IMG/VR virus record: IMGVR_UViG_3300045961_000035
Span: 1 to 54,307 of that record
Source of the DNA: a virus
Direction: 5' to 3' (one strand)
DNA: 54,307 nucleotides
Each line of letters begins with the position of its first letter. Positions within the stretch are counted from its first letter, which is position 1. Below the pieces are notes generated by a model that did not search any database, had not been told where the DNA came from, and saw only the letters and a list, made by a program, of their open reading frames with translations. Position numbers and translations under genes: made by a program. This document shows, one piece after another, positions 1 to 54,307 of this stretch.

Positions 1-161
1 ATCTCCTCTACTGACTCGAGCATCCACTCCTTCTCATCGGGCATGTAGTGGCGCTCCTCAATTACTTGAGTCAGTGAGTCAGCCCTGCGCACGAACACGC
101 AACGCTTGAGGTTCTTGTTGTTCAAGAACGTGGGTACATAGGTAAGTTTAAACTGCTTCAT
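1..161 (-). CDS. Partial hypothetical protein, C-terminus beyond window
   Basis: The reading frame starts with ATG at 161 and runs leftward off the window with 53 codons visible. The visible part begins MKQFKLTYVPTF and contains a basic stretch (NNKNLKRCVFVRR). No family is recognised. It overlaps the stop of the preceding 42-residue gene by 14 bases, which fits the tight packing of this leftward cluster. Confidence 0.6.
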   Translation of the reverse strand, partial: MKQFKLTYVPTFLNNKNLKRCVFVRRADSLTQVIEERHYMPDEKEWMLESVEE

Positions 162-276
162 TTGATTTTCTTTTTAACCATTGAACATACATCCTGGCGG
201 CAACGGCCGTGCGTTGCGGCTTGAATGGGTAGGTGCTTTGCAACCTCGCCATTGCGATTCTCATGAACTGATTCAT
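148..276 (-). CDS. Small basic hypothetical protein, 42 aa
   Basis: A 42-residue frame starts at 276 in a TAATG overlap with the stop of the Api92-like gene and ends inside the next gene. The protein is rich in Arg and Lys (for example VQWLKRKSNEAV at the C-terminus). I recognise no domain. The overlapping start and stop on both sides are the main argument that it is real. Confidence 0.5.
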   Translation of the reverse strand: MNQFMRIAMARLQSTYPFKPQRTAVAARMYVQWLKRKSNEAV

Positions 277-842
277 TACTTCTCGCCCTCGTAGTATTTG
301 TCCATCATCCATGGCTCATCCCACTTTTTAATAAACTGACCAACGCCACTCTTGATGTGGTACTCCTCACCAAAGCCCTGCTCTTCTTCCCAAATGTACT
401 CACAATCTTGGATGTCATTGAACAAGGACTCAAGGATGTGGTCAGCGAGCGGACTCCACGCCGACTCGTACTGAATCAGGATGGTGCCGTCGCCGTTGTC
501 ATCCACCTTCAGTTCGTTGTCGCCCCACTTGGTGCCCCAGTTTCTTACGGCCCAGTCGTACCAGTCGCGCGCGCCGTACTTCTCAATGAGCGCATCCACT
601 TGCGCTTGCGTTTGGTAGTGGTGAATTAATCGACCATCGTACTTCTCCTCGCTTGTGGTGCCATTGGCAACGCGCTCGGCGTACTCCTCCTCGCTCACTA
701 TATTATTAGGCGAATTGGTTTTTTGGATTTCCTCCGGCATCGGGAGGTAGTGACGGCAGACGCCGCCGTTCTCTTTGATTTTTGCCATCAAGTCAAGGTG
801 CTTGTCGCTTGTCTTGATGAAAGACCATACATAGTTTGGCAT
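276..842 (-). CDS. Api92-like / DUF1281-type protein, 188 aa
   Basis: The sequence carries the YDWAVRNWGTKWGDN motif at about residues 93-107, followed by an IQYESAWSPLADHILESL segment. These are hallmarks of the Api92-like (YubB, DUF1281) family of phage and plasmid proteins with a ferredoxin-like fold. The biochemical function of the family is unknown, but members cluster with antirestriction and DNA-transfer genes, which fits the ardC gene upstream. It lies 12 bases downstream of the glucosaminidase gene. The family call is by motif recognition only. Confidence 0.7.
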   Translation of the reverse strand: MPNYVWSFIKTSDKHLDLMAKIKENGGVCRHYLPMPEEIQKTNSPNNIVSEEEYAERVANGTTSEEKYDGRLIHHYQTQAQVDALIEKYGARDWYDWAVRNWGTKWGDNELKVDDNGDGTILIQYESAWSPLADHILESLFNDIQDCEYIWEEEQGFGEEYHIKSGVGQFIKKWDEPWMMDKYYEGEK

Positions 843-854
843 GATTGAAATGTT

Positions 855-1382
855 TTATTGATTCATGATATGCTTCAGTTTGGAGATGTACTCCGGGTCT
901 TCAGCATAGTACCCACTTAATAACTCAAGAAACTGCTCGTTGTTACGGCAGTGGTTGGCGTATGCGGCGCACCACATCGCGTAGTCAAGTACACTATCCT
1001 CCCAATTTTTATAGTAGGCGTGTCCATATTGAGTGCCGCGCGCAAGGTTCACTCGCGTCTTGGCCTCCTTCATGCCGAATAGGTTGTGGTTCTCTCTGAA
1101 AATGCGAGACCTAAACCCACTCGTTTCAAGTTTCGCTTGAGCCATAGCCACGTCAGCGAACCTCACGTTCAACTCATCCAATCGTGAGCGCAGTCGCTCC
1201 TCACTGAACTCGTTGCCCTTGATGCGAACCTCAAGGATTCGCTCGTGCTCACTCGCCTCCACTATATTAATAGAGAGCAGTGCAACGACGGCCATTGAGG
1301 CCGCCGCTACCTTAAACACTGACCTTCCTATTGGCAACTTGCTGTATGTCAGCGTCTTATCGTTGAAAGTATAGATGCTCAT
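855..1382 (-). CDS. Membrane-anchored GH73-type glucosaminidase, 175 aa
   Basis: The predicted activity is hydrolysis of N-acetylglucosaminyl bonds in peptidoglycan. The core segment is AQAKLETSGFRSRIF followed by NHNLFGMKEA, typical of the glucosaminidase (GH73) family, with the Glu of AKLETSGF as the expected acid. A hydrophobic segment (VFKVAAASMAVVALLSI) near residues 22-40 would anchor it with the enzyme domain in the periplasm. I chose ATG 1382 because it makes a TGATG overlap with the upstream gene; a longer frame starts at 1403. Finding a wall hydrolase in the presumed early cluster, away from the late lysis genes, is unusual. It could act in entry, exclusion or host remodelling. Confidence 0.72.
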   Translation of the reverse strand: MSIYTFNDKTLTYSKLPIGRSVFKVAAASMAVVALLSINIVEASEHERILEVRIKGNEFSEERLRSRLDELNVRFADVAMAQAKLETSGFRSRIFRENHNLFGMKEAKTRVNLARGTQYGHAYYKNWEDSVLDYAMWCAAYANHCRNNEQFLELLSGYYAEDPEYISKLKHIMNQ

Positions 1383-1612
1383 CAGTCCTCGTAGTCGTTC
1401 CACTCATCGAGAATCTCAAGCACCTCGACCTCGTTCTTGTCGGCCAAGGACAGAGGGCTAATCTCAAACTCCTCCGACGCATCGTTGAGGTGGTGTTCGG
1501 CCTCCTCAAGGATGTAGTCCTTGTCGTTGATGTAGTCGGTGTCGACTCGCAGTTTGATGAGGTAGGTCTTGGTCACTTGAACCACTACCTCGCTGATAGA
1601 TACGTCTTTCAT
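1382..1612 (-). CDS. Acidic hypothetical protein, 76 aa
   Basis: A 76-residue acidic protein (C-terminus LEILDEWNDYED) of unknown function. It begins in an ATGA overlap with the 47-residue gene upstream and ends in a TGATG overlap with the glucosaminidase gene, so the three are probably translationally coupled. The N-terminal half (VVVQVTKTYLIKLRVD) suggests beta strands. No family is recognised. Confidence 0.6.
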   Translation of the reverse strand: MKDVSISEVVVQVTKTYLIKLRVDTDYINDKDYILEEAEHHLNDASEEFEISPLSLADKNEVEVLEILDEWNDYED

Positions 1613-1752
1613 AGTTGAATTGGATTAATGATTCGTGTGTTGTTCGGGCAACGCTTCATGTTCAGACGCTTACGCATCTTCTCGCGGGCTTCTGCCTCGG
1701 TGTTGGCCTTGATGACAAAGAGTCGGCCGGTAGCATACAAATAAAAGGTCAT
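1609..1752 (-). CDS. Small basic hypothetical protein, 47 aa
   Basis: The 47-residue frame begins MTFYLYATGRLF and is followed by a basic helix (EAREKMRKRLNMKRC). Its TGA overlaps the ATG of the next gene by four bases. The start lies 9 bases after a TAAATCCCC leader motif that is also seen before ardC and before the first gene of the operon. The tRNA-like fold lies immediately upstream. Function is unknown. Confidence 0.55.
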   Translation of the reverse strand: MTFYLYATGRLFVIKANTEAEAREKMRKRLNMKRCPNNTRIINPIQL

Positions 1753-1788
1753 AATAGATTAGGGGATTTAAATTAAACTGAACGTTGA

Positions 1789-1840
1789 GGAGTGGAGGGA
1801 ATCGAACCCTCTCCGCCCTAATTCGGACACCATGCACTCC
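1789..1840 (-). ncRNA. Truncated tRNA-like fold (T-arm and acceptor stem)
   Basis: Read on the minus strand, GAGGG-TTCGATT-CCCTC is a perfect tRNA T-arm (plus 1795-1811). It is enclosed by a six-base-pair acceptor-like stem, GGAGTG (1835-1840) with CACTCC (1789-1794). Between them is one further hairpin, TCCG with CGGA around an eight-base loop containing AGGG (1812-1827), resembling a D-arm. No anticodon arm fits in the 52 bases, so this is not a standard tRNA. It could be a tRNA remnant or a mini-substrate for RNase P and RNase Z. It lies in the only sizeable gap of this stretch, between the stop at 1883 and the start at 1752. A second hairpin, GGTGGA with TCCACC, precedes it. Confidence 0.35.
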
Positions 1841-1882
1841 AATGACCACAAATGTGGTGGAAACCAACCAATCCACCAAATT

Positions 1883-2413
1883 TTATTGGGTCAAAACCTC
1901 ACCATAATGACTCATGTAGGTCACGGCCGACTCGCGTGCCGCCTCCATACCATAGAATCCGTACTGACAATCAAGCACCTCGCCGTCATCATCAAGAATC
2001 TGAACGCCGTAGCACTCATTGTTTACCCACATAGTGTACTCGGCGACCTCTTGCTCCAGGATTTTCATGAGACGCTCGTTCAGTTTGTTGGTGATGTACT
2101 TACGGCCGAACTCCTTGAGCATGCGCTCCCTACTTAATACGGCGAAGCCAACACGTCCGCTATCCCATGAGCAACCGAACGACTTGATTGAAAACGACAA
2201 GCCGCTATGGTCGTACATGTGAATCGGAACGACCAACGCGTACCTTGGCTTCAGGTACGACGCCATGTCCTCCCATGAATCAAACGCCTCGGCACGGATG
2301 CCTAACTCGTTTGGTAGGTTGTATTTAGTGTGGTGGAACGTGAACTCAAACACGTTCTCTTGAGTCTCGCGCGGACTATCCGCGAAGACGTCATGTACAA
2401 TTTCAAATTTCAT
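1883..2413 (-). CDS. Conserved phage-type hypothetical protein, 176 aa
   Basis: A 176-residue protein of unknown function. The segment SFGCSWDSGRVGFAVLSRE, followed by a LEQEVAEYTMWVNNECYG stretch, resembles an uncharacterised protein type often found in phage early and accessory regions (SC.WDSGQVGF pattern). It starts in a four-base overlap with the gene upstream and its stop abuts the structured RNA. No catalytic motif is evident. Confidence 0.65.
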   Translation of the reverse strand: MKFEIVHDVFADSPRETQENVFEFTFHHTKYNLPNELGIRAEAFDSWEDMASYLKPRYALVVPIHMYDHSGLSFSIKSFGCSWDSGRVGFAVLSRERMLKEFGRKYITNKLNERLMKILEQEVAEYTMWVNNECYGVQILDDDGEVLDCQYGFYGMEAARESAVTYMSHYGEVLTQ

Positions 2414-2706
2414 TTTACATCAATTATTTTTCCATCCCAACGCTCTCCATTTAGGTACCAATACCAATCCTTTTGGTACACACTCACGCCATCAATGGCG
2501 TTGAGTCGTTCCTTGGTAGTGTTGCTGAACCATCCGGCGTTGGTCACCGACAAGGTGCGCTCGGGGTCATTGTACCTGTAGGCAATCGCGTTGCCGAACA
2601 AGTACATAATAGTTACGTTCTCAAGTACCTCCACTCTCGTGTTGGTTCGGTTGAACGGCCGCGCTTCCATGAATGCGCGAGCCGCGTCTTGGCTTATCTT
2701 TTTCAT
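2410..2706 (-). CDS. Conserved phage-type hypothetical protein, 98 aa
   Basis: The sequence contains FNRTNTRVEV, YLFGNAIAYR and a GWFSNTTKERLNAIDGV block, then WYWYLNGERWDG. This pattern recurs in small uncharacterised phage proteins. ATGA-type overlaps at both ends place it in the same coupled cluster. Function is unknown. Confidence 0.65.
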   Translation of the reverse strand: MKKISQDAARAFMEARPFNRTNTRVEVLENVTIMYLFGNAIAYRYNDPERTLSVTNAGWFSNTTKERLNAIDGVSVYQKDWYWYLNGERWDGKIIDVK

Positions 2707-3101
2707 AGCAGTTCGTGGTGTCCTAAAAAGTCAGCGATGCAGTCCATCTCACTCTTGGAGTCCACGTTGAACTCGCTATCAAGAAATTCAAAGTAGAGGA
2801 CGGACGCCCTCGCCCATAGTTCATCAAGGTCGTAGTCGCAGTCAAAGTACTGAAGTCGGTCGGCAATCATGAAGACGCCGTAGGCGTCCGCGTACTTTGC
2901 CGCGCACTCTTCGCGCTCGACCTTCTTAATCTCACTATGCGCGGCCGCAAGGTGGTCGCCGAGGTCGGCGGTCATGTCCTCTATAATAGAGAACGCAATC
3001 AACTTTTCACGGACGCTATAATCAACGGCCTCACCGAATGCTTCAACACATTTAACGTACTCGCCGTAGGCCGCGAGCATGGCCTTCATTTCTTGTTTCA
3101 T
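2703..3101 (-). CDS. Hypothetical helical acidic protein, 132 aa
   Basis: A mostly helical, acidic 132-residue protein with many Ala, Glu and Asp residues (for example IIEDMTADLGDHLAAAHSEI). No family is recognised. It overlaps the downstream gene by four bases and follows the upstream stop by two bases. Confidence 0.6.
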   Translation of the reverse strand: MKQEMKAMLAAYGEYVKCVEAFGEAVDYSVREKLIAFSIIEDMTADLGDHLAAAHSEIKKVEREECAAKYADAYGVFMIADRLQYFDCDYDLDELWARASVLYFEFLDSEFNVDSKSEMDCIADFLGHHELL

Positions 3102-3103
3102 GA

Positions 3104-3418
3104 TTAAATAATTGAATTGTTTTTAACTACAATGCGGTTGCCTTCGCTTCCATCCCAATCTACGGCAATGCCGAACGACTCAAGGACTCTGACAATCTCA
3201 TGGCCGTTGCCCGACCACGATAGGTAGAGGTCATCACCTCGTTGGTAGTCGGCGTGGTCTTGGGCGTGAGAGAACACGGCGCGGTCGGCCTTCTCTTCTC
3301 TTATGGCCGCCCATCCGCACGACTGACAACACATGAAGTTCTGCTTGGCGAAGTACCCTCGGTTGCGCAGTTCCTTGAACGCCAACGATAGGTTGGTTGG
3401 TTTACGTTTCATTTTCAT
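3104..3418 (-). CDS. Hypothetical protein with CCQSC motif, 104 aa
   Basis: The N-terminal part reads RNRGYFAKQNFMCCQSCGWAA, resembling an uncharacterised family (DUF6891-like) with a cysteine cluster after an aromatic-rich segment. The C-terminal half (HEIVRVLESFGIAVDWDG) resembles the same family. Function is unknown; metal binding is only a guess. Confidence 0.6.
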   Translation of the reverse strand: MKMKRKPTNLSLAFKELRNRGYFAKQNFMCCQSCGWAAIREEKADRAVFSHAQDHADYQRGDDLYLSWSGNGHEIVRVLESFGIAVDWDGSEGNRIVVKNNSII

Positions 3419-3420
3419 GA

Positions 3421-3645
3421 CTATCCTTGGTATTGTCCATGTTTAGCAGTGAACACGGCGGTCATGGCACTGATGCGCGCCTCCTCTTTGGTGTGGAACA
3501 GGTTGCCCCACGGCTCAAAGTCAAAGGAGTCGGACCACACGTACCACTTGCATTGGCCCTCGACCAACGCGCCCATGTACTTAATAGAGAACACGATGCC
3601 GTCAACGCCGGAGTGCTCTTGGTAGATTTTAAATTGTCGTTTCAT
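3421..3645 (-). CDS. Hypothetical protein, 74 aa
   Basis: I chose ATG 3645 (MKRQFKIYQEHSG) because it lies four bases after the upstream stop. The longer frame from 3687 would overlap that gene. The protein is rich in aromatic residues (KWYVWSDSFDFEPWGNLF) and has no recognised domain. Confidence 0.55.
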   Translation of the reverse strand: MKRQFKIYQEHSGVDGIVFSIKYMGALVEGQCKWYVWSDSFDFEPWGNLFHTKEEARISAMTAVFTAKHGQYQG

Positions 3646-3649
3646 GATT

Positions 3650-3880
3650 TTAATTTGTTTTGTATGGCTTCCAACCAAGAGATTCATCGCTTGTCAAATC
3701 GCAAGCAATCTCAATGTTGTTTAAGTTAGTCCAACATTCATCCGCCGTTTCGCTTGGGCGTTCAAAAAAATGCTTTTCAAGTTGTTCTTGGTAGATGAAC
3801 TTTCGGATTATGTCAAGGTCATCTTTCACCATAGCAAGTCGGTGCTTCAGTGATTCCACTTCGGTTATGTTATTTTTCAT
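3650..3880 (-). CDS. Hypothetical protein, 76 aa
   Basis: A 76-residue protein starting MKNNITEVESLKHRL, with a likely N-terminal coiled coil and an acidic C-terminal half. It is the first gene after the ardC terminator, so it is either transcribed by readthrough or from a promoter I cannot identify. Function is unknown. Confidence 0.55.
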   Translation of the reverse strand: MKNNITEVESLKHRLAMVKDDLDIIRKFIYQEQLEKHFFERPSETADECWTNLNNIEIACDLTSDESLGWKPYKTN

Positions 3881-3900
3881 AAGTAAAAAGAATTAGAAAT

Positions 3901-3930
3901 TAAAAAAAGAGAGGAGGTCATGCGACCTCC
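3901..3930 (-). terminator. Intrinsic terminator overlapping the ardC stop codon
   Basis: On the minus strand GGAGGTC pairs with GACCTCC around the loop GCAT, followed by TCTCTTTTTTT. The hairpin includes the ardC stop codon, so ardC should end a transcription unit, at least partly. Confidence 0.75.
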
Positions 3931-4841
3931 CCTACTATCATGTCAACCGCCTTACTGCTCTGCGTGAGGGCACTCACGATGGCCTTGCTCGGCGTCTCCT
4001 TAATCTTCTTACACCACCCCTGAATGTAGGCGAGGGAATTGTCTCCGCCGTCCTTTGGATTCAGTCCGGCGATACCGGATATCATCATTGAGCCGCTCTC
4101 CGCGACCAACTCCTCCATCGCGTACTGCTCACTGCCGAACACATCAAACTCAACCACGCCCTTGCGCTTGAGACGGCTATCGTGACCGGTGCTATGCACC
4201 AACTCATGGAACAAGGTCTTGTAGTAAGAGTCAGAGTCAACGAACTGCTCGACCTTGGGCATCTGAACGTAGTCCGACGCCGGTGAATAGTAGGCACTAT
4301 TGCCGCCGTGCTTGATGGCCGGCTTGCCGTCCCACGCCGCAATGATGCGCTCGGCCTCCTCAACCGGATTGAACTCTGCCGGCTCCACGACAACGGCTCC
4401 GCCACGCGGCGCAATGTCCGTGCATTGGGCTATATTAAAGACCTTGTACATCTTCAACGTGAAGTACTTCTTGATATCCTTGGGATTCTCGCCGGCACTA
4501 ATTGCGGCGGCCTCGCTCGGGTAGGTCTTCTTCGTGTCGGCGTTCCAATATCCGATGTACCAAAAGTAGATGTCGGTGGCCTTTTCGCCCTTGTTGACGC
4601 GGCCCTTCAATTCAGTCACCTGCTTGAACGTGAGCCACTCGTTGTAGTCGTAGCCGAACTCACGCATGGCCGCCGAAAGGAGCCACACGTTCATGCCGTT
4701 GTAGGCGCGGCCGCTGACGCGGTTGACCGGCCGCCAATCGGAGCCGTTGGTGGACTTCCATGGCTTGAACCACTGCAGGCCCTCGCGCTCAACTCCGGCG
4801 AGGATGGTCTCTTTTACTTGTTCGAAGATGTCTTGCTTCAT
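3918..4841 (-). CDS. ardC: ArdC-type antirestriction protein, zincin metallopeptidase, 307 aa
   Basis: The N-terminal region (residues 1-140) matches the ArdC N-terminal domain type (DUF1738): GLQWFKPWKS, GRAYNGMNVWLL and YFTLKMYKVFNIAQC are typical. ArdC-family proteins bind single-stranded DNA and protect incoming DNA from restriction. The C-terminal region has a zincin motif, HELVH at 212-216, with H220 and the later EELVAE Glu residues as possible third ligands. The length is near the family norm of about 300. The start lies 22 bases after the predicted hammerhead cleavage site and just after a CCCCC run, and an intrinsic terminator covers the stop. The family call is strong; action against host restriction is inferred from the family. 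Confidence 0.88.
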   Translation of the reverse strand: MKQDIFEQVKETILAGVEREGLQWFKPWKSTNGSDWRPVNRVSGRAYNGMNVWLLSAAMREFGYDYNEWLTFKQVTELKGRVNKGEKATDIYFWYIGYWNADTKKTYPSEAAAISAGENPKDIKKYFTLKMYKVFNIAQCTDIAPRGGAVVVEPAEFNPVEEAERIIAAWDGKPAIKHGGNSAYYSPASDYVQMPKVEQFVDSDSYYKTLFHELVHSTGHDSRLKRKGVVEFDVFGSEQYAMEELVAESGSMMISGIAGLNPKDGGDNSLAYIQGWCKKIKETPSKAIVSALTQSSKAVDMIVGEVA

Positions 4842-4850
4842 GGGGGATTT

Positions 4851-4912
4851 AATAGTTGGTTACGACGCCTCGCGGCGTTTCGGGTACTGAACCCATCATC
4901 AGGCAACCTATT
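4851..4912 (-). ncRNA. Type I hammerhead ribozyme
   Basis: Minus-strand order: stem I 5' strand GGTTGC (plus 4903-4908), invariant CTGATGA (4896-4902), stem II GGGT/ACCC with loop TCAGT (4882-4894), invariant GAAA (4878-4881), stem III with GCGA tetraloop (ACGCC/GGCGT), cleavage triplet GTC, and stem I 3' strand GTAACC (4858-4863). A15.1-U16.1 and all six stem I pairs (one G-U) are present. Outer AATA/TATT pairs extend stem I across an AAC internal loop of the kind that contacts loop II in natural type I ribozymes. Cleavage is predicted between plus positions 4864 and 4863. One deviation is an unpaired U after CTGATGA, where G-C is usual. The element exactly fills the gap between the TAG stop at 4908 and ardC. 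Confidence 0.85.
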
Positions 4913-5546
4913 TGCGTGCTTTGAACCGCAGTTTGAGACCGGTGATGTTCTCCTCGGTGCCGTCCTCACGAACCAAGACCGGAGTCCACTCATCTTCCTT
5001 CACGAAGCCAATCTCCTTGAACTCAAAGCCGTCCTCGGCGAGGCCGTTGTAGACCATGAGCGGGGTCAGGCGTCCATATGTATTGACCACGTTCTCATTG
5101 TGGTCAAACTCAAAGTACTCGGGCTTGGTCTCGAACTTGTATCCGGCGTTCTTGAGGACGTCCTCCACCACCGGACGCTGACTTGGCGTGGCGGCCTTGA
5201 GCATTTTCTCGGCCATTTCGAGACTGACCACGGCGTGGTCGGCGAACGGCTTAATCATGTCGGCAATCTTACGCTTCCAATCGCTGCAAGCCACGTCGTA
5301 GATGCGCTTAAGTTCAGCCGCCGGAACGATGTATTCAGAGCCGCCGAAGAGCGGCTTGAGGTCAGAGTCAGATTTGCCGATGTACCATAAGTTCTCGAGG
5401 TCATCATCCGACCAACCACCGAACTCGGGGTCATCGAATTGTACTTTGTAGTCTCCGTCTCGGTCTACGTTTACAATAGTTCCGGTAAAATCTTTGCCGT
5501 TGAAAGTGTAGAGGACGCGGTCGTTGAGTTTGAATGAAGTGTTCAT
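4908..5546 (-). CDS. Hypothetical protein with N-terminal SH3/Tudor-like domain, 212 aa
   Basis: Residues 1-55 (KLNDRVLYTFNGKDFTGTIV, then DGDYKVQFDD) have the spacing of a small SH3- or Tudor-like barrel. The rest is helical, then a beta-rich C-terminal domain (EFKEIGFVKEDEWTPVLV). No enzyme motif is visible. It is the first gene of the leftward operon, preceded by a structured leader and a CCCC-containing leader motif. Its stop codon is the 5' border of the hammerhead. Function is unknown. Confidence 0.65.
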   Translation of the reverse strand: MNTSFKLNDRVLYTFNGKDFTGTIVNVDRDGDYKVQFDDPEFGGWSDDDLENLWYIGKSDSDLKPLFGGSEYIVPAAELKRIYDVACSDWKRKIADMIKPFADHAVVSLEMAEKMLKAATPSQRPVVEDVLKNAGYKFETKPEYFEFDHNENVVNTYGRLTPLMVYNGLAEDGFEFKEIGFVKEDEWTPVLVREDGTEENITGLKLRFKARK

Positions 5547-5574
5547 GAGTAAAATTAAATTAGGGGTTTTATTT

Positions 5575-5638
5575 CCGCTCTGCGCTCACCGGACTATCCG
5601 GTGCCTACCCTTGCGAAGTAGGAATGGCGCATTAGAAA
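5575..5638 (-). ncRNA. Three-way-junction leader RNA, twister-like candidate
   Basis: On the minus strand TAA precedes TGCGC, which pairs with GCGCA followed by GAG, enclosing two hairpins. One is CCTAC/GTAGG with the loop TTCGCAAGG. The other is CACCGGA/TCCGGTG, perfect over seven pairs. The order TAATGC-GCC, hairpin loop with CAAG, then GCAGAG resembles the twister ribozyme consensus as I remember it. However, the A-rich 3' internal strand is replaced by a hairpin, and I could not confirm both pseudoknots. It lies in the 5' leader of the left operon. It may instead be a cis-regulatory fold of another kind. Confidence 0.4.
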
Positions 5639-5660
5639 GGAAGCGCAATACTGCGCCTCC
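5639..5660 (-). terminator. Leader hairpin, possible attenuator
   Basis: On the minus strand GGAGGCGCA pairs with TGCGCTTCC (one G-U) around GTAT, followed by the short run TTTCT. It lies just upstream of the three-way-junction RNA and could attenuate leftward transcription. The U run is weak, so a purely structural role is equally possible. Confidence 0.35.
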
Positions 5661-5687
5661 CTCCCCAATTTTGTTTTTGTCGTTGGT

Positions 5688-5921
5688 CTACTTTGGTCGG
5701 GCGTTTGATATCGTTGGCATCGGTCTCGGTTTCGGGCTTCGGGCATTCCGTGGTCGGTCTGCTCTCGCCGGTTGTCGGCCTACATGAGGACTCGCGTCCT
5801 CACTCCCTCGTCTGCTTATTTTTTCTGCGCCTCTTCGGTTTTGACTGCATCCCCGCCGTACTATTCCGCAATTCCTCGCATCTTGGCCTACCTTTCGCTT
5901 CCCCTTGCGCCGTGGCGTCAT
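5688..5921 (-). CDS. Possible Arg-rich small protein, 77 aa
   Basis: The frame begins MTPRRKGKRKVGQDARNCG and stays very rich in Arg, Pro and Ser. Its ATG overlaps the stop of the preceding small frame in ATGA fashion, as is common among real genes here, and the coding strand is purine-rich. No domain is visible, and the composition could equally reflect a non-coding RNA. Confidence 0.25.
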   Translation of the reverse strand: MTPRRKGKRKVGQDARNCGIVRRGCSQNRRGAEKISRRGSEDASPHVGRQPARADRPRNARSPKPRPMPTISNARPK

Positions 5922-6103
5922 TGTCTTGGCATTGTGTTGGACTCACCTACACTGCCTCCGTTTGGGGTTGGTACTTCTCTTGGCCTACTTGCGCTCACCT
6001 TGTGGCGTCGTGGCGTCGGGTTATGTGAAAGAACGTTGCAGGGATGTGGGGCGCAACCTAATCCGCCTCGTTGGGCGGCCTCCGGTCGGTTGGGCGAAGT
6101 CAC
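5918..6103 (-). CDS. Possible small Pro/Arg-rich protein, 61 aa
   Basis: The frame starts with GTG at 6103, which overlaps the TGA of a 14-codon mini-frame, and ends in an ATGA overlap with the next candidate. It is low in complexity (Pro, Arg, Ser, Gly) and has no recognised domain. The overlap pattern is the only support. Confidence 0.2.
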   Translation of the reverse strand: MTSPNRPEAAQRGGLGCAPHPCNVLSHNPTPRRHKVSASRPREVPTPNGGSVGESNTMPRQ

Positions 6104-6272
6104 ATATGCAGAAGAACGTTGTCCCGTTGGAACGATGCAAACATGGGCAGAGGAAAAAATGAATCAACTATTGCATATGAACTTTTTTTGATTCTGTAGC
6201 ACTGACGCGGGTTTCCGAGCGAAACTTTTTGATATGTGTGTTACAACATGTATGTATGAATGGGTTAGTTTG

Positions 6273-6470
6273 CTGATTGTCAGACGTTTACGTTAACTCT
6301 TTAAGAGTCAACGAATTAGTAATCCATATTGATTCTAAATAAGTAAGTGTGCTGATAATCAAGCAATTGCAATGTGCTGATAATCAATGGATTGTCAGAT
6401 TTTGGTGGGTACACGTCGTGTACCTATCTATTTGGACAGAATCTAAATAGTGTAACTAACTGATATTCAG
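6273..6470. repeat. Cluster of CTGATNNTCAG-type palindromes
   Basis: Copies are CTGATTGTCAG (6273-6283), CTGATAATCAA (6352-6362), CTGATAATCAA (6377-6387) with a half-site ATTGTCAG (6391-6398), and CTGATATTCAG (6460-6470). A perfect version, GCTGATTATCAGC, lies at 7698-7710 and another, CTGATAATCAA, at 11395-11405. The arrangement suggests operators for a dimeric regulator or sites for an initiator protein. The winged-helix protein at 10006-10635 is one candidate binder, by inference only. Confidence 0.5.
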
Positions 6471-6574
6471 CATGTTCCATTGGATGAGATTGTTGTTGGG
6501 TCTTTTGTAACTGATTGAAAACGAGATGTTTATGTTGGCGGTCGGTGGATGCATCCGCGTAGAAATTAGAGAAA

Positions 6575-6790
6575 ACTGACGGGCGGGCGGGGCTTAACCG
6601 CCCTCTTCGGGCGTCTCTTTTGTAGTAAAAACGCGGGGCGGACGGGCGGAACGGGCGCGGTGACGGCGGCCGGACGGGGCGCGTGGCGCGACAGGTGCGC
6701 TGCCTGTACGACGATGTTGGAACATGCATGTTGCAACACGGAAACGGCAAAAAATCCGGACGGGGCTCGGCAAATCAGACCCCCCCTATC
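6575..6790. other. GC-rich island with GGGCGG tracts
   Basis: This stretch is far richer in G and C than its flanks and carries repeated GGGCGG and GCGGGGC tracts. A short plus-strand hairpin, CGCCC-TCTTC-GGGCG, is followed by TCTCTTTT at about 6588-6610 and may terminate transcription. A 67-codon plus-strand frame (6660-6863) covers part of it but has no recognisable motif. The composition suggests recent acquisition or a structural role. Confidence 0.4.
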
Positions 6791-6869
6791 GAAAAAATAT
6801 CGGTTTCCGGAACGGGCGGTGTCGCGTAGGATGGCAGGGAACCCAAACCCTCTAAAAATCTGATGTCCG

Positions 6870-6877
6870 TATATTTG
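6870..6877 (+). promoter_or_regulatory. Bacteroidota -7-like box TATATTTG
   Basis: TATATTTG matches the TAnnTTTG -7 consensus of the Bacteroidota primary sigma factor and lies 4 bases before the ATG at 6881. No clear -33 TTTG is seen at the usual spacing. Confidence 0.5.
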
Positions 6878-6880
6878 CTT

Positions 6881-7030
6881 ATGGACTGGTGGGCTATCGA
6901 GATAGAGAATCGTGTGATGACTGGCTTCGTTGTTGGTGTGGAGTTCTACCGTGCTGACGTGGAGTTGGAGGAGCCGGGTGAGTTTCGGTTACACTTGGGA
7001 CTGTTAAGTATAAATTTTCTGTGGTTATGA
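6881..7030 (+). CDS. Small hypothetical protein, 49 aa
   Basis: The frame begins MDWWAIEIENRVMTG and is rich in Val, Glu and aromatic residues. An in-frame ATG at 6863 lies upstream of the promoter box, so 6881 or an internal Met is a better start and the transcript may be nearly leaderless. It ends in an ATGA overlap with the next gene. Function is unknown. Confidence 0.5.
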   Translation: MDWWAIEIENRVMTGFVVGVEFYRADVELEEPGEFRLHLGLLSINFLWL

Positions 7031-7182
7031 AAAACGCAAAGATGATTCCGGACTCGAAGCCGGTTATGGTAGGTGAGACTGGTATCCAGGCTGCTCTCCG
7101 TGTCAAGAAGACGAAGGAGATGATGGGCGAGATGGCTGAGGCTATGATGGAGGCGCGTATTATGCGTGGTCGTCGTGGCTAA
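7027..7182 (+). CDS. Small Met/Arg-rich hypothetical protein, 51 aa
   Basis: A 51-residue protein with a Met- and Glu-rich helix (KEMMGEMAEAMMEARIM) and an RGRRG tail. It overlaps both neighbours by a few bases. The helix could dimerise; function is unknown. Confidence 0.5.
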   Translation: MKNAKMIPDSKPVMVGETGIQAALRVKKTKEMMGEMAEAMMEARIMRGRRG

Positions 7183-7294
7183 GTCGAGCAAGAAGCGCAC
7201 GAACAAGGTAGTCGGTGTGAAGAAGGTGAGTGCTGACAGGGCACAGACCGGACGTCGGAACCTTGACGTGTTAGATGCCATAAAATCCCGGTAG
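7175..7294 (+). CDS. Small basic protein, 39 aa
   Basis: GTG start at 7175, overlapping the previous stop. The sequence (MAKSSKKRTNKVVGVKK) is strongly basic, like the small proteins at 10667 and 12867, suggesting nucleic-acid binding. Function is unknown. Confidence 0.5.
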   Translation: MAKSSKKRTNKVVGVKKVSADRAQTGRRNLDVLDAIKSR

Positions 7295-7367
7295 GTATCC
7301 TACCGTGATGTTAGAAGAGGAGGGCTTGGCTCTCCTTTTCTGCTTTTATAGAGTCTCTAGACTCTAT
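7289..7367 (+). terminator. Terminator-like hairpin cluster
   Basis: Three inverted repeats follow the small genes: CGGTAGG/CCTACCG (7289-7305), AGGAG/CTCCT followed by TTTTC (7318-7340), and ATAGAGTC/GACTCTAT (7348-7367). The second has the form of an intrinsic terminator and probably ends the small operon before the repeat array. Confidence 0.5.
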
Positions 7368-7414
7368 CAATTTCAGTTCTCTAAGACTAAAAGAGTACTT
7401 AATCAGTACTCTTG

Positions 7415-7724
7415 TGTCGATTCTTATATAGTTAGTGTCGATTTAATGTCGATTTAGTGTCGATTTCTATTCTATTATATTATTGATTTTCAATTAGTTA
7501 TATATAAAATGTCGAAAATGTCGATTTTAAAGTCGATTTTCTCTGAGAAAAAATATTTTACAACCCTATATATATAGAGAGAGAATAGGAAACCCAAAAA
7601 AACCGACATTTTCGACACTTCACAGCTCAAAGAGCTGAGAACCAGCCGACTAAGTCGACACAAAACCGACACAGGTTAGTGTCGATTTCTTTAAGTTGCT
7701 GATTATCAGCATACATTTTCGACA
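7415..7724. repeat. TGTCGA repeat array, putative replication origin
   Basis: About a dozen copies of TGTCGA or its complement lie in 310 AT-rich bases. Three TGTCGATTT copies start at 7436, 7447 and 7458, exactly 11 bases apart. TGTCGAAAATGTCG at 7510-7523 has its exact reverse complement at 7604-7617, forming a long inverted repeat around a TATATATA-containing core. Further copies lie at 7415, 7519, 7654, 7680 and 7719. Iterons plus an AT-rich spacer between divergent units are typical of replication origins. A perfect GCTGATTATCAGC palindrome sits within the array. Confidence 0.6.
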
Positions 7725-7759
7725 TCGGTCGCTTCGCGAACTCATTTATTTGGTTTTTG

Positions 7760-7767
7760 TAACTTTG
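7760..7767 (+). promoter_or_regulatory. -7-like box TAACTTTG
   Basis: TAACTTTG fits TAnnTTTG and lies 24 bases before the ATG at 7792. A TTTG at 7749 is too close to be the -33 element. Confidence 0.5.
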
Positions 7768-7791
7768 CGTAGAACTTAAAGAACACGAAAG

Positions 7792-8061
7792 ATGCCAGAC
7801 CCAAAGAAGAAGATTGTAGGTATGCAGCCCGGGCACGAGTACGCTTCAAGCCGGAAGTACATGCCCAAGAGCGATAGCTTTGAAGAGCGCGTTCAGTTCG
7901 AAGACGCCAGCAACAAGGGTAAGCTTCGCAACATTGACGTAGAGACAGGTCGTGTTTACGGCAGAAGAACGCTCATGGTGCCGCCATTACAAAGTAAGGG
8001 GCTTACTATGCCAAAGATGACGCCAAAGGGTAGAGACATTCCGCTCCCAAAGACAAAGTAG
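7792..8061 (+). CDS. Hypothetical basic protein, 89 aa
   Basis: An 89-residue Lys-, Met- and Pro-rich protein (N-terminus MPDPKKKIVGMQPGHEY, C-terminus PLPKTK) with no recognised domain. It is a single-gene unit with its own -7-like box and a strong terminator immediately before groEL. It looks largely disordered and might be a minor virion or DNA-binding protein. Confidence 0.65.
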   Translation: MPDPKKKIVGMQPGHEYASSRKYMPKSDSFEERVQFEDASNKGKLRNIDVETGRVYGRRTLMVPPLQSKGLTMPKMTPKGRDIPLPKTK

Positions 8062-8084
8062 TAGTACTTAATATAGCAAAAAGT

Positions 8085-8114
8085 AGCCGGATGATTTGGT
8101 CACCCGGCTTTTTT
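8085..8114 (+). terminator. Intrinsic terminator before groEL
   Basis: AGCCGG pairs with CCGGCT, with an inner TGA/TCA pairing, around a TTTGG loop and followed by TTTTTT. It separates the small gene from the groEL promoter a few bases further on. Confidence 0.85.
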
Positions 8115-8118
8115 ATTT

Positions 8119-8126
8119 TACCTTTG
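8119..8126 (+). promoter_or_regulatory. groEL -7-like box TACCTTTG
   Basis: TACCTTTG matches TAnnTTTG and lies 18 bases before the groEL ATG at 8145. It sits directly after the terminator, so the chaperonin unit has its own promoter. Confidence 0.6.
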
Positions 8127-8144
8127 GCATCAAATACGAATCGA

Positions 8145-9737
8145 ATGGACTACACACCTAAGAGTTTGACCTTTGACCAGGACGGTCGCGAGCGTTTGCT
8201 CAGTGGATTGGATAAGATGGCCAAGGCCGTCGGCAGTACGTTGGGGCCTAGGGGCAAGACGGTGCTGATTGAGAGCCAACACCACACGCACGGCATCACT
8301 GTAACCAAGGACGGGGTGACTGTCGCCAAGAGTATTGACCTGTTGGACCCGGTTGAGAACCTAGCGGTGCGCATGATGCGCGAGGCGGCGGAGCGCACGG
8401 CTACGAGTGCTGGTGACGGCACGACCACGGCGGTGGTGCTGACCCACGCGCTGGTGCGTACGGGCATGCAGCTCATCACCGACGAGTACAACGCCACTGA
8501 GGTGCTGCGTCACATGCACAGCCTGAGTGAGGAGGCCATTAAGAAGCTCGAGAAGATGTCGCGGAAGGTGACGCCGTCGAGGTTGAAGGACGTGGCGACT
8601 ATCTCCGCCAACAACGACCGCACGCTCGGTGAGCTCATCGCTAAGGTGTACGGACAGGTGGGGAAGAACGGGCTGGTAACGGTCGAGAAGGGCACCGGCG
8701 ACGAGACGACCTACGAGGTGACAAACGGGATACGCATCGACAGGGGGTACAGCACCAAGCTGTTCGTGAACGACCAGAAGAAGGACGAGTGTGTGCTCGA
8801 GGACGTGTACATCCTGATGACGGACCACGAGATAAGTAACATCTTACAGATTGAGACGGTGCTCAAGCCCATCGTGGCTGGTGGGCATAAGCTGCTCATC
8901 ATCGCTCCGTGCAGTAACCAGGTCACAACGACGCTGGCCGCCAACGTCATTAAGAACGGGCTGAAGCTGTGCGCCATCGCGCCACCTCAGTTCGGCTACA
9001 AGCAGCACGAGCTGATGGGTGACATCGCCGCTAGCGTCGGCGGTCGGTTCATAAGCGAGGGGATGGGCGACGAGCTCAGCCTGGTGACCATGGCCGACCT
9101 GGGTCATGCCGCTAAGGTCATCGTCGGTAAGGACTCGACGGTCATCGTCCGTAAGGAAGGGACGAGCGCAGAGGTGAACGCCAGGGTGAATGAGCTGTGG
9201 AGCGCCCACGACCAGGCCAGTAAGAAGGGCGACCGTGACTTCATCAAGCAGCGCATCGCCAGCCTGACTGGTGGGGTTGGTATTATCTACGTTGGGGGCA
9301 GCTCGGACGTGGAGCAGAAGGAGACCTACGACCGGGTAGAGGACGCGGTGCAGGCCGTGCGCTCGGCGCTCGAGGAGGGTATACTGCCGGGTGGTGGCGT
9401 AGCGCTGCACAGCGTGTCGCACTGGATGGACGACAACATCACAGCCACGTCTGAGGAGATGAGGCTGGCGCACCGCATCATGTCGCTGGCGATGATTGAG
9501 CCTGCCGCGCGCATCGTCGAGAACGCCGGCCTTGAGTTCATCGAGATAGCTGGCGGCATGGATGGTGACAATGGGCTCAACGTGAAGACTATGACGTACG
9601 GTGACATGTACGACATGGGCGTCATCGACCCACTGAAGGTAACTAAGAACGCGCTGCGTAACGCGGTGAGCGTGGCCACGACGATACTGAGCACCAACGC
9701 CATCATCACGCTGGCTAGAAGCTACGAGGACAGTTGA
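8145..9737 (+). CDS. groEL: Phage-encoded GroEL-type chaperonin, 530 aa
   Basis: GroEL forms double-ring ATPase chambers that fold proteins together with GroES. Recognisable blocks are STLGPRGKTVLIE (31-43), KDGVTVAKSIDLLDPVENL (55-73), the nucleotide loop AGDGTTTAVVL (89-99) and EDAVQAVRSALEEGILPGGG near the C-terminus. The length is slightly below bacterial GroEL (about 545), and the Gly-Met-rich tail is absent. I chose ATG 8145 because the upstream 18 codons overlap the promoter and terminator. The apical region is more divergent than the equatorial region, as expected for a specialised client such as capsid or fibre protein. It is followed by a zinc-knuckle-like ORF and GroES in one operon. 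Confidence 0.95.
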   Translation: MDYTPKSLTFDQDGRERLLSGLDKMAKAVGSTLGPRGKTVLIESQHHTHGITVTKDGVTVAKSIDLLDPVENLAVRMMREAAERTATSAGDGTTTAVVLTHALVRTGMQLITDEYNATEVLRHMHSLSEEAIKKLEKMSRKVTPSRLKDVATISANNDRTLGELIAKVYGQVGKNGLVTVEKGTGDETTYEVTNGIRIDRGYSTKLFVNDQKKDECVLEDVYILMTDHEISNILQIETVLKPIVAGGHKLLIIAPCSNQVTTTLAANVIKNGLKLCAIAPPQFGYKQHELMGDIAASVGGRFISEGMGDELSLVTMADLGHAAKVIVGKDSTVIVRKEGTSAEVNARVNELWSAHDQASKKGDRDFIKQRIASLTGGVGIIYVGGSSDVEQKETYDRVEDAVQAVRSALEEGILPGGGVALHSVSHWMDDNITATSEEMRLAHRIMSLAMIEPAARIVENAGLEFIEIAGGMDGDNGLNVKTMTYGDMYDMGVIDPLKVTKNALRNAVSVATTILSTNAIITLARSYEDS

Positions 9738-9880
9738 GACGCTGCGCCTACTGCCGCCAGCAGCCAGGTCACAAGATGAGCTGCCCGACACTTAAGACGG
9801 TGGTGCACATGGACATGATACAGGACGAGCTCCTGAGTGAGGTGATTAAAATAAAGAAAGAGAATGAAACCAATAGGTAA
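9734..9880 (+). CDS. Zinc-knuckle-like small protein, 48 aa
   Basis: The frame starts with TTG at 9734, overlapping the groEL stop by four bases, and runs 17 bases into groES. The N-terminus RRCAYCRQQPGHKMSCP has Cys-x2-Cys-x5-His-x3-Cys, close to a CCHC zinc knuckle (C-x2-C-x4-H-x4-C). The rest is an acidic then basic helix. Coupling between groEL and groES suggests real translation, but the TTG start and shifted spacing leave doubt. Confidence 0.5.
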   Translation: MRRCAYCRQQPGHKMSCPTLKTVVHMDMIQDELLSEVIKIKKENETNR

Positions 9881-10118
9881 GTACTTGATTATCAAGCAGA
9901 TTGAGGAGCAGCACAAGACCGAGAGCGGTCTGCTGCTGGGTGACGACCAGGTGAGTATCCGCTACAAGCGCGCCACGGTGGTGGCTGCGGGCACAGACGT
10001 GAGCACTATGGCTGCTGGGGACCTGATTCAGTTTGACCGTTCCGCTGGGCATACAATGATTCTCGGCGGCGAAGCTTATACCGTGATACTCGAGCGTGAC
10101 GTTGTTCTTGTCGAATAG
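9864..10118 (+). CDS. groES: GroES-type co-chaperonin, 84 aa
   Basis: GroES caps the GroEL chamber. The fold signature is clear: IGKYLIIKQIEE at the N-terminus, a short mobile-loop region around SGLLLGDD (compare GGIVL in bacterial GroES), KRATVVAAG, AAGDLIQFDRSAG and a C-terminal YTVILERDVVLVE. It is about ten residues shorter than host GroES. Its last 113 bases overlap a convergent winged-helix gene on the other strand. Confidence 0.9.
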   Translation: MKPIGKYLIIKQIEEQHKTESGLLLGDDQVSIRYKRATVVAAGTDVSTMAAGDLIQFDRSAGHTMILGGEAYTVILERDVVLVE

Positions 10119-10635
10119 ACTTGTTCAGCTTCTTGATGTAGTTACGGTGCACCTTCTCGGTGTAGGTAGCGTCCTTCCTGAACATGGGGTTGAGCTTCTC
10201 GGTCTCTGAGATGATTTCGCCGTTGAGCTTCTTGTACATGTTCTTAATCATCTGGTGCGCCTCTGGCGTGATTTCGTAGAGTGCGATGCGCCCTGGTGCT
10301 GGCTTGCGCCACATGTGCACCCAGCCGCGCTGCATCAGTCGAGAGAAGCGTTTCTTATCCCACGGGAAGATGGAGTCGAACTCCTTGATGTCGGACTTCT
10401 TGAAGTACCCCTCGCTGTACAGGAACAGGAGCATCTCCAGGTCGGCGAGCCTGATGTCGTACTTGTACTGCATCCAGTAGCGCACCACTCTCCAGTACTT
10501 CATAAAGTCGTCGCGGTATGTCGCCTTGACGTATCGGCCGTTACGGTGCTTGGTTGGTGGCAGGTTCTTCTGCGCCTTCCGCTTTTCTACCTTGGCCTTT
10601 AGGCGCTCCTCGGCAGGAGTAAGTGGATATTTCAT
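10006..10635 (-). CDS. Winged-helix DNA-binding protein (MarR-like), 209 aa
   Basis: The segment LADLEMLLFLYSEGYFKK, then FPWDKKRFSRLMQRGW, then RIALYEITPEAHQMIKNMY (about residues 64-135) has the helix-helix-wing layout of MarR-like regulators. Basic N- and C-terminal extensions flank it (EERLKAKVEKRKAQKN; RVSRYKLRRRESLYAQR). It is the only leftward gene in the rightward block. Its last 37 codons are antisense to groES, so the two may repress each other. It is a candidate late-gene or operator regulator; targets are unknown. Confidence 0.75.
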   Translation of the reverse strand: MKYPLTPAEERLKAKVEKRKAQKNLPPTKHRNGRYVKATYRDDFMKYWRVVRYWMQYKYDIRLADLEMLLFLYSEGYFKKSDIKEFDSIFPWDKKRFSRLMQRGWVHMWRKPAPGRIALYEITPEAHQMIKNMYKKLNGEIISETEKLNPMFRKDATYTEKVHRNYIKKLNKSIRQEQRHARVSRYKLRRRESLYAQRNGQTESGPQQP

Positions 10636-10641
10636 GTGGAG

Positions 10642-10649
10642 TATATTTG
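10642..10649 (+). promoter_or_regulatory. -7-like box TATATTTG
   Basis: TATATTTG lies 17 bases before the ATG at 10667 and directly upstream of the divergent winged-helix gene start, so that regulator could act here. Confidence 0.55.
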
Positions 10650-10666
10650 TGTAAAATTACTAACTA

Positions 10667-10768
10667 ATGAGTTGCGGTTGCGCCATAAAAGGAAAGAAAG
10701 ACACCCCCTGCACGATGAAGGCAAAGGGCGGAAAGCCTATGTCTAAGCCTTACAGCAGTAAGAAGTAG
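10667..10768 (+). CDS. Small basic Cys-containing protein, 33 aa
   Basis: The 33-residue sequence begins MSCGCAIKGKKDTPC and ends PMSKPYSSKK. It is strongly basic with three Cys residues. Its TAG overlaps the GTG of the next gene (TAGTG). Function is unknown; it forms a unit with the two following basic proteins. Confidence 0.55.
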   Translation: MSCGCAIKGKKDTPCTMKAKGGKPMSKPYSSKK

Positions 10769-11118
10769 TGCCAAAGGACGCCTGCTACAAGAAGGTCAAG
10801 GCGCAGTACGACGTGTTTCCGAGCGCTCGTGCCAGCCAGGCTATTGCCAAGTGCCGTAAGGCCAGCGGCTCTGTTCGCAAGACGGAGGCGGGCAGCAGCC
10901 TGAAGCGGTGGGAGAAGGAGAAGTGGGTCGACACCAAGAGCGGTAAGGCGTGTGGCGCCGGAGGCTCGAACGAGTACTGCCGTCCAAGTAAGCGGGTGTC
11001 GGGTAAGACACCGGTCACTAAGAGTGAGATGTCCGGCTCTACGCTCGCCAAGAAGAAGGCGGAGAAGTCTAGGGTAGGGATGGGCTCACGAGTAAAGCCA
11101 GTGCGCCGTGGCAAATAA
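10768..11118 (+). CDS. DUF5872-like basic protein, 116 aa
   Basis: The N-terminus CYKKVKAQYDVFPSARASQA and the later LKRWEKEKWVDTKSGKACG and CRPSKRVSGKTPVTKSEM blocks match a DUF5872-type family shared by phages and some large eukaryotic viruses. The role is unknown but probably structural or DNA-packing given the charge. GTG start coupled to the previous stop. Confidence 0.75.
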   Translation: MPKDACYKKVKAQYDVFPSARASQAIAKCRKASGSVRKTEAGSSLKRWEKEKWVDTKSGKACGAGGSNEYCRPSKRVSGKTPVTKSEMSGSTLAKKKAEKSRVGMGSRVKPVRRGK

Positions 11119-11398
11119 AAGCAAGATGGCCTGCAACAGGCCGACCAAGTCAGACCGTCCCGGTAAGAAGAAGATGGTCAAGGCGTGCTCGGGTGGCAAG
11201 GAGAAGCTCCTTCACTTCGGAGACTCATCATACGGCCACAACTACAGCAAGGAGGCACGCAGTAGCTTCAGAGCCAGACACAAGTGTGACTCAGCTACCG
11301 ACAAACTCACCCCGCGCTACTGGGCGTGCAAGCACCTGTGGGCTGGACCAGGTGGGAGCACCCAAGCGTCGCCGAAGGGCCGTAAGGCAAAAGGCTGA
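11108..11398 (+). CDS. Basic phage protein of the HFGDSSYGHNYS type, 96 aa
   Basis: Contains KEKLLHFGDSSYGHNYS, ARSSFRARHKC and RYWACKHLWAGPGGS, a conserved pattern in uncharacterised phage proteins often encoded beside the DUF5872-like protein. GTG start at 11108 overlaps the previous gene by 11 bases. It is probably a DNA-associated or minor virion protein; function is unproven. Confidence 0.7.
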   Translation: MANKSKMACNRPTKSDRPGKKKMVKACSGGKEKLLHFGDSSYGHNYSKEARSSFRARHKCDSATDKLTPRYWACKHLWAGPGGSTQASPKGRKAKG

Positions 11399-11420
11399 TA
11401 ATCAATAAATTACATACGCG

Positions 11421-11444
11421 AAGGCCGCTAAAGCGGCCTTTTTT
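11421..11444 (+). terminator. Strong intrinsic terminator
   Basis: AAGGCCGCT pairs perfectly with AGCGGCCTT around AA, followed by TTTT. It ends the small basic protein unit just before the next promoter. Confidence 0.9.
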
Positions 11445-11452
11445 AGTTGCAG

Positions 11453-11460
11453 TATATTTG
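11453..11460 (+). promoter_or_regulatory. -7-like box TATATTTG
   Basis: TATATTTG lies 37 bases before the ATG at 11498, directly after the terminator. The leader between is AT-rich and unusually long for this phage. Confidence 0.55.
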
Positions 11461-11497
11461 TAGTGCGTTTAGGTTTAACAATTTAAAAATTTCCATC

Positions 11498-11770
11498 ATG
11501 GGTTACGCAAACGTAAACAACCCCGCCAACTACCAGCTCGCTATGCTGGGACAGTTCGGCTTCAGAATTAAGACCAACACATCTACCCCGGTTGCTGGTG
11601 AGTACTACCGCATACTTGAGGTAGTTAGCGACAACGCAACGATTACGGCCACGTCTGCCGTCGGTGGAGACAACCTGTCGGCAAACTCATTCGTTCGCGG
11701 AACCAAAATCTACGGGCTGTTCAGCTCTGTAGAGGTGGTAGCTGGTGAGGTAATCGCATACATTGCATAG
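11498..11770 (+). CDS. Hypothetical protein, possible decoration protein, 90 aa
   Basis: The sequence (MGYANVNNPANYQLAMLG, then beta-rich segments such as EYYRILEVVSDNATI) is compact, beta-rich and neutral. I chose ATG 11498 because upstream codons overlap the promoter. Its own strong promoter suggests high expression, and it heads the lysis/fibre block. A head or tail decoration role is a guess from size and fold. Confidence 0.65.
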   Translation: MGYANVNNPANYQLAMLGQFGFRIKTNTSTPVAGEYYRILEVVSDNATITATSAVGGDNLSANSFVRGTKIYGLFSSVEVVAGEVIAYIA

Positions 11771-11773
11771 GGC

Positions 11774-11998
11774 ATGAAGTTCTGGGACATCTTCAAGGAC
11801 AACAACGACTACAACGAGAAGACGATAATCGGTTTCTTGTCGTTTGCGGTGATGGCAATCTTCGCGGGTGCCGACATCGTGACTGGTATTATGGGTAAGA
11901 ACCTGGTCATCCAGGACACCATCTTCAATTCTTTTGTTATCATCACCATCGGCGCGCTCGGTATTGCTGAGGCCGGTAAAATCTTTGTGAAGAAGTGA
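11774..11998 (+). CDS. Holin-like membrane protein, 74 aa
   Basis: Two hydrophobic segments are evident: IIGFLSFAVMAIFAGADIV (about 18-36) and FNSFVIITIGALGIAEAG (about 51-68), with charged ends. Size, topology and position at the head of the lysis cassette fit a class II-type holin that permeabilises the inner membrane. The holin call rests on context, not on a family motif. Confidence 0.6.
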   Translation: MKFWDIFKDNNDYNEKTIIGFLSFAVMAIFAGADIVTGIMGKNLVIQDTIFNSFVIITIGALGIAEAGKIFVKK

Positions 11999-12249
11999 TT
12001 AAAATGCCCGTGTCTTTTGACCAGTTTCAAAAGAATCCAGTTGGAGCCCTCGCATTTATTTTCATGGTAGTTATCGGCTACCTGTACATCGACCAGAAGA
12101 TTAACTACGGCAAGGTGGACGACCGCTGTCAGACTCGGGTGACCGAGCTGGAGGTGAAGGTCGAGGCCTACACGCAACACATACGTCGACTCGACTCAGC
12201 GTTGGCGTACACTAGTGCTAAAAACGAAATGCTACTACAGACACGATGA
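11995..12249 (+). CDS. Membrane protein with coiled coil, spanin-like, 84 aa
   Basis: An N-terminal membrane segment (GALAFIFMVVIGYLYI) is followed by a charged helix (TELEVKVEAYTQHIRRLDSAL). This is the layout of an inner-membrane spanin. GTG at 11995 overlaps the holin-like stop, and ATG at 12004 is an alternative start. It ends in an ATGA overlap. Confidence 0.5.
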   Translation: MIKMPVSFDQFQKNPVGALAFIFMVVIGYLYIDQKINYGKVDDRCQTRVTELEVKVEAYTQHIRRLDSALAYTSAKNEMLLQTR

Positions 12250-12581
12250 GACACACGTTCCTACTTTTGACAATGGGCATCGTTATCGGTGTCGCCATCG
12301 CCAGCAGAAAGCAGCCAGAGGCTAAGGTAGACCCCGCGGAGCTGGCAATCGAGAAGTCAATGCAGACCATGAAGATGGCAGCGTCCGTATCGCAGCGAGC
12401 CGACCAGGCCGTCGTCAGCCGGGTGTCTGAAATGAAGCAGGCCATCGAGGTGTTGGAGCAAGAGAAGGAGGCGCTCGTCGAACAAGTAACTGAAATGAAG
12501 CATGAGATTACTACTATTAAGTCTGCTCCTGTGCAGCCTTTCGATGTACTCGCAATCGGCGTACCCGATACAGCGCGTTGA
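12246..12581 (+). CDS. Second membrane-anchored coiled-coil protein, 111 aa
   Basis: An N-terminal membrane anchor (FLLLTMGIVIGVAIAS) is followed by a long coiled coil (MKQAIEVLEQEKEALVEQVT). It resembles an i-spanin. Its last 80 bases are overlapped in another frame by the next gene, as in Rz/Rz1-type pairs. Function is inferred from layout. Confidence 0.5.
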   Translation: MRHTFLLLTMGIVIGVAIASRKQPEAKVDPAELAIEKSMQTMKMAASVSQRADQAVVSRVSEMKQAIEVLEQEKEALVEQVTEMKHEITTIKSAPVQPFDVLAIGVPDTAR

Positions 12582-12867
12582 AGGTAAGGACACTGTGGTG
12601 GTCATGACCAGAGCGCAGGCTATGGCCATGAACAAGAAGTTCATTGACATGGACAGCACCATCAAGAGTTATGACGAAGCCTACAAGTTTAAGTACTTCC
12701 AGCTTCACCAGGCGCGTCAGACGATGATGTTTCAGGACTCGGTGATTATGGACATGGAGTCAGCGCTCAAGGCCAAGCCTAAGTTCAAGCCGATGACGCA
12801 AACTGACGTGTTTATGTCAGCGTATTTCGTTCTGTTCTCAACAATAATCTTTACACTGACATACTAA
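12502..12867 (+). CDS. Exported protein with C-terminal membrane segment, 121 aa
   Basis: A leucine-rich signal peptide (MRLLLLSLLLCSLSMYS) is followed by a GKDTVVVMTRAQAMAMNKKF segment seen in Bacteroidota phage lysis-region proteins. A hydrophobic stretch (AYFVLFSTIIFTLTY) lies at the C-terminus. LLLC is a poor lipobox. It starts inside the upstream gene in another frame, which suggests a spanin-type partner. Confidence 0.55.
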   Translation: MRLLLLSLLLCSLSMYSQSAYPIQRVEGKDTVVVMTRAQAMAMNKKFIDMDSTIKSYDEAYKFKYFQLHQARQTMMFQDSVIMDMESALKAKPKFKPMTQTDVFMSAYFVLFSTIIFTLTY

Positions 12868-13004
12868 TGGCAGGGAAATTGAAGGCTCAAACTGCTAGCA
12901 GCTACGTTAGCAAGAGCAAGAAGCGTGGCAAACACTCCAAGAAGGAGAGCAACAACAAGGCCAGTAAGAAATATTCTAAACCTTACAAATCTCAGGGACG
13001 ATGA
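12867..13004 (+). CDS. Small Lys/Ser-rich protein, 45 aa
   Basis: A 45-residue basic protein (KSKKRGKHSKKESNNKASKK in the middle). TAATG and ATGA overlaps join it to both neighbours. Function is unknown; charge suggests nucleic-acid or envelope binding. Confidence 0.55.
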   Translation: MAGKLKAQTASSYVSKSKKRGKHSKKESNNKASKKYSKPYKSQGR

Positions 13005-13615
13005 GCTTAAAGCATCTACAGGAAAAGATTGGCGTAACTGCCGATGGAGCGTTTGGTCCGGGCACGCTAAAGGCCGGGCAAGAATTTTACAAATTGACAG
13101 ATGAACAAGCTGCTCACTTCTTTGCCCAGACTGCTCACGAGACTGGAGGCTTTAAGGCCTTTAGTGAAAACCTTAACTACTCAGCTGACGGGCTTCTTAA
13201 AATCTTTAAGAAGTACTTCCCAGACGCTGCAACAGCTGCGAAGTACGCTCGTAAGCCAGAGCAAATCGCTAACAGAGTCTATGCGTCTCGCATGGGTAAT
13301 GCTGATGAAGCCAGTGGAGACGGCTGGAAGTACCGAGGAAGAGGAGCGCTCCAGCTCACGGGAAAAGGAAACTATGTAGCGTTCGCTACGTACCTTGGCA
13401 ACGACGAGGTCGTGAAGGACCCCGACACGGTGGCCACCAAGTACGCGTTCGAGAGCGCTAAGTTCTTCTTTGACAAGAACAAGCTGTGGGACATCGCCAA
13501 CAAGGGCGTCACAAAGGAGACCATCCTTGCTATGACTAAGCGCATCAACGGCGGAACGCACGGTCTTGCCGACCGTGAGGAGAAGACGATGAAGTACTAC
13601 GGATGGCTAAAATGA
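13001..13615 (+). CDS. GH19-family endolysin, 204 aa
   Basis: The enzyme should cleave peptidoglycan glycan strands at lysis. The catalytic segment is FFAQTAHETGGFKAFSENLN, with E47 and E56 as the expected acid and base, then YARKPEQIANRVYASRMGN and GWKYRGRGALQLTGKGNY, all typical of phage GH19 lysozymes/chitinases. The length of 204 fits a single catalytic domain with no wall-binding module. There is no signal peptide, so release needs the holin. It lies between spanin-like genes and a u-spanin. Confidence 0.93.
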   Translation: MSLKHLQEKIGVTADGAFGPGTLKAGQEFYKLTDEQAAHFFAQTAHETGGFKAFSENLNYSADGLLKIFKKYFPDAATAAKYARKPEQIANRVYASRMGNADEASGDGWKYRGRGALQLTGKGNYVAFATYLGNDEVVKDPDTVATKYAFESAKFFFDKNKLWDIANKGVTKETILAMTKRINGGTHGLADREEKTMKYYGWLK

Positions 13616-14001
13616 AATGGGTAGCTGTCATATTAACAGCACTGATTGTTAGCGCGTGCGGTGGTGCGAAAAAAGTCCAGTCGAGTGTGACTGTGACGGA
13701 GTACGTAATAAAGGAGCGTGTGGTTCACGACACCGTGCCGATAATGAAGGACACGGTAATCTACAAGGACTCGGTTCAGATTCAGATTCAGTACATAAGG
13801 GACGCAGCAGGAAACGTTACTAGCGTGGCGGTCAAGGCCGAGTGCCCTCCGTCCATGTTGCGTGTTGTAACACAGACCGTAACGGTTGAGCGCGAGAAGA
13901 AGCAGCGTGCTTCGTGGTGGAACAGATTCATCTGGCCGCTTGCGTTCATTGTTTCGTTTGTTTCGATTGTGAGCATCTGGCTGAAAAGGCTCATGAAGTA
14001 A
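13603..14001 (+). CDS. Unimolecular spanin (u-spanin) candidate, 132 aa
   Basis: The N-terminus MKWVAVILTALIVSACGG carries a lipobox (VSAC), so an outer-membrane lipoprotein is expected. The C-terminus has a membrane segment (FIWPLAFIVSFVSIVSIWL) with a basic end. A lipid anchor at one end and an inner-membrane segment at the other define a u-spanin, which fuses the two membranes at lysis. It starts 13 bases inside the endolysin gene; ATG 13612 is an alternative start. Confidence 0.7.
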   Translation: MAKMKWVAVILTALIVSACGGAKKVQSSVTVTEYVIKERVVHDTVPIMKDTVIYKDSVQIQIQYIRDAAGNVTSVAVKAECPPSMLRVVTQTVTVEREKKQRASWWNRFIWPLAFIVSFVSIVSIWLKRLMK

Positions 14002-14006
14002 TTAAG

Positions 14007-14014
14007 TACCTTTG
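14007..14014 (+). promoter_or_regulatory. -7-like box TACCTTTG
   Basis: TACCTTTG lies 8 bases before the ATG at 14023, giving a near-leaderless transcript for the first fibre gene. Confidence 0.5.
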
Positions 14015-14022
14015 TAGGTAGC

Positions 14023-14745
14023 ATGGCAAAAATCAGTACATACGCGCTGGACTCCGACATTCGCGGTGGTGACAAACTCATTGGCACCGACGGCGGAGCA
14101 GCGAATGCTACTAAGAACTTTACGCTCGATAAGGTTGCGGACTTCCTCAACACTACTAAGATTGAGAGCGCATCGATTCGTTACCGTTACCAGGACGTAG
14201 GTCCTTACGACGTGCGTGAGTTTGGAACGATATCATTCATTCCGAGTCCGGGGCCTAACGTTCCGTTCAACTCGTTCAACAATATGATTCTTAGCGGTCA
14301 GACGCAGCAGGGTATACAGGTGGCTGACTACTACACGGCTCCACTCATTGGCTCTATTGTGCTGATGTCGAATGCGCTGAACCCTAGCAACTGGGCGGTA
14401 TACAAGTGGATTAACTCGGTAGAGAACCTAGAGGCGGGAGACGACTTCTACACTATCACATTGGAATACGTCAACGGCGTAGGTCAGTTGCAAAAAAACA
14501 AAGACTACTTCATCACCATGCTGCTGTACGACTACGGCGAGTTTGGTGGCGACAAGACGTATGCGTACCCTCAGGACATTCCGTCTGCATCGTGGGTTGT
14601 GACGCACAATATGAATAAGTACCCGTCGGTGTCTGTGGTGGACTCGGCTGGTTCTGCTGTCGTTGGAGAGGTACTCTACGATAGTGTTAACCAAGTAACC
14701 ATTAACTTTAGCGCGCCGTTCTCCGGTAAAGCTTTCTTTAACTAA
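14023..14745 (+). CDS. Tail fibre/appendage protein, 240 aa
   Basis: The N-terminal 40 residues (MAKISTYALDSDI, then KLIGTDGG and TKNFTLDKVADFL) closely resemble the start of the fibre at 20225 and probably anchor the protein to the virion. The C-terminus ASWVVTHNMNKYPSVSVVDS and FSGKAFFN resembles receptor-binding tips of other phage tail proteins. The middle is unrecognised. Confidence 0.75.
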   Translation: MAKISTYALDSDIRGGDKLIGTDGGAANATKNFTLDKVADFLNTTKIESASIRYRYQDVGPYDVREFGTISFIPSPGPNVPFNSFNNMILSGQTQQGIQVADYYTAPLIGSIVLMSNALNPSNWAVYKWINSVENLEAGDDFYTITLEYVNGVGQLQKNKDYFITMLLYDYGEFGGDKTYAYPQDIPSASWVVTHNMNKYPSVSVVDSAGSAVVGEVLYDSVNQVTINFSAPFSGKAFFN

Positions 14746-14750
14746 AAGCC

Positions 14751-16241
14751 ATGGCAATACGTTATCTAAACAACATCTCGCTGGAGGGCAACCAGATTCA
14801 AAACGTTCGCCTCCAGAACCTTGGCAGTGACCCGACCGCGTTGGGTGCTGGCCAGATTATCTACAACACCGCGACAAACAGTCTGAAGTACTGGAACGGA
14901 AGCGTGTGGGTTAACCTCGACGGAACTGGTGACATATCCGCCGTAATCGCTGGAGCTGGTCTTACCGGTGGCGGTGATATCGGTGCGGTTACCCTTAACG
15001 TCGGAGCCGGAACGGGTATCGCCGTAGGTACGGACACCGTATCTCTTAGCCACCTTGGACTTGAGAACCTCACGGACCCGGGTGCTGACCGTATCTTCTT
15101 CTGGGACGAGTCGGCTAATGCATCGGCTTGGCTTGAGGTGTCTACCGCTACGGGTATCACAATCAGCGGAACCACGCTTCAGCTCGCCTCTATCCCCAAC
15201 AGCTCACTGACCAACAGCAGCGTAACGGTTACGGCTGGTGCTGGTCTCACTAACGGCGGGACGGTAGCGCTTGGTGCTAGCATCACACTCAACGTAGGTG
15301 CTGGTGAGGGTATCACGGTCAACGCCGACGACATCGCCCTTAAGAACGGTACGAACCTGACGAACAATGCTGTTCTAAAGTGGGACAATACCAACAACCA
15401 GCTCACCAACTCCATCATCACTGACGATGGCACCACGGTAACTATTGCTGGTAACCTTGACGTAAACGGAACCACGACGACTATCGACAGCACTATTGTA
15501 TCTATTGGTGACAATATGATGCAGTACGCCAACGCTAACGTAGCGAACAGCGTCGACATCGGTTTCTACGGAAACTACGTCAACAGCGGAACCAAGTACG
15601 CATCGTTCTTCTACGACGCGTCTGCGAGCTCTGTAAGCGAGGCTGTCTTCACTTTGGGGCACACTATTACCGAGCCAGGTTCAACGGTCTCAGGACTCAC
15701 CGTAGGCCGTCTTGTTGCCAACGTAACGGGTGCTCTTACTGGTAACGCCTCTACAGCTACTACGCTTCAGACTGCCCGCACGATTAGCATCACTGGAGAT
15801 GCAAGCTGGACGGTAACGTTCAACGGCAGTGCTAACGTAAGCTCTGCGCTTACGCTCGCCAACAGCGGTGTTACGGCAGGAACCTACGGCAGTGCTTCTA
15901 GCGTTGCTCAGGTAACGTTTGACGCCAAGGGTCGTGCTACTTCTGCAAGCTCAGTTACGATTGCTATCACTGCATCGCAGGTCACTGACTTCACTAGTGC
16001 TGTTCAGGCCATTATTGATGGTAGCGGAGCTGTTGCTAACGTAGGTGACGGAACTAATACTGCATACACGATTACCCACAACCTTAACAGTCGTGACGTA
16101 ATTGTTCAGGTGTACGACAACGCTACGTATGAAAATGTGTTCGTGGACACAGCCAGACCTACCGTGAATACTGTTACTCTAACTTTTGCTACTGCTCCTG
16201 CGCTCAACTCCTATAGAGTCATTATCCAAAGGGTTTCGTAG
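14751..16241 (+). CDS. Long tail fibre protein, 496 aa
   Basis: Gly-, Thr- and Asn-rich repeats (AGAGLTGGGDIGAVTLNVGA and similar) form an elongated beta-structured shaft. The segment VDIGFYGNYVNSGTKYASFF is common in phage fibre proteins. The C-terminus YTITHNLNSRDVIVQVYDN resembles the tip of the previous fibre. It is probably a trimeric adhesin. It ends just before a terminator and the inserted HNH gene. Confidence 0.8.
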   Translation: MAIRYLNNISLEGNQIQNVRLQNLGSDPTALGAGQIIYNTATNSLKYWNGSVWVNLDGTGDISAVIAGAGLTGGGDIGAVTLNVGAGTGIAVGTDTVSLSHLGLENLTDPGADRIFFWDESANASAWLEVSTATGITISGTTLQLASIPNSSLTNSSVTVTAGAGLTNGGTVALGASITLNVGAGEGITVNADDIALKNGTNLTNNAVLKWDNTNNQLTNSIITDDGTTVTIAGNLDVNGTTTTIDSTIVSIGDNMMQYANANVANSVDIGFYGNYVNSGTKYASFFYDASASSVSEAVFTLGHTITEPGSTVSGLTVGRLVANVTGALTGNASTATTLQTARTISITGDASWTVTFNGSANVSSALTLANSGVTAGTYGSASSVAQVTFDAKGRATSASSVTIAITASQVTDFTSAVQAIIDGSGAVANVGDGTNTAYTITHNLNSRDVIVQVYDNATYENVFVDTARPTVNTVTLTFATAPALNSYRVIIQRVS

Positions 16242-16262
16242 ACACGTATAACACATTTGAGC

Positions 16263-16299
16263 AGCGGTGGTTGGCGCAAGCTTTCCACCGCTTTTCTTT
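16263..16299 (+). terminator. Intrinsic terminator after the fibre gene
   Basis: AGCGGTGG pairs perfectly with CCACCGCT across a 14-base loop, followed by TTTCTTT. It isolates the HNH gene from the fibre operon. Confidence 0.8.
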
Positions 16300-16306
16300 A
16301 TCTTTG
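16299..16306 (+). promoter_or_regulatory. -7-like box TATCTTTG
   Basis: TATCTTTG lies 4 bases before the ATG of the HNH gene at 16311, so its transcript would be almost leaderless. Confidence 0.5.
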
Positions 16307-16310
16307 TACT

Positions 16311-17027
16311 ATGAAGACCTGCAGTACTTGTAGAATAGAAAAGACACTTTTGGATTTTTCTAAAAACAAATCCACAAAAGACGGACTGCAATATAGATGC
16401 AAGCAGTGCGAAAAAAATTATTATTGGAGTAATAGGGACAGCATAATAAGCAAAAGAAAAGAGTCTTTTGAAGAGAATAAGGATTTAGTCCTAACCAAAA
16501 GAGCTGAGTATTACAAAAAACACCAAGACAAAAAGATAGCATATTCAAGAACCTATAGGGAGATAAACAAAGAAAAAGACCTGGCTTACAAAAAGGAGCA
16601 TTACCACAACAATAAGGAATATTATGCCAATAAGCACAGGGAGTATTATGAAAAAAACAAAGAACACCTTAGGGCTTATCATACAAAGTATTGTGCAAAG
16701 AGAAGGAGTTCTGACCCTATGTATAGGTTAGTTTCTGGTATTCGTTCTAGAATTTCAACTATGTGTTATTCATTAAAGATGAATAAGAATTGGAAAACAT
16801 TTGATGCCATAGGCTGTTCACGTGAAGATTTTAAAGCATATATTGAGTCACACTTTGCTCAAGGTATGAGTTGGGATAATTATGGTGAATGGCATATCGA
16901 CCACACAAAGCCCCTTTGCACAGCAAAGACAGAAGAAGACGTTTTCACACTGAATCACTACACTAATCTCCGGCCGATGTGGTGGTTTGACAATTTAGCT
17001 AAAGGCGGTAAATACCAAGAATTATGA
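16311..17027 (+). CDS. HNH homing-type endonuclease, 238 aa
   Basis: The N-terminus has a zinc-ribbon pattern (CSTCRIEK, then YRCKQCEK). The catalytic region is WDNYGEWHIDHTKPLC followed by NLRPMWWFDNLAKGG, typical of HNH endonucleases. The long Lys- and Tyr-rich middle probably contacts DNA. The gene is much more AT-rich than its fibre neighbours. It starts right after a terminator and overlaps the next ATG, as expected for a mobile insertion between fibre genes. Its product resembles the interrupted HNH at 47588-48262. Confidence 0.85.
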   Translation: MKTCSTCRIEKTLLDFSKNKSTKDGLQYRCKQCEKNYYWSNRDSIISKRKESFEENKDLVLTKRAEYYKKHQDKKIAYSRTYREINKEKDLAYKKEHYHNNKEYYANKHREYYEKNKEHLRAYHTKYCAKRRSSDPMYRLVSGIRSRISTMCYSLKMNKNWKTFDAIGCSREDFKAYIESHFAQGMSWDNYGEWHIDHTKPLCTAKTEEDVFTLNHYTNLRPMWWFDNLAKGGKYQEL

Positions 17028-19045
17028 GTTTGAAATTTCTATCCGGGATTACAGTTGACTCGACTGTCTTAGTTGTTGATTCCGCAAATGACCGTGTAGG
17101 TATTGGTACGGCGAGTCCCAATTCTGCTTTACACGTTGTTGGTGAAGTTCCGGGTTCTCCTTCAAGTGCTGGTGTTCACATTGGACAAACCCCAGATTCA
17201 CTATATGGAGTAATTCAGCTTGTTGGAACTACGGGTGGATACATAGATTTCTCAGCAGCAGGAGAGGATAGAGACGGTAGAATTCTTTACCAGAATTCTA
17301 CAAACACTATGCAGTTCCAAACGGGCTCCAACACAAAGATGATTATTGTAGGGGACAACGTCGGCATTGGCACCACTAATCCGGCTGCGACACTTCACGT
17401 TCAGTCGGCATCCACAAAACTATTCTTATCAAATACTGATTTTGTTGCTGGAACCACTGGTAGTGGATTAATTCTTCATACCGGAGCTCAGTCTGGGAAC
17501 ACGTATTCTCAGATTTATGCTTTTCAGGCCGGGAATACTTCTTATGCGAACCTTGTAGTAACTGGAGGAAACTTAGGCATTGGAACTACTAGCCCTACTG
17601 AAAAGCTTCACGTAGCTGGAAACGGTTTGTTTACTGGTGGTGTATATGTAAATAATACATCTGCATATCTTTGGAATACCACAAATGGAGTTATTCGTTT
17701 TGGAACGAATAATACAGAACGTGCTCGACTTGATGCTGCTGGAAATTTTGGCATTGGTACGACGAGTCCGGAGGCTAAGCTTGATGTTGTTGGCACTGCA
17801 AGCGGTACTGCTGGAGTAATTCAAGCTAGGTCTGCATATACATCGTCAAGCTTTTTCAGCGCATTTAGGTCTGCGCCATCAGATGGTAGCACCACTGCAA
17901 ATAGTGGACTTTGGATGGGTGCAATTTCTGACGATAATGCCACAATATCATCTGGGGCTATATATCGTTCAGCTGGACAATGGAGACCAGCGGGTACTAC
18001 TGCGTCTGTTATATCAATGTCTGCTGGAGCAATCACATTTAGCACAAATTCTGGGCTTACGGCTAATACAGATTTCCAGCCCAGCGCTAGGATGACAATC
18101 ACCAGCGGCGGCAACGTCGGTGTTGGTACGACGAGTCCTGGATACAAGCTACACGTTGATAATAACGCAACCGGTTACATTGTTAGGATACAAGGTGATA
18201 CTAATAATATATCTTTTTATGATGGCGGCTCAGGAGGCATTGGTATTGGAACTGATGCAAACCAAGATTTAAAGCTATATACAAATGACTCCTTAAATAA
18301 TGGATTGATAATTAAGTCAAGTGGCAACGTCGGCATTGGAACGACGAGTCCGAGCTACAAGCTAGACGTCACCGGCTCGGCAAGAGTAAACAGCACTAGC
18401 AACCTCGCAATGTTTATCAAAACGAGTTCTTCGTTTGGTGCTGGTATATCGTTTGAGGACTCAACAACCGGTGGCAATGATGTCGTGCACGCTGGAGCTA
18501 TTGGCAGTGGTTTCTACATTACAACTGGATTCTCTGAGAGATTCCGAATTGACTCAAGTGGTTTCGTAGGCATAGCAGCTACACCATCCTCTTCTTGGAC
18601 GCTGGCAATAGATTCTCTTTTTGGAGCAGACGGAGCCCTGAAGACTACAGGTAGCGTGAACATCAACAGCGGGGCTCTTGGTGTCAACGTAGCGCCATCA
18701 TCAACAGCCGGTCGTATCGACGCATCCAATGACATCGTAGCGTTCTCTACCTCTGACAAGCGCCTCAAGGAAAACATCACCCCGATTACCAACGCACTCG
18801 ATAAGGTGAAGTCTCTCACTGGTGTGGAGTTTGACTGGAAAGAGGAAACCAAGCACGTTCACGGATACGAAGGCCACGACGTGGGGGTAATCGCTCAGGA
18901 TGTTCAGGCTGTTCTTCCCGAGGCCATCCGAACCAACGACAGCGGGTACCTATCAGTACGCTACGAGAAGATGATTGCGCTATTGATTGAGGCAAACAAG
19001 GAACTCGCTGCTCGTGTTGAGGAGCTTGAAAAGAAACTTAAGTAA
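17024..19045 (+). CDS. Tail fibre with C-terminal S74 chaperone/peptidase, 673 aa
   Basis: The body contains many NVGIGTTSP...LHV-type repeats, a common trimeric fibre repeat. The C-terminal domain (about residues 570-673) has SDKRLKENITPI, GVEFDWKEE, VGVIAQDVQAVLPEAI and YEKMIALLIEANKELAARV, the Peptidase_S74 intramolecular chaperone. S577 and K582 would be the auto-cleavage dyad. The chaperone trimerises the fibre and then releases itself. Codon use in the middle repeats shifts towards AT, suggesting mosaic exchange. Confidence 0.92.
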   Translation: MSLKFLSGITVDSTVLVVDSANDRVGIGTASPNSALHVVGEVPGSPSSAGVHIGQTPDSLYGVIQLVGTTGGYIDFSAAGEDRDGRILYQNSTNTMQFQTGSNTKMIIVGDNVGIGTTNPAATLHVQSASTKLFLSNTDFVAGTTGSGLILHTGAQSGNTYSQIYAFQAGNTSYANLVVTGGNLGIGTTSPTEKLHVAGNGLFTGGVYVNNTSAYLWNTTNGVIRFGTNNTERARLDAAGNFGIGTTSPEAKLDVVGTASGTAGVIQARSAYTSSSFFSAFRSAPSDGSTTANSGLWMGAISDDNATISSGAIYRSAGQWRPAGTTASVISMSAGAITFSTNSGLTANTDFQPSARMTITSGGNVGVGTTSPGYKLHVDNNATGYIVRIQGDTNNISFYDGGSGGIGIGTDANQDLKLYTNDSLNNGLIIKSSGNVGIGTTSPSYKLDVTGSARVNSTSNLAMFIKTSSSFGAGISFEDSTTGGNDVVHAGAIGSGFYITTGFSERFRIDSSGFVGIAATPSSSWTLAIDSLFGADGALKTTGSVNINSGALGVNVAPSSTAGRIDASNDIVAFSTSDKRLKENITPITNALDKVKSLTGVEFDWKEETKHVHGYEGHDVGVIAQDVQAVLPEAIRTNDSGYLSVRYEKMIALLIEANKELAARVEELEKKLK

Positions 19046-19452
19046 TGGCACCACTTCCAAGTAGCGGACCTTTAAGCATCAACGACATCAGAGTAGAGCT
19101 TGGCCAATCACAGGCCAACAGCTCTCTCCGGTCGTTGTCTAGCCTCGCTGGGTTCTCAAGTCCAGATTCGATATCTGAGTTCTACGGATACTCTCCAGTG
19201 ACGGCAACATCTGTATACTTGGTAGAGCCAGGTGTGTCAGACTCTGCCGAGGCTTGTTCCGTTGATGGTGGGGAATTTGAACTGTGGTGGTCTGGAACCG
19301 GGTGTCCTGGTCTTGGTGACACCCTGTATACTGACCAAGGTCTTACCACGCCATTCGACGGTAAGTATCTTTGGTGGAAGTCTTTCCAGTGCAATGCTAT
19401 ATACTACGTAATGGACAATGGCTTCATCGAAGGATACGGACCTTGCGGATAA
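19045..19452 (+). CDS. Small tail-associated protein, 135 aa
   Basis: The N-terminus PLSINDIRVELGQSQANSSL, then FSSPDSISEFYGYSP, matches a module found at the start of several Bacteroidota phage tail proteins. The C-terminal half has paired Cys residues (EACSVDG, GTGCPG, FQCNA, YGPCG), suggesting disulfides. It is probably a tail tip or host-binding protein, with its ATG overlapping the fibre stop. Confidence 0.65.
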   Translation: MAPLPSSGPLSINDIRVELGQSQANSSLRSLSSLAGFSSPDSISEFYGYSPVTATSVYLVEPGVSDSAEACSVDGGEFELWWSGTGCPGLGDTLYTDQGLTTPFDGKYLWWKSFQCNAIYYVMDNGFIEGYGPCG

Positions 19453-19456
19453 TTCG

Positions 19457-19464
19457 TATATTTG
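19457..19464 (+). promoter_or_regulatory. -7-like box TATATTTG
   Basis: TATATTTG lies 21 bases before the ATG at 19486 and directly follows the previous stop. Confidence 0.55.
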
Positions 19465-19485
19465 CCTCACTAATTAGTACACAAA

Positions 19486-19872
19486 ATGAGTAACATTATC
19501 TACACTTGGGACTGCCGCACCGTCGACTGCTACCCAACTAAAGATGAGCAAGGCGTAGAGCTGGATGACGTTGTATACAACATCCACTGGCGCCTGACAG
19601 GAACAGAAGAAGCTAACGGAATCACCTACGCTGCTACCGTTATCGGTACGCAGATGGTATCGGCTGACGACATCGACCCAGCTACCTTCGTTCCATTCGA
19701 ACAACTTACCAACGAGATTGCCACCGGATGGTGCACTTCAGCAATGGGTGCCGAGCAGGTAGCTAACCTCGAGACCTCTGTTGCCAATCAGATTGCTTCA
19801 CAAATCAATCCGACCAGCATCACCCTCGTTATCGGAGAGCCAGTACCAGTACCTCCAGCTCCCGTAGCTTAA
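19486..19872 (+). CDS. Phage tail-associated hypothetical protein, 128 aa
   Basis: A pattern of IHWRLTGTEEANGITYAATV, PATFVPFEQLTNEIATGWC and a C-terminal ANQIASQINPTSITLV segment matches an uncharacterised protein (DUF7936-like) often near phage fibre genes. A proline-rich tail ends the protein. Function is unknown. Confidence 0.65.
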   Translation: MSNIIYTWDCRTVDCYPTKDEQGVELDDVVYNIHWRLTGTEEANGITYAATVIGTQMVSADDIDPATFVPFEQLTNEIATGWCTSAMGAEQVANLETSVANQIASQINPTSITLVIGEPVPVPPAPVA

Positions 19873-19900
19873 TAATCAATAACCTCAAACTTTAATTCAA

Positions 19901-20158
19901 ATGGCGAAAGTCAATCAAGAACTGCTTGACGCAGTAAAGGAAGCCCAGAAGAACCTTCAGGCTATCCAAATGGAACTAGGTGCAATCGCTCTCGTTGAGC
20001 TTCGTAAGTCTGCCTTGATTAGGGCATACGAAGAGCAGCAGGCTAAAATCAAGGAGGCCACTGAAGCCATTCAGGCAGAGTACGGCGACGGCAACGTCGA
20101 CCTTGAGACCGGCGAGTTCACTCCTGCTCCTGCTCCAGAGGCAGAGGTTGTAGAATAA
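19901..20158 (+). CDS. Coiled-coil phage protein, 85 aa
   Basis: Residues 5-55 form a coiled coil (LLDAVKEAQKNLQAIQMELG), followed by YGDGNVDLETGEFTP, a conserved ending in a widespread small phage protein. Function is unknown. It shares the unit of the previous gene and is followed by a strong terminator. Confidence 0.7.
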   Translation: MAKVNQELLDAVKEAQKNLQAIQMELGAIALVELRKSALIRAYEEQQAKIKEATEAIQAEYGDGNVDLETGEFTPAPAPEAEVVE

Positions 20159-20180
20159 AGTAATTAGCCATTACTTCATT

Positions 20181-20204
20181 AGCCCCGAAAGGGGCTTTTC
20201 TTTT
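20181..20204 (+). terminator. Intrinsic terminator
   Basis: AGCCCC pairs with GGGGCT around a GAAA tetraloop, followed by TTTCTTTTT. Confidence 0.9.
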
Positions 20205-20209
20205 TGTAT

Positions 20210-20217
20210 TAAATTTG
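20210..20217 (+). promoter_or_regulatory. -7-like box TAAATTTG
   Basis: TAAATTTG lies 7 bases before the ATG at 20225, directly after the terminator, giving a near-leaderless transcript. Confidence 0.55.
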
Positions 20218-20224
20218 TACTACG

Positions 20225-21676
20225 ATGGCAAAGATTAGCACATACCCAGTAGACGGGCTTATTTCTACGGACGACTTTATTATCGGCTCTGACGCCGAGA
20301 ACGTAAACATTACAAAGAACTTCACCGTAGGTGGCATCCTGTCTCTTGCCAACCTCCAGGCGGTGCTCGACAACGGCAACAGCGCCACGCAAAACATCAC
20401 GCTGGTTGGTAATGTGGCTGCTACCAACGTGTCTGCCACGACGCTGTTGTCCGCCCCCACGGCCAACGTAACTAATGCCAACGTAACTGGCTCACTTACA
20501 GTCAATGACCTAGAGGTGTCTGGCCTGTTCTACGACTCAACTGCGTCGGAGGGTACCAACGGACAGATTCTTAAGTCGACTGGTTCCGGCGTAGAATGGT
20601 TCACTCTTGCTGAGACGCAGAACCTACAAGCCGTTCTTGCTAGCGGAAACACCACGTCGTTGAACATCGTTTCAACTGGAGACATCACGGTTGACGGCTT
20701 CACCGTAAACTCACAGCTCAGCATCACTGGTACCATTGAGGCCAACAGCTCGATAGGTACCGCCGGCCAGGTTCTTGTCTCCCAGGGAGGCGCTGGCTCT
20801 GTTCAGTGGGCAACCATCACTGAAACGCAAGACCTTCAGTCAGTACTTGACAACGGCAACAGTGCCACTGAAGACATCGTTCTAACGGGAACAATTGAGG
20901 CTATTACTCTGACTGTTAACTCATCAACGCCAGGTACTATCGACGGCAAGGGTGACATTGTGTGGAGCGAAGAGCGTGGAACGCTAGAGGTCGGCCTTGT
21001 TGACAACAACACGATGAACGTTGGGCAAGACAATATATGGCTTGTCAGAGCAAACAGCGCAATCACAAAGGGACAGGTTGTATATGCGTACGGAACCGTC
21101 GGTGCGTCTGGTAAGATTGTAGTAGAGAAGTACTTGGCAGACGGAAGCATCCCGTCTCGATACATTATCGGTATAGCAATCGCTGACATTAACGTATCCG
21201 AAGAAGGATACGTGATGTCTCTTGGTAAAATCAAGGGAATAAACACCAGCACGTACACCGAGGGTGACGTTCTATGGTGCGACCCAGCTGTAGCCGGCGG
21301 CCTCACCAACGTAGAGCCAACCGCTCCAGACATTAAGTCGGCCATGGCCTTTGTAATCAGCGCCGACAACAACGGAACGATTGCCGTTAGAACAGACAGC
21401 GGATTCGTAATCTCTGACGCTAGTGATGTGAACTTCACTGGCGTTGCTGACGGAGACGTAATCCTAAGAGCCGGTGGTGTATGGACAAACATCACCCCAT
21501 CTGCCGACCTCATCGCTACCACTGGTGGAGCTGTTGACCCACTACTTACTCAAACCGCAGCCATCACTGACGTGATAGGTCTCGACGCAGGTCAAGCTCT
21601 GTCGACCCCATCTCAGTGGCTGACTATCACTATAAATTCAGTAGATTACGTAATCCCTGCGTATCTTTCAGCGTAA
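20225..21676 (+). CDS. Tail fibre/appendage protein, 483 aa
   Basis: The N-terminus MAKISTYPVDGL, then FIIGSDAE and TKNFTVGGI, parallels the fibre at 14023. LQAVLDNGNSAT-type repeats (residues about 40-240) form the shaft. The C-terminal half includes a conserved phage appendage pattern, DNNTMNVGQDNIWLVRANS, and RYIIGIAIADINVSEEGYV. Probably a side fibre or head fibre. Confidence 0.75.
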   Translation: MAKISTYPVDGLISTDDFIIGSDAENVNITKNFTVGGILSLANLQAVLDNGNSATQNITLVGNVAATNVSATTLLSAPTANVTNANVTGSLTVNDLEVSGLFYDSTASEGTNGQILKSTGSGVEWFTLAETQNLQAVLASGNTTSLNIVSTGDITVDGFTVNSQLSITGTIEANSSIGTAGQVLVSQGGAGSVQWATITETQDLQSVLDNGNSATEDIVLTGTIEAITLTVNSSTPGTIDGKGDIVWSEERGTLEVGLVDNNTMNVGQDNIWLVRANSAITKGQVVYAYGTVGASGKIVVEKYLADGSIPSRYIIGIAIADINVSEEGYVMSLGKIKGINTSTYTEGDVLWCDPAVAGGLTNVEPTAPDIKSAMAFVISADNNGTIAVRTDSGFVISDASDVNFTGVADGDVILRAGGVWTNITPSADLIATTGGAVDPLLTQTAAITDVIGLDAGQALSTPSQWLTITINSVDYVIPAYLSA

Positions 21677-21898
21677 ATGGAAATCAGAAAAATCTCGATT
21701 GGTGCTGACTATAAGTCTGGCGCCATGCACTACATCGTCGAGCAAGAAGTCCTCGGCGGTTCGTACAAGATACACCTCATTCAGAGGGACAAAGACACGG
21801 GGAACTTCCTTGTGTGGGTAGAGGCGGAGAGCGAAATCTTCCTTTGGAAGGAGTTCGTGAACATGCCGGTATCCGTAGAGTATAACATCAATTTTTAA
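21677..21898 (+). CDS. Conserved phage hypothetical protein, 73 aa
   Basis: MEIRKISIGADYKSGAMHYI, then LWKEFVNMPVSVEYNINF, matches a small protein conserved near terminase genes in several phage groups. Function is unknown. It starts directly after the fibre stop. Confidence 0.7.
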   Translation: MEIRKISIGADYKSGAMHYIVEQEVLGGSYKIHLIQRDKDTGNFLVWVEAESEIFLWKEFVNMPVSVEYNINF

Positions 21899-21902
21899 GA
21901 CC

Positions 21903-22007
21903 ATGAGCGATTCGTTCGACAACTGGCTCAACGAGCTGGAACAAGCCCCCGTTGCCCCTACGTGCAGTATTGACAACCCTGAAGGATGTGACTCGTGCGG
22001 TAGCTGA
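21903..22007 (+). CDS. Small acidic Cys-containing protein, 34 aa
   Basis: A 34-residue frame (MSDSFDNWLNELEQAP) with a CSIDNPEGCDSCGS C-terminal end. It starts five bases after the previous stop and ends in a TGATG overlap with the next gene. Function is unknown. Confidence 0.55.
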   Translation: MSDSFDNWLNELEQAPVAPTCSIDNPEGCDSCGS

Positions 22008-22573
22008 TGCGTTCTCCATTCTACTTTATTGTAAAACCGCAGGGCGGTCGCAGGTACGATAACGTACGCGACTACGGCGGAATCGAATTCATAATCAGCT
22101 CATCCAAGGAGGACCACACCGCATCAAACCGCTTTGCGGAGGTGGTGTCTACTCCGTCTGGATACACTGGCGACATCAAGCCGGGAGATACTCTATTGGT
22201 TCACCACAACGTGTTCAAGTACTACAACGACATGAGGGGTCGTGAGCGCAGCAGCTTCAGCTTCCTGCGTGACGACCTCTTCATCGTTGAGCCAGACCAG
22301 TTCTTCATGTACAACGACGGCAGCGGATGGAAGTCCACTGGCAAGTACTGCTTCCTCAAGCCGGCCGAGAAGAAGGACAACTACTACATCACCAAGCCCG
22401 GCACTGAGGAGCCACTGGTAGGTACGATTAAGTACATCACCGACGACATGGTCGATGCTGGCCTAAAGGTCGGCGACGAGGTGGTGTACACTCCAGGTAC
22501 GGAGTACGAGTTCACCGTAGAGGGTGAGCGACTGTACCGCATGAATAGCAAAAACATTTGTATCTTGCTGTAA
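22007..22573 (+). CDS. Duplicated GroES-like phage protein, 188 aa
   Basis: The sequence reads as two GroES-like halves. The first has YFIVKPQGGRRYD, KPGDTLLVHHNVFK and DDLFIVEPDQFF. The second has CFLKPAEKK, LKVGDEVVYTPGTEYEF and EGERLYRMNSKNICIL, the latter close to the GroES C-terminal pattern (VGDxVxY..GTE...GE.Y....ILA.L). A second co-chaperonin-like protein beside the packaging genes suggests a role in capsid assembly, as T4 gp31 has for its capsid protein. The fold call is by pattern, so I hold it moderately. Confidence 0.55.
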   Translation: MRSPFYFIVKPQGGRRYDNVRDYGGIEFIISSSKEDHTASNRFAEVVSTPSGYTGDIKPGDTLLVHHNVFKYYNDMRGRERSSFSFLRDDLFIVEPDQFFMYNDGSGWKSTGKYCFLKPAEKKDNYYITKPGTEEPLVGTIKYITDDMVDAGLKVGDEVVYTPGTEYEFTVEGERLYRMNSKNICILL

Positions 22574-22857
22574 TGGACTCGACTGAAATCAAACATAGAA
22601 TCATACGTGCAGGCCAACGTGCTGTAGAAGAGCTCATTAAGGTGGCGGAGGAGAGCATCATTGTTCACGACGACCCAGAGAATGAGCTGGCAGCAGACCG
22701 CCTTAAGAACGCGGCGGCCACTAAGAAGCTTGCTATATTTGATGCGTTTGACATAATGTCGAGGATAGAGGCAGAGAAGAACGCGCTTGAGGGCAACGTC
22801 ACGGCGGACACTCAGGCACCAAGTAAGCAGGGCTTTGCAGAACGAAGAGCAAAATAG
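22573..22857 (+). CDS. Possible small terminase subunit, 94 aa
   Basis: A helical acidic protein (IRAGQRAVEELIKVAEESII, then ENELAADRLKNAAATKKLA) conserved directly upstream of terL in related phages. Position and size suggest a terminase small subunit, but no DNA-binding motif is visible. TAATG overlap with the previous gene. Confidence 0.5.
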   Translation: MDSTEIKHRIIRAGQRAVEELIKVAEESIIVHDDPENELAADRLKNAAATKKLAIFDAFDIMSRIEAEKNALEGNVTADTQAPSKQGFAERRAK

Positions 22858-25084
22858 CATCTACCACATACTCGACGAGTACGTGCCAGAGCACGTGCGT
22901 AAGTCGAAGAACAAGGCGAGGTCTTGGAAGTACGGCTATGACGACAAGTACGACATGGTCATCATCTCCAAGGACGGCACCATTGGTGAGATATACAAGA
23001 TATCGAACCTAATCGTGGCGCTGCCAGACGAGCCTGCTAAGGTACACGCACGAAGCCGCAAGATAGAGGACCAGTACTGGGAGCCGTTCGAGTACCCAAA
23101 GGAGCTGGGCAGAATCAAGTCCATCTTTCAGTGGCACGAGATGTCTAACGAATTCAAGAACAAGTGGGTAGACTACATCGAGACGGAGTTCGACAGGCGC
23201 GACGAGGGCTTCTGGTTTATGAACGGCGGCATGCCCACCTACATCACTGGCTCGCATTACATGTACCTGCAGTGGTCTAAGATTGACGTGGGCCTGCCTG
23301 ACTTCCGAGAAGCAAATAGAATACTTTTTATATTTTGGGAGGCCGCAAAGGCCGACGTGAGGTCTTTTGGAATATGCTACCTAAAGATTCGTCGCTCTGG
23401 ATTTTCTTTTATGGCTTCGTCTGAGGCTGTAAATATAGCAACTGTTGCAAAAGACGCAAGGGTTGGCATCCTGTCCAAGACGGGTGCTGACGCCAAAAAG
23501 ATGTTCACCGACAAGGTCGTGCCCATCAACAGCAACCTGCCGTTTTTCTTAAGGCCAATTATGGACGGAATGGACAAGCCAAAGACCGAGCTTGCCTACC
23601 GCGTACCGGCCTCTAAGATTACTAAGAAGAACATGTCCAACACCGAGACGGACGACGTGGATGGTCTTAACACCACCATCGACTGGAGAAACACCGGAGA
23701 CAATAGTTATGACGGCGAGAAGCTTTTATTTTTGGCTCAAGATGAATCTGCCAAATGGTTAAAGCCAGATAACATCCTGAATAACTGGAGAGTAACTAAG
23801 ACATGTCTTCGGTTGGGCTCTAAGATTATCGGCAAGTGCATGATGGGCTCAACGTCCAACGCACTGGACAAGGGTGGCGCTAATTATAAAAAGCTGTACT
23901 ATGACTCCGACGTTACAAACAGGAGTTCAAACGGGCAGACCAAGAGTGGCCTTTACTCGCTGTTTATCCCGATGGAGTGGAACTTCGAGGGATACATCGA
24001 CAAGTACGGCATGCCCGTGCTGTACACGCCTGAGAAGCCAGTGGTTGGTATCGATGGCAATCTCATTAAGATTGGTGCTATTGAGTACTGGGAGAACGAG
24101 GTGGCGTCACTCAAGTCGGACCCCGACGCGCTGAACGAATTCTACCGCCAGTTCCCACGCACCGAGTCGCATGCGTTCCGTGACGAGAGTAAGTCTGCGC
24201 TGTTCAATCTGACGAAGATATACCAGCAGATTGACTACAACGACTCTATGATTAAGGAGCACTTCATGACTACGGGTGCGTTCCACTGGCGCGATGGCGT
24301 CAAGGACAGTACGGTGGTGTGGGTGCCAGACCAGCGTGGCAGGTTCCGCGTATCGTGGACGCCGCCTGCAAGACTGCAAAATAACGTAATAAAAAGAAAT
24401 GGTTTATTCTATCCAGGCAATGAGCACATGGGTTCGTTTGGCTGCGACCCATACGACATATCTGGAGTCGTCGGTGGTGGCGGCTCTAATGGCTCCCTAC
24501 ATGGGATGACGAAGTTCCACATGGACGACGCACCCGTCAACGAGTTCTTCCTTGAGTACGTCGCCCGCCCACAGACGGCTGAGATATTCTTCGAGGACGT
24601 GCTGATGGCGTGCGTGTTCTATGGCATGCCGGTGCTGGCGGAGAACAACAAGCCACGCCTGCTGTACCACTTCAAGAACAGAGGCTACCGTGCGTTCAGT
24701 ATGAACAGGCCGGATAAGCCGTCTGCGAACCTATCTAAGACAGAGAGAGAGTTGGGTGGTATCCCGAACTCAAGCGAAGAAGTTAAGCAAGCACACGCTA
24801 CCGCAATCGAGTCGTATATTGAGAAGTACGTAGGGTTTGATGTGGAGGGTACGTACAGAGACTCAGATGAGATTGGCGCCATGTGGTTCAACAGAACACT
24901 GGAGGACTGGGCTCGATTCGATATCAACAACCGTACGAAGTTTGACGCCACCATCAGTTCGGGGCTGGCTATCATGGCTAATCAAAAACACTTGTATCAG
25001 CCTGAGAAAAAGCAAACTAAAATAAGCATTAAATTTGCTAAATATAACAACAAGGGCTTTAATAGTGAGCTCCTAAACAAATAA
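22835..25084 (+). CDS. terL: Terminase large subunit, 749 aa
   Basis: The terminase packages DNA using an ATPase and cuts it with an RNase H-like nuclease. The N-terminal ATPase has LKIRRSGFSFMASS near 23381-23422 as the arginine-rich Walker A and LLFLAQDES near 23724-23750 as Walker B with its acidic residue. FGCDPYDISG near 24440 is the likely first nuclease Asp. The length of about 750 is long for the family but seen in crAss-like phages. The start is uncertain: TTG 22835 gives a short overlap with the upstream gene, and TTG 22787 is further upstream. Codon use turns AT-rich in patches, including around both ATPase motifs. Confidence 0.88.
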   Translation: MQNEEQNSIYHILDEYVPEHVRKSKNKARSWKYGYDDKYDMVIISKDGTIGEIYKISNLIVALPDEPAKVHARSRKIEDQYWEPFEYPKELGRIKSIFQWHEMSNEFKNKWVDYIETEFDRRDEGFWFMNGGMPTYITGSHYMYLQWSKIDVGLPDFREANRILFIFWEAAKADVRSFGICYLKIRRSGFSFMASSEAVNIATVAKDARVGILSKTGADAKKMFTDKVVPINSNLPFFLRPIMDGMDKPKTELAYRVPASKITKKNMSNTETDDVDGLNTTIDWRNTGDNSYDGEKLLFLAQDESAKWLKPDNILNNWRVTKTCLRLGSKIIGKCMMGSTSNALDKGGANYKKLYYDSDVTNRSSNGQTKSGLYSLFIPMEWNFEGYIDKYGMPVLYTPEKPVVGIDGNLIKIGAIEYWENEVASLKSDPDALNEFYRQFPRTESHAFRDESKSALFNLTKIYQQIDYNDSMIKEHFMTTGAFHWRDGVKDSTVVWVPDQRGRFRVSWTPPARLQNNVIKRNGLFYPGNEHMGSFGCDPYDISGVVGGGGSNGSLHGMTKFHMDDAPVNEFFLEYVARPQTAEIFFEDVLMACVFYGMPVLAENNKPRLLYHFKNRGYRAFSMNRPDKPSANLSKTERELGGIPNSSEEVKQAHATAIESYIEKYVGFDVEGTYRDSDEIGAMWFNRTLEDWARFDINNRTKFDATISSGLAIMANQKHLYQPEKKQTKISIKFAKYNNKGFNSELLNK

Positions 25085-25755
25085 TGGCTTACGTATACAG
25101 GCACATAAGACTTGACAACAACTGCCCCTTCTATGTAGGGATTGGCAGTGATGCCACGTATGCAAGAGCAAATAGCGTTAGGAACAGGAATAAGTTTTGG
25201 AAAAACATAGTCGGAAAGACTGAGTATCGTGTGGACATCATGATGGACGACATCACCTATGAGTCGGCAAAAGCCAAGGAGATTGAGTTCATATCTATTT
25301 ATGGCAAGGAAGTAGATGGCACGGGTACGCTTGTAAACATCACGAACGGAGGAGACGGATGCAAGGGACTTGTTCACAGTAGTGAGTCGAGAGAGAAGAT
25401 GGGCATGCCAAACAGAGGGAAGAAGATTTCCGAATGGCATAAGTCAAGGATATCTGAATCTCATTCTGGTAAGGTGGTGTCTGAAGTAACTAGAGAACTA
25501 ATCTCGATGGCTGTGTCTGGAGATAACAACCCAATGTATGGGAAGAAAAGGAGCGAGGAAGCAAAGATGATTACATCTATTGCTAGTCGCGGAAGTAAAA
25601 ACAAAAGTTCAAAACTAACTGAAAGCGAAGTACTTAAGATTAGAAGTGTTAAAGATGAAACGGGCGTATCTTCGAGCAAGATTGCAGACATGTTTAATGT
25701 TTCTAAATCAACAGTAAAGGGTATACTCGCTAGACAAACCTGGAAGCATATTTAA
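25084..25755 (+). CDS. GIY-YIG homing endonuclease, 223 aa
   Basis: The N-terminal catalytic domain starts AYVYRHIRLDNNCPFYVGIG, a GIY-YIG variant, followed by KAKEIEFISIYG and LVNITNGGDG. NUMOD3-like repeats (SEWHKSRISESHSG; NNPMYGKKRSEEAK) follow. The C-terminus has a helix-turn-helix (VSSSKIADMFNVSKSTVKGI). The gene sits tightly between terL and portal, overlapping the terL stop by one base, which is a typical homing location. It would cut the matching site in phages that lack it. Confidence 0.9.
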   Translation: MAYVYRHIRLDNNCPFYVGIGSDATYARANSVRNRNKFWKNIVGKTEYRVDIMMDDITYESAKAKEIEFISIYGKEVDGTGTLVNITNGGDGCKGLVHSSESREKMGMPNRGKKISEWHKSRISESHSGKVVSEVTRELISMAVSGDNNPMYGKKRSEEAKMITSIASRGSKNKSSKLTESEVLKIRSVKDETGVSSSKIADMFNVSKSTVKGILARQTWKHI

Positions 25756-25756
25756 C

Positions 25757-28189
25757 ATGGATGAGGTCCAACTAAACATTTTATCGGCTGGCTTTCCAAA
25801 CCAGTTTGCAACCGAAGCCGAGAAGGCAAGCAAGGAGTATGGCCTAAAAGTTGGTCAGGGAATACAAGCCGAGTGGTTCCGCAAGGACGGAACGTCCAGG
25901 TATTATGACCAGTGGCGTGACTTCAATCGACTTAGACTCTACGCGAGAGGCGAGCAGTCGGTCGCCAAATACAAGAGCGAGCTCGCCATTGACGGAGACC
26001 TTAGCTACCTTAACCTTGACTGGACGCCGGTTCCCATCATCCCTAAGTTTGTTGATATTGTTGTTAACGGGATGAACGACCGGCTCTTTAGTGTCCGTGC
26101 CTACGCGCAGGACGCGATGTCTGCCGAGAAGCGCAACCAGTACCAGGACATGATTGAGGGCGATATGGTCGCTAAGGATGTGCTGACGAAGATGTCGGAG
26201 AACTTTGGCATCGACCCGTTCGTCGTCAACCCCAACGAGCTGCCGGAGGACGACGAGGAGTTGAACCTGCACATGCAGCTCAAGTACAAGCCCGCTATAG
26301 AAATTGCGGAAGAAGAGGCAATTAATACCATCCTCGCTGAGAACCACTTCCAAGACACGCGTAAGCGTGTAGAGTACGACATCACCACGGTGGGTATTGG
26401 TATTGTGAAGCACGAGTTCCTGCCCGGAGCTGGCGTACAGATTTCGTACGTAGACCCAGCCAACGTGGTGTACAGCTACACGGAAGACCCATACTTTAAG
26501 GACTGCTTCTACTGGGGCGAGGTCAAGACCGTGCCCATCAATGAGCTCTTGAAGATTGACCCCACGCTGACTAAGGACCAGCTGGAGGAGATTTCGAAGT
26601 ACTCACAAAGTTGGTACAATTACTACAACGTAGGTCAGTTCTACGAGAACGATATGTTCTACCGCGACACGGCTACGGTGATGTACTTCAACTACAAGAC
26701 CACGAAGAAGTTCGTATACAAGAAGAAGATTACGGAGAACGGTGGCGCTCGTGTTATCGAGAAGGACGACACGTTCAACCCGCCTGTTGAGATGATGCAG
26801 GAGGCTGGCTTCGAGAAGATTGAGAAGACCATCGACGTATGGTACGAGGGCGTAATGGTCATGGGAACCAACATCGTCCTTAAGTGGCAGATGATGGAGA
26901 ACATGGTTCGTCCTAAGTCGTCTTCACAGAACGCCATGCCGAACTACATTGCCGTAGCTCCTCGCATGTACAAGGGTAACATCGAGTCGCTGGTGCGCCG
27001 CATGGTACCTTTCGCTGACCTCATCCAGATTACGCACCTCAAGCTCCAGCAGGTTATTGCCCGCGTGGTGCCAGACGGTGTGTTCATTGACGCCGATGGC
27101 CTCAACGAGGTCGACCTCGGTACTGGCGCAGCATACAACCCAGAGGACGCACTGCGTCTGTACTTCCAGACCGGTAGTGTCGTAGGCCGCAGCTACACCG
27201 GCGACGGTGAGTTCAACAACGCCCGAGTACCCATCCAGCAGCTGACGTCCAACTCAGGACAGTCTAAGATGGCTGCACTGATTGGGAACTACAACCACTA
27301 CATGGACATGCTTCGCACGGTGACTGGCCTCAACGAAGCGCGTGACGCATCTACGCCTGACCCCAACGCACTTGTTGGCGTTCAGAAGCTGGCTGCCCTT
27401 AACTCAAACACGGCGACCCGTCACATCCTTGACGGAGTTCTGTTCTTGACCCGTACGCTGGCTGAGGCGCTGTCTTGCCGCGTGTCGGACATCCTTGAGT
27501 ACGCTGACTTCCGTGACGAGTTCGCCATGCAGATTGGCAAGTACAACGTGAGACTGCTTGACGAAATCAAGCACCTGTACCTGCACGACTTCGGCATCTT
27601 CATCGACGTGGCTCCAGACCTGGAGGAGCGTGCTCAGCTTGAGGCCAACATCCAGATGGCGTTGTCGAAGGGCGACATCAACCTAGAGGATGCCATTGAC
27701 GTGCGTGAGATTAAGAACATCAAGATGGCTAACCAGCTGCTCAAGGTGAAGCGTAAGAAGAACTTCGACCAGATGCAGATGGCTCAGATGCAGCAGCAGC
27801 AGATGCAGGCGCAGCTCAACATGCAGTCACAGCAGATGGCAGCGCAGACTGCAGCCCAAAAGATTCAGCTCGAGGCCCAGGCCGAGATGCAGGTCAAGCA
27901 GGCGCAGGTGGCGTTCGACATCGAGCGAGCTAAGGCTGAGGCTATGCTCAAGAAGGAGCTGATGGCTGAGGAGTTTATGTACCAGATGCGAATCAAAGGC
28001 ATTGAGGTAGAGGGACTTAAGGGTCGCGAGAAGATGAAGGAGGACGAGAAGGCCAAGCGCATTGACCGCCAAAACACTCAGCAGTCCAAGCTCATCGAGC
28101 AGCGTCAGAAGAACCTTCCGTCGATAAGCTTTGAGTCTAACGAAGACTCACTGGATGGCTTTGACTTCGCCGAGTTCGAGCCGAGATAA
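25757..28189 (+). CDS. Portal protein, 810 aa
   Basis: The portal forms the dodecameric DNA channel of the capsid. The N-terminal body (AEWFRKDGTSRYYDQWRDFN, WTPVPIIPKFVDIVVNGM) and helical stem with ATVMYFNYKTTKKFV and NYNHYMDMLRTVTGLNEARD fit crAss-like and large-podovirus portals. The C-terminus (from about residue 670) is a Gln- and Met-rich coiled coil (MAQMQQQQMQAQLNMQ), a feature of that group. It lies between terL/homing gene and scaffold, followed by a terminator. Confidence 0.88.
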   Translation: MDEVQLNILSAGFPNQFATEAEKASKEYGLKVGQGIQAEWFRKDGTSRYYDQWRDFNRLRLYARGEQSVAKYKSELAIDGDLSYLNLDWTPVPIIPKFVDIVVNGMNDRLFSVRAYAQDAMSAEKRNQYQDMIEGDMVAKDVLTKMSENFGIDPFVVNPNELPEDDEELNLHMQLKYKPAIEIAEEEAINTILAENHFQDTRKRVEYDITTVGIGIVKHEFLPGAGVQISYVDPANVVYSYTEDPYFKDCFYWGEVKTVPINELLKIDPTLTKDQLEEISKYSQSWYNYYNVGQFYENDMFYRDTATVMYFNYKTTKKFVYKKKITENGGARVIEKDDTFNPPVEMMQEAGFEKIEKTIDVWYEGVMVMGTNIVLKWQMMENMVRPKSSSQNAMPNYIAVAPRMYKGNIESLVRRMVPFADLIQITHLKLQQVIARVVPDGVFIDADGLNEVDLGTGAAYNPEDALRLYFQTGSVVGRSYTGDGEFNNARVPIQQLTSNSGQSKMAALIGNYNHYMDMLRTVTGLNEARDASTPDPNALVGVQKLAALNSNTATRHILDGVLFLTRTLAEALSCRVSDILEYADFRDEFAMQIGKYNVRLLDEIKHLYLHDFGIFIDVAPDLEERAQLEANIQMALSKGDINLEDAIDVREIKNIKMANQLLKVKRKKNFDQMQMAQMQQQQMQAQLNMQSQQMAAQTAAQKIQLEAQAEMQVKQAQVAFDIERAKAEAMLKKELMAEEFMYQMRIKGIEVEGLKGREKMKEDEKAKRIDRQNTQQSKLIEQRQKNLPSISFESNEDSLDGFDFAEFEPR

Positions 28190-28215
28190 TGTGTTCAAAC
28201 ACATTTTCTTTTTTA
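28189..28215 (+). terminator. Intrinsic terminator after portal
   Basis: ATGTGTT pairs perfectly with AACACAT around CA, starting at the last base of the stop codon and followed by TTTCTTTTTT. Confidence 0.85.
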
Positions 28216-28218
28216 TTA

Positions 28219-28226
28219 TAACTTTG
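28219..28226 (+). promoter_or_regulatory. -7-like box TAACTTTG
   Basis: TAACTTTG lies 16 bases before the scaffold ATG at 28243, right after the portal terminator. It probably drives scaffold and capsid genes strongly. Confidence 0.6.
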
Positions 28227-28242
28227 TAACAAACTCAAATCT

Positions 28243-29331
28243 ATGGAATTTACAGTAAAAGAAGTAGCAGCTGTTGAGTCGAAGTCCGTTCAAGAGATTG
28301 AAAAGGAGCTTCTCGAGAAGCACGAACAGCAGCTGCAAGAGCAGAGCGGGGCGACGGACACGTCACTCCAAGACACCGGAGCACAGGGCGGTGGAGAAAT
28401 CCCTGAGCTAAAAGAGGAAGAGGTTCTTTCATATATTGGAAAAAGGTTCGGCAAGGAGATTAGCTCCTTTGACGATTTAGTCAAGGAGCGCGAACAGTCT
28501 GAGCAACTTCCCGAGGACGTTGCCGCTTACCTGAAGTACAAAAAAGAAACGGGTCGTGGAATCAAAGACTTCTTGAAAGTAAACGAGAGCTTTGATGACA
28601 AAGACCCAGACAAGCTTTTGGTTGAGTACTATGCAGAGACGCAGGAGGACTTGGACCAGGACGACATCAACTTCCTGCTGCGTGAGCAGTTTGGTTACGA
28701 TGAAGACCTGGACGAGGAGTCTGAAGTTAAGCGTAGAAAGCTCGCCAAGAAAAAGGAACTCGCGAAGGCGAAGAAATACTTCGAGGAGCAACGAGAGAAA
28801 TATAAGGCACCGCTTGAGTCAAGTGGCGTGCCTTCTTCTGGAGTTGACCAAGAAGCATTACGCTCTTACCAAGAGTATCTCGCTAGTGCCAAGACCGCCC
28901 AGGACGAAAACCAGAAACGGTATGAGTGGTTTCAAAAGAAGACTGACGAGGTCTTCTCCAACGAATTCAAAGGTTTTGAATTCAACGTTGGTGATAAGTC
29001 TCTCGTCTTTACTCCGGCTGAAGCTGCGGAAATCAAGAAGACACAGTCAGACATCACGAACTTCATTGGTAAGTACGTTGGTAAAGACGGTCTGCTTGAG
29101 GACGCCAAAGGGTATCACAAAGCACTGGCTGTCGCCATGAACTCCGAACGCTTTGCTAAGTTCTTCTACGAACAAGGCATGGCTGACGCCGTGGACGACT
29201 TGTCGAGGAAGTCTAAGAATATCAATATGGATATGCGACAGGCTCCTCAGCAAGTAGGAAAGGGTGGAGTAAAGGTGGCTGCTGTGAACCAGGACTCCGG
29301 TTCTGGTCTCAGAATAAGAAGCAAAAAATAA
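28243..29331 (+). CDS. Scaffolding protein candidate, 362 aa
   Basis: Acidic and helical, with a disordered Gln/Glu-rich N-terminus and coiled coils (VKRRKLAKKKELAKAKKYFE, residues about 160-190). The C-terminus is basic (SGLRIRSKK). Position directly before the major capsid gene and composition fit a scaffold that guides capsid assembly. No sequence motif proves it. Confidence 0.7.
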   Translation: MEFTVKEVAAVESKSVQEIEKELLEKHEQQLQEQSGATDTSLQDTGAQGGGEIPELKEEEVLSYIGKRFGKEISSFDDLVKEREQSEQLPEDVAAYLKYKKETGRGIKDFLKVNESFDDKDPDKLLVEYYAETQEDLDQDDINFLLREQFGYDEDLDEESEVKRRKLAKKKELAKAKKYFEEQREKYKAPLESSGVPSSGVDQEALRSYQEYLASAKTAQDENQKRYEWFQKKTDEVFSNEFKGFEFNVGDKSLVFTPAEAAEIKKTQSDITNFIGKYVGKDGLLEDAKGYHKALAVAMNSERFAKFFYEQGMADAVDDLSRKSKNINMDMRQAPQQVGKGGVKVAAVNQDSGSGLRIRSKK

Positions 29332-29352
29332 ACCCATTAAAACCTTTCAACA

Positions 29353-30768
29353 ATGGCAGGTTCAGTTCAAGCCGTACCCGGCTTCGATTTACAACCCAGT
29401 GCAGAGCGCGTAGCGCTTAGCACTAACTACATCACGAACTTCGACTTCTTGAATCAGTATCTTCCCGATACGTACGAGAAGGAGTTCGAGCGCTACGGAA
29501 ACCGTTCTGTAGCTTCTTTCTTGCGCATGGTAGGTGCCGAGATGCCTTCTAACTCTGACCTCATCAAGTGGGCAGAGCAGGGCCGTCTGCACACCAAGTA
29601 CACGAACGTCACTTCAGCTGCTGCAGCTGGTTCTGACACCGCTACCCTTACTGTTAACGACACGCTCGTTCCAGGTTCAGGTGGCATCGCTGTACGCGTA
29701 GGACAGACCATCATGATTTCTCAGAACACCGCTGGTTCTTCTAACTTCAACAAGGCCATCGTAACTGCAGTTAACTACACTGCCGGTACGCTTGACGTTG
29801 CTTTCTACGAGGCTGGAGGCCAGACCTTCGCTGCTGCCGCCGTATGTAGCATGTTCATCTACGGTTCTGAGTTCAAGAAGGGTACCGAGGGAATGTTGGA
29901 AAGCCTTGAGGCTGACGACGAAATCTTCGAGAACAGCCCCATCATCATCAAGGACAAGTACGCAGTTAGCGGTTCTGACATGGCTCAGATTGGCTGGATT
30001 GAGGTTACTACCGAGAATGGTGCTAGCGGATACCTGTGGTACTTGAAGTCTGAGCACGAGACTCGTCTCCGCTTCGAAGACTACCTTGAGACCGCAATGG
30101 TTGAAGCAGTTCCTGCTGAAGCTAACTCTGGTGCAGTTGCTGCTACCGGCGCCGTTGGTAACAAGGGCTCTGAGGGTATCTTCTACGTTGTAGGACAGCG
30201 TGGTAACGTATGGGCTGGCGGTAACCCCACGACTCTTGGCGAATTCGATGACATCATCGAGCGTCTTGACAAGCAGGGAGCTATCCAGGAGAACGTTATC
30301 TTCTTGAACCGTCAGTTCGGATTCGACATCGACGATATGCTTGCCGCCCAGAACAGCTACGGCGCTGGTGGTACTTCATACGGTCTGTTCGACAACGACA
30401 AGGACATGGCTTTGAACCTCGGCTTCACTGGCTTCCGCCGTGGATACGACTTCTACAAGACCGACTGGAAATACTTGAACGACCCCACCATGCGTGGCGG
30501 AATCGTTGCTGGTAAAATCAACGGTATGTTGGTTCCTGCTGGTTCTACGACTGTATACGACCAAATCCTTGGTAAGAATGCCAAGCGTCCGTTCTTGCAC
30601 GTTCGCTACCGCGCTTCTGAAACAGAGGACCGTCGTTACAAGACTTGGGTTACTGGTTCTGCCGGTGGTGCTGCTACGTCTAGCCTCGACGCTATGGAAG
30701 TTCACTTCTTGTCTGAGCGTGCCGTTTGCACCCTGGGTGCCAACAACTTCTTCATCTTCGAAGACTAA
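29353..30768 (+). CDS. Major capsid protein, 471 aa
   Basis: A 471-residue protein without enzymatic motifs. It begins MAGSVQAVPGFDLQPSAERV and contains EKEFERYGNRSVASFLRMVG and a C-terminal YKTWVTGSAGGAATSS. Size, position after scaffold and codon use adapted for high expression (many GTT, CGT, AAC codons) support a capsid protein, probably with an HK97-type fold. A strong terminator follows. Confidence 0.88.
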   Translation: MAGSVQAVPGFDLQPSAERVALSTNYITNFDFLNQYLPDTYEKEFERYGNRSVASFLRMVGAEMPSNSDLIKWAEQGRLHTKYTNVTSAAAAGSDTATLTVNDTLVPGSGGIAVRVGQTIMISQNTAGSSNFNKAIVTAVNYTAGTLDVAFYEAGGQTFAAAAVCSMFIYGSEFKKGTEGMLESLEADDEIFENSPIIIKDKYAVSGSDMAQIGWIEVTTENGASGYLWYLKSEHETRLRFEDYLETAMVEAVPAEANSGAVAATGAVGNKGSEGIFYVVGQRGNVWAGGNPTTLGEFDDIIERLDKQGAIQENVIFLNRQFGFDIDDMLAAQNSYGAGGTSYGLFDNDKDMALNLGFTGFRRGYDFYKTDWKYLNDPTMRGGIVAGKINGMLVPAGSTTVYDQILGKNAKRPFLHVRYRASETEDRRYKTWVTGSAGGAATSSLDAMEVHFLSERAVCTLGANNFFIFED

Positions 30769-30777
30769 TCCCCTGAG

Positions 30778-30806
30778 GGGAGGGGGCAACCCCTCCCTTC
30801 TTTTTT
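30778..30806 (+). terminator. Intrinsic terminator after capsid gene
   Basis: GGGAGGGG pairs perfectly with CCCCTCCC around GCAA, followed by TTCTTTTTTT. Confidence 0.9.
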
Positions 30807-30832
30807 TCTTTTAACTTCAAATCGTATCTAAT

Positions 30833-31582
30833 ATGTCTACAGAGTTTGTAGCGACCGAGGATAAAACTTACGTCCTCCGTCGGAACCACGCCCCCCTGAG
30901 CTTTATGCTCGCATCCCGTAACTCGCGACGCAAGCCGTTGCTTTACTTCGACGGGAAAACCAACAGAGCACTTCGTTATGCGCGCAACCAGCGCTCTCCT
31001 TTTGAGGATGAGCAGGATGGTAACGCTATCCTTGAGCCCATCATCTTTGAGGATGGCTTCTTGTTTGTGCCCAAAACCAACCCAGTGCTTCAGCACTTTA
31101 TGTCTATCCACCCCGGACACGGCAGCATCTTCGTTGAGCTGAACCCAGAGAAGGACGCGATGGAAGAAGTCGAGAAGCTTAACGCTGAAGTCGAGGCACT
31201 CGTCAAGGCACGTGAGCTTGACATCGACATGCTTGAGACCGTAGCCCGCGTAATGCTTGGCGCTAAGGTTGACAAGATGACCAGCGCAGAGCTCAAGCGT
31301 GATGTGCTTGTGTACGCCAAGAAGAACCCGATTGGCTTCCTTGAGATGCTGGCCGACCCAATGCTGAAGCTGCAGTCTACTGTTGCTAAGTTCTTTGACG
31401 AGGGTCTGTTGCGCACAAGAAACAACGCTCGCGACATTTACTTCAACCTGCCTGGCAACAAGAGCAAGATGCTCACGGTGCCTTACGGAGAGAACCCAAC
31501 GTTTATCGTGACGTCATACCTTCAGAGTGATGAGGGCATCGAAACGTACAAACTGTTGGAGCGTAACTTGCCGGGAGAGTAA
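30833..31582 (+). CDS. Conserved head-region protein, 249 aa
   Basis: The N-terminal domain has NHAPLSFMLASRNSRRKPLL, then FDGKTNRALRYARNQRSPF and FEDGFLFVPKTNPVLQHFM, a pattern conserved next to capsid genes in several phage groups. A long acidic coiled coil (residues 105-140) follows. Function is unknown; a head completion or DNA-binding role is possible. Confidence 0.7.
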   Translation: MSTEFVATEDKTYVLRRNHAPLSFMLASRNSRRKPLLYFDGKTNRALRYARNQRSPFEDEQDGNAILEPIIFEDGFLFVPKTNPVLQHFMSIHPGHGSIFVELNPEKDAMEEVEKLNAEVEALVKARELDIDMLETVARVMLGAKVDKMTSAELKRDVLVYAKKNPIGFLEMLADPMLKLQSTVAKFFDEGLLRTRNNARDIYFNLPGNKSKMLTVPYGENPTFIVTSYLQSDEGIETYKLLERNLPGE

Positions 31583-31602
31583 TTTACCCTTCCTTTATGT
31601 TG

Positions 31603-31634
31603 GAGGTCTCCAGAAATGGGGGCCTCTTTTTTTT
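31603..31634 (+). terminator. Intrinsic terminator
   Basis: GAGGTCTCC pairs with GGGGGCCTC (with G-U pairs) around AGAAAT, followed by TTTTTTTT. Confidence 0.85.
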
Positions 31635-31638
31635 ACTT

Positions 31639-31646
31639 TATCTTTG
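31639..31646 (+). promoter_or_regulatory. -7-like box TATCTTTG
   Basis: TATCTTTG lies 15 bases before the ATG at 31662, following the terminator. Confidence 0.55.
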
Positions 31647-31661
31647 TGAAAATGTTCACGC

Positions 31662-32360
31662 ATGATAAACTCAGTACGAAATACTGTACTAGCGGTAATA
31701 AATAAAAACAACTACGGCTACATATCGCCTTCGGACTTTAATTTGTTCGCAAAGCAGGCGCAGCTGGACCTATTTGAGAAGTACTTCCAGAAGTATAACA
31801 ATCAGATAAACAAGGAGAATGGCCGCGTGTCGGGCACTGGGCTTGCGCACATTAGCAAGCAGTACGAGGAGGTAATCTCCACGTTCTCTACGTCCGCTAC
31901 ACTAACGCAGGTCGCAGCCAATAAGTACACGCTGCCGGCCGACTACTACATGCTTGACGTCATCCAGTACAATGTGACTGGCACTGAGATTGAGCCCATC
32001 GCAGAGAGCAAGCTGCGCTACATGTCGTCTACCTTGATGTCGCCAACGTCAGCGTTCCCGCTGTACGTGCAGCGTGGCGAGGACATCGACATCTACCCGA
32101 CCACCATCACTGGCGCAAACGACGTGTCAGCATACTACATCAGAATGCCACGTGACCCGAAGTGGACGTACGTGTCGCTGTCTGGTGGAGAGCCACTGTT
32201 CAACCAGTCGGCCCTCGACTATCAAGACTTTGAGTTGCCGCTCTCCGACGAGCCGGAACTCGTTAACCTTATCTTGCAGTACGCTGGCATCTCAGTCCGT
32301 GAGGGCGACGTCTACACATTCAGCGACAGAGAAGAACAAAAAGAAGACGCAAGCGAATAA
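31662..32360 (+). CDS. Neck/ring protein 1 candidate, 232 aa
   Basis: Contains INKNNYGYISPSDFNLFAKQ, LTQVAANKYTLPADYYMLDV and MPRDPKWTYVSLSGGEPLFN. These match a conserved protein following the capsid genes of crAss-like and related phages, interpreted as a portal-proximal ring or adaptor. It starts a transcription unit that continues through the tail genes. Confidence 0.7.
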   Translation: MINSVRNTVLAVINKNNYGYISPSDFNLFAKQAQLDLFEKYFQKYNNQINKENGRVSGTGLAHISKQYEEVISTFSTSATLTQVAANKYTLPADYYMLDVIQYNVTGTEIEPIAESKLRYMSSTLMSPTSAFPLYVQRGEDIDIYPTTITGANDVSAYYIRMPRDPKWTYVSLSGGEPLFNQSALDYQDFELPLSDEPELVNLILQYAGISVREGDVYTFSDREEQKEDASE

Positions 32361-32365
32361 TAGAC

Positions 32366-33289
32366 ATGGCATACATAACTCAGTTTCAATACTATACGAA
32401 CAATGGCAATACGCCAGAGAACGTCAACTGGGGCTCGTATCAGTACGTTAGCCTTGCGGACATCGTCAACAATTTCATGTTGATTTACGCAGGCAACCAC
32501 GAGCTCGTCAACAACGCTAATCGGTATCAGGTACTGTTCCACGCTAAGCGTGCCATACAGGAGCTGAACTACGACGCATTTAAGGAGATTAAGGTGCTAG
32601 AGCTTAGCGTCGATAGTCAGCTTCGCTTCGTGCTTCCGAGTGATTATGTTAACTGGGTGCGCATCTCAATGTACAACGACGGATACATATTCCCGTTGAC
32701 TGAGAACATTCAGGTAAATAGTGCTGAGGCTTATTTGCAGGACAACTCAGGTAGAATTTTGTTTGACCAGAACGGAAACATTCTGAGACCACAATACTCA
32801 GACCTTGACTACGACCGCATCACCGGTATGCAGAAGAGTATCTACATGAACCCTGGAAGCCAGTTCAATGGGCAGGAAGGATGGAACTACGACGGCACGT
32901 GGTACTTTGAGTACAGCATTGGCGCTCGATTTGGATTAAACACCGAGACGGCTAACCGCAATCCTACGTTCCGTATCGACAAGAAGACTGGAGTTATTAA
33001 CTTCAGCTCTGAGATGATGGATAAACTTTGTATCCTAGAGTACGTGGCAGATGGCATGGAGGGCGGAGACGCATCGCTAATCACCGTGAACAAGCTGTTC
33101 GAGGACTACGTATACGCATACATCCGCTATGCCATCCTGTCGTCTAAGATTGGCGTTCAGGAATACATCGTCAACCGCGCAAGAAAAGAGAAGACCGCGC
33201 TGCTGCGCAACGCAAGAATCCGTATTAGCAACATGCACCCAGGTCGCCTGCTTATGAACTTGCGCGGTCAGGATAAGTGGCTGAAGTAA
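32366..33289 (+). CDS. Neck/ring protein 2 candidate, 307 aa
   Basis: Contains FKEIKVLELSVDSQLRFVLP, SDYVNWVRISMYNDGYIFPL and a C-terminal EYIVNRARKEKTALLRNARI, then PGRLLMNLRGQDKWLK. These blocks match a tail-tubular or ring protein conserved in Bacteroidota podoviruses. It probably stacks below ring protein 1 to connect portal and tail. Confidence 0.75.
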   Translation: MAYITQFQYYTNNGNTPENVNWGSYQYVSLADIVNNFMLIYAGNHELVNNANRYQVLFHAKRAIQELNYDAFKEIKVLELSVDSQLRFVLPSDYVNWVRISMYNDGYIFPLTENIQVNSAEAYLQDNSGRILFDQNGNILRPQYSDLDYDRITGMQKSIYMNPGSQFNGQEGWNYDGTWYFEYSIGARFGLNTETANRNPTFRIDKKTGVINFSSEMMDKLCILEYVADGMEGGDASLITVNKLFEDYVYAYIRYAILSSKIGVQEYIVNRARKEKTALLRNARIRISNMHPGRLLMNLRGQDKWLK

Positions 33290-33290
33290 T

Positions 33291-36200
33291 ATGAATATAC
33301 AGAACAACTTCCTCAGGGGTCGAATGAATAAGAGTCTCGACGAGAGACTTATGCCTCCGGGAGAATACCGGAACGCACTGAACATTGAGGTGTCTTCAGT
33401 AGAGGGCACTAATGTTGGCGCTGTTCATAATGTGCAGGGCAATACTCAGCTGACTACGCTTGAATATGATGGCGAAACTCTTGCTGATGCTGTATGCATT
33501 GGTGCCATAGCCAACGAGCCAAAGGGTATAATGTATTGGTTTGTACACGCTCCGGCAAATGGAGTGGATATGATTGTATCATACAACGAAAAGATTGAAG
33601 CACTCACATATCACGTGATATCATTAAGTGTTCTGAACTTCAATCCTCAGTACCTAATTACGGGTGTCAACATTATTGACGACCTACTTATCTGGACCGA
33701 TAACTACAATCAGCCGAGAAAAATAAACGTAAACCGTTCATACCCGGTTCCGCTGCTTGGAAACGATGCTATTACCGAAGCAGATATTGCGTTGATTCAA
33801 GCTCCGCCGGTGTCGGCTCCGACGACTTTGCTTACTAATGCGTCAGGGTTTGAAAATTATATTGACACAAGATTTGTATGTTTTGCGTACAGATATAAGT
33901 ACCTTGACGGAGAATACAGCGCGTTGTCTCAATTCTCAAATGCAGCATTTATACCGAGTGAGTTTCAACTAAATGAGAACACGTTCACTAATAGTGGAAT
34001 GACCAGCGTATTCAATGCTGTAGACGTATCGTTCAATACGGGCAGTAATAACGTCGCTGGCATTGACTTGTGCTTCAAATTAAACGACTCAAACGTAATA
34101 AACGTAATTGAGAAGTTTGATAAATATGAGCAAGGGTGGACTGATTACATTGATGTATCGGTTAAGTTCTCGTCAAACAAAATATACACCACGCTACCCG
34201 AGAGTGAGTTATTGCGTGTGTATGATAATGTACCGAGAAAGGCTAAGGCTCAAACATTGATGGGTAACCGAATTATGTTCGGCAACTATGTTGACGGTTA
34301 TGACATCACGTCTAGTACTAATCAACCCATATTGATTGATTACTTGACTGAAGCAGTCAGCGAGCCGTTAGCGCAGGACCAAGTTGCAGATACGACTACG
34401 TCTACGCTGCTTGAACCATACTTCGAGACACCTATTTTAAGCCCCACGTCGGTAATAAATCTTGATTTTGCTGATGTTCAGATAAGCGAGGGTGATGTTC
34501 TTACTATGAACTTCAACTTTGATATATCATCAACAAAAACAGTAGGCACGTCGGTAACTCTTTTGCCGCCAAACTTCCAAAACCTAAGACTTAGTGTTGC
34601 AGCCGATGCCAACTACGCAACGGCTTACGACTTTTGGAATTCTGCACACTTCCAAAACACGATAGGAACGGCACTCAACATACAGCCGGCAAACAATGTG
34701 TGCAATGGCTCTACGTGGACAGACATGTTTGTTTGCGCATTCCCTACTCCAATAGATACAGGCCCATCTCCATCTGGACAATGGGTGAAGTACGAGTATG
34801 GGGTGGCTGCCACTGGAACACCCATACTTAGTGAGTCAACAGTTGGTAGTGACATCATATCGCTTCAGTTCCCGGCGGTTCAGTTTGTTCGCAGTAACGA
34901 TACCGAGCCATATACTAGATACATCGTTCAATACTATAGCATTGACTCTGTTGTTGTTGAGTATATTCAGGCTGATGGATACAAGAACAGCTTGCACAGC
35001 AATAGGGGGTATGAAGTTGGAATTGTGTACATGGATGACTTTGGTAGAAATACTACTGCACTCATTTGCGAAACAAACTCTACGTTCTTTGATGCTGGCG
35101 CGTCAGACACGCGCAACTACATAAAGACTACTATAAATAGTATAGCGCCAAGCTGGGCTAGCAGATACAAATTTGTGGTAAAGCCATCAAAGGGGGCATA
35201 TAACATTATCTATAGTAGTGAATTCTACACGAATGTATCCTTAAATGGAGACTATTGGTTTAAGCTCGAGGGACAAAATCAATTGATTCCTCAGGTTGGA
35301 AGTCGGCTAGTGGTTAAAGCTGATACAGTATCTGCACTATCTACTTTGATTCAGGTTGACGTTCTTGATATTCAATCTCAAGCCGCTGGATTTATAGGTA
35401 GCGCAACAGCTGGACTGTACATGAGGGTTAGTGCAAATAACTTCTCGGTGTCAGGAACTCAAAACAATTTTGTTGTATTTGAGACTCAACCAGATGAGGT
35501 CAATGATGGCATTTATTATGAAGGCTCACAGAGTTTTCAGATTGTCAATGGATACCACTTTGGCAATGTTCAAAACCAAACTTCGCTGCAGCCAGCGATA
35601 GTAAACCTCAACTTCTACAACTGCTTCTGCTTTGGTAATGGTGTTGAGGGATACAGGGTTAATGATGGAATCACATCTCGCTCGCTGGTGATTGGAAACA
35701 GATTTAGCGCAGTGGCTAATGAAGATTACAAAGAGGCTAGAAGATTCGCGTCTATAACGTACAGTGGTGTTTATAGGGAGCAGAGTAACATTAACAAACT
35801 CAATGAGTTTAATTTGGCCTTAGCAAACTATAAGGACATCGAACAAATTTTTGGCTCGATACAAGTATTGTTTGGCCGACAAACGGATGTACTAACGCTG
35901 CAAGAGGACAAAATATCCTATGTGCTGGCCGGTAAGAATTTGCTGTCTGACGCTGCAGCTGGTGGCTCTATCACTTCAGTTCCTGAGGTACTCGGAACGC
36001 AGATTGCTCGCCTTGAGGACTATGGAATTGGACTGAACCCGGAGAGCTTTGCCTCATATGGATATGACAAGTACTTCACTGACGCCAAGCGTGGTGCGGT
36101 CCTTAAGATTACTGGTTCGAGTTACAGCAACGACCAGATGGAAGTTATATCTGAATATGGTATGGCATCATGGTTCCGCGATAGATTCATTGAGACCGCG

Positions 36201-36581
36201 GACAAGCAGAAGCTTGGTGCATATGACCCATTCATGGACCAGTATATATTGGCTATTAAGGACGACGAGGTTGAATCTCCTGAAATTGTGGTTTCATGCG
36301 GTACGTTTATTGACTCAAGCGTAACGACTGAACCAAAAGTATTCTACATTGACGCTGGAATGCAGACTGGTATTATCCAGTTGGCATATACAATAGGACT
36401 TATCGCTGGTTCTATTAACTTCAGAGCGACGTTCAATGGCGTTCAGGTGTCTAGCGGTCCAGTGACCAGCTCGGGCTTCTTAAACGTCAACAAAACAACT
36501 GCGTTCCCGAATAGAGTGATGGTCGAGGTAATACCAATATCTGGTGGCGGTAACTTTGAACTGCAAATAAACTGTCCATGA
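33291..36581 (+). CDS. Stabilisation/tail tube protein, 1096 aa
   Basis: The N-terminus GRMNKSLDERLMPPGEYRNA, then LNIEVSSVEGTNVGAVHNVQ, is a conserved opening of large stabilisation proteins in crAss-like and some other phages. The rest is a beta-rich protein with many Asn and Ser residues. It probably forms part of the tail barrel. It has an AT-richer codon use than the capsid genes and a four-base overlap with the next gene. Confidence 0.8.
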   Translation: MNIQNNFLRGRMNKSLDERLMPPGEYRNALNIEVSSVEGTNVGAVHNVQGNTQLTTLEYDGETLADAVCIGAIANEPKGIMYWFVHAPANGVDMIVSYNEKIEALTYHVISLSVLNFNPQYLITGVNIIDDLLIWTDNYNQPRKINVNRSYPVPLLGNDAITEADIALIQAPPVSAPTTLLTNASGFENYIDTRFVCFAYRYKYLDGEYSALSQFSNAAFIPSEFQLNENTFTNSGMTSVFNAVDVSFNTGSNNVAGIDLCFKLNDSNVINVIEKFDKYEQGWTDYIDVSVKFSSNKIYTTLPESELLRVYDNVPRKAKAQTLMGNRIMFGNYVDGYDITSSTNQPILIDYLTEAVSEPLAQDQVADTTTSTLLEPYFETPILSPTSVINLDFADVQISEGDVLTMNFNFDISSTKTVGTSVTLLPPNFQNLRLSVAADANYATAYDFWNSAHFQNTIGTALNIQPANNVCNGSTWTDMFVCAFPTPIDTGPSPSGQWVKYEYGVAATGTPILSESTVGSDIISLQFPAVQFVRSNDTEPYTRYIVQYYSIDSVVVEYIQADGYKNSLHSNRGYEVGIVYMDDFGRNTTALICETNSTFFDAGASDTRNYIKTTINSIAPSWASRYKFVVKPSKGAYNIIYSSEFYTNVSLNGDYWFKLEGQNQLIPQVGSRLVVKADTVSALSTLIQVDVLDIQSQAAGFIGSATAGLYMRVSANNFSVSGTQNNFVVFETQPDEVNDGIYYEGSQSFQIVNGYHFGNVQNQTSLQPAIVNLNFYNCFCFGNGVEGYRVNDGITSRSLVIGNRFSAVANEDYKEARRFASITYSGVYREQSNINKLNEFNLALANYKDIEQIFGSIQVLFGRQTDVLTLQEDKISYVLAGKNLLSDAAAGGSITSVPEVLGTQIARLEDYGIGLNPESFASYGYDKYFTDAKRGAVLKITGSSYSNDQMEVISEYGMASWFRDRFIETADKQKLGAYDPFMDQYILAIKDDEVESPEIVVSCGTFIDSSVTTEPKVFYIDAGMQTGIIQLAYTIGLIAGSINFRATFNGVQVSSGPVTSSGFLNVNKTTAFPNRVMVEVIPISGGGNFELQINCP

Positions 36582-37318
36582 GTAATTACACCATAGCATA
36601 TGATGAGGACGTAAAGGGATTTCCAACCTTTTACTCGTTTGTGCCCGACTACATGCGCGGCATGAATAACTACTTCTATTCATTTAGCGGAGGCAATTTA
36701 TACAGACACAATACGGGTAGTATTGGCCAGTACTATGGCGTAAACTACCCGTGCTCTATCACATCAGTACTTAACGCCTCTCCCACGGAGGTAAAGGTGT
36801 TTAAGACATTGTCGATTGAGTCAGATGCTGCATGGTCAGCTACGCTTGTGAGCGACCTTCAGACTGGCCTCATTCAAGAGGACTGGTTCGAGGACAAGGA
36901 GGGCAGCTGGTTTGCATTCATTAGGGCCAACACGGCTCCCGACAATTTCAAGATGCGCTCTGCCAATGGCATTGGTAACCTTGTGAGTATCACCAACGTG
37001 AGTGGTACGCTGTACGAGCTTGAGTTTGCGGACGGAGTCGGTAGCATTATCAGCATTGGTGATGCCATATACTTCAACTCTGCGCCACAGCCTCTGCTTG
37101 TGGGTGCCGTCACGCTGGTGGAAGACAACGTTATCACGGTCAACGCTACCGCAGGACCGCTGCCGTCAGCTGGCCTTTTTATCTTTTACGTCAAGAACCA
37201 GCAGGCAGAGTCGCACGGAGTGCTTGGCTACTACTGTGAGTTCACGCTTTCGAATAACAGCACTAGCCCCGTGGAATTGTTCCACGTTGAAAGTAGCGTA
37301 TTTAAGTCGTATCCTTAA
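36578..37318 (+). CDS. Tail protein, 246 aa
   Basis: IAYDEDVKGFPTFYSFVPDY, then GGNLYRHNTGSIGQYYG and PTEVKVFKTLSIES, form a pattern conserved after the stabilisation gene in related phages. It is probably a tail component; its exact place is unknown. ATGA overlap with the stabilisation gene. Confidence 0.7.
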   Translation: MSNYTIAYDEDVKGFPTFYSFVPDYMRGMNNYFYSFSGGNLYRHNTGSIGQYYGVNYPCSITSVLNASPTEVKVFKTLSIESDAAWSATLVSDLQTGLIQEDWFEDKEGSWFAFIRANTAPDNFKMRSANGIGNLVSITNVSGTLYELEFADGVGSIISIGDAIYFNSAPQPLLVGAVTLVEDNVITVNATAGPLPSAGLFIFYVKNQQAESHGVLGYYCEFTLSNNSTSPVELFHVESSVFKSYP

Positions 37319-37320
37319 AC

Positions 37321-37328
37321 TATCTTTG
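37321..37328 (+). promoter_or_regulatory. -7-like box TATCTTTG
   Basis: TATCTTTG lies 7 bases before the ATG at 37336, giving a near-leaderless transcript for the internal virion genes. Confidence 0.5.
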
Positions 37329-37335
37329 TAACAAT

Positions 37336-38079
37336 ATGATTCCCATTCCCCCACAGTTCCTTCTTGCTCTAGGCACCAAGGTGTTGCCTCAGGTGCTTGG
37401 CTCGGTTGGTAGCTTCGCTACTGCCGCCATGCAGAAGAAGGCCATGGACGAAGCAGAACAGGCTGCAGCTAAGGCTGTTGCTGACGCTAGAGCTAAACTT
37501 ATGCAGGCCCCCCTCGAGGAGGTTCAGGTACCGACCGAGGCATACCAAAACGCTATGCGTGAAATCACCGCACAGTCTATGCAGTTGACCGAGGCCGCCA
37601 GAGAGTCTGGCGCTCGTGAGCTTGCAGCAAGCGTAGGTCGTATCGGGGCCGCTGGACTACAGGCTACGGAGCAGCAGAGAGAATCAATGGCTGACCGCAT
37701 CTACGCAAGAGACATGACAGTAGCTCAGGACGAGGCAAGACGGCTTGGCGCGCTTTCGCAGTTGGACGTCATGGAAGCACAGGGCGCTCAGCTCGCCGAA
37801 GCACAGGCGGCAGAGCAGCGTGGTGCTGCGCTGTCCGCTGGTATCAGTGGGCTTGGGTCTGCAGTTGGCGGGGTGTTTGAATCACTTCCGCTGTATGGCT
37901 TTGGTGCCAACCCAAACTCGGGGCGAGCTATACGTAGAGACCTACTCGGTAGAGGCGGCTCACTGAATCAGTATCAGATTGATAATCAATTGTCTGGATT
38001 TGGAGCCCAATTAGGCGCTACTCAAGACGAGTTGGATTTATTTAATCTCGGTCAAGTACCACTGCTAGGAGCGCGATAA
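37336..38079 (+). CDS. Internal virion protein candidate, 247 aa
   Basis: An Ala-rich, largely helical protein (EQAAAKAVADARAKLMQAPL) with a Gly-rich segment near residues 165-185 (GISGLGSAVGGVF). Size and position before the two large internal proteins recall T7 gp14-like ejection proteins. There is no diagnostic motif, so the call is by context. Confidence 0.55.
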   Translation: MIPIPPQFLLALGTKVLPQVLGSVGSFATAAMQKKAMDEAEQAAAKAVADARAKLMQAPLEEVQVPTEAYQNAMREITAQSMQLTEAARESGARELAASVGRIGAAGLQATEQQRESMADRIYARDMTVAQDEARRLGALSQLDVMEAQGAQLAEAQAAEQRGAALSAGISGLGSAVGGVFESLPLYGFGANPNSGRAIRRDLLGRGGSLNQYQIDNQLSGFGAQLGATQDELDLFNLGQVPLLGAR

Positions 38080-39728
38080 TGGCTAAGAGTTATTTAGGAT
38101 ATGTAGAGAAGGACCAGCAGGCGTTTGTCGACTGGGGTGCGATTGGTTCGCAGATATCTCAAGACCTTGACAAGATTCGTGTTAATCGTCAAGAGCAAAG
38201 AGATGAGCTTGACCGTGTTACCAACGAGGCTGTCACTACCATCAATGAGCTCACCGCCAACCAGCCTAAGCTGGTCAGTGAGTTCTACATGGACGGCGCC
38301 AACGACATGCGTCAGTACCTACTCATGCTCAATAAGGAGATGAAGGCCGGACGCCTCAACCCAGCGGAGTACATGAAGAAGAAGCAGGTGCTTATGGATG
38401 GCGTTACCCAGCTTGGTGATGCGTCTAAGGCGTTTGCTGAGGACTATGAGAACGCCATGAAGCGCCTGCAAAACGGAGAGTCTGCGGCACAGGAGATATT
38501 TCAGAACGAGATGTACGATGCGTTCCGTACCACAGAAGACAAGGGCATCTACGTTAACCCGGCAGATGGCCGTGTCTACATTGCCAAGCGTAATGCTGAC
38601 GGAACGATTAACAGAAACCAGTCCGACCTACTAAGCGTCAACAAACTGTACGCTCGTCGCAAGGACCAGATTAATAAGTTCGACGTTATTGGCGAGACAA
38701 GTAAGAAGGTTGGCGTGCTTGGCGACGTGGTTAAGTCCATGCGCCGTGGCAACGTGCTCACGCTAAAGGACGTGATGCAGAACCCGCAGTACAAGAAGGC
38801 GGAGGGAGACATCATCAACTCTATGATGGCATCACCACGTAATGCCGCAAGTGTATTGTCAGACTACGTTGGTGGATACCAGTTTACTCAGGACCCCGCT
38901 GTTGCGTCAAGCACCCCGAATACGATTCTCCTCAAGGAGGATGGCATGGGACTGCTTATGCCTGAGCTTACTGCCGAGCAGCGCAAGAAAGCTGAAGAGG
39001 CTCTGCGTGCTCAGATTCGTGTTCAGCTTGACAAGGTCGAGACACCGATGCCAGTGTACGCTCCAGACCGCCAGTTCAACTTTGGAATTGGTGAGCGCAA
39101 GAGAAAGAACGCAGAGAACATTGAGCTTCTGCGTAAGGTTTACGTTGGTGATGCAGAGGCACAGGTCGCTGTTGATGCCATTCGTGCGGCCAATCCTAAT
39201 ATCATGAAGATAGACCGCCAGCCGGACAACCTCATCATCACGTTTAATGATGGTAAGATTGAGCGACTTCCCATACCAAAAACTGCGGCAGGCGCATCGT
39301 CTGGATTCGAGCAGTTTGTCAGCCGTTCTGGTGGTTTCTTGTTAAATATCGAGCCGCAGCAGGCGTTTGTTGACTATCGTGAAAGCGACTACTTCGGTCG
39401 TCCTACACGCTTTGGAGAGGCTACGTTTACCAGAGGACAAGAGCTTTCGCCGGAGGCCAAGGCCAAGTCTATCGCTGATAAGATTGGAGCCGAGACATTC
39501 ACCATGAAAGAAGAAGATGCTGTGCCTGTCATACAGGCTCAGTTGCCGTCTGGATTTGTGGCAGAAGAAAGTGGATTTGGTAACAATGTAACAGTTACTG
39601 CTCCGAACGGAAAGTCTATTGAGATATCTACAAAAAGAGACGACGGAGCCGCTGGGCTTAAGGCGCTTCAATCGTTCTTGGCGACCAATGGCGGTGGCGC
39701 AAACTCTGGCGCAGGCATTCTAGATTAA
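38079..39728 (+). CDS. Internal virion protein candidate, 549 aa
   Basis: The N-terminal half is coiled coil (KIRVNRQEQRDELDRVTNEA), and the rest mixes helical and beta segments (KLYARRKDQINKFDVIGETS). It is encoded immediately before the 2343-residue protein and overlaps the previous stop by one base. It probably forms part of the ejected core; no enzyme motif is seen. Confidence 0.55.
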   Translation: MAKSYLGYVEKDQQAFVDWGAIGSQISQDLDKIRVNRQEQRDELDRVTNEAVTTINELTANQPKLVSEFYMDGANDMRQYLLMLNKEMKAGRLNPAEYMKKKQVLMDGVTQLGDASKAFAEDYENAMKRLQNGESAAQEIFQNEMYDAFRTTEDKGIYVNPADGRVYIAKRNADGTINRNQSDLLSVNKLYARRKDQINKFDVIGETSKKVGVLGDVVKSMRRGNVLTLKDVMQNPQYKKAEGDIINSMMASPRNAASVLSDYVGGYQFTQDPAVASSTPNTILLKEDGMGLLMPELTAEQRKKAEEALRAQIRVQLDKVETPMPVYAPDRQFNFGIGERKRKNAENIELLRKVYVGDAEAQVAVDAIRAANPNIMKIDRQPDNLIITFNDGKIERLPIPKTAAGASSGFEQFVSRSGGFLLNIEPQQAFVDYRESDYFGRPTRFGEATFTRGQELSPEAKAKSIADKIGAETFTMKEEDAVPVIQAQLPSGFVAEESGFGNNVTVTAPNGKSIEISTKRDDGAAGLKALQSFLATNGGGANSGAGILD

Positions 39729-39733
39729 TTCAT

Positions 39734-39741
39734 TAAATTTG
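39734..39741 (+). promoter_or_regulatory. -7-like box TAAATTTG
   Basis: TAAATTTG lies 4 bases before the ATG of the giant gene at 39746. Confidence 0.45.
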
Positions 39742-39745
39742 CTCT

Positions 39746-42700
39746 ATGAACGAAGAGCTTAAGAAGCTATACGATGCAATCGTATCTAAAGGTTTCTATA
39801 CCAAGTCGTATGACGATTTTGTAAATCAGTACCAAGACCCCGCATACCGCGACAAGGTATTTGATGTTGTAACTCGTGAAGGTCTATACACTAGGGGGCG
39901 CGAAGAGTTCGATACAAAGTATGCAGCGACTGGTTTAAAAAAAAAAGAACCTTCAGTTTCTACTTCTCAAGAGGCCGCTATGGAGCAGCCTATGGAGACT
40001 GGTTCTTCGGAGTTGCCAAAGTCCGCAGGCGTTAAGGTAACTACTCCTACGGGACAACAGGCCACTGTTCAGTGGGGGCCTACAGAATTTAAGGCTTCAC
40101 AAGATGCTCCCATGTACGACATGGCGAGTCTGTCTGATATTGTTGGAAATGTTGACGTTACGATTGATGAGGCTACCAAGCAAAAGATAAGCAATGTTGT
40201 AGGCATCACTGGCGCCGTATTTAACAAGATTGTAAACCCGCAGTCCAACGCTGCCCAGGCATTGGCTGATGCAAAAAAGTTTGCCGACAACACTCAGACC
40301 GCATACAATGTTGGAGCCCTGAGTGCGCAGATTAGCAACAACATGGCTGATGAAGTTCCTGACTATGAGCGAGTTGCAAAACTCAAGCAGCAACTGAAAA
40401 ACGAGCAGCCCAAACTTTTGTCATCGCAGCTTGGTGCTGAAGCAGGTGACTTCTTTGATATGCTTGCGGCCAACCCGGTTACATTCCTTACTGAGGTATT
40501 GACTACGTCTGCAACTCAGATGACCGGTGGAGCTGGCGCAATGACACCAGAGGACCTATTGTACGCCACAGCGCTCGGCCTTCCTACCGCTGGAGCTGGA
40601 GCAACCGCCTACATGGCAGGGAAAAACTCACTTAATGCGGAGATGTCTTCTCGCATTCTTGACGCCCTCGAGGAGCGTGGTGTTGATGTAACAAATGCTG
40701 AGCAGCTTCGAACAGCTATGACCAATCCAGAATTAATGATGGATGTCAAAAGCGAAATTCAGGCTCCCGCTACAATTGTTGCTGCACTCGACGCCGTAAG
40801 TGGCGGTCTTGCTGGACGAGTTGGTAAGCCACTAGTTGAACTTGCCATTCAGGCTGGGTCTGGTGCCGTAGGTGAGGCTGGTGCTCAGATTGCCGCAGAT
40901 GGACGTATTACTTCGCCGTCAGCTATCCTTACTGAGATGGTGGCAGAGATTCCAGGTGGCCTTATTGAGACGGCGTTTGGTGCTAAGACGAAAGACATTG
41001 CTCGCAAGACAAAGGTCAATCAGGAAATCAATGAGCTTGAGACTGAGCTTTCTGCGACTGATGACCCAGAGGTTAGAGGGGTACTTGAGACTGCGCTCAA
41101 TGCCAAGAGAAACGAGAAGAATAAGATATTCACTGACTACGCAGACTTTGTGAACTCACTGCCCGAAGAAGAGGTGGCGAGGCTCAATGCGTTAAATGAG
41201 GAGATAGTAAAAGTTAGCAACGCAATCAATACAGTGACCAGCGATATAGCTGGAAAGGCACTGAGAGACCGGAGACAGTCTCTGCTTGATGAGGTTGCAA
41301 AGATTGAAGAAACCGCAACACCAACACAAGATGCCGTTCAAGAGCAAGCAACAGATGAAGGCGTGCTACGCCCAGAACAACCCGAAGTGGGACTGCAAGA
41401 AATGGTCGAAGGAGACCAAGAACCTGAAGTCGTTGCCGAAGCGGGTGAAGAAGTAGTTCCTCAGGCTGTAGAAGAACAAGAGCTGTCTGACCTTAGAGCA
41501 ATTATAGGTGAGCCAGATGGTGGTGAACCAAGATTCAGGCTTTCCGATAGTGAGACTATTGTGAACGAGGCTGATGTCGAGGGGATTACCGATGTGATGA
41601 ACAAGATGCCAGCTGTTCAGCTGGAATTTCAGGAGCCAACTGGCGTTGAGACATCTATCGTATCTCCAATCGAGCAGTCGAAATCGACTGTAAAGGACAT
41701 CACGGAAGAGCAAGCCAGTGCACTTACTGGTAGAATCGAAGATTACAATGGCCTACCTATGGTCACTGGAATGTCTGACATATTGGCATCTGGCGTAGTA
41801 AAGGACTCAATGGGTAATGACATGCAGGTAGACGGTGGTCTTCTGTTCAATGTCCTAGGCTCTAATAAGGACCTCGCTTGGGCTGGCGTAAACGAAGGTG
41901 GAGCTCAGGCTCAGTATGACGCAGCGGTGCGTCTATATCAGTCTAATAAGCCACTGTTCGATAAGGCTTGGACTGACGGAAAGCTGCCTAATGGTCATGT
42001 TCCGATGGCCATTATGCGAATGTCAAATGGTGCAATCAATTCCAACGAGGCTGTGTTCCGCTGGATACTTCCAACGGTAGAATCACTTCCGGAAAAGAAC
42101 AGAGTTAACGCAATGACTCCATTGATTGAGGCTATTGATGCGAAGACAAAAGTTTCCGACGATAAGATTAGAGCGGCAGCCAATGCGCTTAAGAGCGATA
42201 TCGAAGCCAATAACATTAAATCAGTTGATGAGTTACTTAAGTATGTAATTGAGCAGGCTAAGCAGCGTGCTGCTGGCAATGAGGATACATTTACTCTACC
42301 TGAGCGCTCTCTTCTTTATGAGGTTATGTTCTCTGCTGAGGGCGTAAAGAAACCAAATTCAAAATACATCAAGACGTTATTTGATGGCGTCGATGCCACT
42401 AACGCAAAGAACTTCACCTCTGATGCTATCTATGATGCAATTGGCGAGGAGTCAATGAAGAGCTTAAAGCAGGGAAGTGTTGTTGCCATCATGGGTATTG
42501 ACGTACTAAATGGCGGCATTCAGAAAGCGCAGCACAACAACTATGGATTCGGCCCAAAGGGGCAGGCAATTGCTATTTTGCAAAACCCCACGCATGGCAT
42601 TGATGTATTCCCGGAGTGGAAGGCCAAGGCTTCGCGAGTGTTCAAGGAAAAAGTAAAGAAGACCGGAGAGGTTGTGGCTCCGGACATGGAGTCGATACCA

Positions 42701-45700
42701 ACACAAGTTGGTGGTGCCTTCTTTGCTGATGGCGCATTTATTGGCGCAAGACCAATGGTGAATGCCATCGGTGACATAGAGATGCTGATGGGCAAGCTTC
42801 GGTTTGCGTTCCCATCCGTTCAAGCTACGGCTACACAGGAGGAGTTTGATGCCATCATGCAGGACCCAGAGGTAAGAACCAGAGAGGTCAACGGCATGAA
42901 GATTCTTGGCTTGACCAAGGACGGCAATATATACATCAACCCCAGCGAGGCTTCGCTGGCTACGCCAATCCACGAGTTTGGTCACATCTGGATTGACTTC
43001 CTGCGCTCTAAGGAATCAGGCAAGAAGGGCACTGAGCTGCTTAATAAGGGGCTTGAGCTTGTCGAAGGAACGATGGAGCTTGATACGGCCAAGGCGAAGT
43101 ATGGAGACACGGAGCTAGCTAGAGAAGAAGCGCTTGTTGAATTGATGGCCACCAAGGGTGAGACCATCATCAATGCATCTAAGCGTTCCAAGTTTAAGTC
43201 TTGGCTTAATGGCGTGTTCAAGTACATCAAAGAAAGATTCACTACATCTAAGGACCTAAAGGTAGACGGCATCAAAGACCTTACGCTTGACGAGTTCATT
43301 GGCGTAGCTCTAGCTGACCTGTTCTCTGGCCAGCCAATCAACAACAAGTTCAGCCCGAGAAAGGCTGCCGAGTCTATGCGTGCTAGATACAGCGCGCAAG
43401 AGGACAACATCTACGACATAGTTGGAAAGGCAAGGGCTGAAGGTTTCAGGGATGTAACTATCGAAGCGTTTCTAAAGGAGCGTGGATACACGTCTGAAGA
43501 AATCAAGGGAGCCATGGAGATTCCGCTCGATGTGCTCGGCAACGTGCTTCCTGATGCGTTTAAAAACCTTGAGGGCGGGGCGGTAGTTGGTCAGAATTTA
43601 TTTAACAACATCAAAGAAAAGTTAAATAAGCTTGCTGCCAAGAAGAATAAAATCACCAAGAAGCCTGTATACAATAAGTTACAGCTTCGTGAAGAGACAA
43701 AGAATCTTCTGACTGCTACCGAAGAGTTCAAGGCTCAGACGGATGAGGTGAAGGCTAAGCTGATGCTTGACCTCGACAAGGCAATTGGCATCAAGTCAAG
43801 TAACGCAGCAATGCGTGAAGAGTTCAAGTCGCTGAGAGCTATGCTCTTGGACCGCAAGAAGACCAGAGATAATCTCGAGGCCATCAAACGTAAGGTGCGT
43901 GGCTTCATTCGCAAGTCATTGCCGCAGGGTGAGTACACCAAGGCTGATGTACTTAAGTTAATCCAGGCCGTTACCGACGCCAACTACGACAACCTGCCCG
44001 CAATAATGCAGCGCGTTGAGGGATACGTTAACGAGTACAACGTAGCCAAGGTAGAGCGAGACATCAAGAAACTTCTTGAGACCAAGACCACTAAGGTTGA
44101 GAGCGGTAGAAGAATGGGCACTACGACTATCCAGGTTCAGGATGCCATTGCTTCTATTAATGAGGAGCTTGTGAGTCCAGACATGGCGCCAGATAAGATA
44201 GCCGAAACCATGGAGCGCCAGCTTAAGGAGTTCGATGAATTGACTTCTGAATTCTCTCTCGACGAAGAGGATATAATGCGTGCTCAGGTTCTACAGATAG
44301 CCATGCTGTACAACGAGGCATCGCTGATGGAGAACAACGACCCGAACAAACTGGATACGTTGACGCAGGCTAAGACGCAGCTGGCTCAGCTCGTACTTGA
44401 GGGACGCTCAGCGTTTAAGGATGCGCTGTCTCGTCAGCATGAGATGTACAGACAGAACGTGAAGGACCTCATCGAATCTATCACGGGCAAGGTAGTTGAT
44501 GACGACATCACTACCAACGATGGGGCTGAGGAGTTTGTTAGAACGTCAGAGATTGAGCGAGCAAACGAGGAGGCCACTAAGTCAAGAGTCGCAAAGGCGT
44601 GGTCTTCATTTGTTGGCCAGCCGTTCACTAACTACTTTGATAAGACTGGTTCACTTCACACGCTGTTGTCGCGCATAACGGAGAACCTTACTGACCAGTT
44701 TGGCGGAAGAGTTCACGATATGGTATACGACAGACTCAAGCAATCAAGCATTGAGTTCGAGGGCAGGATGCAGAAGATGAACGCCATGATTGACAAGGCA
44801 GCCATCGACATCTTTGGAGAGAAGTACGACAGCGTTGTAAAGAACAACAAGGTAAAAGCTCCAGTCGACATCTTTAAGGATGAGGCAGCTGCCAAGAAGA
44901 TTATGGATGAGATGAAGACGGCAAGCTCAAAGCGTAAGACTGAGCTGAATGCTGAGCTTAACAAACTCCGTGTGTTCGAGCCGATGAGTCAAAACCAAAT
45001 CTACTACCTGTACAACCAATACAAAGACCCGGCTAACAGAACTGGCTTCGAGTCTAAGTTTGGAGACAACTACGTAGAGCTTATGGACAGGCTATTCAAC
45101 GAGGCTCTTGACCCAAGGGTAAAAGAATGGGCTGACTGGCAGGTAAACGTTTTGTACCCATCACTTTACCAGGACTACAACCCAGTATATCAGAATATAT
45201 TCCGCACCAATATGCCGTGGAATCCGAACTACGCTGGACGGATGTATCGTGAGTTTGAGGCTGACGATACCATGGCAATCACGCTGATGAATGATAAGGG
45301 CGAGTTCTCAAACATCCAGACGCCATCGTCTACGAAGCTTCGCAAGAAGAATAAGAATGCCATCAAGCTGATGGATGGTGATGGTGTGCTATCATCATAC
45401 CTTGGCGACATGGAATACTTCCGTGCATACGCGGAGAGTATCCGTGACATTGATAAGATGTTCAAGAACAAGGCTGTTCGCGAGTCAATCAAGAGGACTA
45501 CCGGGGAAGATGTGCTCAAGCTTATCGACAACAACATTAAGCTTGTTGGAACGAGAGGGATGAGTGCCGGAGAGGGCATGAAGCAAACTATGCTTGATAA
45601 TATATCAGCCAGATTCTCTAAGGCTGTGCTCATGGCTAACCCATCTCAGTTTGTCAAGCAGGCAACGTCTTTGTTTGCGTTCGCTAACCGCATTGGCTTT

Positions 45701-46777
45701 GAGAACTGGGCTAAGTACACAGCCAAGGCAACGCCAGACATGAAGAATCTTTGGAATGAGTTCATCGAGAATGCGCCACGCATTCAGAAGCGCTACAACC
45801 CGAAGGAGCTGACGGCCATCATTGGAACGTACAAGCAGGGACGAACTACGGACATAATGCCAAAGGATAAAGAAGGTAATCCAATCCTTAGAACGGCTGG
45901 AGAAGTATACGACAAGATGCTTGATGCCATGATGTGGCCTGTAATTCAGGGTGATAAGTTCTCGGCTATGGCTGGAGCAATGGGCAACTACCTGTACTAC
46001 AAGGAGTCGTTCTTTGCTTCCAATCCCAAGGCCACGGAACAAGAGGCCATCAAGTATGCGGCCGATAAGGTCAGCACCGAGATTGAGCAGACGCTTGGCT
46101 CATCCGATATTATCGACAAGGACTACTATCAAAACTCTGGCAACGCATTGTACCGTGCGTTCTCTGTACTTCAGAATGCGCCAAAGGCTATGATTCGTCA
46201 GATTGTTCCAGCGTACAGCGGCTTCTTTAAGAAGCTGGCAAAGATGGATAAAACGGCAGGACAGGGAACGCTCAAGCAAAACATTGAGACCATCTTCCTA
46301 TACCAATTCTTGGTACCCATGCTGTTCCAGTACGCGGTACTCGGATTTCCAGGTCTGCTTAGAGAGTGGAGAGAAGATGAGGACGATTACGAAATGGGTA
46401 TGGCCGCTCTGCTCGGACCGTTCACTGCGCTGTTCTTTGTTGGAGATATGCTTACCGCCGCACGCGACCTATTGCTTGACAAGCCGTGGGCTACAGATGC
46501 ACGCACTGCTCCGGGATGGGATATTCTATCTGATGCAACTAAGTCTGCTCAGAAGATAATGAATGCCAAGAGTGATGACGATGTATACGAGGCTATTGCA
46601 GACATGGGTTACGCAGCGTCAGCTGCCGCAGGACTTGGCCTCAAGAACATAAGCAGAATGGCTCAGAACATGGCTGAGGTAATCGACAGCGGTGCTAACG
46701 ATGCAGGAGAAGCGGTTCTAAGGTTGCTAAACTATTCAGACTACACCATTGAGGGACCAGACAGGAAAAAGAAGTAG
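39746..46777 (+). CDS. Giant internal virion protein with zincin and membrane segments, 2343 aa
   Basis: The N-terminus (LYDAIVSKGFYTKSYDDFVN) is a module common to large Bacteroidota phage virion proteins. An acidic linker spans about 540-620. Around residue 1075 is IHEFGHIWIDFLR, where HEFGH fits the HExxH metallopeptidase motif, and AREEALVELMA about 50 residues later supplies a candidate third Glu ligand. Long helices follow. Near residues 2180-2240 are two hydrophobic segments (FLVPMLFQYAVLGFPGLL and ALLGPFTALFFVGDML). The protein is probably ejected with DNA, the zincin acting on itself, other core proteins or host targets, and the hydrophobic part inserting in the host membrane. It ends one base before the tRNA. 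Confidence 0.75.
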   Translation: MNEELKKLYDAIVSKGFYTKSYDDFVNQYQDPAYRDKVFDVVTREGLYTRGREEFDTKYAATGLKKKEPSVSTSQEAAMEQPMETGSSELPKSAGVKVTTPTGQQATVQWGPTEFKASQDAPMYDMASLSDIVGNVDVTIDEATKQKISNVVGITGAVFNKIVNPQSNAAQALADAKKFADNTQTAYNVGALSAQISNNMADEVPDYERVAKLKQQLKNEQPKLLSSQLGAEAGDFFDMLAANPVTFLTEVLTTSATQMTGGAGAMTPEDLLYATALGLPTAGAGATAYMAGKNSLNAEMSSRILDALEERGVDVTNAEQLRTAMTNPELMMDVKSEIQAPATIVAALDAVSGGLAGRVGKPLVELAIQAGSGAVGEAGAQIAADGRITSPSAILTEMVAEIPGGLIETAFGAKTKDIARKTKVNQEINELETELSATDDPEVRGVLETALNAKRNEKNKIFTDYADFVNSLPEEEVARLNALNEEIVKVSNAINTVTSDIAGKALRDRRQSLLDEVAKIEETATPTQDAVQEQATDEGVLRPEQPEVGLQEMVEGDQEPEVVAEAGEEVVPQAVEEQELSDLRAIIGEPDGGEPRFRLSDSETIVNEADVEGITDVMNKMPAVQLEFQEPTGVETSIVSPIEQSKSTVKDITEEQASALTGRIEDYNGLPMVTGMSDILASGVVKDSMGNDMQVDGGLLFNVLGSNKDLAWAGVNEGGAQAQYDAAVRLYQSNKPLFDKAWTDGKLPNGHVPMAIMRMSNGAINSNEAVFRWILPTVESLPEKNRVNAMTPLIEAIDAKTKVSDDKIRAAANALKSDIEANNIKSVDELLKYVIEQAKQRAAGNEDTFTLPERSLLYEVMFSAEGVKKPNSKYIKTLFDGVDATNAKNFTSDAIYDAIGEESMKSLKQGSVVAIMGIDVLNGGIQKAQHNNYGFGPKGQAIAILQNPTHGIDVFPEWKAKASRVFKEKVKKTGEVVAPDMESIPTQVGGAFFADGAFIGARPMVNAIGDIEMLMGKLRFAFPSVQATATQEEFDAIMQDPEVRTREVNGMKILGLTKDGNIYINPSEASLATPIHEFGHIWIDFLRSKESGKKGTELLNKGLELVEGTMELDTAKAKYGDTELAREEALVELMATKGETIINASKRSKFKSWLNGVFKYIKERFTTSKDLKVDGIKDLTLDEFIGVALADLFSGQPINNKFSPRKAAESMRARYSAQEDNIYDIVGKARAEGFRDVTIEAFLKERGYTSEEIKGAMEIPLDVLGNVLPDAFKNLEGGAVVGQNLFNNIKEKLNKLAAKKNKITKKPVYNKLQLREETKNLLTATEEFKAQTDEVKAKLMLDLDKAIGIKSSNAAMREEFKSLRAMLLDRKKTRDNLEAIKRKVRGFIRKSLPQGEYTKADVLKLIQAVTDANYDNLPAIMQRVEGYVNEYNVAKVERDIKKLLETKTTKVESGRRMGTTTIQVQDAIASINEELVSPDMAPDKIAETMERQLKEFDELTSEFSLDEEDIMRAQVLQIAMLYNEASLMENNDPNKLDTLTQAKTQLAQLVLEGRSAFKDALSRQHEMYRQNVKDLIESITGKVVDDDITTNDGAEEFVRTSEIERANEEATKSRVAKAWSSFVGQPFTNYFDKTGSLHTLLSRITENLTDQFGGRVHDMVYDRLKQSSIEFEGRMQKMNAMIDKAAIDIFGEKYDSVVKNNKVKAPVDIFKDEAAAKKIMDEMKTASSKRKTELNAELNKLRVFEPMSQNQIYYLYNQYKDPANRTGFESKFGDNYVELMDRLFNEALDPRVKEWADWQVNVLYPSLYQDYNPVYQNIFRTNMPWNPNYAGRMYREFEADDTMAITLMNDKGEFSNIQTPSSTKLRKKNKNAIKLMDGDGVLSSYLGDMEYFRAYAESIRDIDKMFKNKAVRESIKRTTGEDVLKLIDNNIKLVGTRGMSAGEGMKQTMLDNISARFSKAVLMANPSQFVKQATSLFAFANRIGFENWAKYTAKATPDMKNLWNEFIENAPRIQKRYNPKELTAIIGTYKQGRTTDIMPKDKEGNPILRTAGEVYDKMLDAMMWPVIQGDKFSAMAGAMGNYLYYKESFFASNPKATEQEAIKYAADKVSTEIEQTLGSSDIIDKDYYQNSGNALYRAFSVLQNAPKAMIRQIVPAYSGFFKKLAKMDKTAGQGTLKQNIETIFLYQFLVPMLFQYAVLGFPGLLREWREDEDDYEMGMAALLGPFTALFFVGDMLTAARDLLLDKPWATDARTAPGWDILSDATKSAQKIMNAKSDDDVYEAIADMGYAASAAAGLGLKNISRMAQNMAEVIDSGANDAGEAVLRLLNYSDYTIEGPDRKKK

Positions 46778-46850
<73 letters not shown>

Positions 46851-46857
46851 TTGGCGG

Positions 46858-47229
46858 TTATTCCTTGATGAAGACGCCGTTGACGGTCTTACCCTTACGG
46901 TTCTTAATCTCGTCGTATGCTGCGTCCAAGCACTCACGTGCACTGAACCCGCACTGCATGGCTAGGATGATGAGGGTGACCAGTGAGTCACCAATGCCAT
47001 CCTTGATGGCGTCCTTCTTGCCGCGAGCGATGGCGGCCATGGTCTCACCGACCTCCTCCATAACCTTGAGAGCCTGAGCGTTTACGTTACCAGCTCCGTC
47101 GATGCCACGGTGGATAGCCCACTGCTCAACGTGAGCAACGAGCTCCGTCATTGATGGCTTAATCGGCTGTACTGTCTTTTTGATTTGCGGGTGCTCCCCG
47201 ATGTAGCTTAGGTGGTCTGCTGGTTTCAT
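46858..47229 (-). CDS. MazG-like nucleotide pyrophosphohydrolase, 123 aa
   Basis: Phage MazG proteins hydrolyse dNTPs or ppGpp to monophosphates. The pattern QALKVMEEVGETMAAIARGK, then DGIGDSLVTLIILAMQCG and CLDAAYDEIKNRKGKTVNG, has the EExxE...ExxD metal-binding layout of the all-alpha NTP-PPase family. Length fits a single-domain protein. It lies beside the tRNA and may act in nucleotide supply or starvation-signal control. Confidence 0.88.
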   Translation of the reverse strand: MKPADHLSYIGEHPQIKKTVQPIKPSMTELVAHVEQWAIHRGIDGAGNVNAQALKVMEEVGETMAAIARGKKDAIKDGIGDSLVTLIILAMQCGFSARECLDAAYDEIKNRKGKTVNGVFIKE

Positions 47230-47510
47230 TTGATTTCGTAGTGTGAATTGTAGGCGTCACCGAAGTCGGCGTAGTAGTCGGTGCCCTCGTACTTAGACGG
47301 AGCATTGTTGACGCGGTCGAACGGCATGCGGTAGTGCACTCCGGTCTCGAGGTCTTTAATCAGGTAGTAGGAGAAGTCGTCTACGACGAAGCCATCTCCA
47401 GATAGGACGAGCTGCTCGTCTACTACAATGTACACACGTCCGTCGACGGAGAACTTCTCTTTCTTTTGGTACTTTACCCTTGGCTCTCTAGCCCTCTGAC
47501 TCAAGTTCAT
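47226..47510 (-). CDS. Hypothetical protein, 94 aa
   Basis: A beta-rich 94-residue protein (KFSVDGRVYIVVDEQLVLSG, then SYYLIKDLETGVHYRMPFDR) of unknown function. ATGA overlap with the MazG gene; its start lies inside the preceding 40-residue gene. Confidence 0.6.
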   Translation of the reverse strand: MNLSQRAREPRVKYQKKEKFSVDGRVYIVVDEQLVLSGDGFVVDDFSYYLIKDLETGVHYRMPFDRVNNAPSKYEGTDYYADFGDAYNSHYEIK

Positions 47511-47610
47511 TGATGATGTCTTCTATATCTTGTTGTGTGATGTATCCCTTGCTCATAGCAATGTCCTTGGCCATGGCCAACGCCTTCTCAATCTTTTGTC
47601 TCGAGGTCAT
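47488..47610 (-). CDS. Small helical protein, 40 aa
   Basis: A 40-residue frame (MTSRQKIEKALAMAKDIAM, then ITQQDIEDIINELESEG) that starts inside the end of the HNH reading frame and overlaps the next gene by 23 bases. Likely two helices; function unknown. The HNH may have inserted just before it. Confidence 0.5.
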   Translation of the reverse strand: MTSRQKIEKALAMAKDIAMSKGYITQQDIEDIINELESEG

Positions 47611-48262
47611 ATTTGCTTCCTTTAATTAAATTATCAATCCACCAAAGCGGCTGTAAATTTTTGTAATTATTCAATGCCATCACATCATCTAATGTTTTGG
47701 CAGTGCTTATTGGGATTATATGGTCGATGTGCCAATCCCCGTAGTTGTCCCACGTCATGCCGTCCACAAACTTAGACTCAATATATTTTTTAAATTCGTC
47801 TCTAGAAATACCTATTGCCTTTGTTACGCTCTGGTTTTTAACAACATTTATATTTTTACAAATACAGCTAACTCTTGAGCGTATTGAACAGATTGCTCTA
47901 TAAACAGGGTCTTGCTGCTTCCGAATTCGCTCCGATTCATTTTTACGATTCCTATTCTTTATCCTATACTTCCTTGCATATTGCTTTATTTTTTCACAAT
48001 TTGCAATCTACCACTTCTTTCTAACTTGCTTTTCGTTTTCGGTCAATTCACGATTGCGTTTATATTCCTTAATTCTGTCGACGTTTGCTTCTTTCCATCT
48101 TTTTATTCTGTCCTTGTTTTTCTGCGAGTTTTTTTGCCTCCACTCTTTATTCTTCTGATTGGAGCATGCCCTGCAGTAAGAATGTTTACCGTCATGGCTT
48201 TTTGTGTTATTGGGGAATTCAATAAATGCTTTTTCAATTTTACAACTTACGCAGGTTTTCAT
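47588..48262 (-). pseudogene. HNH homing endonuclease interrupted by an in-frame TAG
   Basis: From ATG 48262 the frame encodes a zinc-ribbon start (MKTCVSCKIEK, YCRACSNQK) and runs to a single TAG at 48008-48010. The same frame then continues to TGA at 47588 with an intact HNH region (WDNYGDWHIDHIIPIST, then NLQPLWWIDNLIKG). The protein is a paralogue of the HNH at 16311-17027 along its length. No frameshift is present, so a single nonsense change inactivates it unless the TAG is read through. Local base composition is AT-rich like the other HNH gene. Confidence 0.8.
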
Positions 48263-48448
48263 GTACCCTTCGGCAGTTGCTCCGTTCTGGCCAATGATAT
48301 CCATTCGCCTGTTCATTTCTTCCTCATTCTCCTCCCACTCTTGTTGCCGAGCGTGGGCAGAGCAAGCACTTAACTTGCTGATTCTCTGGTCGACATGCTC
48401 TTGGCTATCGCCGAGGTCGTCCCAGTAAATAAATTTTTGGTCGTTCAT
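48008..48448 (-). CDS. Acidic protein fused in frame to the HNH N-terminus, 146 aa
   Basis: ATG 48448 overlaps the stop of the 30-residue gene in ATGA fashion. The first 62 residues (FIYWDDLGDSQEHVDQRISK, then QEWEENEEEMNRRMDII) are acidic and unrelated to HNH proteins. The frame then runs into the HNH start (GYMKTCVSC) and ends at the TAG. The original C-terminus of this gene was probably displaced when the HNH element inserted. Confidence 0.5.
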   Translation of the reverse strand: MNDQKFIYWDDLGDSQEHVDQRISKLSACSAHARQQEWEENEEEMNRRMDIIGQNGATAEGYMKTCVSCKIEKAFIEFPNNTKSHDGKHSYCRACSNQKNKEWRQKNSQKNKDRIKRWKEANVDRIKEYKRNRELTENEKQVRKKW

Positions 48449-48537
48449 TGGATGACTCTGTAAATCGTCAGCCAAATTAGAACATTAATACCAATTATCA
48501 AAATTAAGTTGAGCCGTTCTTGCTTTTCTTCAGACAT
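48445..48537 (-). CDS. Single-pass membrane mini-protein, 30 aa
   Basis: ATG 48537 (MSEEKQERLNLILIIGINVL) overlaps the phosphoesterase stop in TGATG fashion. A charged N-terminus precedes one hydrophobic segment reaching the C-terminus (WLTIYRVIQ). Function is unknown; it may modify a host membrane protein. Confidence 0.55.
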   Translation of the reverse strand: MSEEKQERLNLILIIGINVLIWLTIYRVIQ

Positions 48538-49568
48538 CAGAATATGTGTGTTAGTCGTGCAATCTGGCCGTGCTCCGGGTGGTGGATGTACCCCTCGATA
48601 GCCTTCGGATTGTGTTGGTATCCATTGCGGTGGTGCCACGAGTCGGTGCCGCTTGGGCTTCGTAAGCTTTCAACGGTGACCCCGATGTAATCCTTTGATG
48701 TCTTGTGGTGCACGTGGTGCGTGTACACGTACCTGTGCTTGGTGCTAGCCCAAGACACTGCCGCCTCCTGAGCCATCAGAAGCGGCAGGTCTTGAGACTT
48801 GGCGCCGTCACCGTGCGTGGTTCCAATTAAGTTGCTTCCGTATTGGAAGTACTTACGATGACTGATTGAACAGTCAAAGGTGACATTGGGGAGGGAGCGG
48901 AACCACGTCTTGATGACGTCTGCCAAGAAGAATCCGTTTGTGTAGTCGTGATTGGACGGGTTGTAGATGAAGTGTACGTCTGCTACCTGCACCAACTTCT
49001 CTATGATGTCAACATATAACTGCTTAGCAAACAGGAAGTTGTCGTACCACATGCCGTCTGTATCCTGTGGTGTGCCTGAGGTTGTAGTCCTACGTGGCGT
49101 GTCAATGTGCAGGATGTCGTTGCCGCCGACCAGTACAATCTTATCGATGTTGAATCCGCTGGCCTTCTCAAGGATACCTTCGACGCCCTCGATTACACGC
49201 TGCACTGCTATCTGAGAGTTGTACTCCTCGCCGGTCTCGAATGACGTGCTGAGCTTTCCTATGTGCACGTCGGCCGGGTCTATGACCAGGCAGTGCTTGT
49301 CGCCCTTCGTGCTTTCCCTTTTAATCGGCTCATACTTGGGAGCGTATTGGCTCATTTCTTCTATGAGCGTATCCTTAATGTCGTGCCAAGTGAGCTGAAC
49401 GCTCTCGTTCTTGACGTGCATGGAGAAGTTCTTCCCCTTATGCCAGTAGTGGTTTACGCTTTCGAATGGGACACCCTTGGCATCGCACTCCTCTTTCAGC
49501 GCCCTGTGTTGCTGTACTAAGTCGTACTCTTCTTTCTTTAGCCTTAGCCTAACTGTGTTTCTCGACAT
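48537..49568 (-). CDS. Calcineurin-like metallophosphoesterase, 343 aa
   Basis: The family hydrolyses phosphoesters using two metal ions. The motifs appear in order: DVH near 100-102, GGND 148-151, SNHD 205-208, THGD 251-254 and HHVHH 284-288. The first 85 residues form a separate N-terminal region with a helix (LRLKKEEYDLVQQHRALKEE). The protein could be a nuclease or nucleotide phosphatase in replication or repair; the target is unknown. It lies in the right-arm cluster with helicase and nuclease genes. Confidence 0.85.
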   Translation of the reverse strand: MSRNTVRLRLKKEEYDLVQQHRALKEECDAKGVPFESVNHYWHKGKNFSMHVKNESVQLTWHDIKDTLIEEMSQYAPKYEPIKRESTKGDKHCLVIDPADVHIGKLSTSFETGEEYNSQIAVQRVIEGVEGILEKASGFNIDKIVLVGGNDILHIDTPRRTTTSGTPQDTDGMWYDNFLFAKQLYVDIIEKLVQVADVHFIYNPSNHDYTNGFFLADVIKTWFRSLPNVTFDCSISHRKYFQYGSNLIGTTHGDGAKSQDLPLLMAQEAAVSWASTKHRYVYTHHVHHKTSKDYIGVTVESLRSPSGTDSWHHRNGYQHNPKAIEGYIHHPEHGQIARLTHIF

Positions 49569-49740
49569 CTTCTAGCGTTTCAAGTAGGTCGGACAACCTG
49601 ACGCAGATGTCCTCTATTGCGGCCACTGCGTCTTGTGTTTCTCCGTCCATTAACGCCTCATATAAATCATCAGTCATCGAGTTTATCTCGTGCATCAGAT
49701 AATTTATGCTTACAACTCTTTGACTTTTAAGCGGGTGCAT
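49549..49740 (-). CDS. Acidic helical protein, 63 aa
   Basis: A 63-residue acidic helical protein (DDLYEALMDGETQDAVAAIE) with its 3' end overlapping the phosphoesterase start by 20 bases. Function is unknown. Confidence 0.55.
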   Translation of the reverse strand: MHPLKSQRVVSINYLMHEINSMTDDLYEALMDGETQDAVAAIEDICVRLSDLLETLEDVEKHS

Positions 49741-49751
49741 GGGGCGTAGTT

Positions 49752-49982
49752 TTATTGGTCCATCGAAGATAGTAATCTATCTCCAATTTCTGAATCAATT
49801 TTCTTTATGTATGTGTAAATCTTTTTAGACTTGGACTTGACTTCTTGCTTTTCCTTCTTAGTGGAGTTCACTCCCATCCTTGTGTAGAGCATGCAGTCAA
49901 TCTGCAGAAGCTTGCTAATCTTACAGCGGTCGCACAGCTTGGCTGACATCAGCTTGTCAATTTGTTCAAAGTTGTAGTCCAT
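49752..49982 (-). CDS. Hypothetical Lys-rich protein, 76 aa
   Basis: Contains CDRCKISKLLQIDC near the N-terminus and a Lys-rich region (STKKEKQEVKSKSKKIYTYI). Three Cys residues could bind metal. It begins inside the end of the DnaA-like gene. Function is unknown. Confidence 0.55.
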   Translation of the reverse strand: MDYNFEQIDKLMSAKLCDRCKISKLLQIDCMLYTRMGVNSTKKEKQEVKSKSKKIYTYIKKIDSEIGDRLLSSMDQ

Positions 49983-50496
49983 TCATGAATCGATTTAGTT
50001 TCTCTTCGAATATACTAATCTTGCTTACTGGCACCTGCTGCTTCATTCTTTCCAGTACGTTATGAAACAATTCATAGTTTTCTGCCTGACGCTCAATTAG
50101 TTTCAGTTGCAAAGATAGTGAAGATACTTTATCGGAAAGCATTTCGTTTTCTGATTTGAGGATGGCATTGTCGGCGATGATGTCATCAGCAATCTCAGTT
50201 GTCATGTGCCCGGACTCAATCTTTTCCTTGAAGTACTTTACCACTCGCTCGTATTTCTCCTTGAACATCTTGTCGCTAGACAGCCACCCCTCTACGTTGC
50301 GAAGTCCGTGCATCACGGTAGCGTGGTCTCTGTTTACCTCCTCGCCAATCCTTGAAAGCGAGTAGTGGTAAGTGTCCTTAGCTATCTTGTAGTATATGTA
50401 CCTAGCCTCAACGTACTCTTTTCTCCTTGTCTTTAATCTTATGTCGAACTGAGTGATGTTAGTGACCATGTCAGCTAGTAATCTCAAGTGATTCAT
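49966..50496 (-). CDS. DnaA domain IV-like DNA-binding protein, 176 aa
   Basis: Residues 21-70 (TRRKEYVEARYIYYKIAKD, then YSLSRIGEEVNRDHATVMHG) match the C-terminal DNA-binding domain of DnaA, including the DHATVMHG signature (57-64; DHSTVLHA in bacteria). There is no AAA+ ATPase domain. The rest is a long coiled coil (residues about 100-150) that may dimerise it. It is probably a phage initiator, origin-binding protein or competitor of host DnaA. Its likely targets include the repeat region at 6.2-7.8 kb, though I see no exact TTATCCACA box there. Confidence 0.82.
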   Translation of the reverse strand: MNHLRLLADMVTNITQFDIRLKTRRKEYVEARYIYYKIAKDTYHYSLSRIGEEVNRDHATVMHGLRNVEGWLSSDKMFKEKYERVVKYFKEKIESGHMTTEIADDIIADNAILKSENEMLSDKVSSLSLQLKLIERQAENYELFHNVLERMKQQVPVSKISIFEEKLNRFMNGLQL

Positions 50497-50815
50497 TGAG
50501 TTGTCTATTTAAATTTATTAGGTCAAGATACTGGTCGACGTCAATGTATTTGATGTCAATAAAGCCAACCATGTTAGGGTCTATCCTGTCTATGAGCAGG
50601 CAAAAATAATATGTATCACCCCTATAATCTATGTGGATACCCCACTCTTTTGTGCCGTACTCCTCGTAGCCTATCTGGTAAATGGTGTTGTCTATCGACT
50701 CGCCGAGTGATTCGGCCAGCTCGTATGGAATGCCTCGCACAAACTCATTGAACTCGTCAGTGAGGAAGTACTCGTTATCCTCTAAAAACTTCTGTCTTGC
50801 ATCCATGTTCTTCAA
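50471..50815 (-). CDS. Hypothetical protein, 114 aa
   Basis: An acidic protein (YELAESLGESIDNTIYQIGY, then WGIHIDYRGDTYYFCLLID) with no recognised domain. ATG 50815 overlaps the VRR-NUC gene by 41 bases; ATG 50806 is an alternative start. Function is unknown. Confidence 0.55.
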   Translation of the reverse strand: MKNMDARQKFLEDNEYFLTDEFNEFVRGIPYELAESLGESIDNTIYQIGYEEYGTKEWGIHIDYRGDTYYFCLLIDRIDPNMVGFIDIKYIDVDQYLDLINLNRQLNESLEITS

Positions 50816-51014
50816 GCTCTTTTAATCTGTATTTCTGAAGCTCAGAAACTTTCCCGTCCGGGCGCTTCACTTCAGAGAACAGAACGCCAGAGCCTGGTGG
50901 TATAGCAACAAGGTCAGGGATGCCGTTCTTATTTGTCTTAATAAGTTTAATGACGTAGTATCCTTCAGCTTCAAGCTGTTTGATTCTCTTGGCTTGTATC
51001 TGTTGCTCCGTCAT
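50775..51014 (-). CDS. VRR-NUC domain nuclease, 79 aa
   Basis: VRR-NUC proteins are PD-(D/E)XK nucleases, often Holliday-junction or repair enzymes. The core is GIPDLVAIPPGSGVLFSEVK, with D34, E48 and K50 as the catalytic triad, and LQKYRLKELEEHG after it with Q60 as the conserved polar residue. The standalone size of about 80 is typical in phages. The ATGA overlap with the helicase gene suggests they act together. Confidence 0.9.
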   Translation of the reverse strand: MTEQQIQAKRIKQLEAEGYYVIKLIKTNKNGIPDLVAIPPGSGVLFSEVKRPDGKVSELQKYRLKELEEHGCKTEVFRG

Positions 51015-52255
51015 TCTTCGATTAAAGTTACGAGGTCTCGGCGAAAGTGGTTCAGGGTGTAGTCCTTCTTTTTTGTTACGGTCTTATATATCTGACGCTC
51101 AATACCTTTGCTTGCGAATATCCAGTACACGTCGTTCTTCAGGCGGTCCATCGTGGTCATCCTGTCCTTCGATTGCCAGTAACTCGTGGCGCTGAAGTCG
51201 ATGTTGTAGTACACCAACGCGTCGGCGTCACGCAGTGAGATACCCTCACGGCCGCTAACAATCTGCAGGGCTATGATTCGTTTACCATTGGTGAACTCCT
51301 CGAGGCTGTCGGTGATTTCATCCTTGCCGAACACCTGCTTGAGTGCGGCCAGCTCCTCCTTGAACTTGTAGAAGATGCCAATCTTCATGCCAGCAAAGCG
51401 CTCCTTGATGAACTCAGCCTTGCTCGTGTCGAGCACCATTGAGTTACCGCTCTCGAACTTCACCGTGCCGGAGTACAGCTGGTGCATCTTACTCATCAGC
51501 TTGACGGCCGTGTCGGCGAGGATGACCTCGTCCTTGCCCTCCACCACGAGGTCCTTCTGAAGCTTCTTGATGAGCTTGTAGGTCTCGGGCTTGAGCTCTA
51601 CCTCGAGCACGTTCTCGGTGGTCTCCACCACGAAGCCTGCCTCCTTCTGCGTGTACGATATGGTGTACGGTGCCATCACGTCGAGGATGTGCTGAACGCC
51701 ACCGCCGTAGTCCTTGATGTCGTAGCCGTTGATTCGCTTGGACGAGATGTTCACATAGTCCCGGGCAAAGTCATAGAAGTTACGATACTTTTTGAATGGG
51801 TTGGTGGGGATGCCATACACCTGGTGGTACATCTGGCTGTACGACTCCGGCGTTGGCGTGCCCGAGAGCAGGATGACCTTGCTCTTGTGCTTGTAGATTA
51901 GAGATGCCACGTCCTTCGCCCGCTTGCTAGGCTTGGGGAACGCACCCATGGAGTGCGCCTCATCGCACACGATGATGTCCCACTTGACGCTCGGCAGCTT
52001 GTGCATGCTCTCGTAGTTGGTCACGAAGATGGCGTAGCTCGGGCACATCTTGTCGAGGTCACCGGTGATGGATGAGATGGCCTTCTTCTTGGTGAGGAAC
52101 AGCACGTTGTTGACGCCAGCCTTCTCGCAGATGCCAAGTGAGGTCAGGGTCTTGCCCGTTCTCACCTCCATGGCCAGGTAAAGGAACCCGTTCTCTTGGA
52201 GAATAGATGTCCCTCGCTCGATGATGTCGAGCTGATAGTCACGGTATGTAAGCAT
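51011..52255 (-). CDS. SNF2/SF2-family helicase, 414 aa
   Basis: The ATPase motor has Walker A MEVRTGKT (29-36), DEAH (98-101), motif III LLSGTPTPESY and, in the second lobe, ALQIVSGREGISLRDADALV and SATSYWQSKDRM as motifs V and VI. This is the layout of compact phage SNF2-like helicases acting in replication, recombination or chromatin-like remodelling. It sits immediately upstream of the VRR-NUC gene, a pairing common in phage genomes. Confidence 0.9.
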   Translation of the reverse strand: MLTYRDYQLDIIERGTSILQENGFLYLAMEVRTGKTLTSLGICEKAGVNNVLFLTKKKAISSITGDLDKMCPSYAIFVTNYESMHKLPSVKWDIIVCDEAHSMGAFPKPSKRAKDVASLIYKHKSKVILLSGTPTPESYSQMYHQVYGIPTNPFKKYRNFYDFARDYVNISSKRINGYDIKDYGGGVQHILDVMAPYTISYTQKEAGFVVETTENVLEVELKPETYKLIKKLQKDLVVEGKDEVILADTAVKLMSKMHQLYSGTVKFESGNSMVLDTSKAEFIKERFAGMKIGIFYKFKEELAALKQVFGKDEITDSLEEFTNGKRIIALQIVSGREGISLRDADALVYYNIDFSATSYWQSKDRMTTMDRLKNDVYWIFASKGIERQIYKTVTKKKDYTLNHFRRDLVTLIEE

Positions 52256-52257
52256 TG

Positions 52258-52551
52258 CTATTCGGTTCTTCCGGACGCCACGTATATGTCCTCAAGGGTA
52301 GCATCGATGATTGCTCTTACGCCCTGCTGCAGTGCAGTGAACGACTCCTCGTTCTCTGGGTTTGTGTCGATGCGCTGATTGATTGGCGTCTCAACGTACT
52401 TCTCCATGGCCTCCTCAAGCTTCTTCATGTAGAACTTAATGTCCCTGCTGTACAGCTTGGTACCCTTGAAGTCATCCATAAGTTCAAGCTGTGTCTGCAT
52501 CAGTATTAGTAGCTTGGTGTAGCTGACCTCGAGTTCTTGTCTTGTTTTCAT
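52258..52551 (-). CDS. Helical hypothetical protein, 97 aa
   Basis: A helical protein (QELEVSYTKLLILMQTQLEL, then DIKFYMKKLEEAMEKYVE) ending two bases before the helicase start. Function is unknown. Confidence 0.6.
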   Translation of the reverse strand: MKTRQELEVSYTKLLILMQTQLELMDDFKGTKLYSRDIKFYMKKLEEAMEKYVETPINQRIDTNPENEESFTALQQGVRAIIDATLEDIYVASGRTE

Positions 52552-52694
52552 TGTTGTGTTTCTATGATTAAACTTAGTGCTTGAATGTACCCGTTCCAGT
52601 ACGCTGTCTCTTCAGCTCTTCCGGCGTACTTGCAGACTGACCTGTTGTAGGTGGCCTTCTTAAGCTGCTCAGATATTAGTCTCTGATTCTTCAT
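52548..52694 (-). CDS. Small hypothetical protein, 48 aa
   Basis: A 48-residue protein (MKNQRLISEQLKKATYNRSV, then GRAEETAYWNGYIQAL) with ATGA overlap to the next gene and its start inside the previous gene. Function is unknown. Confidence 0.55.
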   Translation of the reverse strand: MKNQRLISEQLKKATYNRSVCKYAGRAEETAYWNGYIQALSLIIETQQ

Positions 52695-52986
52695 TTCCAA
52701 GGTTGTTCATGTAGTCCTCGTATCGTAGGCACTCAGCGCATACCAATTCAGATTTCAACTCCTCGTTGATATGATGGTACACGTCATTCGGTGAACCACA
52801 TCTATCGCACACGAGTGTGTTCGCTAGTCCGTATGGATTCCAATCCACATTGTCCTTGAAGTCGCTTGATACTTCTACGTACCATAGACCGAAGTCAAAG
52901 ATTATAGACCACGTTACGTTTGGGTAGCGCAACCACGTTACACCGATGGCGAACTGGTCAACGTATTTTCCTGTGCTGATTTTCAT
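52669..52986 (-). CDS. Zinc-ribbon-like hypothetical protein, 105 aa
   Basis: The C-terminal half has CDRCGSPNDVY and ELVCAECLRYEDY, a CxxC...CxxC zinc ribbon. The N-terminal half is beta- and aromatic-rich (GVTWLRYPNVTWSIIF). It could bind nucleic acid; function is unknown. Confidence 0.6.
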   Translation of the reverse strand: MKISTGKYVDQFAIGVTWLRYPNVTWSIIFDFGLWYVEVSSDFKDNVDWNPYGLANTLVCDRCGSPNDVYHHINEELKSELVCAECLRYEDYMNNLGNEESETNI

Positions 52987-53224
52987 TGTCTTGGATATTA
53001 AAGATTTGATTTACTTGTTTATCTGTCCACCCACAGGCTTTGGCTGCATACATAAGCATATCGCCGAACTCTTCGGTGTCTAGGTCGCTATGGTCTGTCT
53101 CAACTGATACCTTCATATCGTGATGCTCAATCGTGATACGGAGTGGTTTGTGGTACGTTGCTATGCTGTCTTTCATTGTTAGGTTTTGTTTAGTTATTCG
53201 GATATTCTCCGAGTTGGGTTTCAT
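52958..53224 (-). CDS. Hypothetical protein, 88 aa
   Basis: An 88-residue protein (TYHKPLRITIEHHDMKVSVE, then TEEFGDMLMYAAKACGWTDK). The long start at 53224 lies seven bases after the previous stop; ATG 53176 is an alternative. Function is unknown. Confidence 0.55.
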   Translation of the reverse strand: MKPNSENIRITKQNLTMKDSIATYHKPLRITIEHHDMKVSVETDHSDLDTEEFGDMLMYAAKACGWTDKQVNQIFNIQDNENQHRKIR

Positions 53225-53230
53225 TTTTTG

Positions 53231-53464
53231 TCATCTGTACTTGCGTATAAGCTCAAATGTTTTCTTGACATCAGCCAGCTTGTAGGTTTCTCCGACACGC
53301 ACCGGATACCAAGCAATGGTGAAGCCGTAGTTGGCATCCCAGTCCTCTTCCTGTAGTCTATTGCCGTTTACTGAGACAAGGTATATCCAAGGGACGTTAC
53401 CCATCAGCTCAATCTTAATACCGATACGCTTCATACGATTGATGAAGATGTCAACCTCATTCAT
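53231..53464 (-). CDS. Hypothetical protein, 77 aa
   Basis: ATG 53464 (MNEVDIFINRMKRIGIKIEL) makes an ATGA overlap with the zinc-ribbon gene and is preferred to TTG at 53503. A conserved-looking VPWIYLVSVNGNRL segment follows. Function is unknown. Confidence 0.6.
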   Translation of the reverse strand: MNEVDIFINRMKRIGIKIELMGNVPWIYLVSVNGNRLQEEDWDANYGFTIAWYPVRVGETYKLADVKKTFELIRKYR

Positions 53465-53619
53465 TTCTCTTTCATTATAAACGAACCAAACTGCTTTTCG
53501 CAATCATCACACTCCCATTCATCATTGTATTCAGGGTCGCCTATCATTGTGATGTTTTCACTGTCGCAATGGGGGCAATGCTCTGTGTAAATAGTAACAG
53601 TAAATTCTTCTTCTCTCAT
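53461..53619 (-). CDS. Small zinc-ribbon protein, 52 aa
   Basis: A 52-residue acidic protein with HCPHCDSENIT and EWECDDCEKQF, a clear two-knuckle CxxC zinc ribbon. Its start at 53619 overlaps the upstream stop. Probably a nucleic-acid- or polymerase-binding adaptor; unproven. Confidence 0.6.
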   Translation of the reverse strand: MREEEFTVTIYTEHCPHCDSENITMIGDPEYNDEWECDDCEKQFGSFIMKEK

Positions 53620-53849
53620 TTCTTGTTGGTGTCAAATGTTTCGTTGTACTGCTTTGCTTCATCTAAGTACGATACAATGTGTTTGGTGTCGTGGTGGTTT
53701 ATTTCCCCCATCTCCCCAGCTTTAAAAACGTCTTCTTTTGTGTACCCCATCTGCACCTTCTCCATTTCTCTGGCTTGTTGCCATTCTTCTATGGTGATTG
53801 CACGAGATTTGTCTATCTCCATCAACCATTCTACTGCTGTCTGTTTCAT
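53616..53849 (-). CDS. Conserved small phage protein, 77 aa
   Basis: The N-terminus MKQTAVEWLMEIDKSRAITI and REMEKVQMGY region match a small protein common in Bacteroidota phages. The C-terminus YNETFDTNKK closely resembles the end of the truncated gene at 54116. Function is unknown. Confidence 0.65.
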   Translation of the reverse strand: MKQTAVEWLMEIDKSRAITIEEWQQAREMEKVQMGYTKEDVFKAGEMGEINHHDTKHIVSYLDEAKQYNETFDTNKK

Positions 53850-53861
53850 TTCTCGTTGGTG

Positions 53862-54119
53862 TTAAAGATTTTTAATTTCTTGTTTTACTTGATTCCAGTA
53901 TGTCCTTTGTCTATTTTCAATAGTATTACCTACGTCTTCAAGATATTCTGATGTTGGTAATATCTGTATAATCTCATCCACTGCAATCAATGCACATTGT
54001 TTAGCGTTAAACATTTGCATTTCATCAGAATAAATAAACCCATCTTCAGTTGTTCCCTCGTTTGACGCAAAAAAAATAAACATTTCTATTAGTTCTTTTG
54101 CTTTCTCTTTAGGTGTCAT
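53862..54119 (-). CDS. Conserved small phage protein, 85 aa
   Basis: The N-terminus MTPKEKAKELIEMFIFFASN and the KQCALIAVDEIIQILP segment are typical of small proteins repeated in Bacteroidota phage early arms. ATGA overlap with the truncated gene upstream. Function is unknown. Confidence 0.65.
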   Translation of the reverse strand: MTPKEKAKELIEMFIFFASNEGTTEDGFIYSDEMQMFNAKQCALIAVDEIIQILPTSEYLEDVGNTIENRQRTYWNQVKQEIKNL

Positions 54120-54307
54120 TTCTCTTTGGTGTTAAAGGTTTCATTGTAGTAATCTCTTGGTGAATGAGTCATACCATCAATCAATCCTTGTTGATAGGCT
54201 CTTCCAATCTGCTCCTTCTCTTTGTTAAGCAATGATTCAGCTAGTGCAATAGTTGTTTCTAAACCAATTTTTACACCTCTCCAATAAGTATCATAACTTA
54301 CTTCAAT
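54116..54307 (-). CDS. Partial small phage protein, N-terminus beyond window
   Basis: The visible 63 codons include KEKEQIGRAYQQGLIDGMTH and a C-terminal DYYNETFNTKEK, a pattern of the small Bacteroidota phage proteins that share the MKQTAVEWL start. The gene runs off the right end of the window. Confidence 0.6.
   Translation of the reverse strand: MEVSYDTYWRGVKIGLETTIALAESLLNKEKEQIGRAYQQGLIDGMTHSPRDYYNETFNTKEK

Follow-up and report, generated by a model that had tools for sequence, protein, structure and literature searches.

A type I hammerhead ribozyme upstream of ardC in an uncultured phage, and a class of intercistronic relatives largely missed by Rfam

Introduction

What would a self-cleaving RNA do between two genes of one phage transcript? 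The question arises from a locus in the window analysed here, which is the complete 54,307-nt IMG/VR virus record IMGVR_UViG_3300045961_000035. On its minus strand, 66 nt separate a gene for a 212-aa protein (5546-4908) from the anti-restriction gene ardC (4841-3918), and a reading of the sequence alone had placed a hammerhead ribozyme in this gap.

That reading rightly noted that hammerheads are known in phages. Prophage examples lie next to ardA (PMC3088659). Tandem prophage hammerheads cleave in vitro within native polycistronic RNAs of ~2 kb, hammerheads around Agrobacterium ardA cleave in E. coli, and in three Legionella strains a hammerhead directly precedes the anti-restriction gene ardA (Perreault et al. 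2011, PMC3088659). The same authors have already proposed that such ribozymes process transcripts into gene-length mRNAs (PMC3088659). A 2017 review described the roles of prokaryotic hammerheads as an open question (PMC6155905).

Results

A complete hammerhead core in the gap before ardC

The features of the locus, in minus-strand order, are:

5546-4908 (-): upstream gene, 212 aa, from the ORF list
4908-4858 (-): type I hammerhead ribozyme core with stem I open to the flanks, from sequence, fold, descriptor scan and covariance model
4908-4903 (-): stem I 5' strand GGUUGC, six pairs with 4863-4858, one of them G-U
4902-4896 (-): CUGAUGA core, C3 to A9, from sequence
4895 (-): extra U at the junction of A9 and stem II, recurrent in relatives
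4894-4882 (-): stem II GGGU-UCAGU-ACCC, 4 bp with a UCAGU pentaloop that fits the UNNNU pentaloop of the 4-bp class
4881-4878 (-): GAAA, from sequence
4878-4865 (-): stem III A15.1-CGCC/GCGA/GGCG-U16.1 with a GCGA (GNRA) loop, from sequence
4864 (-): C17, from sequence
4864/4863 (-): predicted cleavage site between C17 (4864) and G1.1 (4863), by the hammerhead rule GUC/N
4863-4858 (-): stem I 3' strand GUAACC, paired with GGUUGC
4863-4842 (-): 22-nt ardC leader after the predicted cut, with little structure and no Shine-Dalgarno sequence
4841-3918 (-): ardC, 307 aa, ArdC N-terminal domain and zincin-like metallopeptidase, from Pfam and PHROG
3933-3910 (-): strong intrinsic-terminator-like hairpin with a U run, overlapping the ardC end, a consensus match only

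In order, the segments GGUUGC, CUGAUGA, U, GGGU-UCAGU-ACCC, GAAA, CGCC-GCGA-GGCG and UC, followed after the cut by GUAACC, make a full type I hammerhead. All conserved residues of the core consensus used for comparison (PMC3088659) are present between 4902 and 4864, namely C3, U4, G5, A6, N7, G8 and A9, then G12, A13 and A14, the A15.1-U16.1 pair and H17. The core-adjacent pairs G1.1-C2.1, G10.1-C11.1 and A15.1-U16.1 are formed, and stems I, II and III have six, four and five pairs. The earlier claim that every core element follows in order on this strand, closed by a six-pair stem I, is borne out at the level of sequence.

The minimum-energy fold of the region is exactly the hammerhead structure. 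Its folding energy is unexceptional (z of -1.1 and -1.8), and taken alone that energy (z -1.1) is unconvincing as proof of a ribozyme. The stem III hairpin was also considered as an intrinsic terminator and rejected, as it has no U run; a terminator-like hairpin lies instead at the end of ardC.

At its 5' edge the element meets the UAG stop codon of the 212-aa gene (4910-4908), whose last base is shared with stem I. The idea that the ribozyme fills the gap from the upstream stop holds in that the element begins at the stop edge, and needs a correction of one base, by which the UAG overlaps stem I. The predicted cut between 4864 and 4863 lies, as first read, 22 bases before the ardC ATG at 4841. 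We do not retain a proposed outer extension of stem I, in which AAUA would pair with UAUU beyond an AAC internal loop. It is absent from the predicted fold and is 28.1% paired in relatives versus 27.7% in shuffles; in the class alignment described below, conserved A-7, A+7 and A+8 flank stem I in its place.

The downstream gene had been correctly named. Its product matches Pfam PF08401 (ArdcN, 6e-25) and PF18818 (zincin-like metallopeptidase, 2e-32), both over cut-off, as well as PHROG 7245, anti-restriction protein (1.6e-68), and the HExxH residues H212, E213 and H216 are invariant in the alignment. The 212-aa gene has no Pfam or PHROG match and no relative among named phages or in IMG/VR. 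The window DNA has no close relative among named phages, and the ribozyme sequence finds only partial, chance-level matches there.

Chance controls and a covariance model built without the window

A type I hammerhead descriptor matches the window once, with stems of 6, 4 and 5 pairs. Across 400 dinucleotide-shuffled windows it gave no match at strict settings (stems of at least 5, 3 and 4 pairs) and eight at loose settings (at least 4, 2 and 3). To the Rfam 15 models the element is silent: searching the window with all of them returned no hammerhead match, either at the curated cut-offs or at E up to 10. The sequence-only reading had named such silence among the grounds for abandoning the ribozyme, and taken literally this ground applies. 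We do not read this as a refutation, because most phage relatives are also missed by Rfam; the silence reflects a failure of sensitivity and makes a poor test. At cut-offs, Rfam reports two hammerheads across 20 relative loci, with RF03152 (RAGATH-1) and RF02276 (type II) each reaching cut-off in one of the 20; neither of these models matches the window.

The model closest in architecture is that of RF00163 type I hammerheads (clan CL00010), which share with the window element the order of elements, the core, looped stems II and III and an open stem I. They differ in how the model scores the phage sequences. At permissive settings, relatives without the extra U reach 20-31 bits against a cut-off of 34, whereas three sequences with the extra U, those of the window, L078 and L152, go unmatched even at permissive E-values. 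Since Rfam annotation misses most such elements, the number of phage hammerheads is probably underestimated.

From 38 of the relatives, a covariance model was built with the window left out. This model scores the window at 65.9 bits (E = 5.8e-15, the tool's E-values being rough). Run against 945 kb of random viral loci, it gives no match at E up to 1. Neither the model nor the descriptor scan finds another hammerhead in the window. Among the 38 relatives, 12 of the 15 pairs show two-sided changes, all three stems covary, and the covariation score is 0.727 versus 0.147 in shuffles; the 100% pairing in this set is partly by construction, as its rows were picked by minimum stem lengths. Structure, covariation in relatives and the window-free model together confirm the element, as far as sequence can, as a type I hammerhead.

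Relatives define a class of phage hammerheads

An IMG/VR search with a pattern that fixed the core and the stem III of the window, and left stems I and II free, matched at least 120 loci. Among the matches listed for this first pattern there are 115 distinct hammerheads, the window included, and stem I has at least four contiguous pairs in 109-110 of these 115. Because the pattern did not ask for stem I pairing, its presence indicates that the matches are real hammerheads. One of the phage contigs that carries a hammerhead also holds an int-alpA RNA (RF02996; L023, 5293-5229, minus strand).

In all the loci examined we count 310 distinct hammerheads, and in 131 of them stem II has 4 bp and its loop 5 nt. 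Within this class of 131, stem I is exactly 6 bp in 122, the stem II loop is mostly UNNNU, and the positions around stem I are conserved: A-7 in 98%, G-6 and C+6 in 97%, A+7 in 91% and A+8 in 73%. The window has A-7, the G-6/C+6 pair, A+7, A+8 and a UNNNU loop, none of which was part of the search pattern, and by these sequence features its element is a member of a defined phage hammerhead class. The conserved stem I flanks and the stem II loop likely form a putative loop-to-stem contact.

The extra U is a recurrent variant

A single unpaired U after CUGAUGA had been described as the only clear departure from the canonical ribozyme. The U is there, but it recurs in phage hammerheads as a variant and is not an anomaly of this copy. 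Among the matches listed, it occurs in 25 of the 115 distinct hammerheads of the first pattern, and outside that pattern in 10 of 86, each time as a U with a G after it. Overall the core insertion is a U in 138 of 140 cases, a total that is enriched by a second pattern that searched for UGG. The insertion breaks the usual consensus of an uninterrupted core, which has known natural exceptions and is no strict requirement, and leaves all conserved residues in place.

The extra U could slow cleavage. At the extreme, it would leave this copy inactive or very slow, so that the region would be a structural hairpin that does no processing in vivo. The departure from the consensus core and the missing Rfam match speak for this, as does the low activity reported for another core insertion, after A6 (PMC3088659); active natural core variants have been reported as well (PMC3088659). 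Against an inactive copy stands the finding that the same U occupies the same place in many relatives whose stems otherwise differ, that the inserted base is almost always U, and that the G10.1-C11.1 pair that follows it is intact. A viroid hammerhead with one extra core nucleotide has been described (De la Pena and Flores 2001, J Biol Chem 276:34586). That RNA resembles the window element as a natural hammerhead with a single extra core nucleotide, and differs in being a viroid RNA, whereas here a U is inserted in the mRNA of a DNA phage. In the viroid, the extra nucleotide is said to be placed between A9 and stem II. On balance, we consider an inactive copy very improbable.

Placement between stop and start codons

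For 281 hammerheads with enough flanking sequence, we compared the positions of ORFs of at least 60 codons with those around random same-strand positions. An ORF ends within -30 to +45 of C3 in 80% of hammerheads versus 18% of random positions, an ORF starts 5-60 nt past the cut in 74% versus 35%, and both hold in 63% versus 7%. The start codon follows the cut at a median of 27 nt, and most upstream stop codons have their last base at -9 to -4, at 0 or at +4. The window, with a stop ending at -5 and a start at +22, is typical. In 41 relatives, the UGA of the catalytic CUGA is itself the stop codon of the upstream ORF, such that translation and catalysis share the same sequence.

Hammerheads can also occur in series. 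One contig (L113, IMGVR_UViG_3300030382_001968) carries fourteen on one strand within 6.3 kb (2288-8613), many of them directly between consecutive small genes, and many are followed ~20 nt past the cut by a strong Shine-Dalgarno sequence and AUG. The window has a single hammerhead and no array.

This placement bears on a reading in which the ribozyme cleaves, but serves to lower or gate expression of ardC or of the upstream gene, with RNA folding competing with ribosomes that complete the upstream gene and cleavage hanging on upstream translation. Most relatives have the upstream stop codon right where the ribozyme begins, and in 41 that codon is the UGA of CUGA, so that a ribosome terminating there would sit over the core; in the window the upstream stop overlaps stem I. 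Yet any intergenic element in a compact phage genome would be pressed against a stop codon, neither a ligand domain nor another fold was found, and the leader after the cut is unstructured. We regard such gating as unlikely.

Association with ardC

Of the 132 genes that directly follow a hammerhead, more belong to ArdC than to any other recognised family, six by Pfam or seven by PHROGs, counts that include the window and one ArdC-selected locus. The 220 hammerhead-pattern loci hold 19 ArdC genes, which form 14 groups at 60% identity, and in each of the 27 hammerhead-ArdC pairs of these loci both partners lie on the same strand. No ArdC was found in 240 random viral loci (2.1 Mb; Fisher 5e-7, uncorrected for relatedness). 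Conversely, hammerheads occur in 7 of 80 ArdC-selected loci versus one of 240 random loci, the latter a weak and probably spurious match (3e-4). In L248, hammerheads at 3873-3940 and 4944-5029 directly flank ardC (3956-4951) on both sides. A constant pairing is ruled out: a hammerhead lies directly before ardC in only one of the 80 ArdC-selected loci, and the closest ArdC relatives, L001 (49%) and L229 (47%), have none upstream. The association may be functional, or it may reflect shared phage lineages or regional gene content. A search of titles and abstracts for ArdC together with hammerhead returned only matches on unrelated ribozymes; subscription papers and the supplementary alignments of surveys were outside its scope.

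This uneven pairing is one reason to ask whether the element is a mobile or selfish cassette, or the leftover of one, that was inserted between genes and is tolerated, the phage gaining nothing from cleavage. In favour of this, many unrelated genes have a hammerhead before them, hammerheads are not kept with ardC across relatives, and they are often part of selfish elements (PMC3088659). A tolerated insertion fits poorly with a core and pairs that stay intact, through compensatory changes, across divergent sequences, or with the tight placement relative to stop and start codons, and we consider it improbable.

Discussion

We think it probable that the hammerhead in the 66-nt gap is a built-in processing site that separates the message of the 212-aa gene from that of ardC. 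The sequence-only reading had proposed that cleavage within a longer transcript defines where the ardC message starts, and our analysis supports this on three counts: the stop-hammerhead-start placement recurs in other phages, serial arrays such as that of L113 occur, and a strong terminator-like hairpin stands at the end of ardC. This hairpin (3933-3910) has 10 pairs, six of them GC, and a CTTTTTTT tail; our promoter and terminator scans are consensus matches only. Its overlap with the 3' end of the gene makes ardC probably the last of its unit, and cleavage would then release a single-gene ardC message.

Cleavage, the resulting RNA ends and their benefit in the window phage are what we infer from this arrangement, as follows. 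The leftward transcript, once made, would fold and cut itself after C17 (4864). The type I topology would leave most of the ribozyme on the upstream message, which would end in the stem II and stem III hairpins and carry a terminal 2',3'-cyclic phosphate. For ardC, the result would be a single-gene RNA of ~950 nt that opens with a 5'-hydroxyl, continues through a 22-nt leader with almost no structure and stops at the terminator-like hairpin over the ardC stop. The two messages would then be uncoupled in their fates, and ardC would gain a defined, open leader for its translation; we see in this the likely benefit. On general reasoning, the new 5' end would also go unrecognised by decay enzymes that depend on a 5'-monophosphate or triphosphate, and the 3' end of the upstream message would be protected by its hairpins. 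The leader has no Shine-Dalgarno sequence, which is uninformative about the ribozyme because none of the window genes examined has a clear one directly before its start. The lack of such sequences across the genes checked may mean that the host makes little use of them.

By analogy, known systems support the plausibility of processing in the window phage, through the cleavage seen for prophage hammerheads and the effects of RiboJ, an engineered ribozyme insulator that in E. coli raises transcript ~2-fold and protein 2- to 10-fold (PMC6206723). RiboJ is likewise a self-cleaving ribozyme that stands before a coding sequence and leaves a defined leader; unlike the window element, it is engineered and is not set against an upstream stop codon. 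The prophage hammerheads of Perreault et al. also lie between co-directional phage genes. Their neighbour is ardA, whereas here it is ardC, which belongs to another protein family, and the window ribozyme carries the extra U.

Type I hammerheads in phages, some of them next to ardA, and the idea of processing are thus already known. What is added here is a member with a core insertion that Rfam misses, a description of the phage class, a quantified placement, an array longer than the Agrobacterium example (14 hammerheads versus three) and the association with ardC. Parts of this class may already be listed in the supplementary alignments of earlier surveys. With ardC, hammerheads are tied to a second kind of anti-restriction gene, after ardA. 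The window element and several hundred relatives share a repeated arrangement of stop, ribozyme, leader of ~27 nt and start, which makes the processing proposal of Perreault et al. directly testable through 5'-hydroxyl RNA ends.

More tentatively, and with rather less confidence than for the window itself, we suggest that many environmental phages may dice polycistronic transcripts cistron by cistron with distinctive intercistronic hammerheads. Such hammerheads would combine a stem I of exactly 6 bp between conserved A residues with a stem II that is either longer or has 4 bp and a UNNNU loop, and would often carry an extra U in the core; they would sit between stop and start codons, in arrays of up to 14, be largely invisible to Rfam and occur preferentially in anti-restriction operons such as those with ardC. 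If this is true, gene expression in phages would include dicing by ribozymes as a general layer.

Beyond the ribozyme, the region to the right of the 212-aa gene has features of its own. A stretch of ~2.2 kb (5547-7790) that parts the leftward from the rightward gene block holds no convincing gene, and several hairpins that resemble terminators lie there, on both strands. The rightward block has, close to its start, a gene for a GroEL-type chaperonin (8091-9737, plus strand; Pfam Cpn60, 3e-61; PHROG chaperonin groEL, 3e-135).

Follow-up and report, generated by a model that had tools for sequence, protein, structure and literature searches.

The DNA analysed here (from now on, the window) is a virus record of 54,307 bases, whose genes include those for the large terminase, the portal, GroEL/GroES and structural proteins. 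By terminase, its closest named relative is MW202828 (73.5% identity), the Flavobacterium elemo and Cellulophaga phages being more distant, and the window represents part of the genome of a phage with a Bacteroidota host. Its relatives are phages of 54-66 kb, which carry terminase, portal and structural genes; since their primase, exonuclease VIII-like and Sak-like genes are absent from the window record, this record is a fragment, with several kb absent between the window ends (positions 54307 and 1). The window's own primase-helicase gene is in the missing part, and the window is also without the second copy of the repeat element described below. An ArdC-like anti-restriction protein gene lies at 3918-4841, within the early genes. 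A tRNA was the sole match in an Rfam scan of the window, and a nucleotide search of the element region against phage records gave no match.

Upstream of groEL lies a dense array of short repeats (from now on, boxes). Its parts are listed below in window coordinates, together with the neighbouring signals and two genes whose products were considered as readers of the boxes:

7313-7345, + strand: GC-rich stem followed by a T-rich run, between the small ORF and the element (a terminator, as judged by eye)
7414-7466, + strand: left outer arm, with direct boxes at 7414 (GTGTCGATTC), 7435 (GTGTCGATTT), 7446 (ATGTCGATTT) and 7457 (GTGTCGATTT), with counterparts in relatives
7471-7509, no strand: strongly AT-rich stretch (10% G+C)
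7476-7495, no strand: IHF-like block, the counterpart of a conserved TAACTNATTGATTATTAATA, imperfectly copied in the window
7509-7539, + strand: left inner pair (7509 and 7518, at 9-bp spacing) and a third box at 7530 (AAGTCGATTT)
7541-7599, no strand: AT-rich spacer between the inner pairs, holding TATATATATA (7567-7576) and GAGAGAGAATAGGAAAC; proposed melting region
7600-7618, - strand: right inner pair (7609 and 7600, at 9-bp spacing), which forms an inverted repeat with the left pair
7652-7725, no single strand: right outer arm, with boxes at 7652 (AAGTCGACAC / GTGTCGACTT, both strands), 7663 (-), 7679 (+) and 7716 (-)
7760-7767, + strand: promoter-like TAACTTTG, which fits TAnnTTTG and stands before the groEL unit; like sites recur in relatives
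8145-9737, + strand: groEL, downstream of the element and the anchor for finding relatives
10006-10635, - strand: phrog_17028 regulator-like protein, found in all 34 genomes; rejected as box reader
49966-50496, - strand: long DnaA_C (PF08299) protein, 176 aa; considered as box reader and not favoured

The initial annotation had reported about a dozen copies of TGTCGA within 310 bases. The array is real, with an exact count of ten in 7415-7724 (310 bp, both strands counted) and, when near copies are included, 14 box-like 10-mers at 13 positions: 7414, 7435, 7446, 7457, 7509, 7518, 7530, 7652 and 7679 on the + strand, and 7600, 7609, 7652, 7663 and 7716 on the - strand (7652 can be read on both). 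In 5000 first-order shuffles of the same 310 bp, TGTCGA occurred 0.28 times on average and four times at most, and no 310-bp stretch elsewhere in the window exceeds the array in hexamer repetition. The 11-base phasing claimed for three copies was found at 7435, 7446 and 7457, in the left outer arm, and the 9-bp spacing of the inner pair is also found in relatives. The inverted repeat around the core is present as well, but it is longer than the 14 bases claimed for it: its arms (7507-7528 and 7599-7620) span 22 nt, are 91% complementary and flank the AT-rich TATATATATA spacer. Duplex stability in the window is lowest over the 100 bp that begin at about 7476. The reverse complement of the conserved block (TAACTNATTGATTATTAATA) fits the IHF consensus WATCAANNNNTTR; the IHF count is partly circular, since the 84 elements used for column conservation were selected by their likeness to this same block.

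The placement of the array between divergent units, also proposed initially, does not strictly hold: up to 5546 the early genes lie on the - strand, a small + strand unit separates them from the array, and the array is then followed by the groEL unit. The small unit consists of an ORF (7028-7183) with a promoter-like TATATTTG at 6870. The Bacteroidota -7 promoter consensus is TAnnTTTG, and the promoter readings of both TATATTTG and TAACTTTG depend on this consensus. Upstream of the ORF, the noncoding stretch 6730-6885 looks conserved in relatives (with no match in Rfam) and contains GGCAAAAAATCC..., CCCCCCTATCGAAAAAATATCGGTTTCCGG and AACCC..., followed by TATATTTG. Additionally, the palindromes TAGAGTCTCTAGACTCTA and AGAGTACTTAATCAGTACTCT are found at 7345-7370 and 7392-7412, between the stem/T-run and the first box.

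Through groEL, 80 loci were gathered from relatives, and 34 genomes or large fragments were assembled. In most relatives the order upstream of groEL is the same (direct boxes, IHF-like site, box pair, AT-rich spacer and inverted boxes). Poor conservation of the repeats, which the initial annotation would have counted against an origin, is not what we found, since the element is kept in place and in layout across the family. The box sequence itself varies, being TGTCGATTT in most lineages, TGACGATTT in G002/G005, GTGACAACTT in G008, GTGTCRACTT in G009/G011, ATGCTCTTT/ATGCTTATT in G010/G017, TATTCCAA in G030 and GTGTTGAGT in L029. The AT-rich spacer contains ACTACT/AGTAGT trinucleotide runs in some relatives (in the first copies of L005, L010 and L027, and in the second copies of G002, G010 and G017), which resemble DnaA-trio repeats.

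About 25 of 31 genomes have a second copy of the element, identical in layout, where the 809-aa primase-helicase gene begins, and the two copies within one genome carry the matching box variant. The distance between the copy at the 5' end of this gene and the one before groEL is about 10 kb. In G050 the second copy is about 1.8 kb further upstream of the gene, and no second copy was seen at the gene start in G001, G003, G008, G009, G011 and G021 (G001 and G003, the nearest relatives of the window, have the primase-helicase gene without an adjoining copy).

The contigs G006 and G034 terminate within the second copy, as might be expected from a packaging site (cos or pac), and the cosB site of phage lambda likewise combines repeats with an IHF site. 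Nevertheless, contig ends in AT runs are a frequent assembly break, the element is present in two copies per genome, distant from the terminase gene (at 22.8-25.1 kb), and the boxes co-vary with the primase-helicase (as described below), all of which make a packaging site very improbable. We give practically no credence to an attP-like recombination site (arm-type direct repeats, an IHF site and a core): the direct boxes are indeed arm-like and an IHF-like site is present, but the phage integrase family that was searched for (PF00589) had matches in 0/24 genomes, and both the two copies per genome and the covariation with the primase-helicase speak against it.

The cumulative GC skew, which had been proposed as a check of the origin, reaches its minimum no more than 2 kb from the element in 23/23 long genomes; this speaks for an origin but is not decisive, since the skew tracks gene orientation, which changes nearby. 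In most genomes (G009, G030, G011, G017 and others), the stretch from the primase-helicase gene to the groEL element has a stronger skew than the region to the left of the gene, with gene direction unchanged. As for duplex stability, the record's minimum over 100 bp falls in the element in 11 of the 34 cases (the window among them), and the element is in the lowest 1.3% in all.

Concerning the protein that reads the boxes, the initial annotation had pointed to a DnaA-like protein, which our results do not favour. A phage DnaA_C (PF08299) protein, whether short or long, could in principle bind the boxes as a DnaA-like initiator: at least one such protein exists in every genome examined bar two fragments, and TGTCGATTT matches the reversed DnaA box TGTGGATAA at 6/9 positions. 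However, the boxes do not track the short form (r=0.15, p=0.10; for its HTH part, r=0.08, p=0.23), and each form is absent from several box-bearing genomes (the short one from G001, G003 and G036, the long one from G009, G011, G030 and G037). Exact TTATNCACA sites are, in addition, rare near the element: none of the 34 genomes has such a DnaA box within 1.1 kb of groEL, the window contains none, and in two genomes sites lie 1.1-2 kb upstream of groEL. Given these data, binding by a DnaA_C protein appears improbable. In this the element differs from an origin of the DnaA type, which has TTATNCACA boxes near its unwinding region. The phage family (seen in the window, L016, L026 and others) has two separate DnaA_C proteins (a short one of about 100 aa and a long one of about 180 aa), each of them missing in some lineages.

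The candidate readers compared were the proteins present in all or nearly all genomes. In partial Mantel tests against box distance, with the other proteins controlled, the C-terminal domain of the primase-helicase gave r=0.47 (p=0.015), and the short DnaA_C protein, the phrog_17028 regulator, the exonuclease and the SNF2 helicase were not significant. Since this C-terminal region had been picked after viewing the alignment, a larger set was collected, formed by primase-helicase genes and their upstream DNA (150 proteins under 93% identity); the covariation comes for the most part from the second copy, the one at the primase-helicase gene. The boxes were called without reference to the protein, leaving 90 non-redundant genomes usable after seven weak motifs were dropped (G001 and G021, with weak box motifs, and five genomes with doubtful ones); the L029-type boxes (GTGTTGAGT) were excluded from the covariation, since the L029 contig is without a primase-helicase.

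Among these 90 genomes, the residue at column 788, which belongs to the wing motif G[R/K]W, is R in 60/61 genomes with TGTC boxes, K in 15/18 with TGTT boxes and K in 4/4 with TGCT boxes, ranking first of 498 columns in its association with box class (Fisher p=6e-14). It also ranks first of 805 columns in nearest-pair contrasts (21/29 vs 1/30). On a tree made from the rest of the protein, box class and column 788 change 12 times each, with 6 changes on shared branches (p=1.8e-5, first of 628). In the Fisher and nearest-pair tests, column 761 (the helix position SR[T]) is also high-ranking. The pattern has exceptions (three TGTT genomes retain R, and both G008 and G009 have R, although their boxes differ), and column 328, outside the C-terminal domain, is likewise associated with box class. 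Covariation bears on the identity of the box reader, not on where replication starts, and, judged from the sequences, it points to the C-terminal winged helix of the phage primase-helicase as the putative reader.

The architecture of this protein comprises an AEP-like primase domain, an SF3 helicase and a C-terminal winged helix, and the Pfam domains found in the relatives are BT4734-like_N, PriCT_1 and DUF5906. A structure model of the helicase and C-terminal part, obtained from a 65-sequence alignment of the C-terminal half, has a mean pLDDT of 72, and the winged helix at its end is confident (pLDDT 84-95 across most of 251-312); single-sequence AlphaFold on the full primase-helicase gave a pLDDT of 33. 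In the model, the co-varying residues are SRT (279-281), which starts the recognition helix, and R308, on the wing. Among solved structures, the model is most like NrS-1 (6lrb) and the primase-helicase of SaPI5 (7ola, 7om0): 6lrb is the top Foldseek match of the helicase and C-terminal region (E 3.5e-5, about 16% identity), and 7ola has VIA Z 11.5, Foldseek E 7e-4 and about 13% identity. A sequence-profile search of solved structures returned a chance match only.

The boxes could also be operators with no origin function, serving a phage protein (the primase-helicase at its own promoter, or some other regulator) in the transcriptional control of the groEL/late unit and the primase-helicase gene. 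The element copies do precede two genes, and a TAnnTTTG motif follows the boxes, ahead of groEL, in the window as well as in many relatives. Nevertheless, the second copy has, by eye, no TAnnTTTG promoter facing the primase gene, the co-varying protein is the primase-helicase, and the inverted pairs around an AT-rich spacer fit published primase-helicase origins (PMC6092414). The other regulator at hand, the regulator-like phrog_17028, was rejected as box reader, since it is about 97% identical between G008 and G009 despite their differing boxes and shows no covariation. Operators without origin function are, in our judgement, unlikely.

A replication origin is the function best supported by the conserved place and layout, the co-variation of boxes and winged helix, and the skew minimum. 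Layout, conservation, duplication, box switching and box-wing covariation were computed directly, and the element is probably an iteron-type origin read by the phage primase-helicase. As to binding, melting and firing of the element, and the role of the second copy, we infer the following course of events. The primase-helicase would bind the boxes via its C-terminal winged helix, and the conserved block that separates outer from inner boxes would be bent by a host protein of the HU/IHF type. Oligomers of the helicase, sitting on the inverted inner pairs, would open up the AT-rich spacer, and the primase would lay primers to be extended by a host polymerase. DNA polymerases of families A, B and C were not found in 22 genomes, and these phages therefore presumably use the polymerase of the host. 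The second copy, at the primase-helicase gene, may be a second origin, may control that gene, or both. That this widespread family of Bacteroidota phages carries a pair of SaPI/P4-like origins, of which the first is located at the initiator gene and the other ahead of the groEL/late unit, that the two share one layout and switch iterons together, and that a single primase-helicase reads both through an Arg/Lys code in the wing of its winged helix, is a proposal for which we see the chances as evenly balanced.

If true, these proposals locate the replication origin and name the initiator for a large, little-studied group of aquatic Bacteroidota phages, and having two elements might link replication with the switch from early to late. 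P4 also carries a second cis element, crr, and the dual elements might form a paired ori/crr system in lytic phages. Additionally, about a dozen natural iteron switches, with a matching Arg/Lys switch, offer for a primase-helicase initiator a specificity code that is open to direct test.

Several known systems can be compared with this element. The origins of iteron plasmids combine direct repeats, IHF help and an AT-rich unwinding region (PMC4980987), and those of RK2, P1 and pSC101 resemble the element in these three respects; they differ in that plasmid iterons are 17-22 bp long and are read by Rep proteins that load the host helicase, and in the host DnaA boxes, which were not found close by here. 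The P4 alpha protein is a primase-SF3 helicase whose winged helix binds origin repeats, after which it unwinds and primes (PMC4234260). The likeness with our primase-helicase would be one of function; the P4 primase is of the TOPRIM type (PMC4234260), and P4 is a satellite. The NrS-1 PrimPol-helicase, the best Foldseek match of the helicase and C-terminal region, is a structure-only comparison, at about 16% identity.

The closest parallel in layout is with the SaPI and PICI origins, in which two iteron sets flank an AT-rich region (PMC6092414) and the Rep helicase recognises the iterons by its C-terminal domain (PMC7581432). Similarly, the short iterons of the window (7414-7539 and 7600-7725) flank the AT-rich 7541-7599, as they do in relatives, and the relatives have an SF3-type helicase initiator fused to a primase (as is also the case for SaPI5 PriRep1). 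The C-terminal domain of the initiator would set iteron specificity here too, as suggested by the covariation of wing R/K with TGTC/TGTT. On the other hand, the SaPI origin is downstream of rep, whereas the two copies described here lie at the 5' end of the primase-helicase gene and before groEL; the genomes are those of large tailed phages, not satellites (with no PF00589 integrase in the 24 genomes); and, compared with SaPI5, the identity is only about 13% and the boxes share a core of about 10 bp (ATGTCGATTT), with 9- and 11-bp spacings. According to PMC6092414, the PICIs are alone among known bacterial replicons in having two iteron sets around an AT-rich region, and this PICI-type layout is now found in tailed phages, mostly with two copies per genome.
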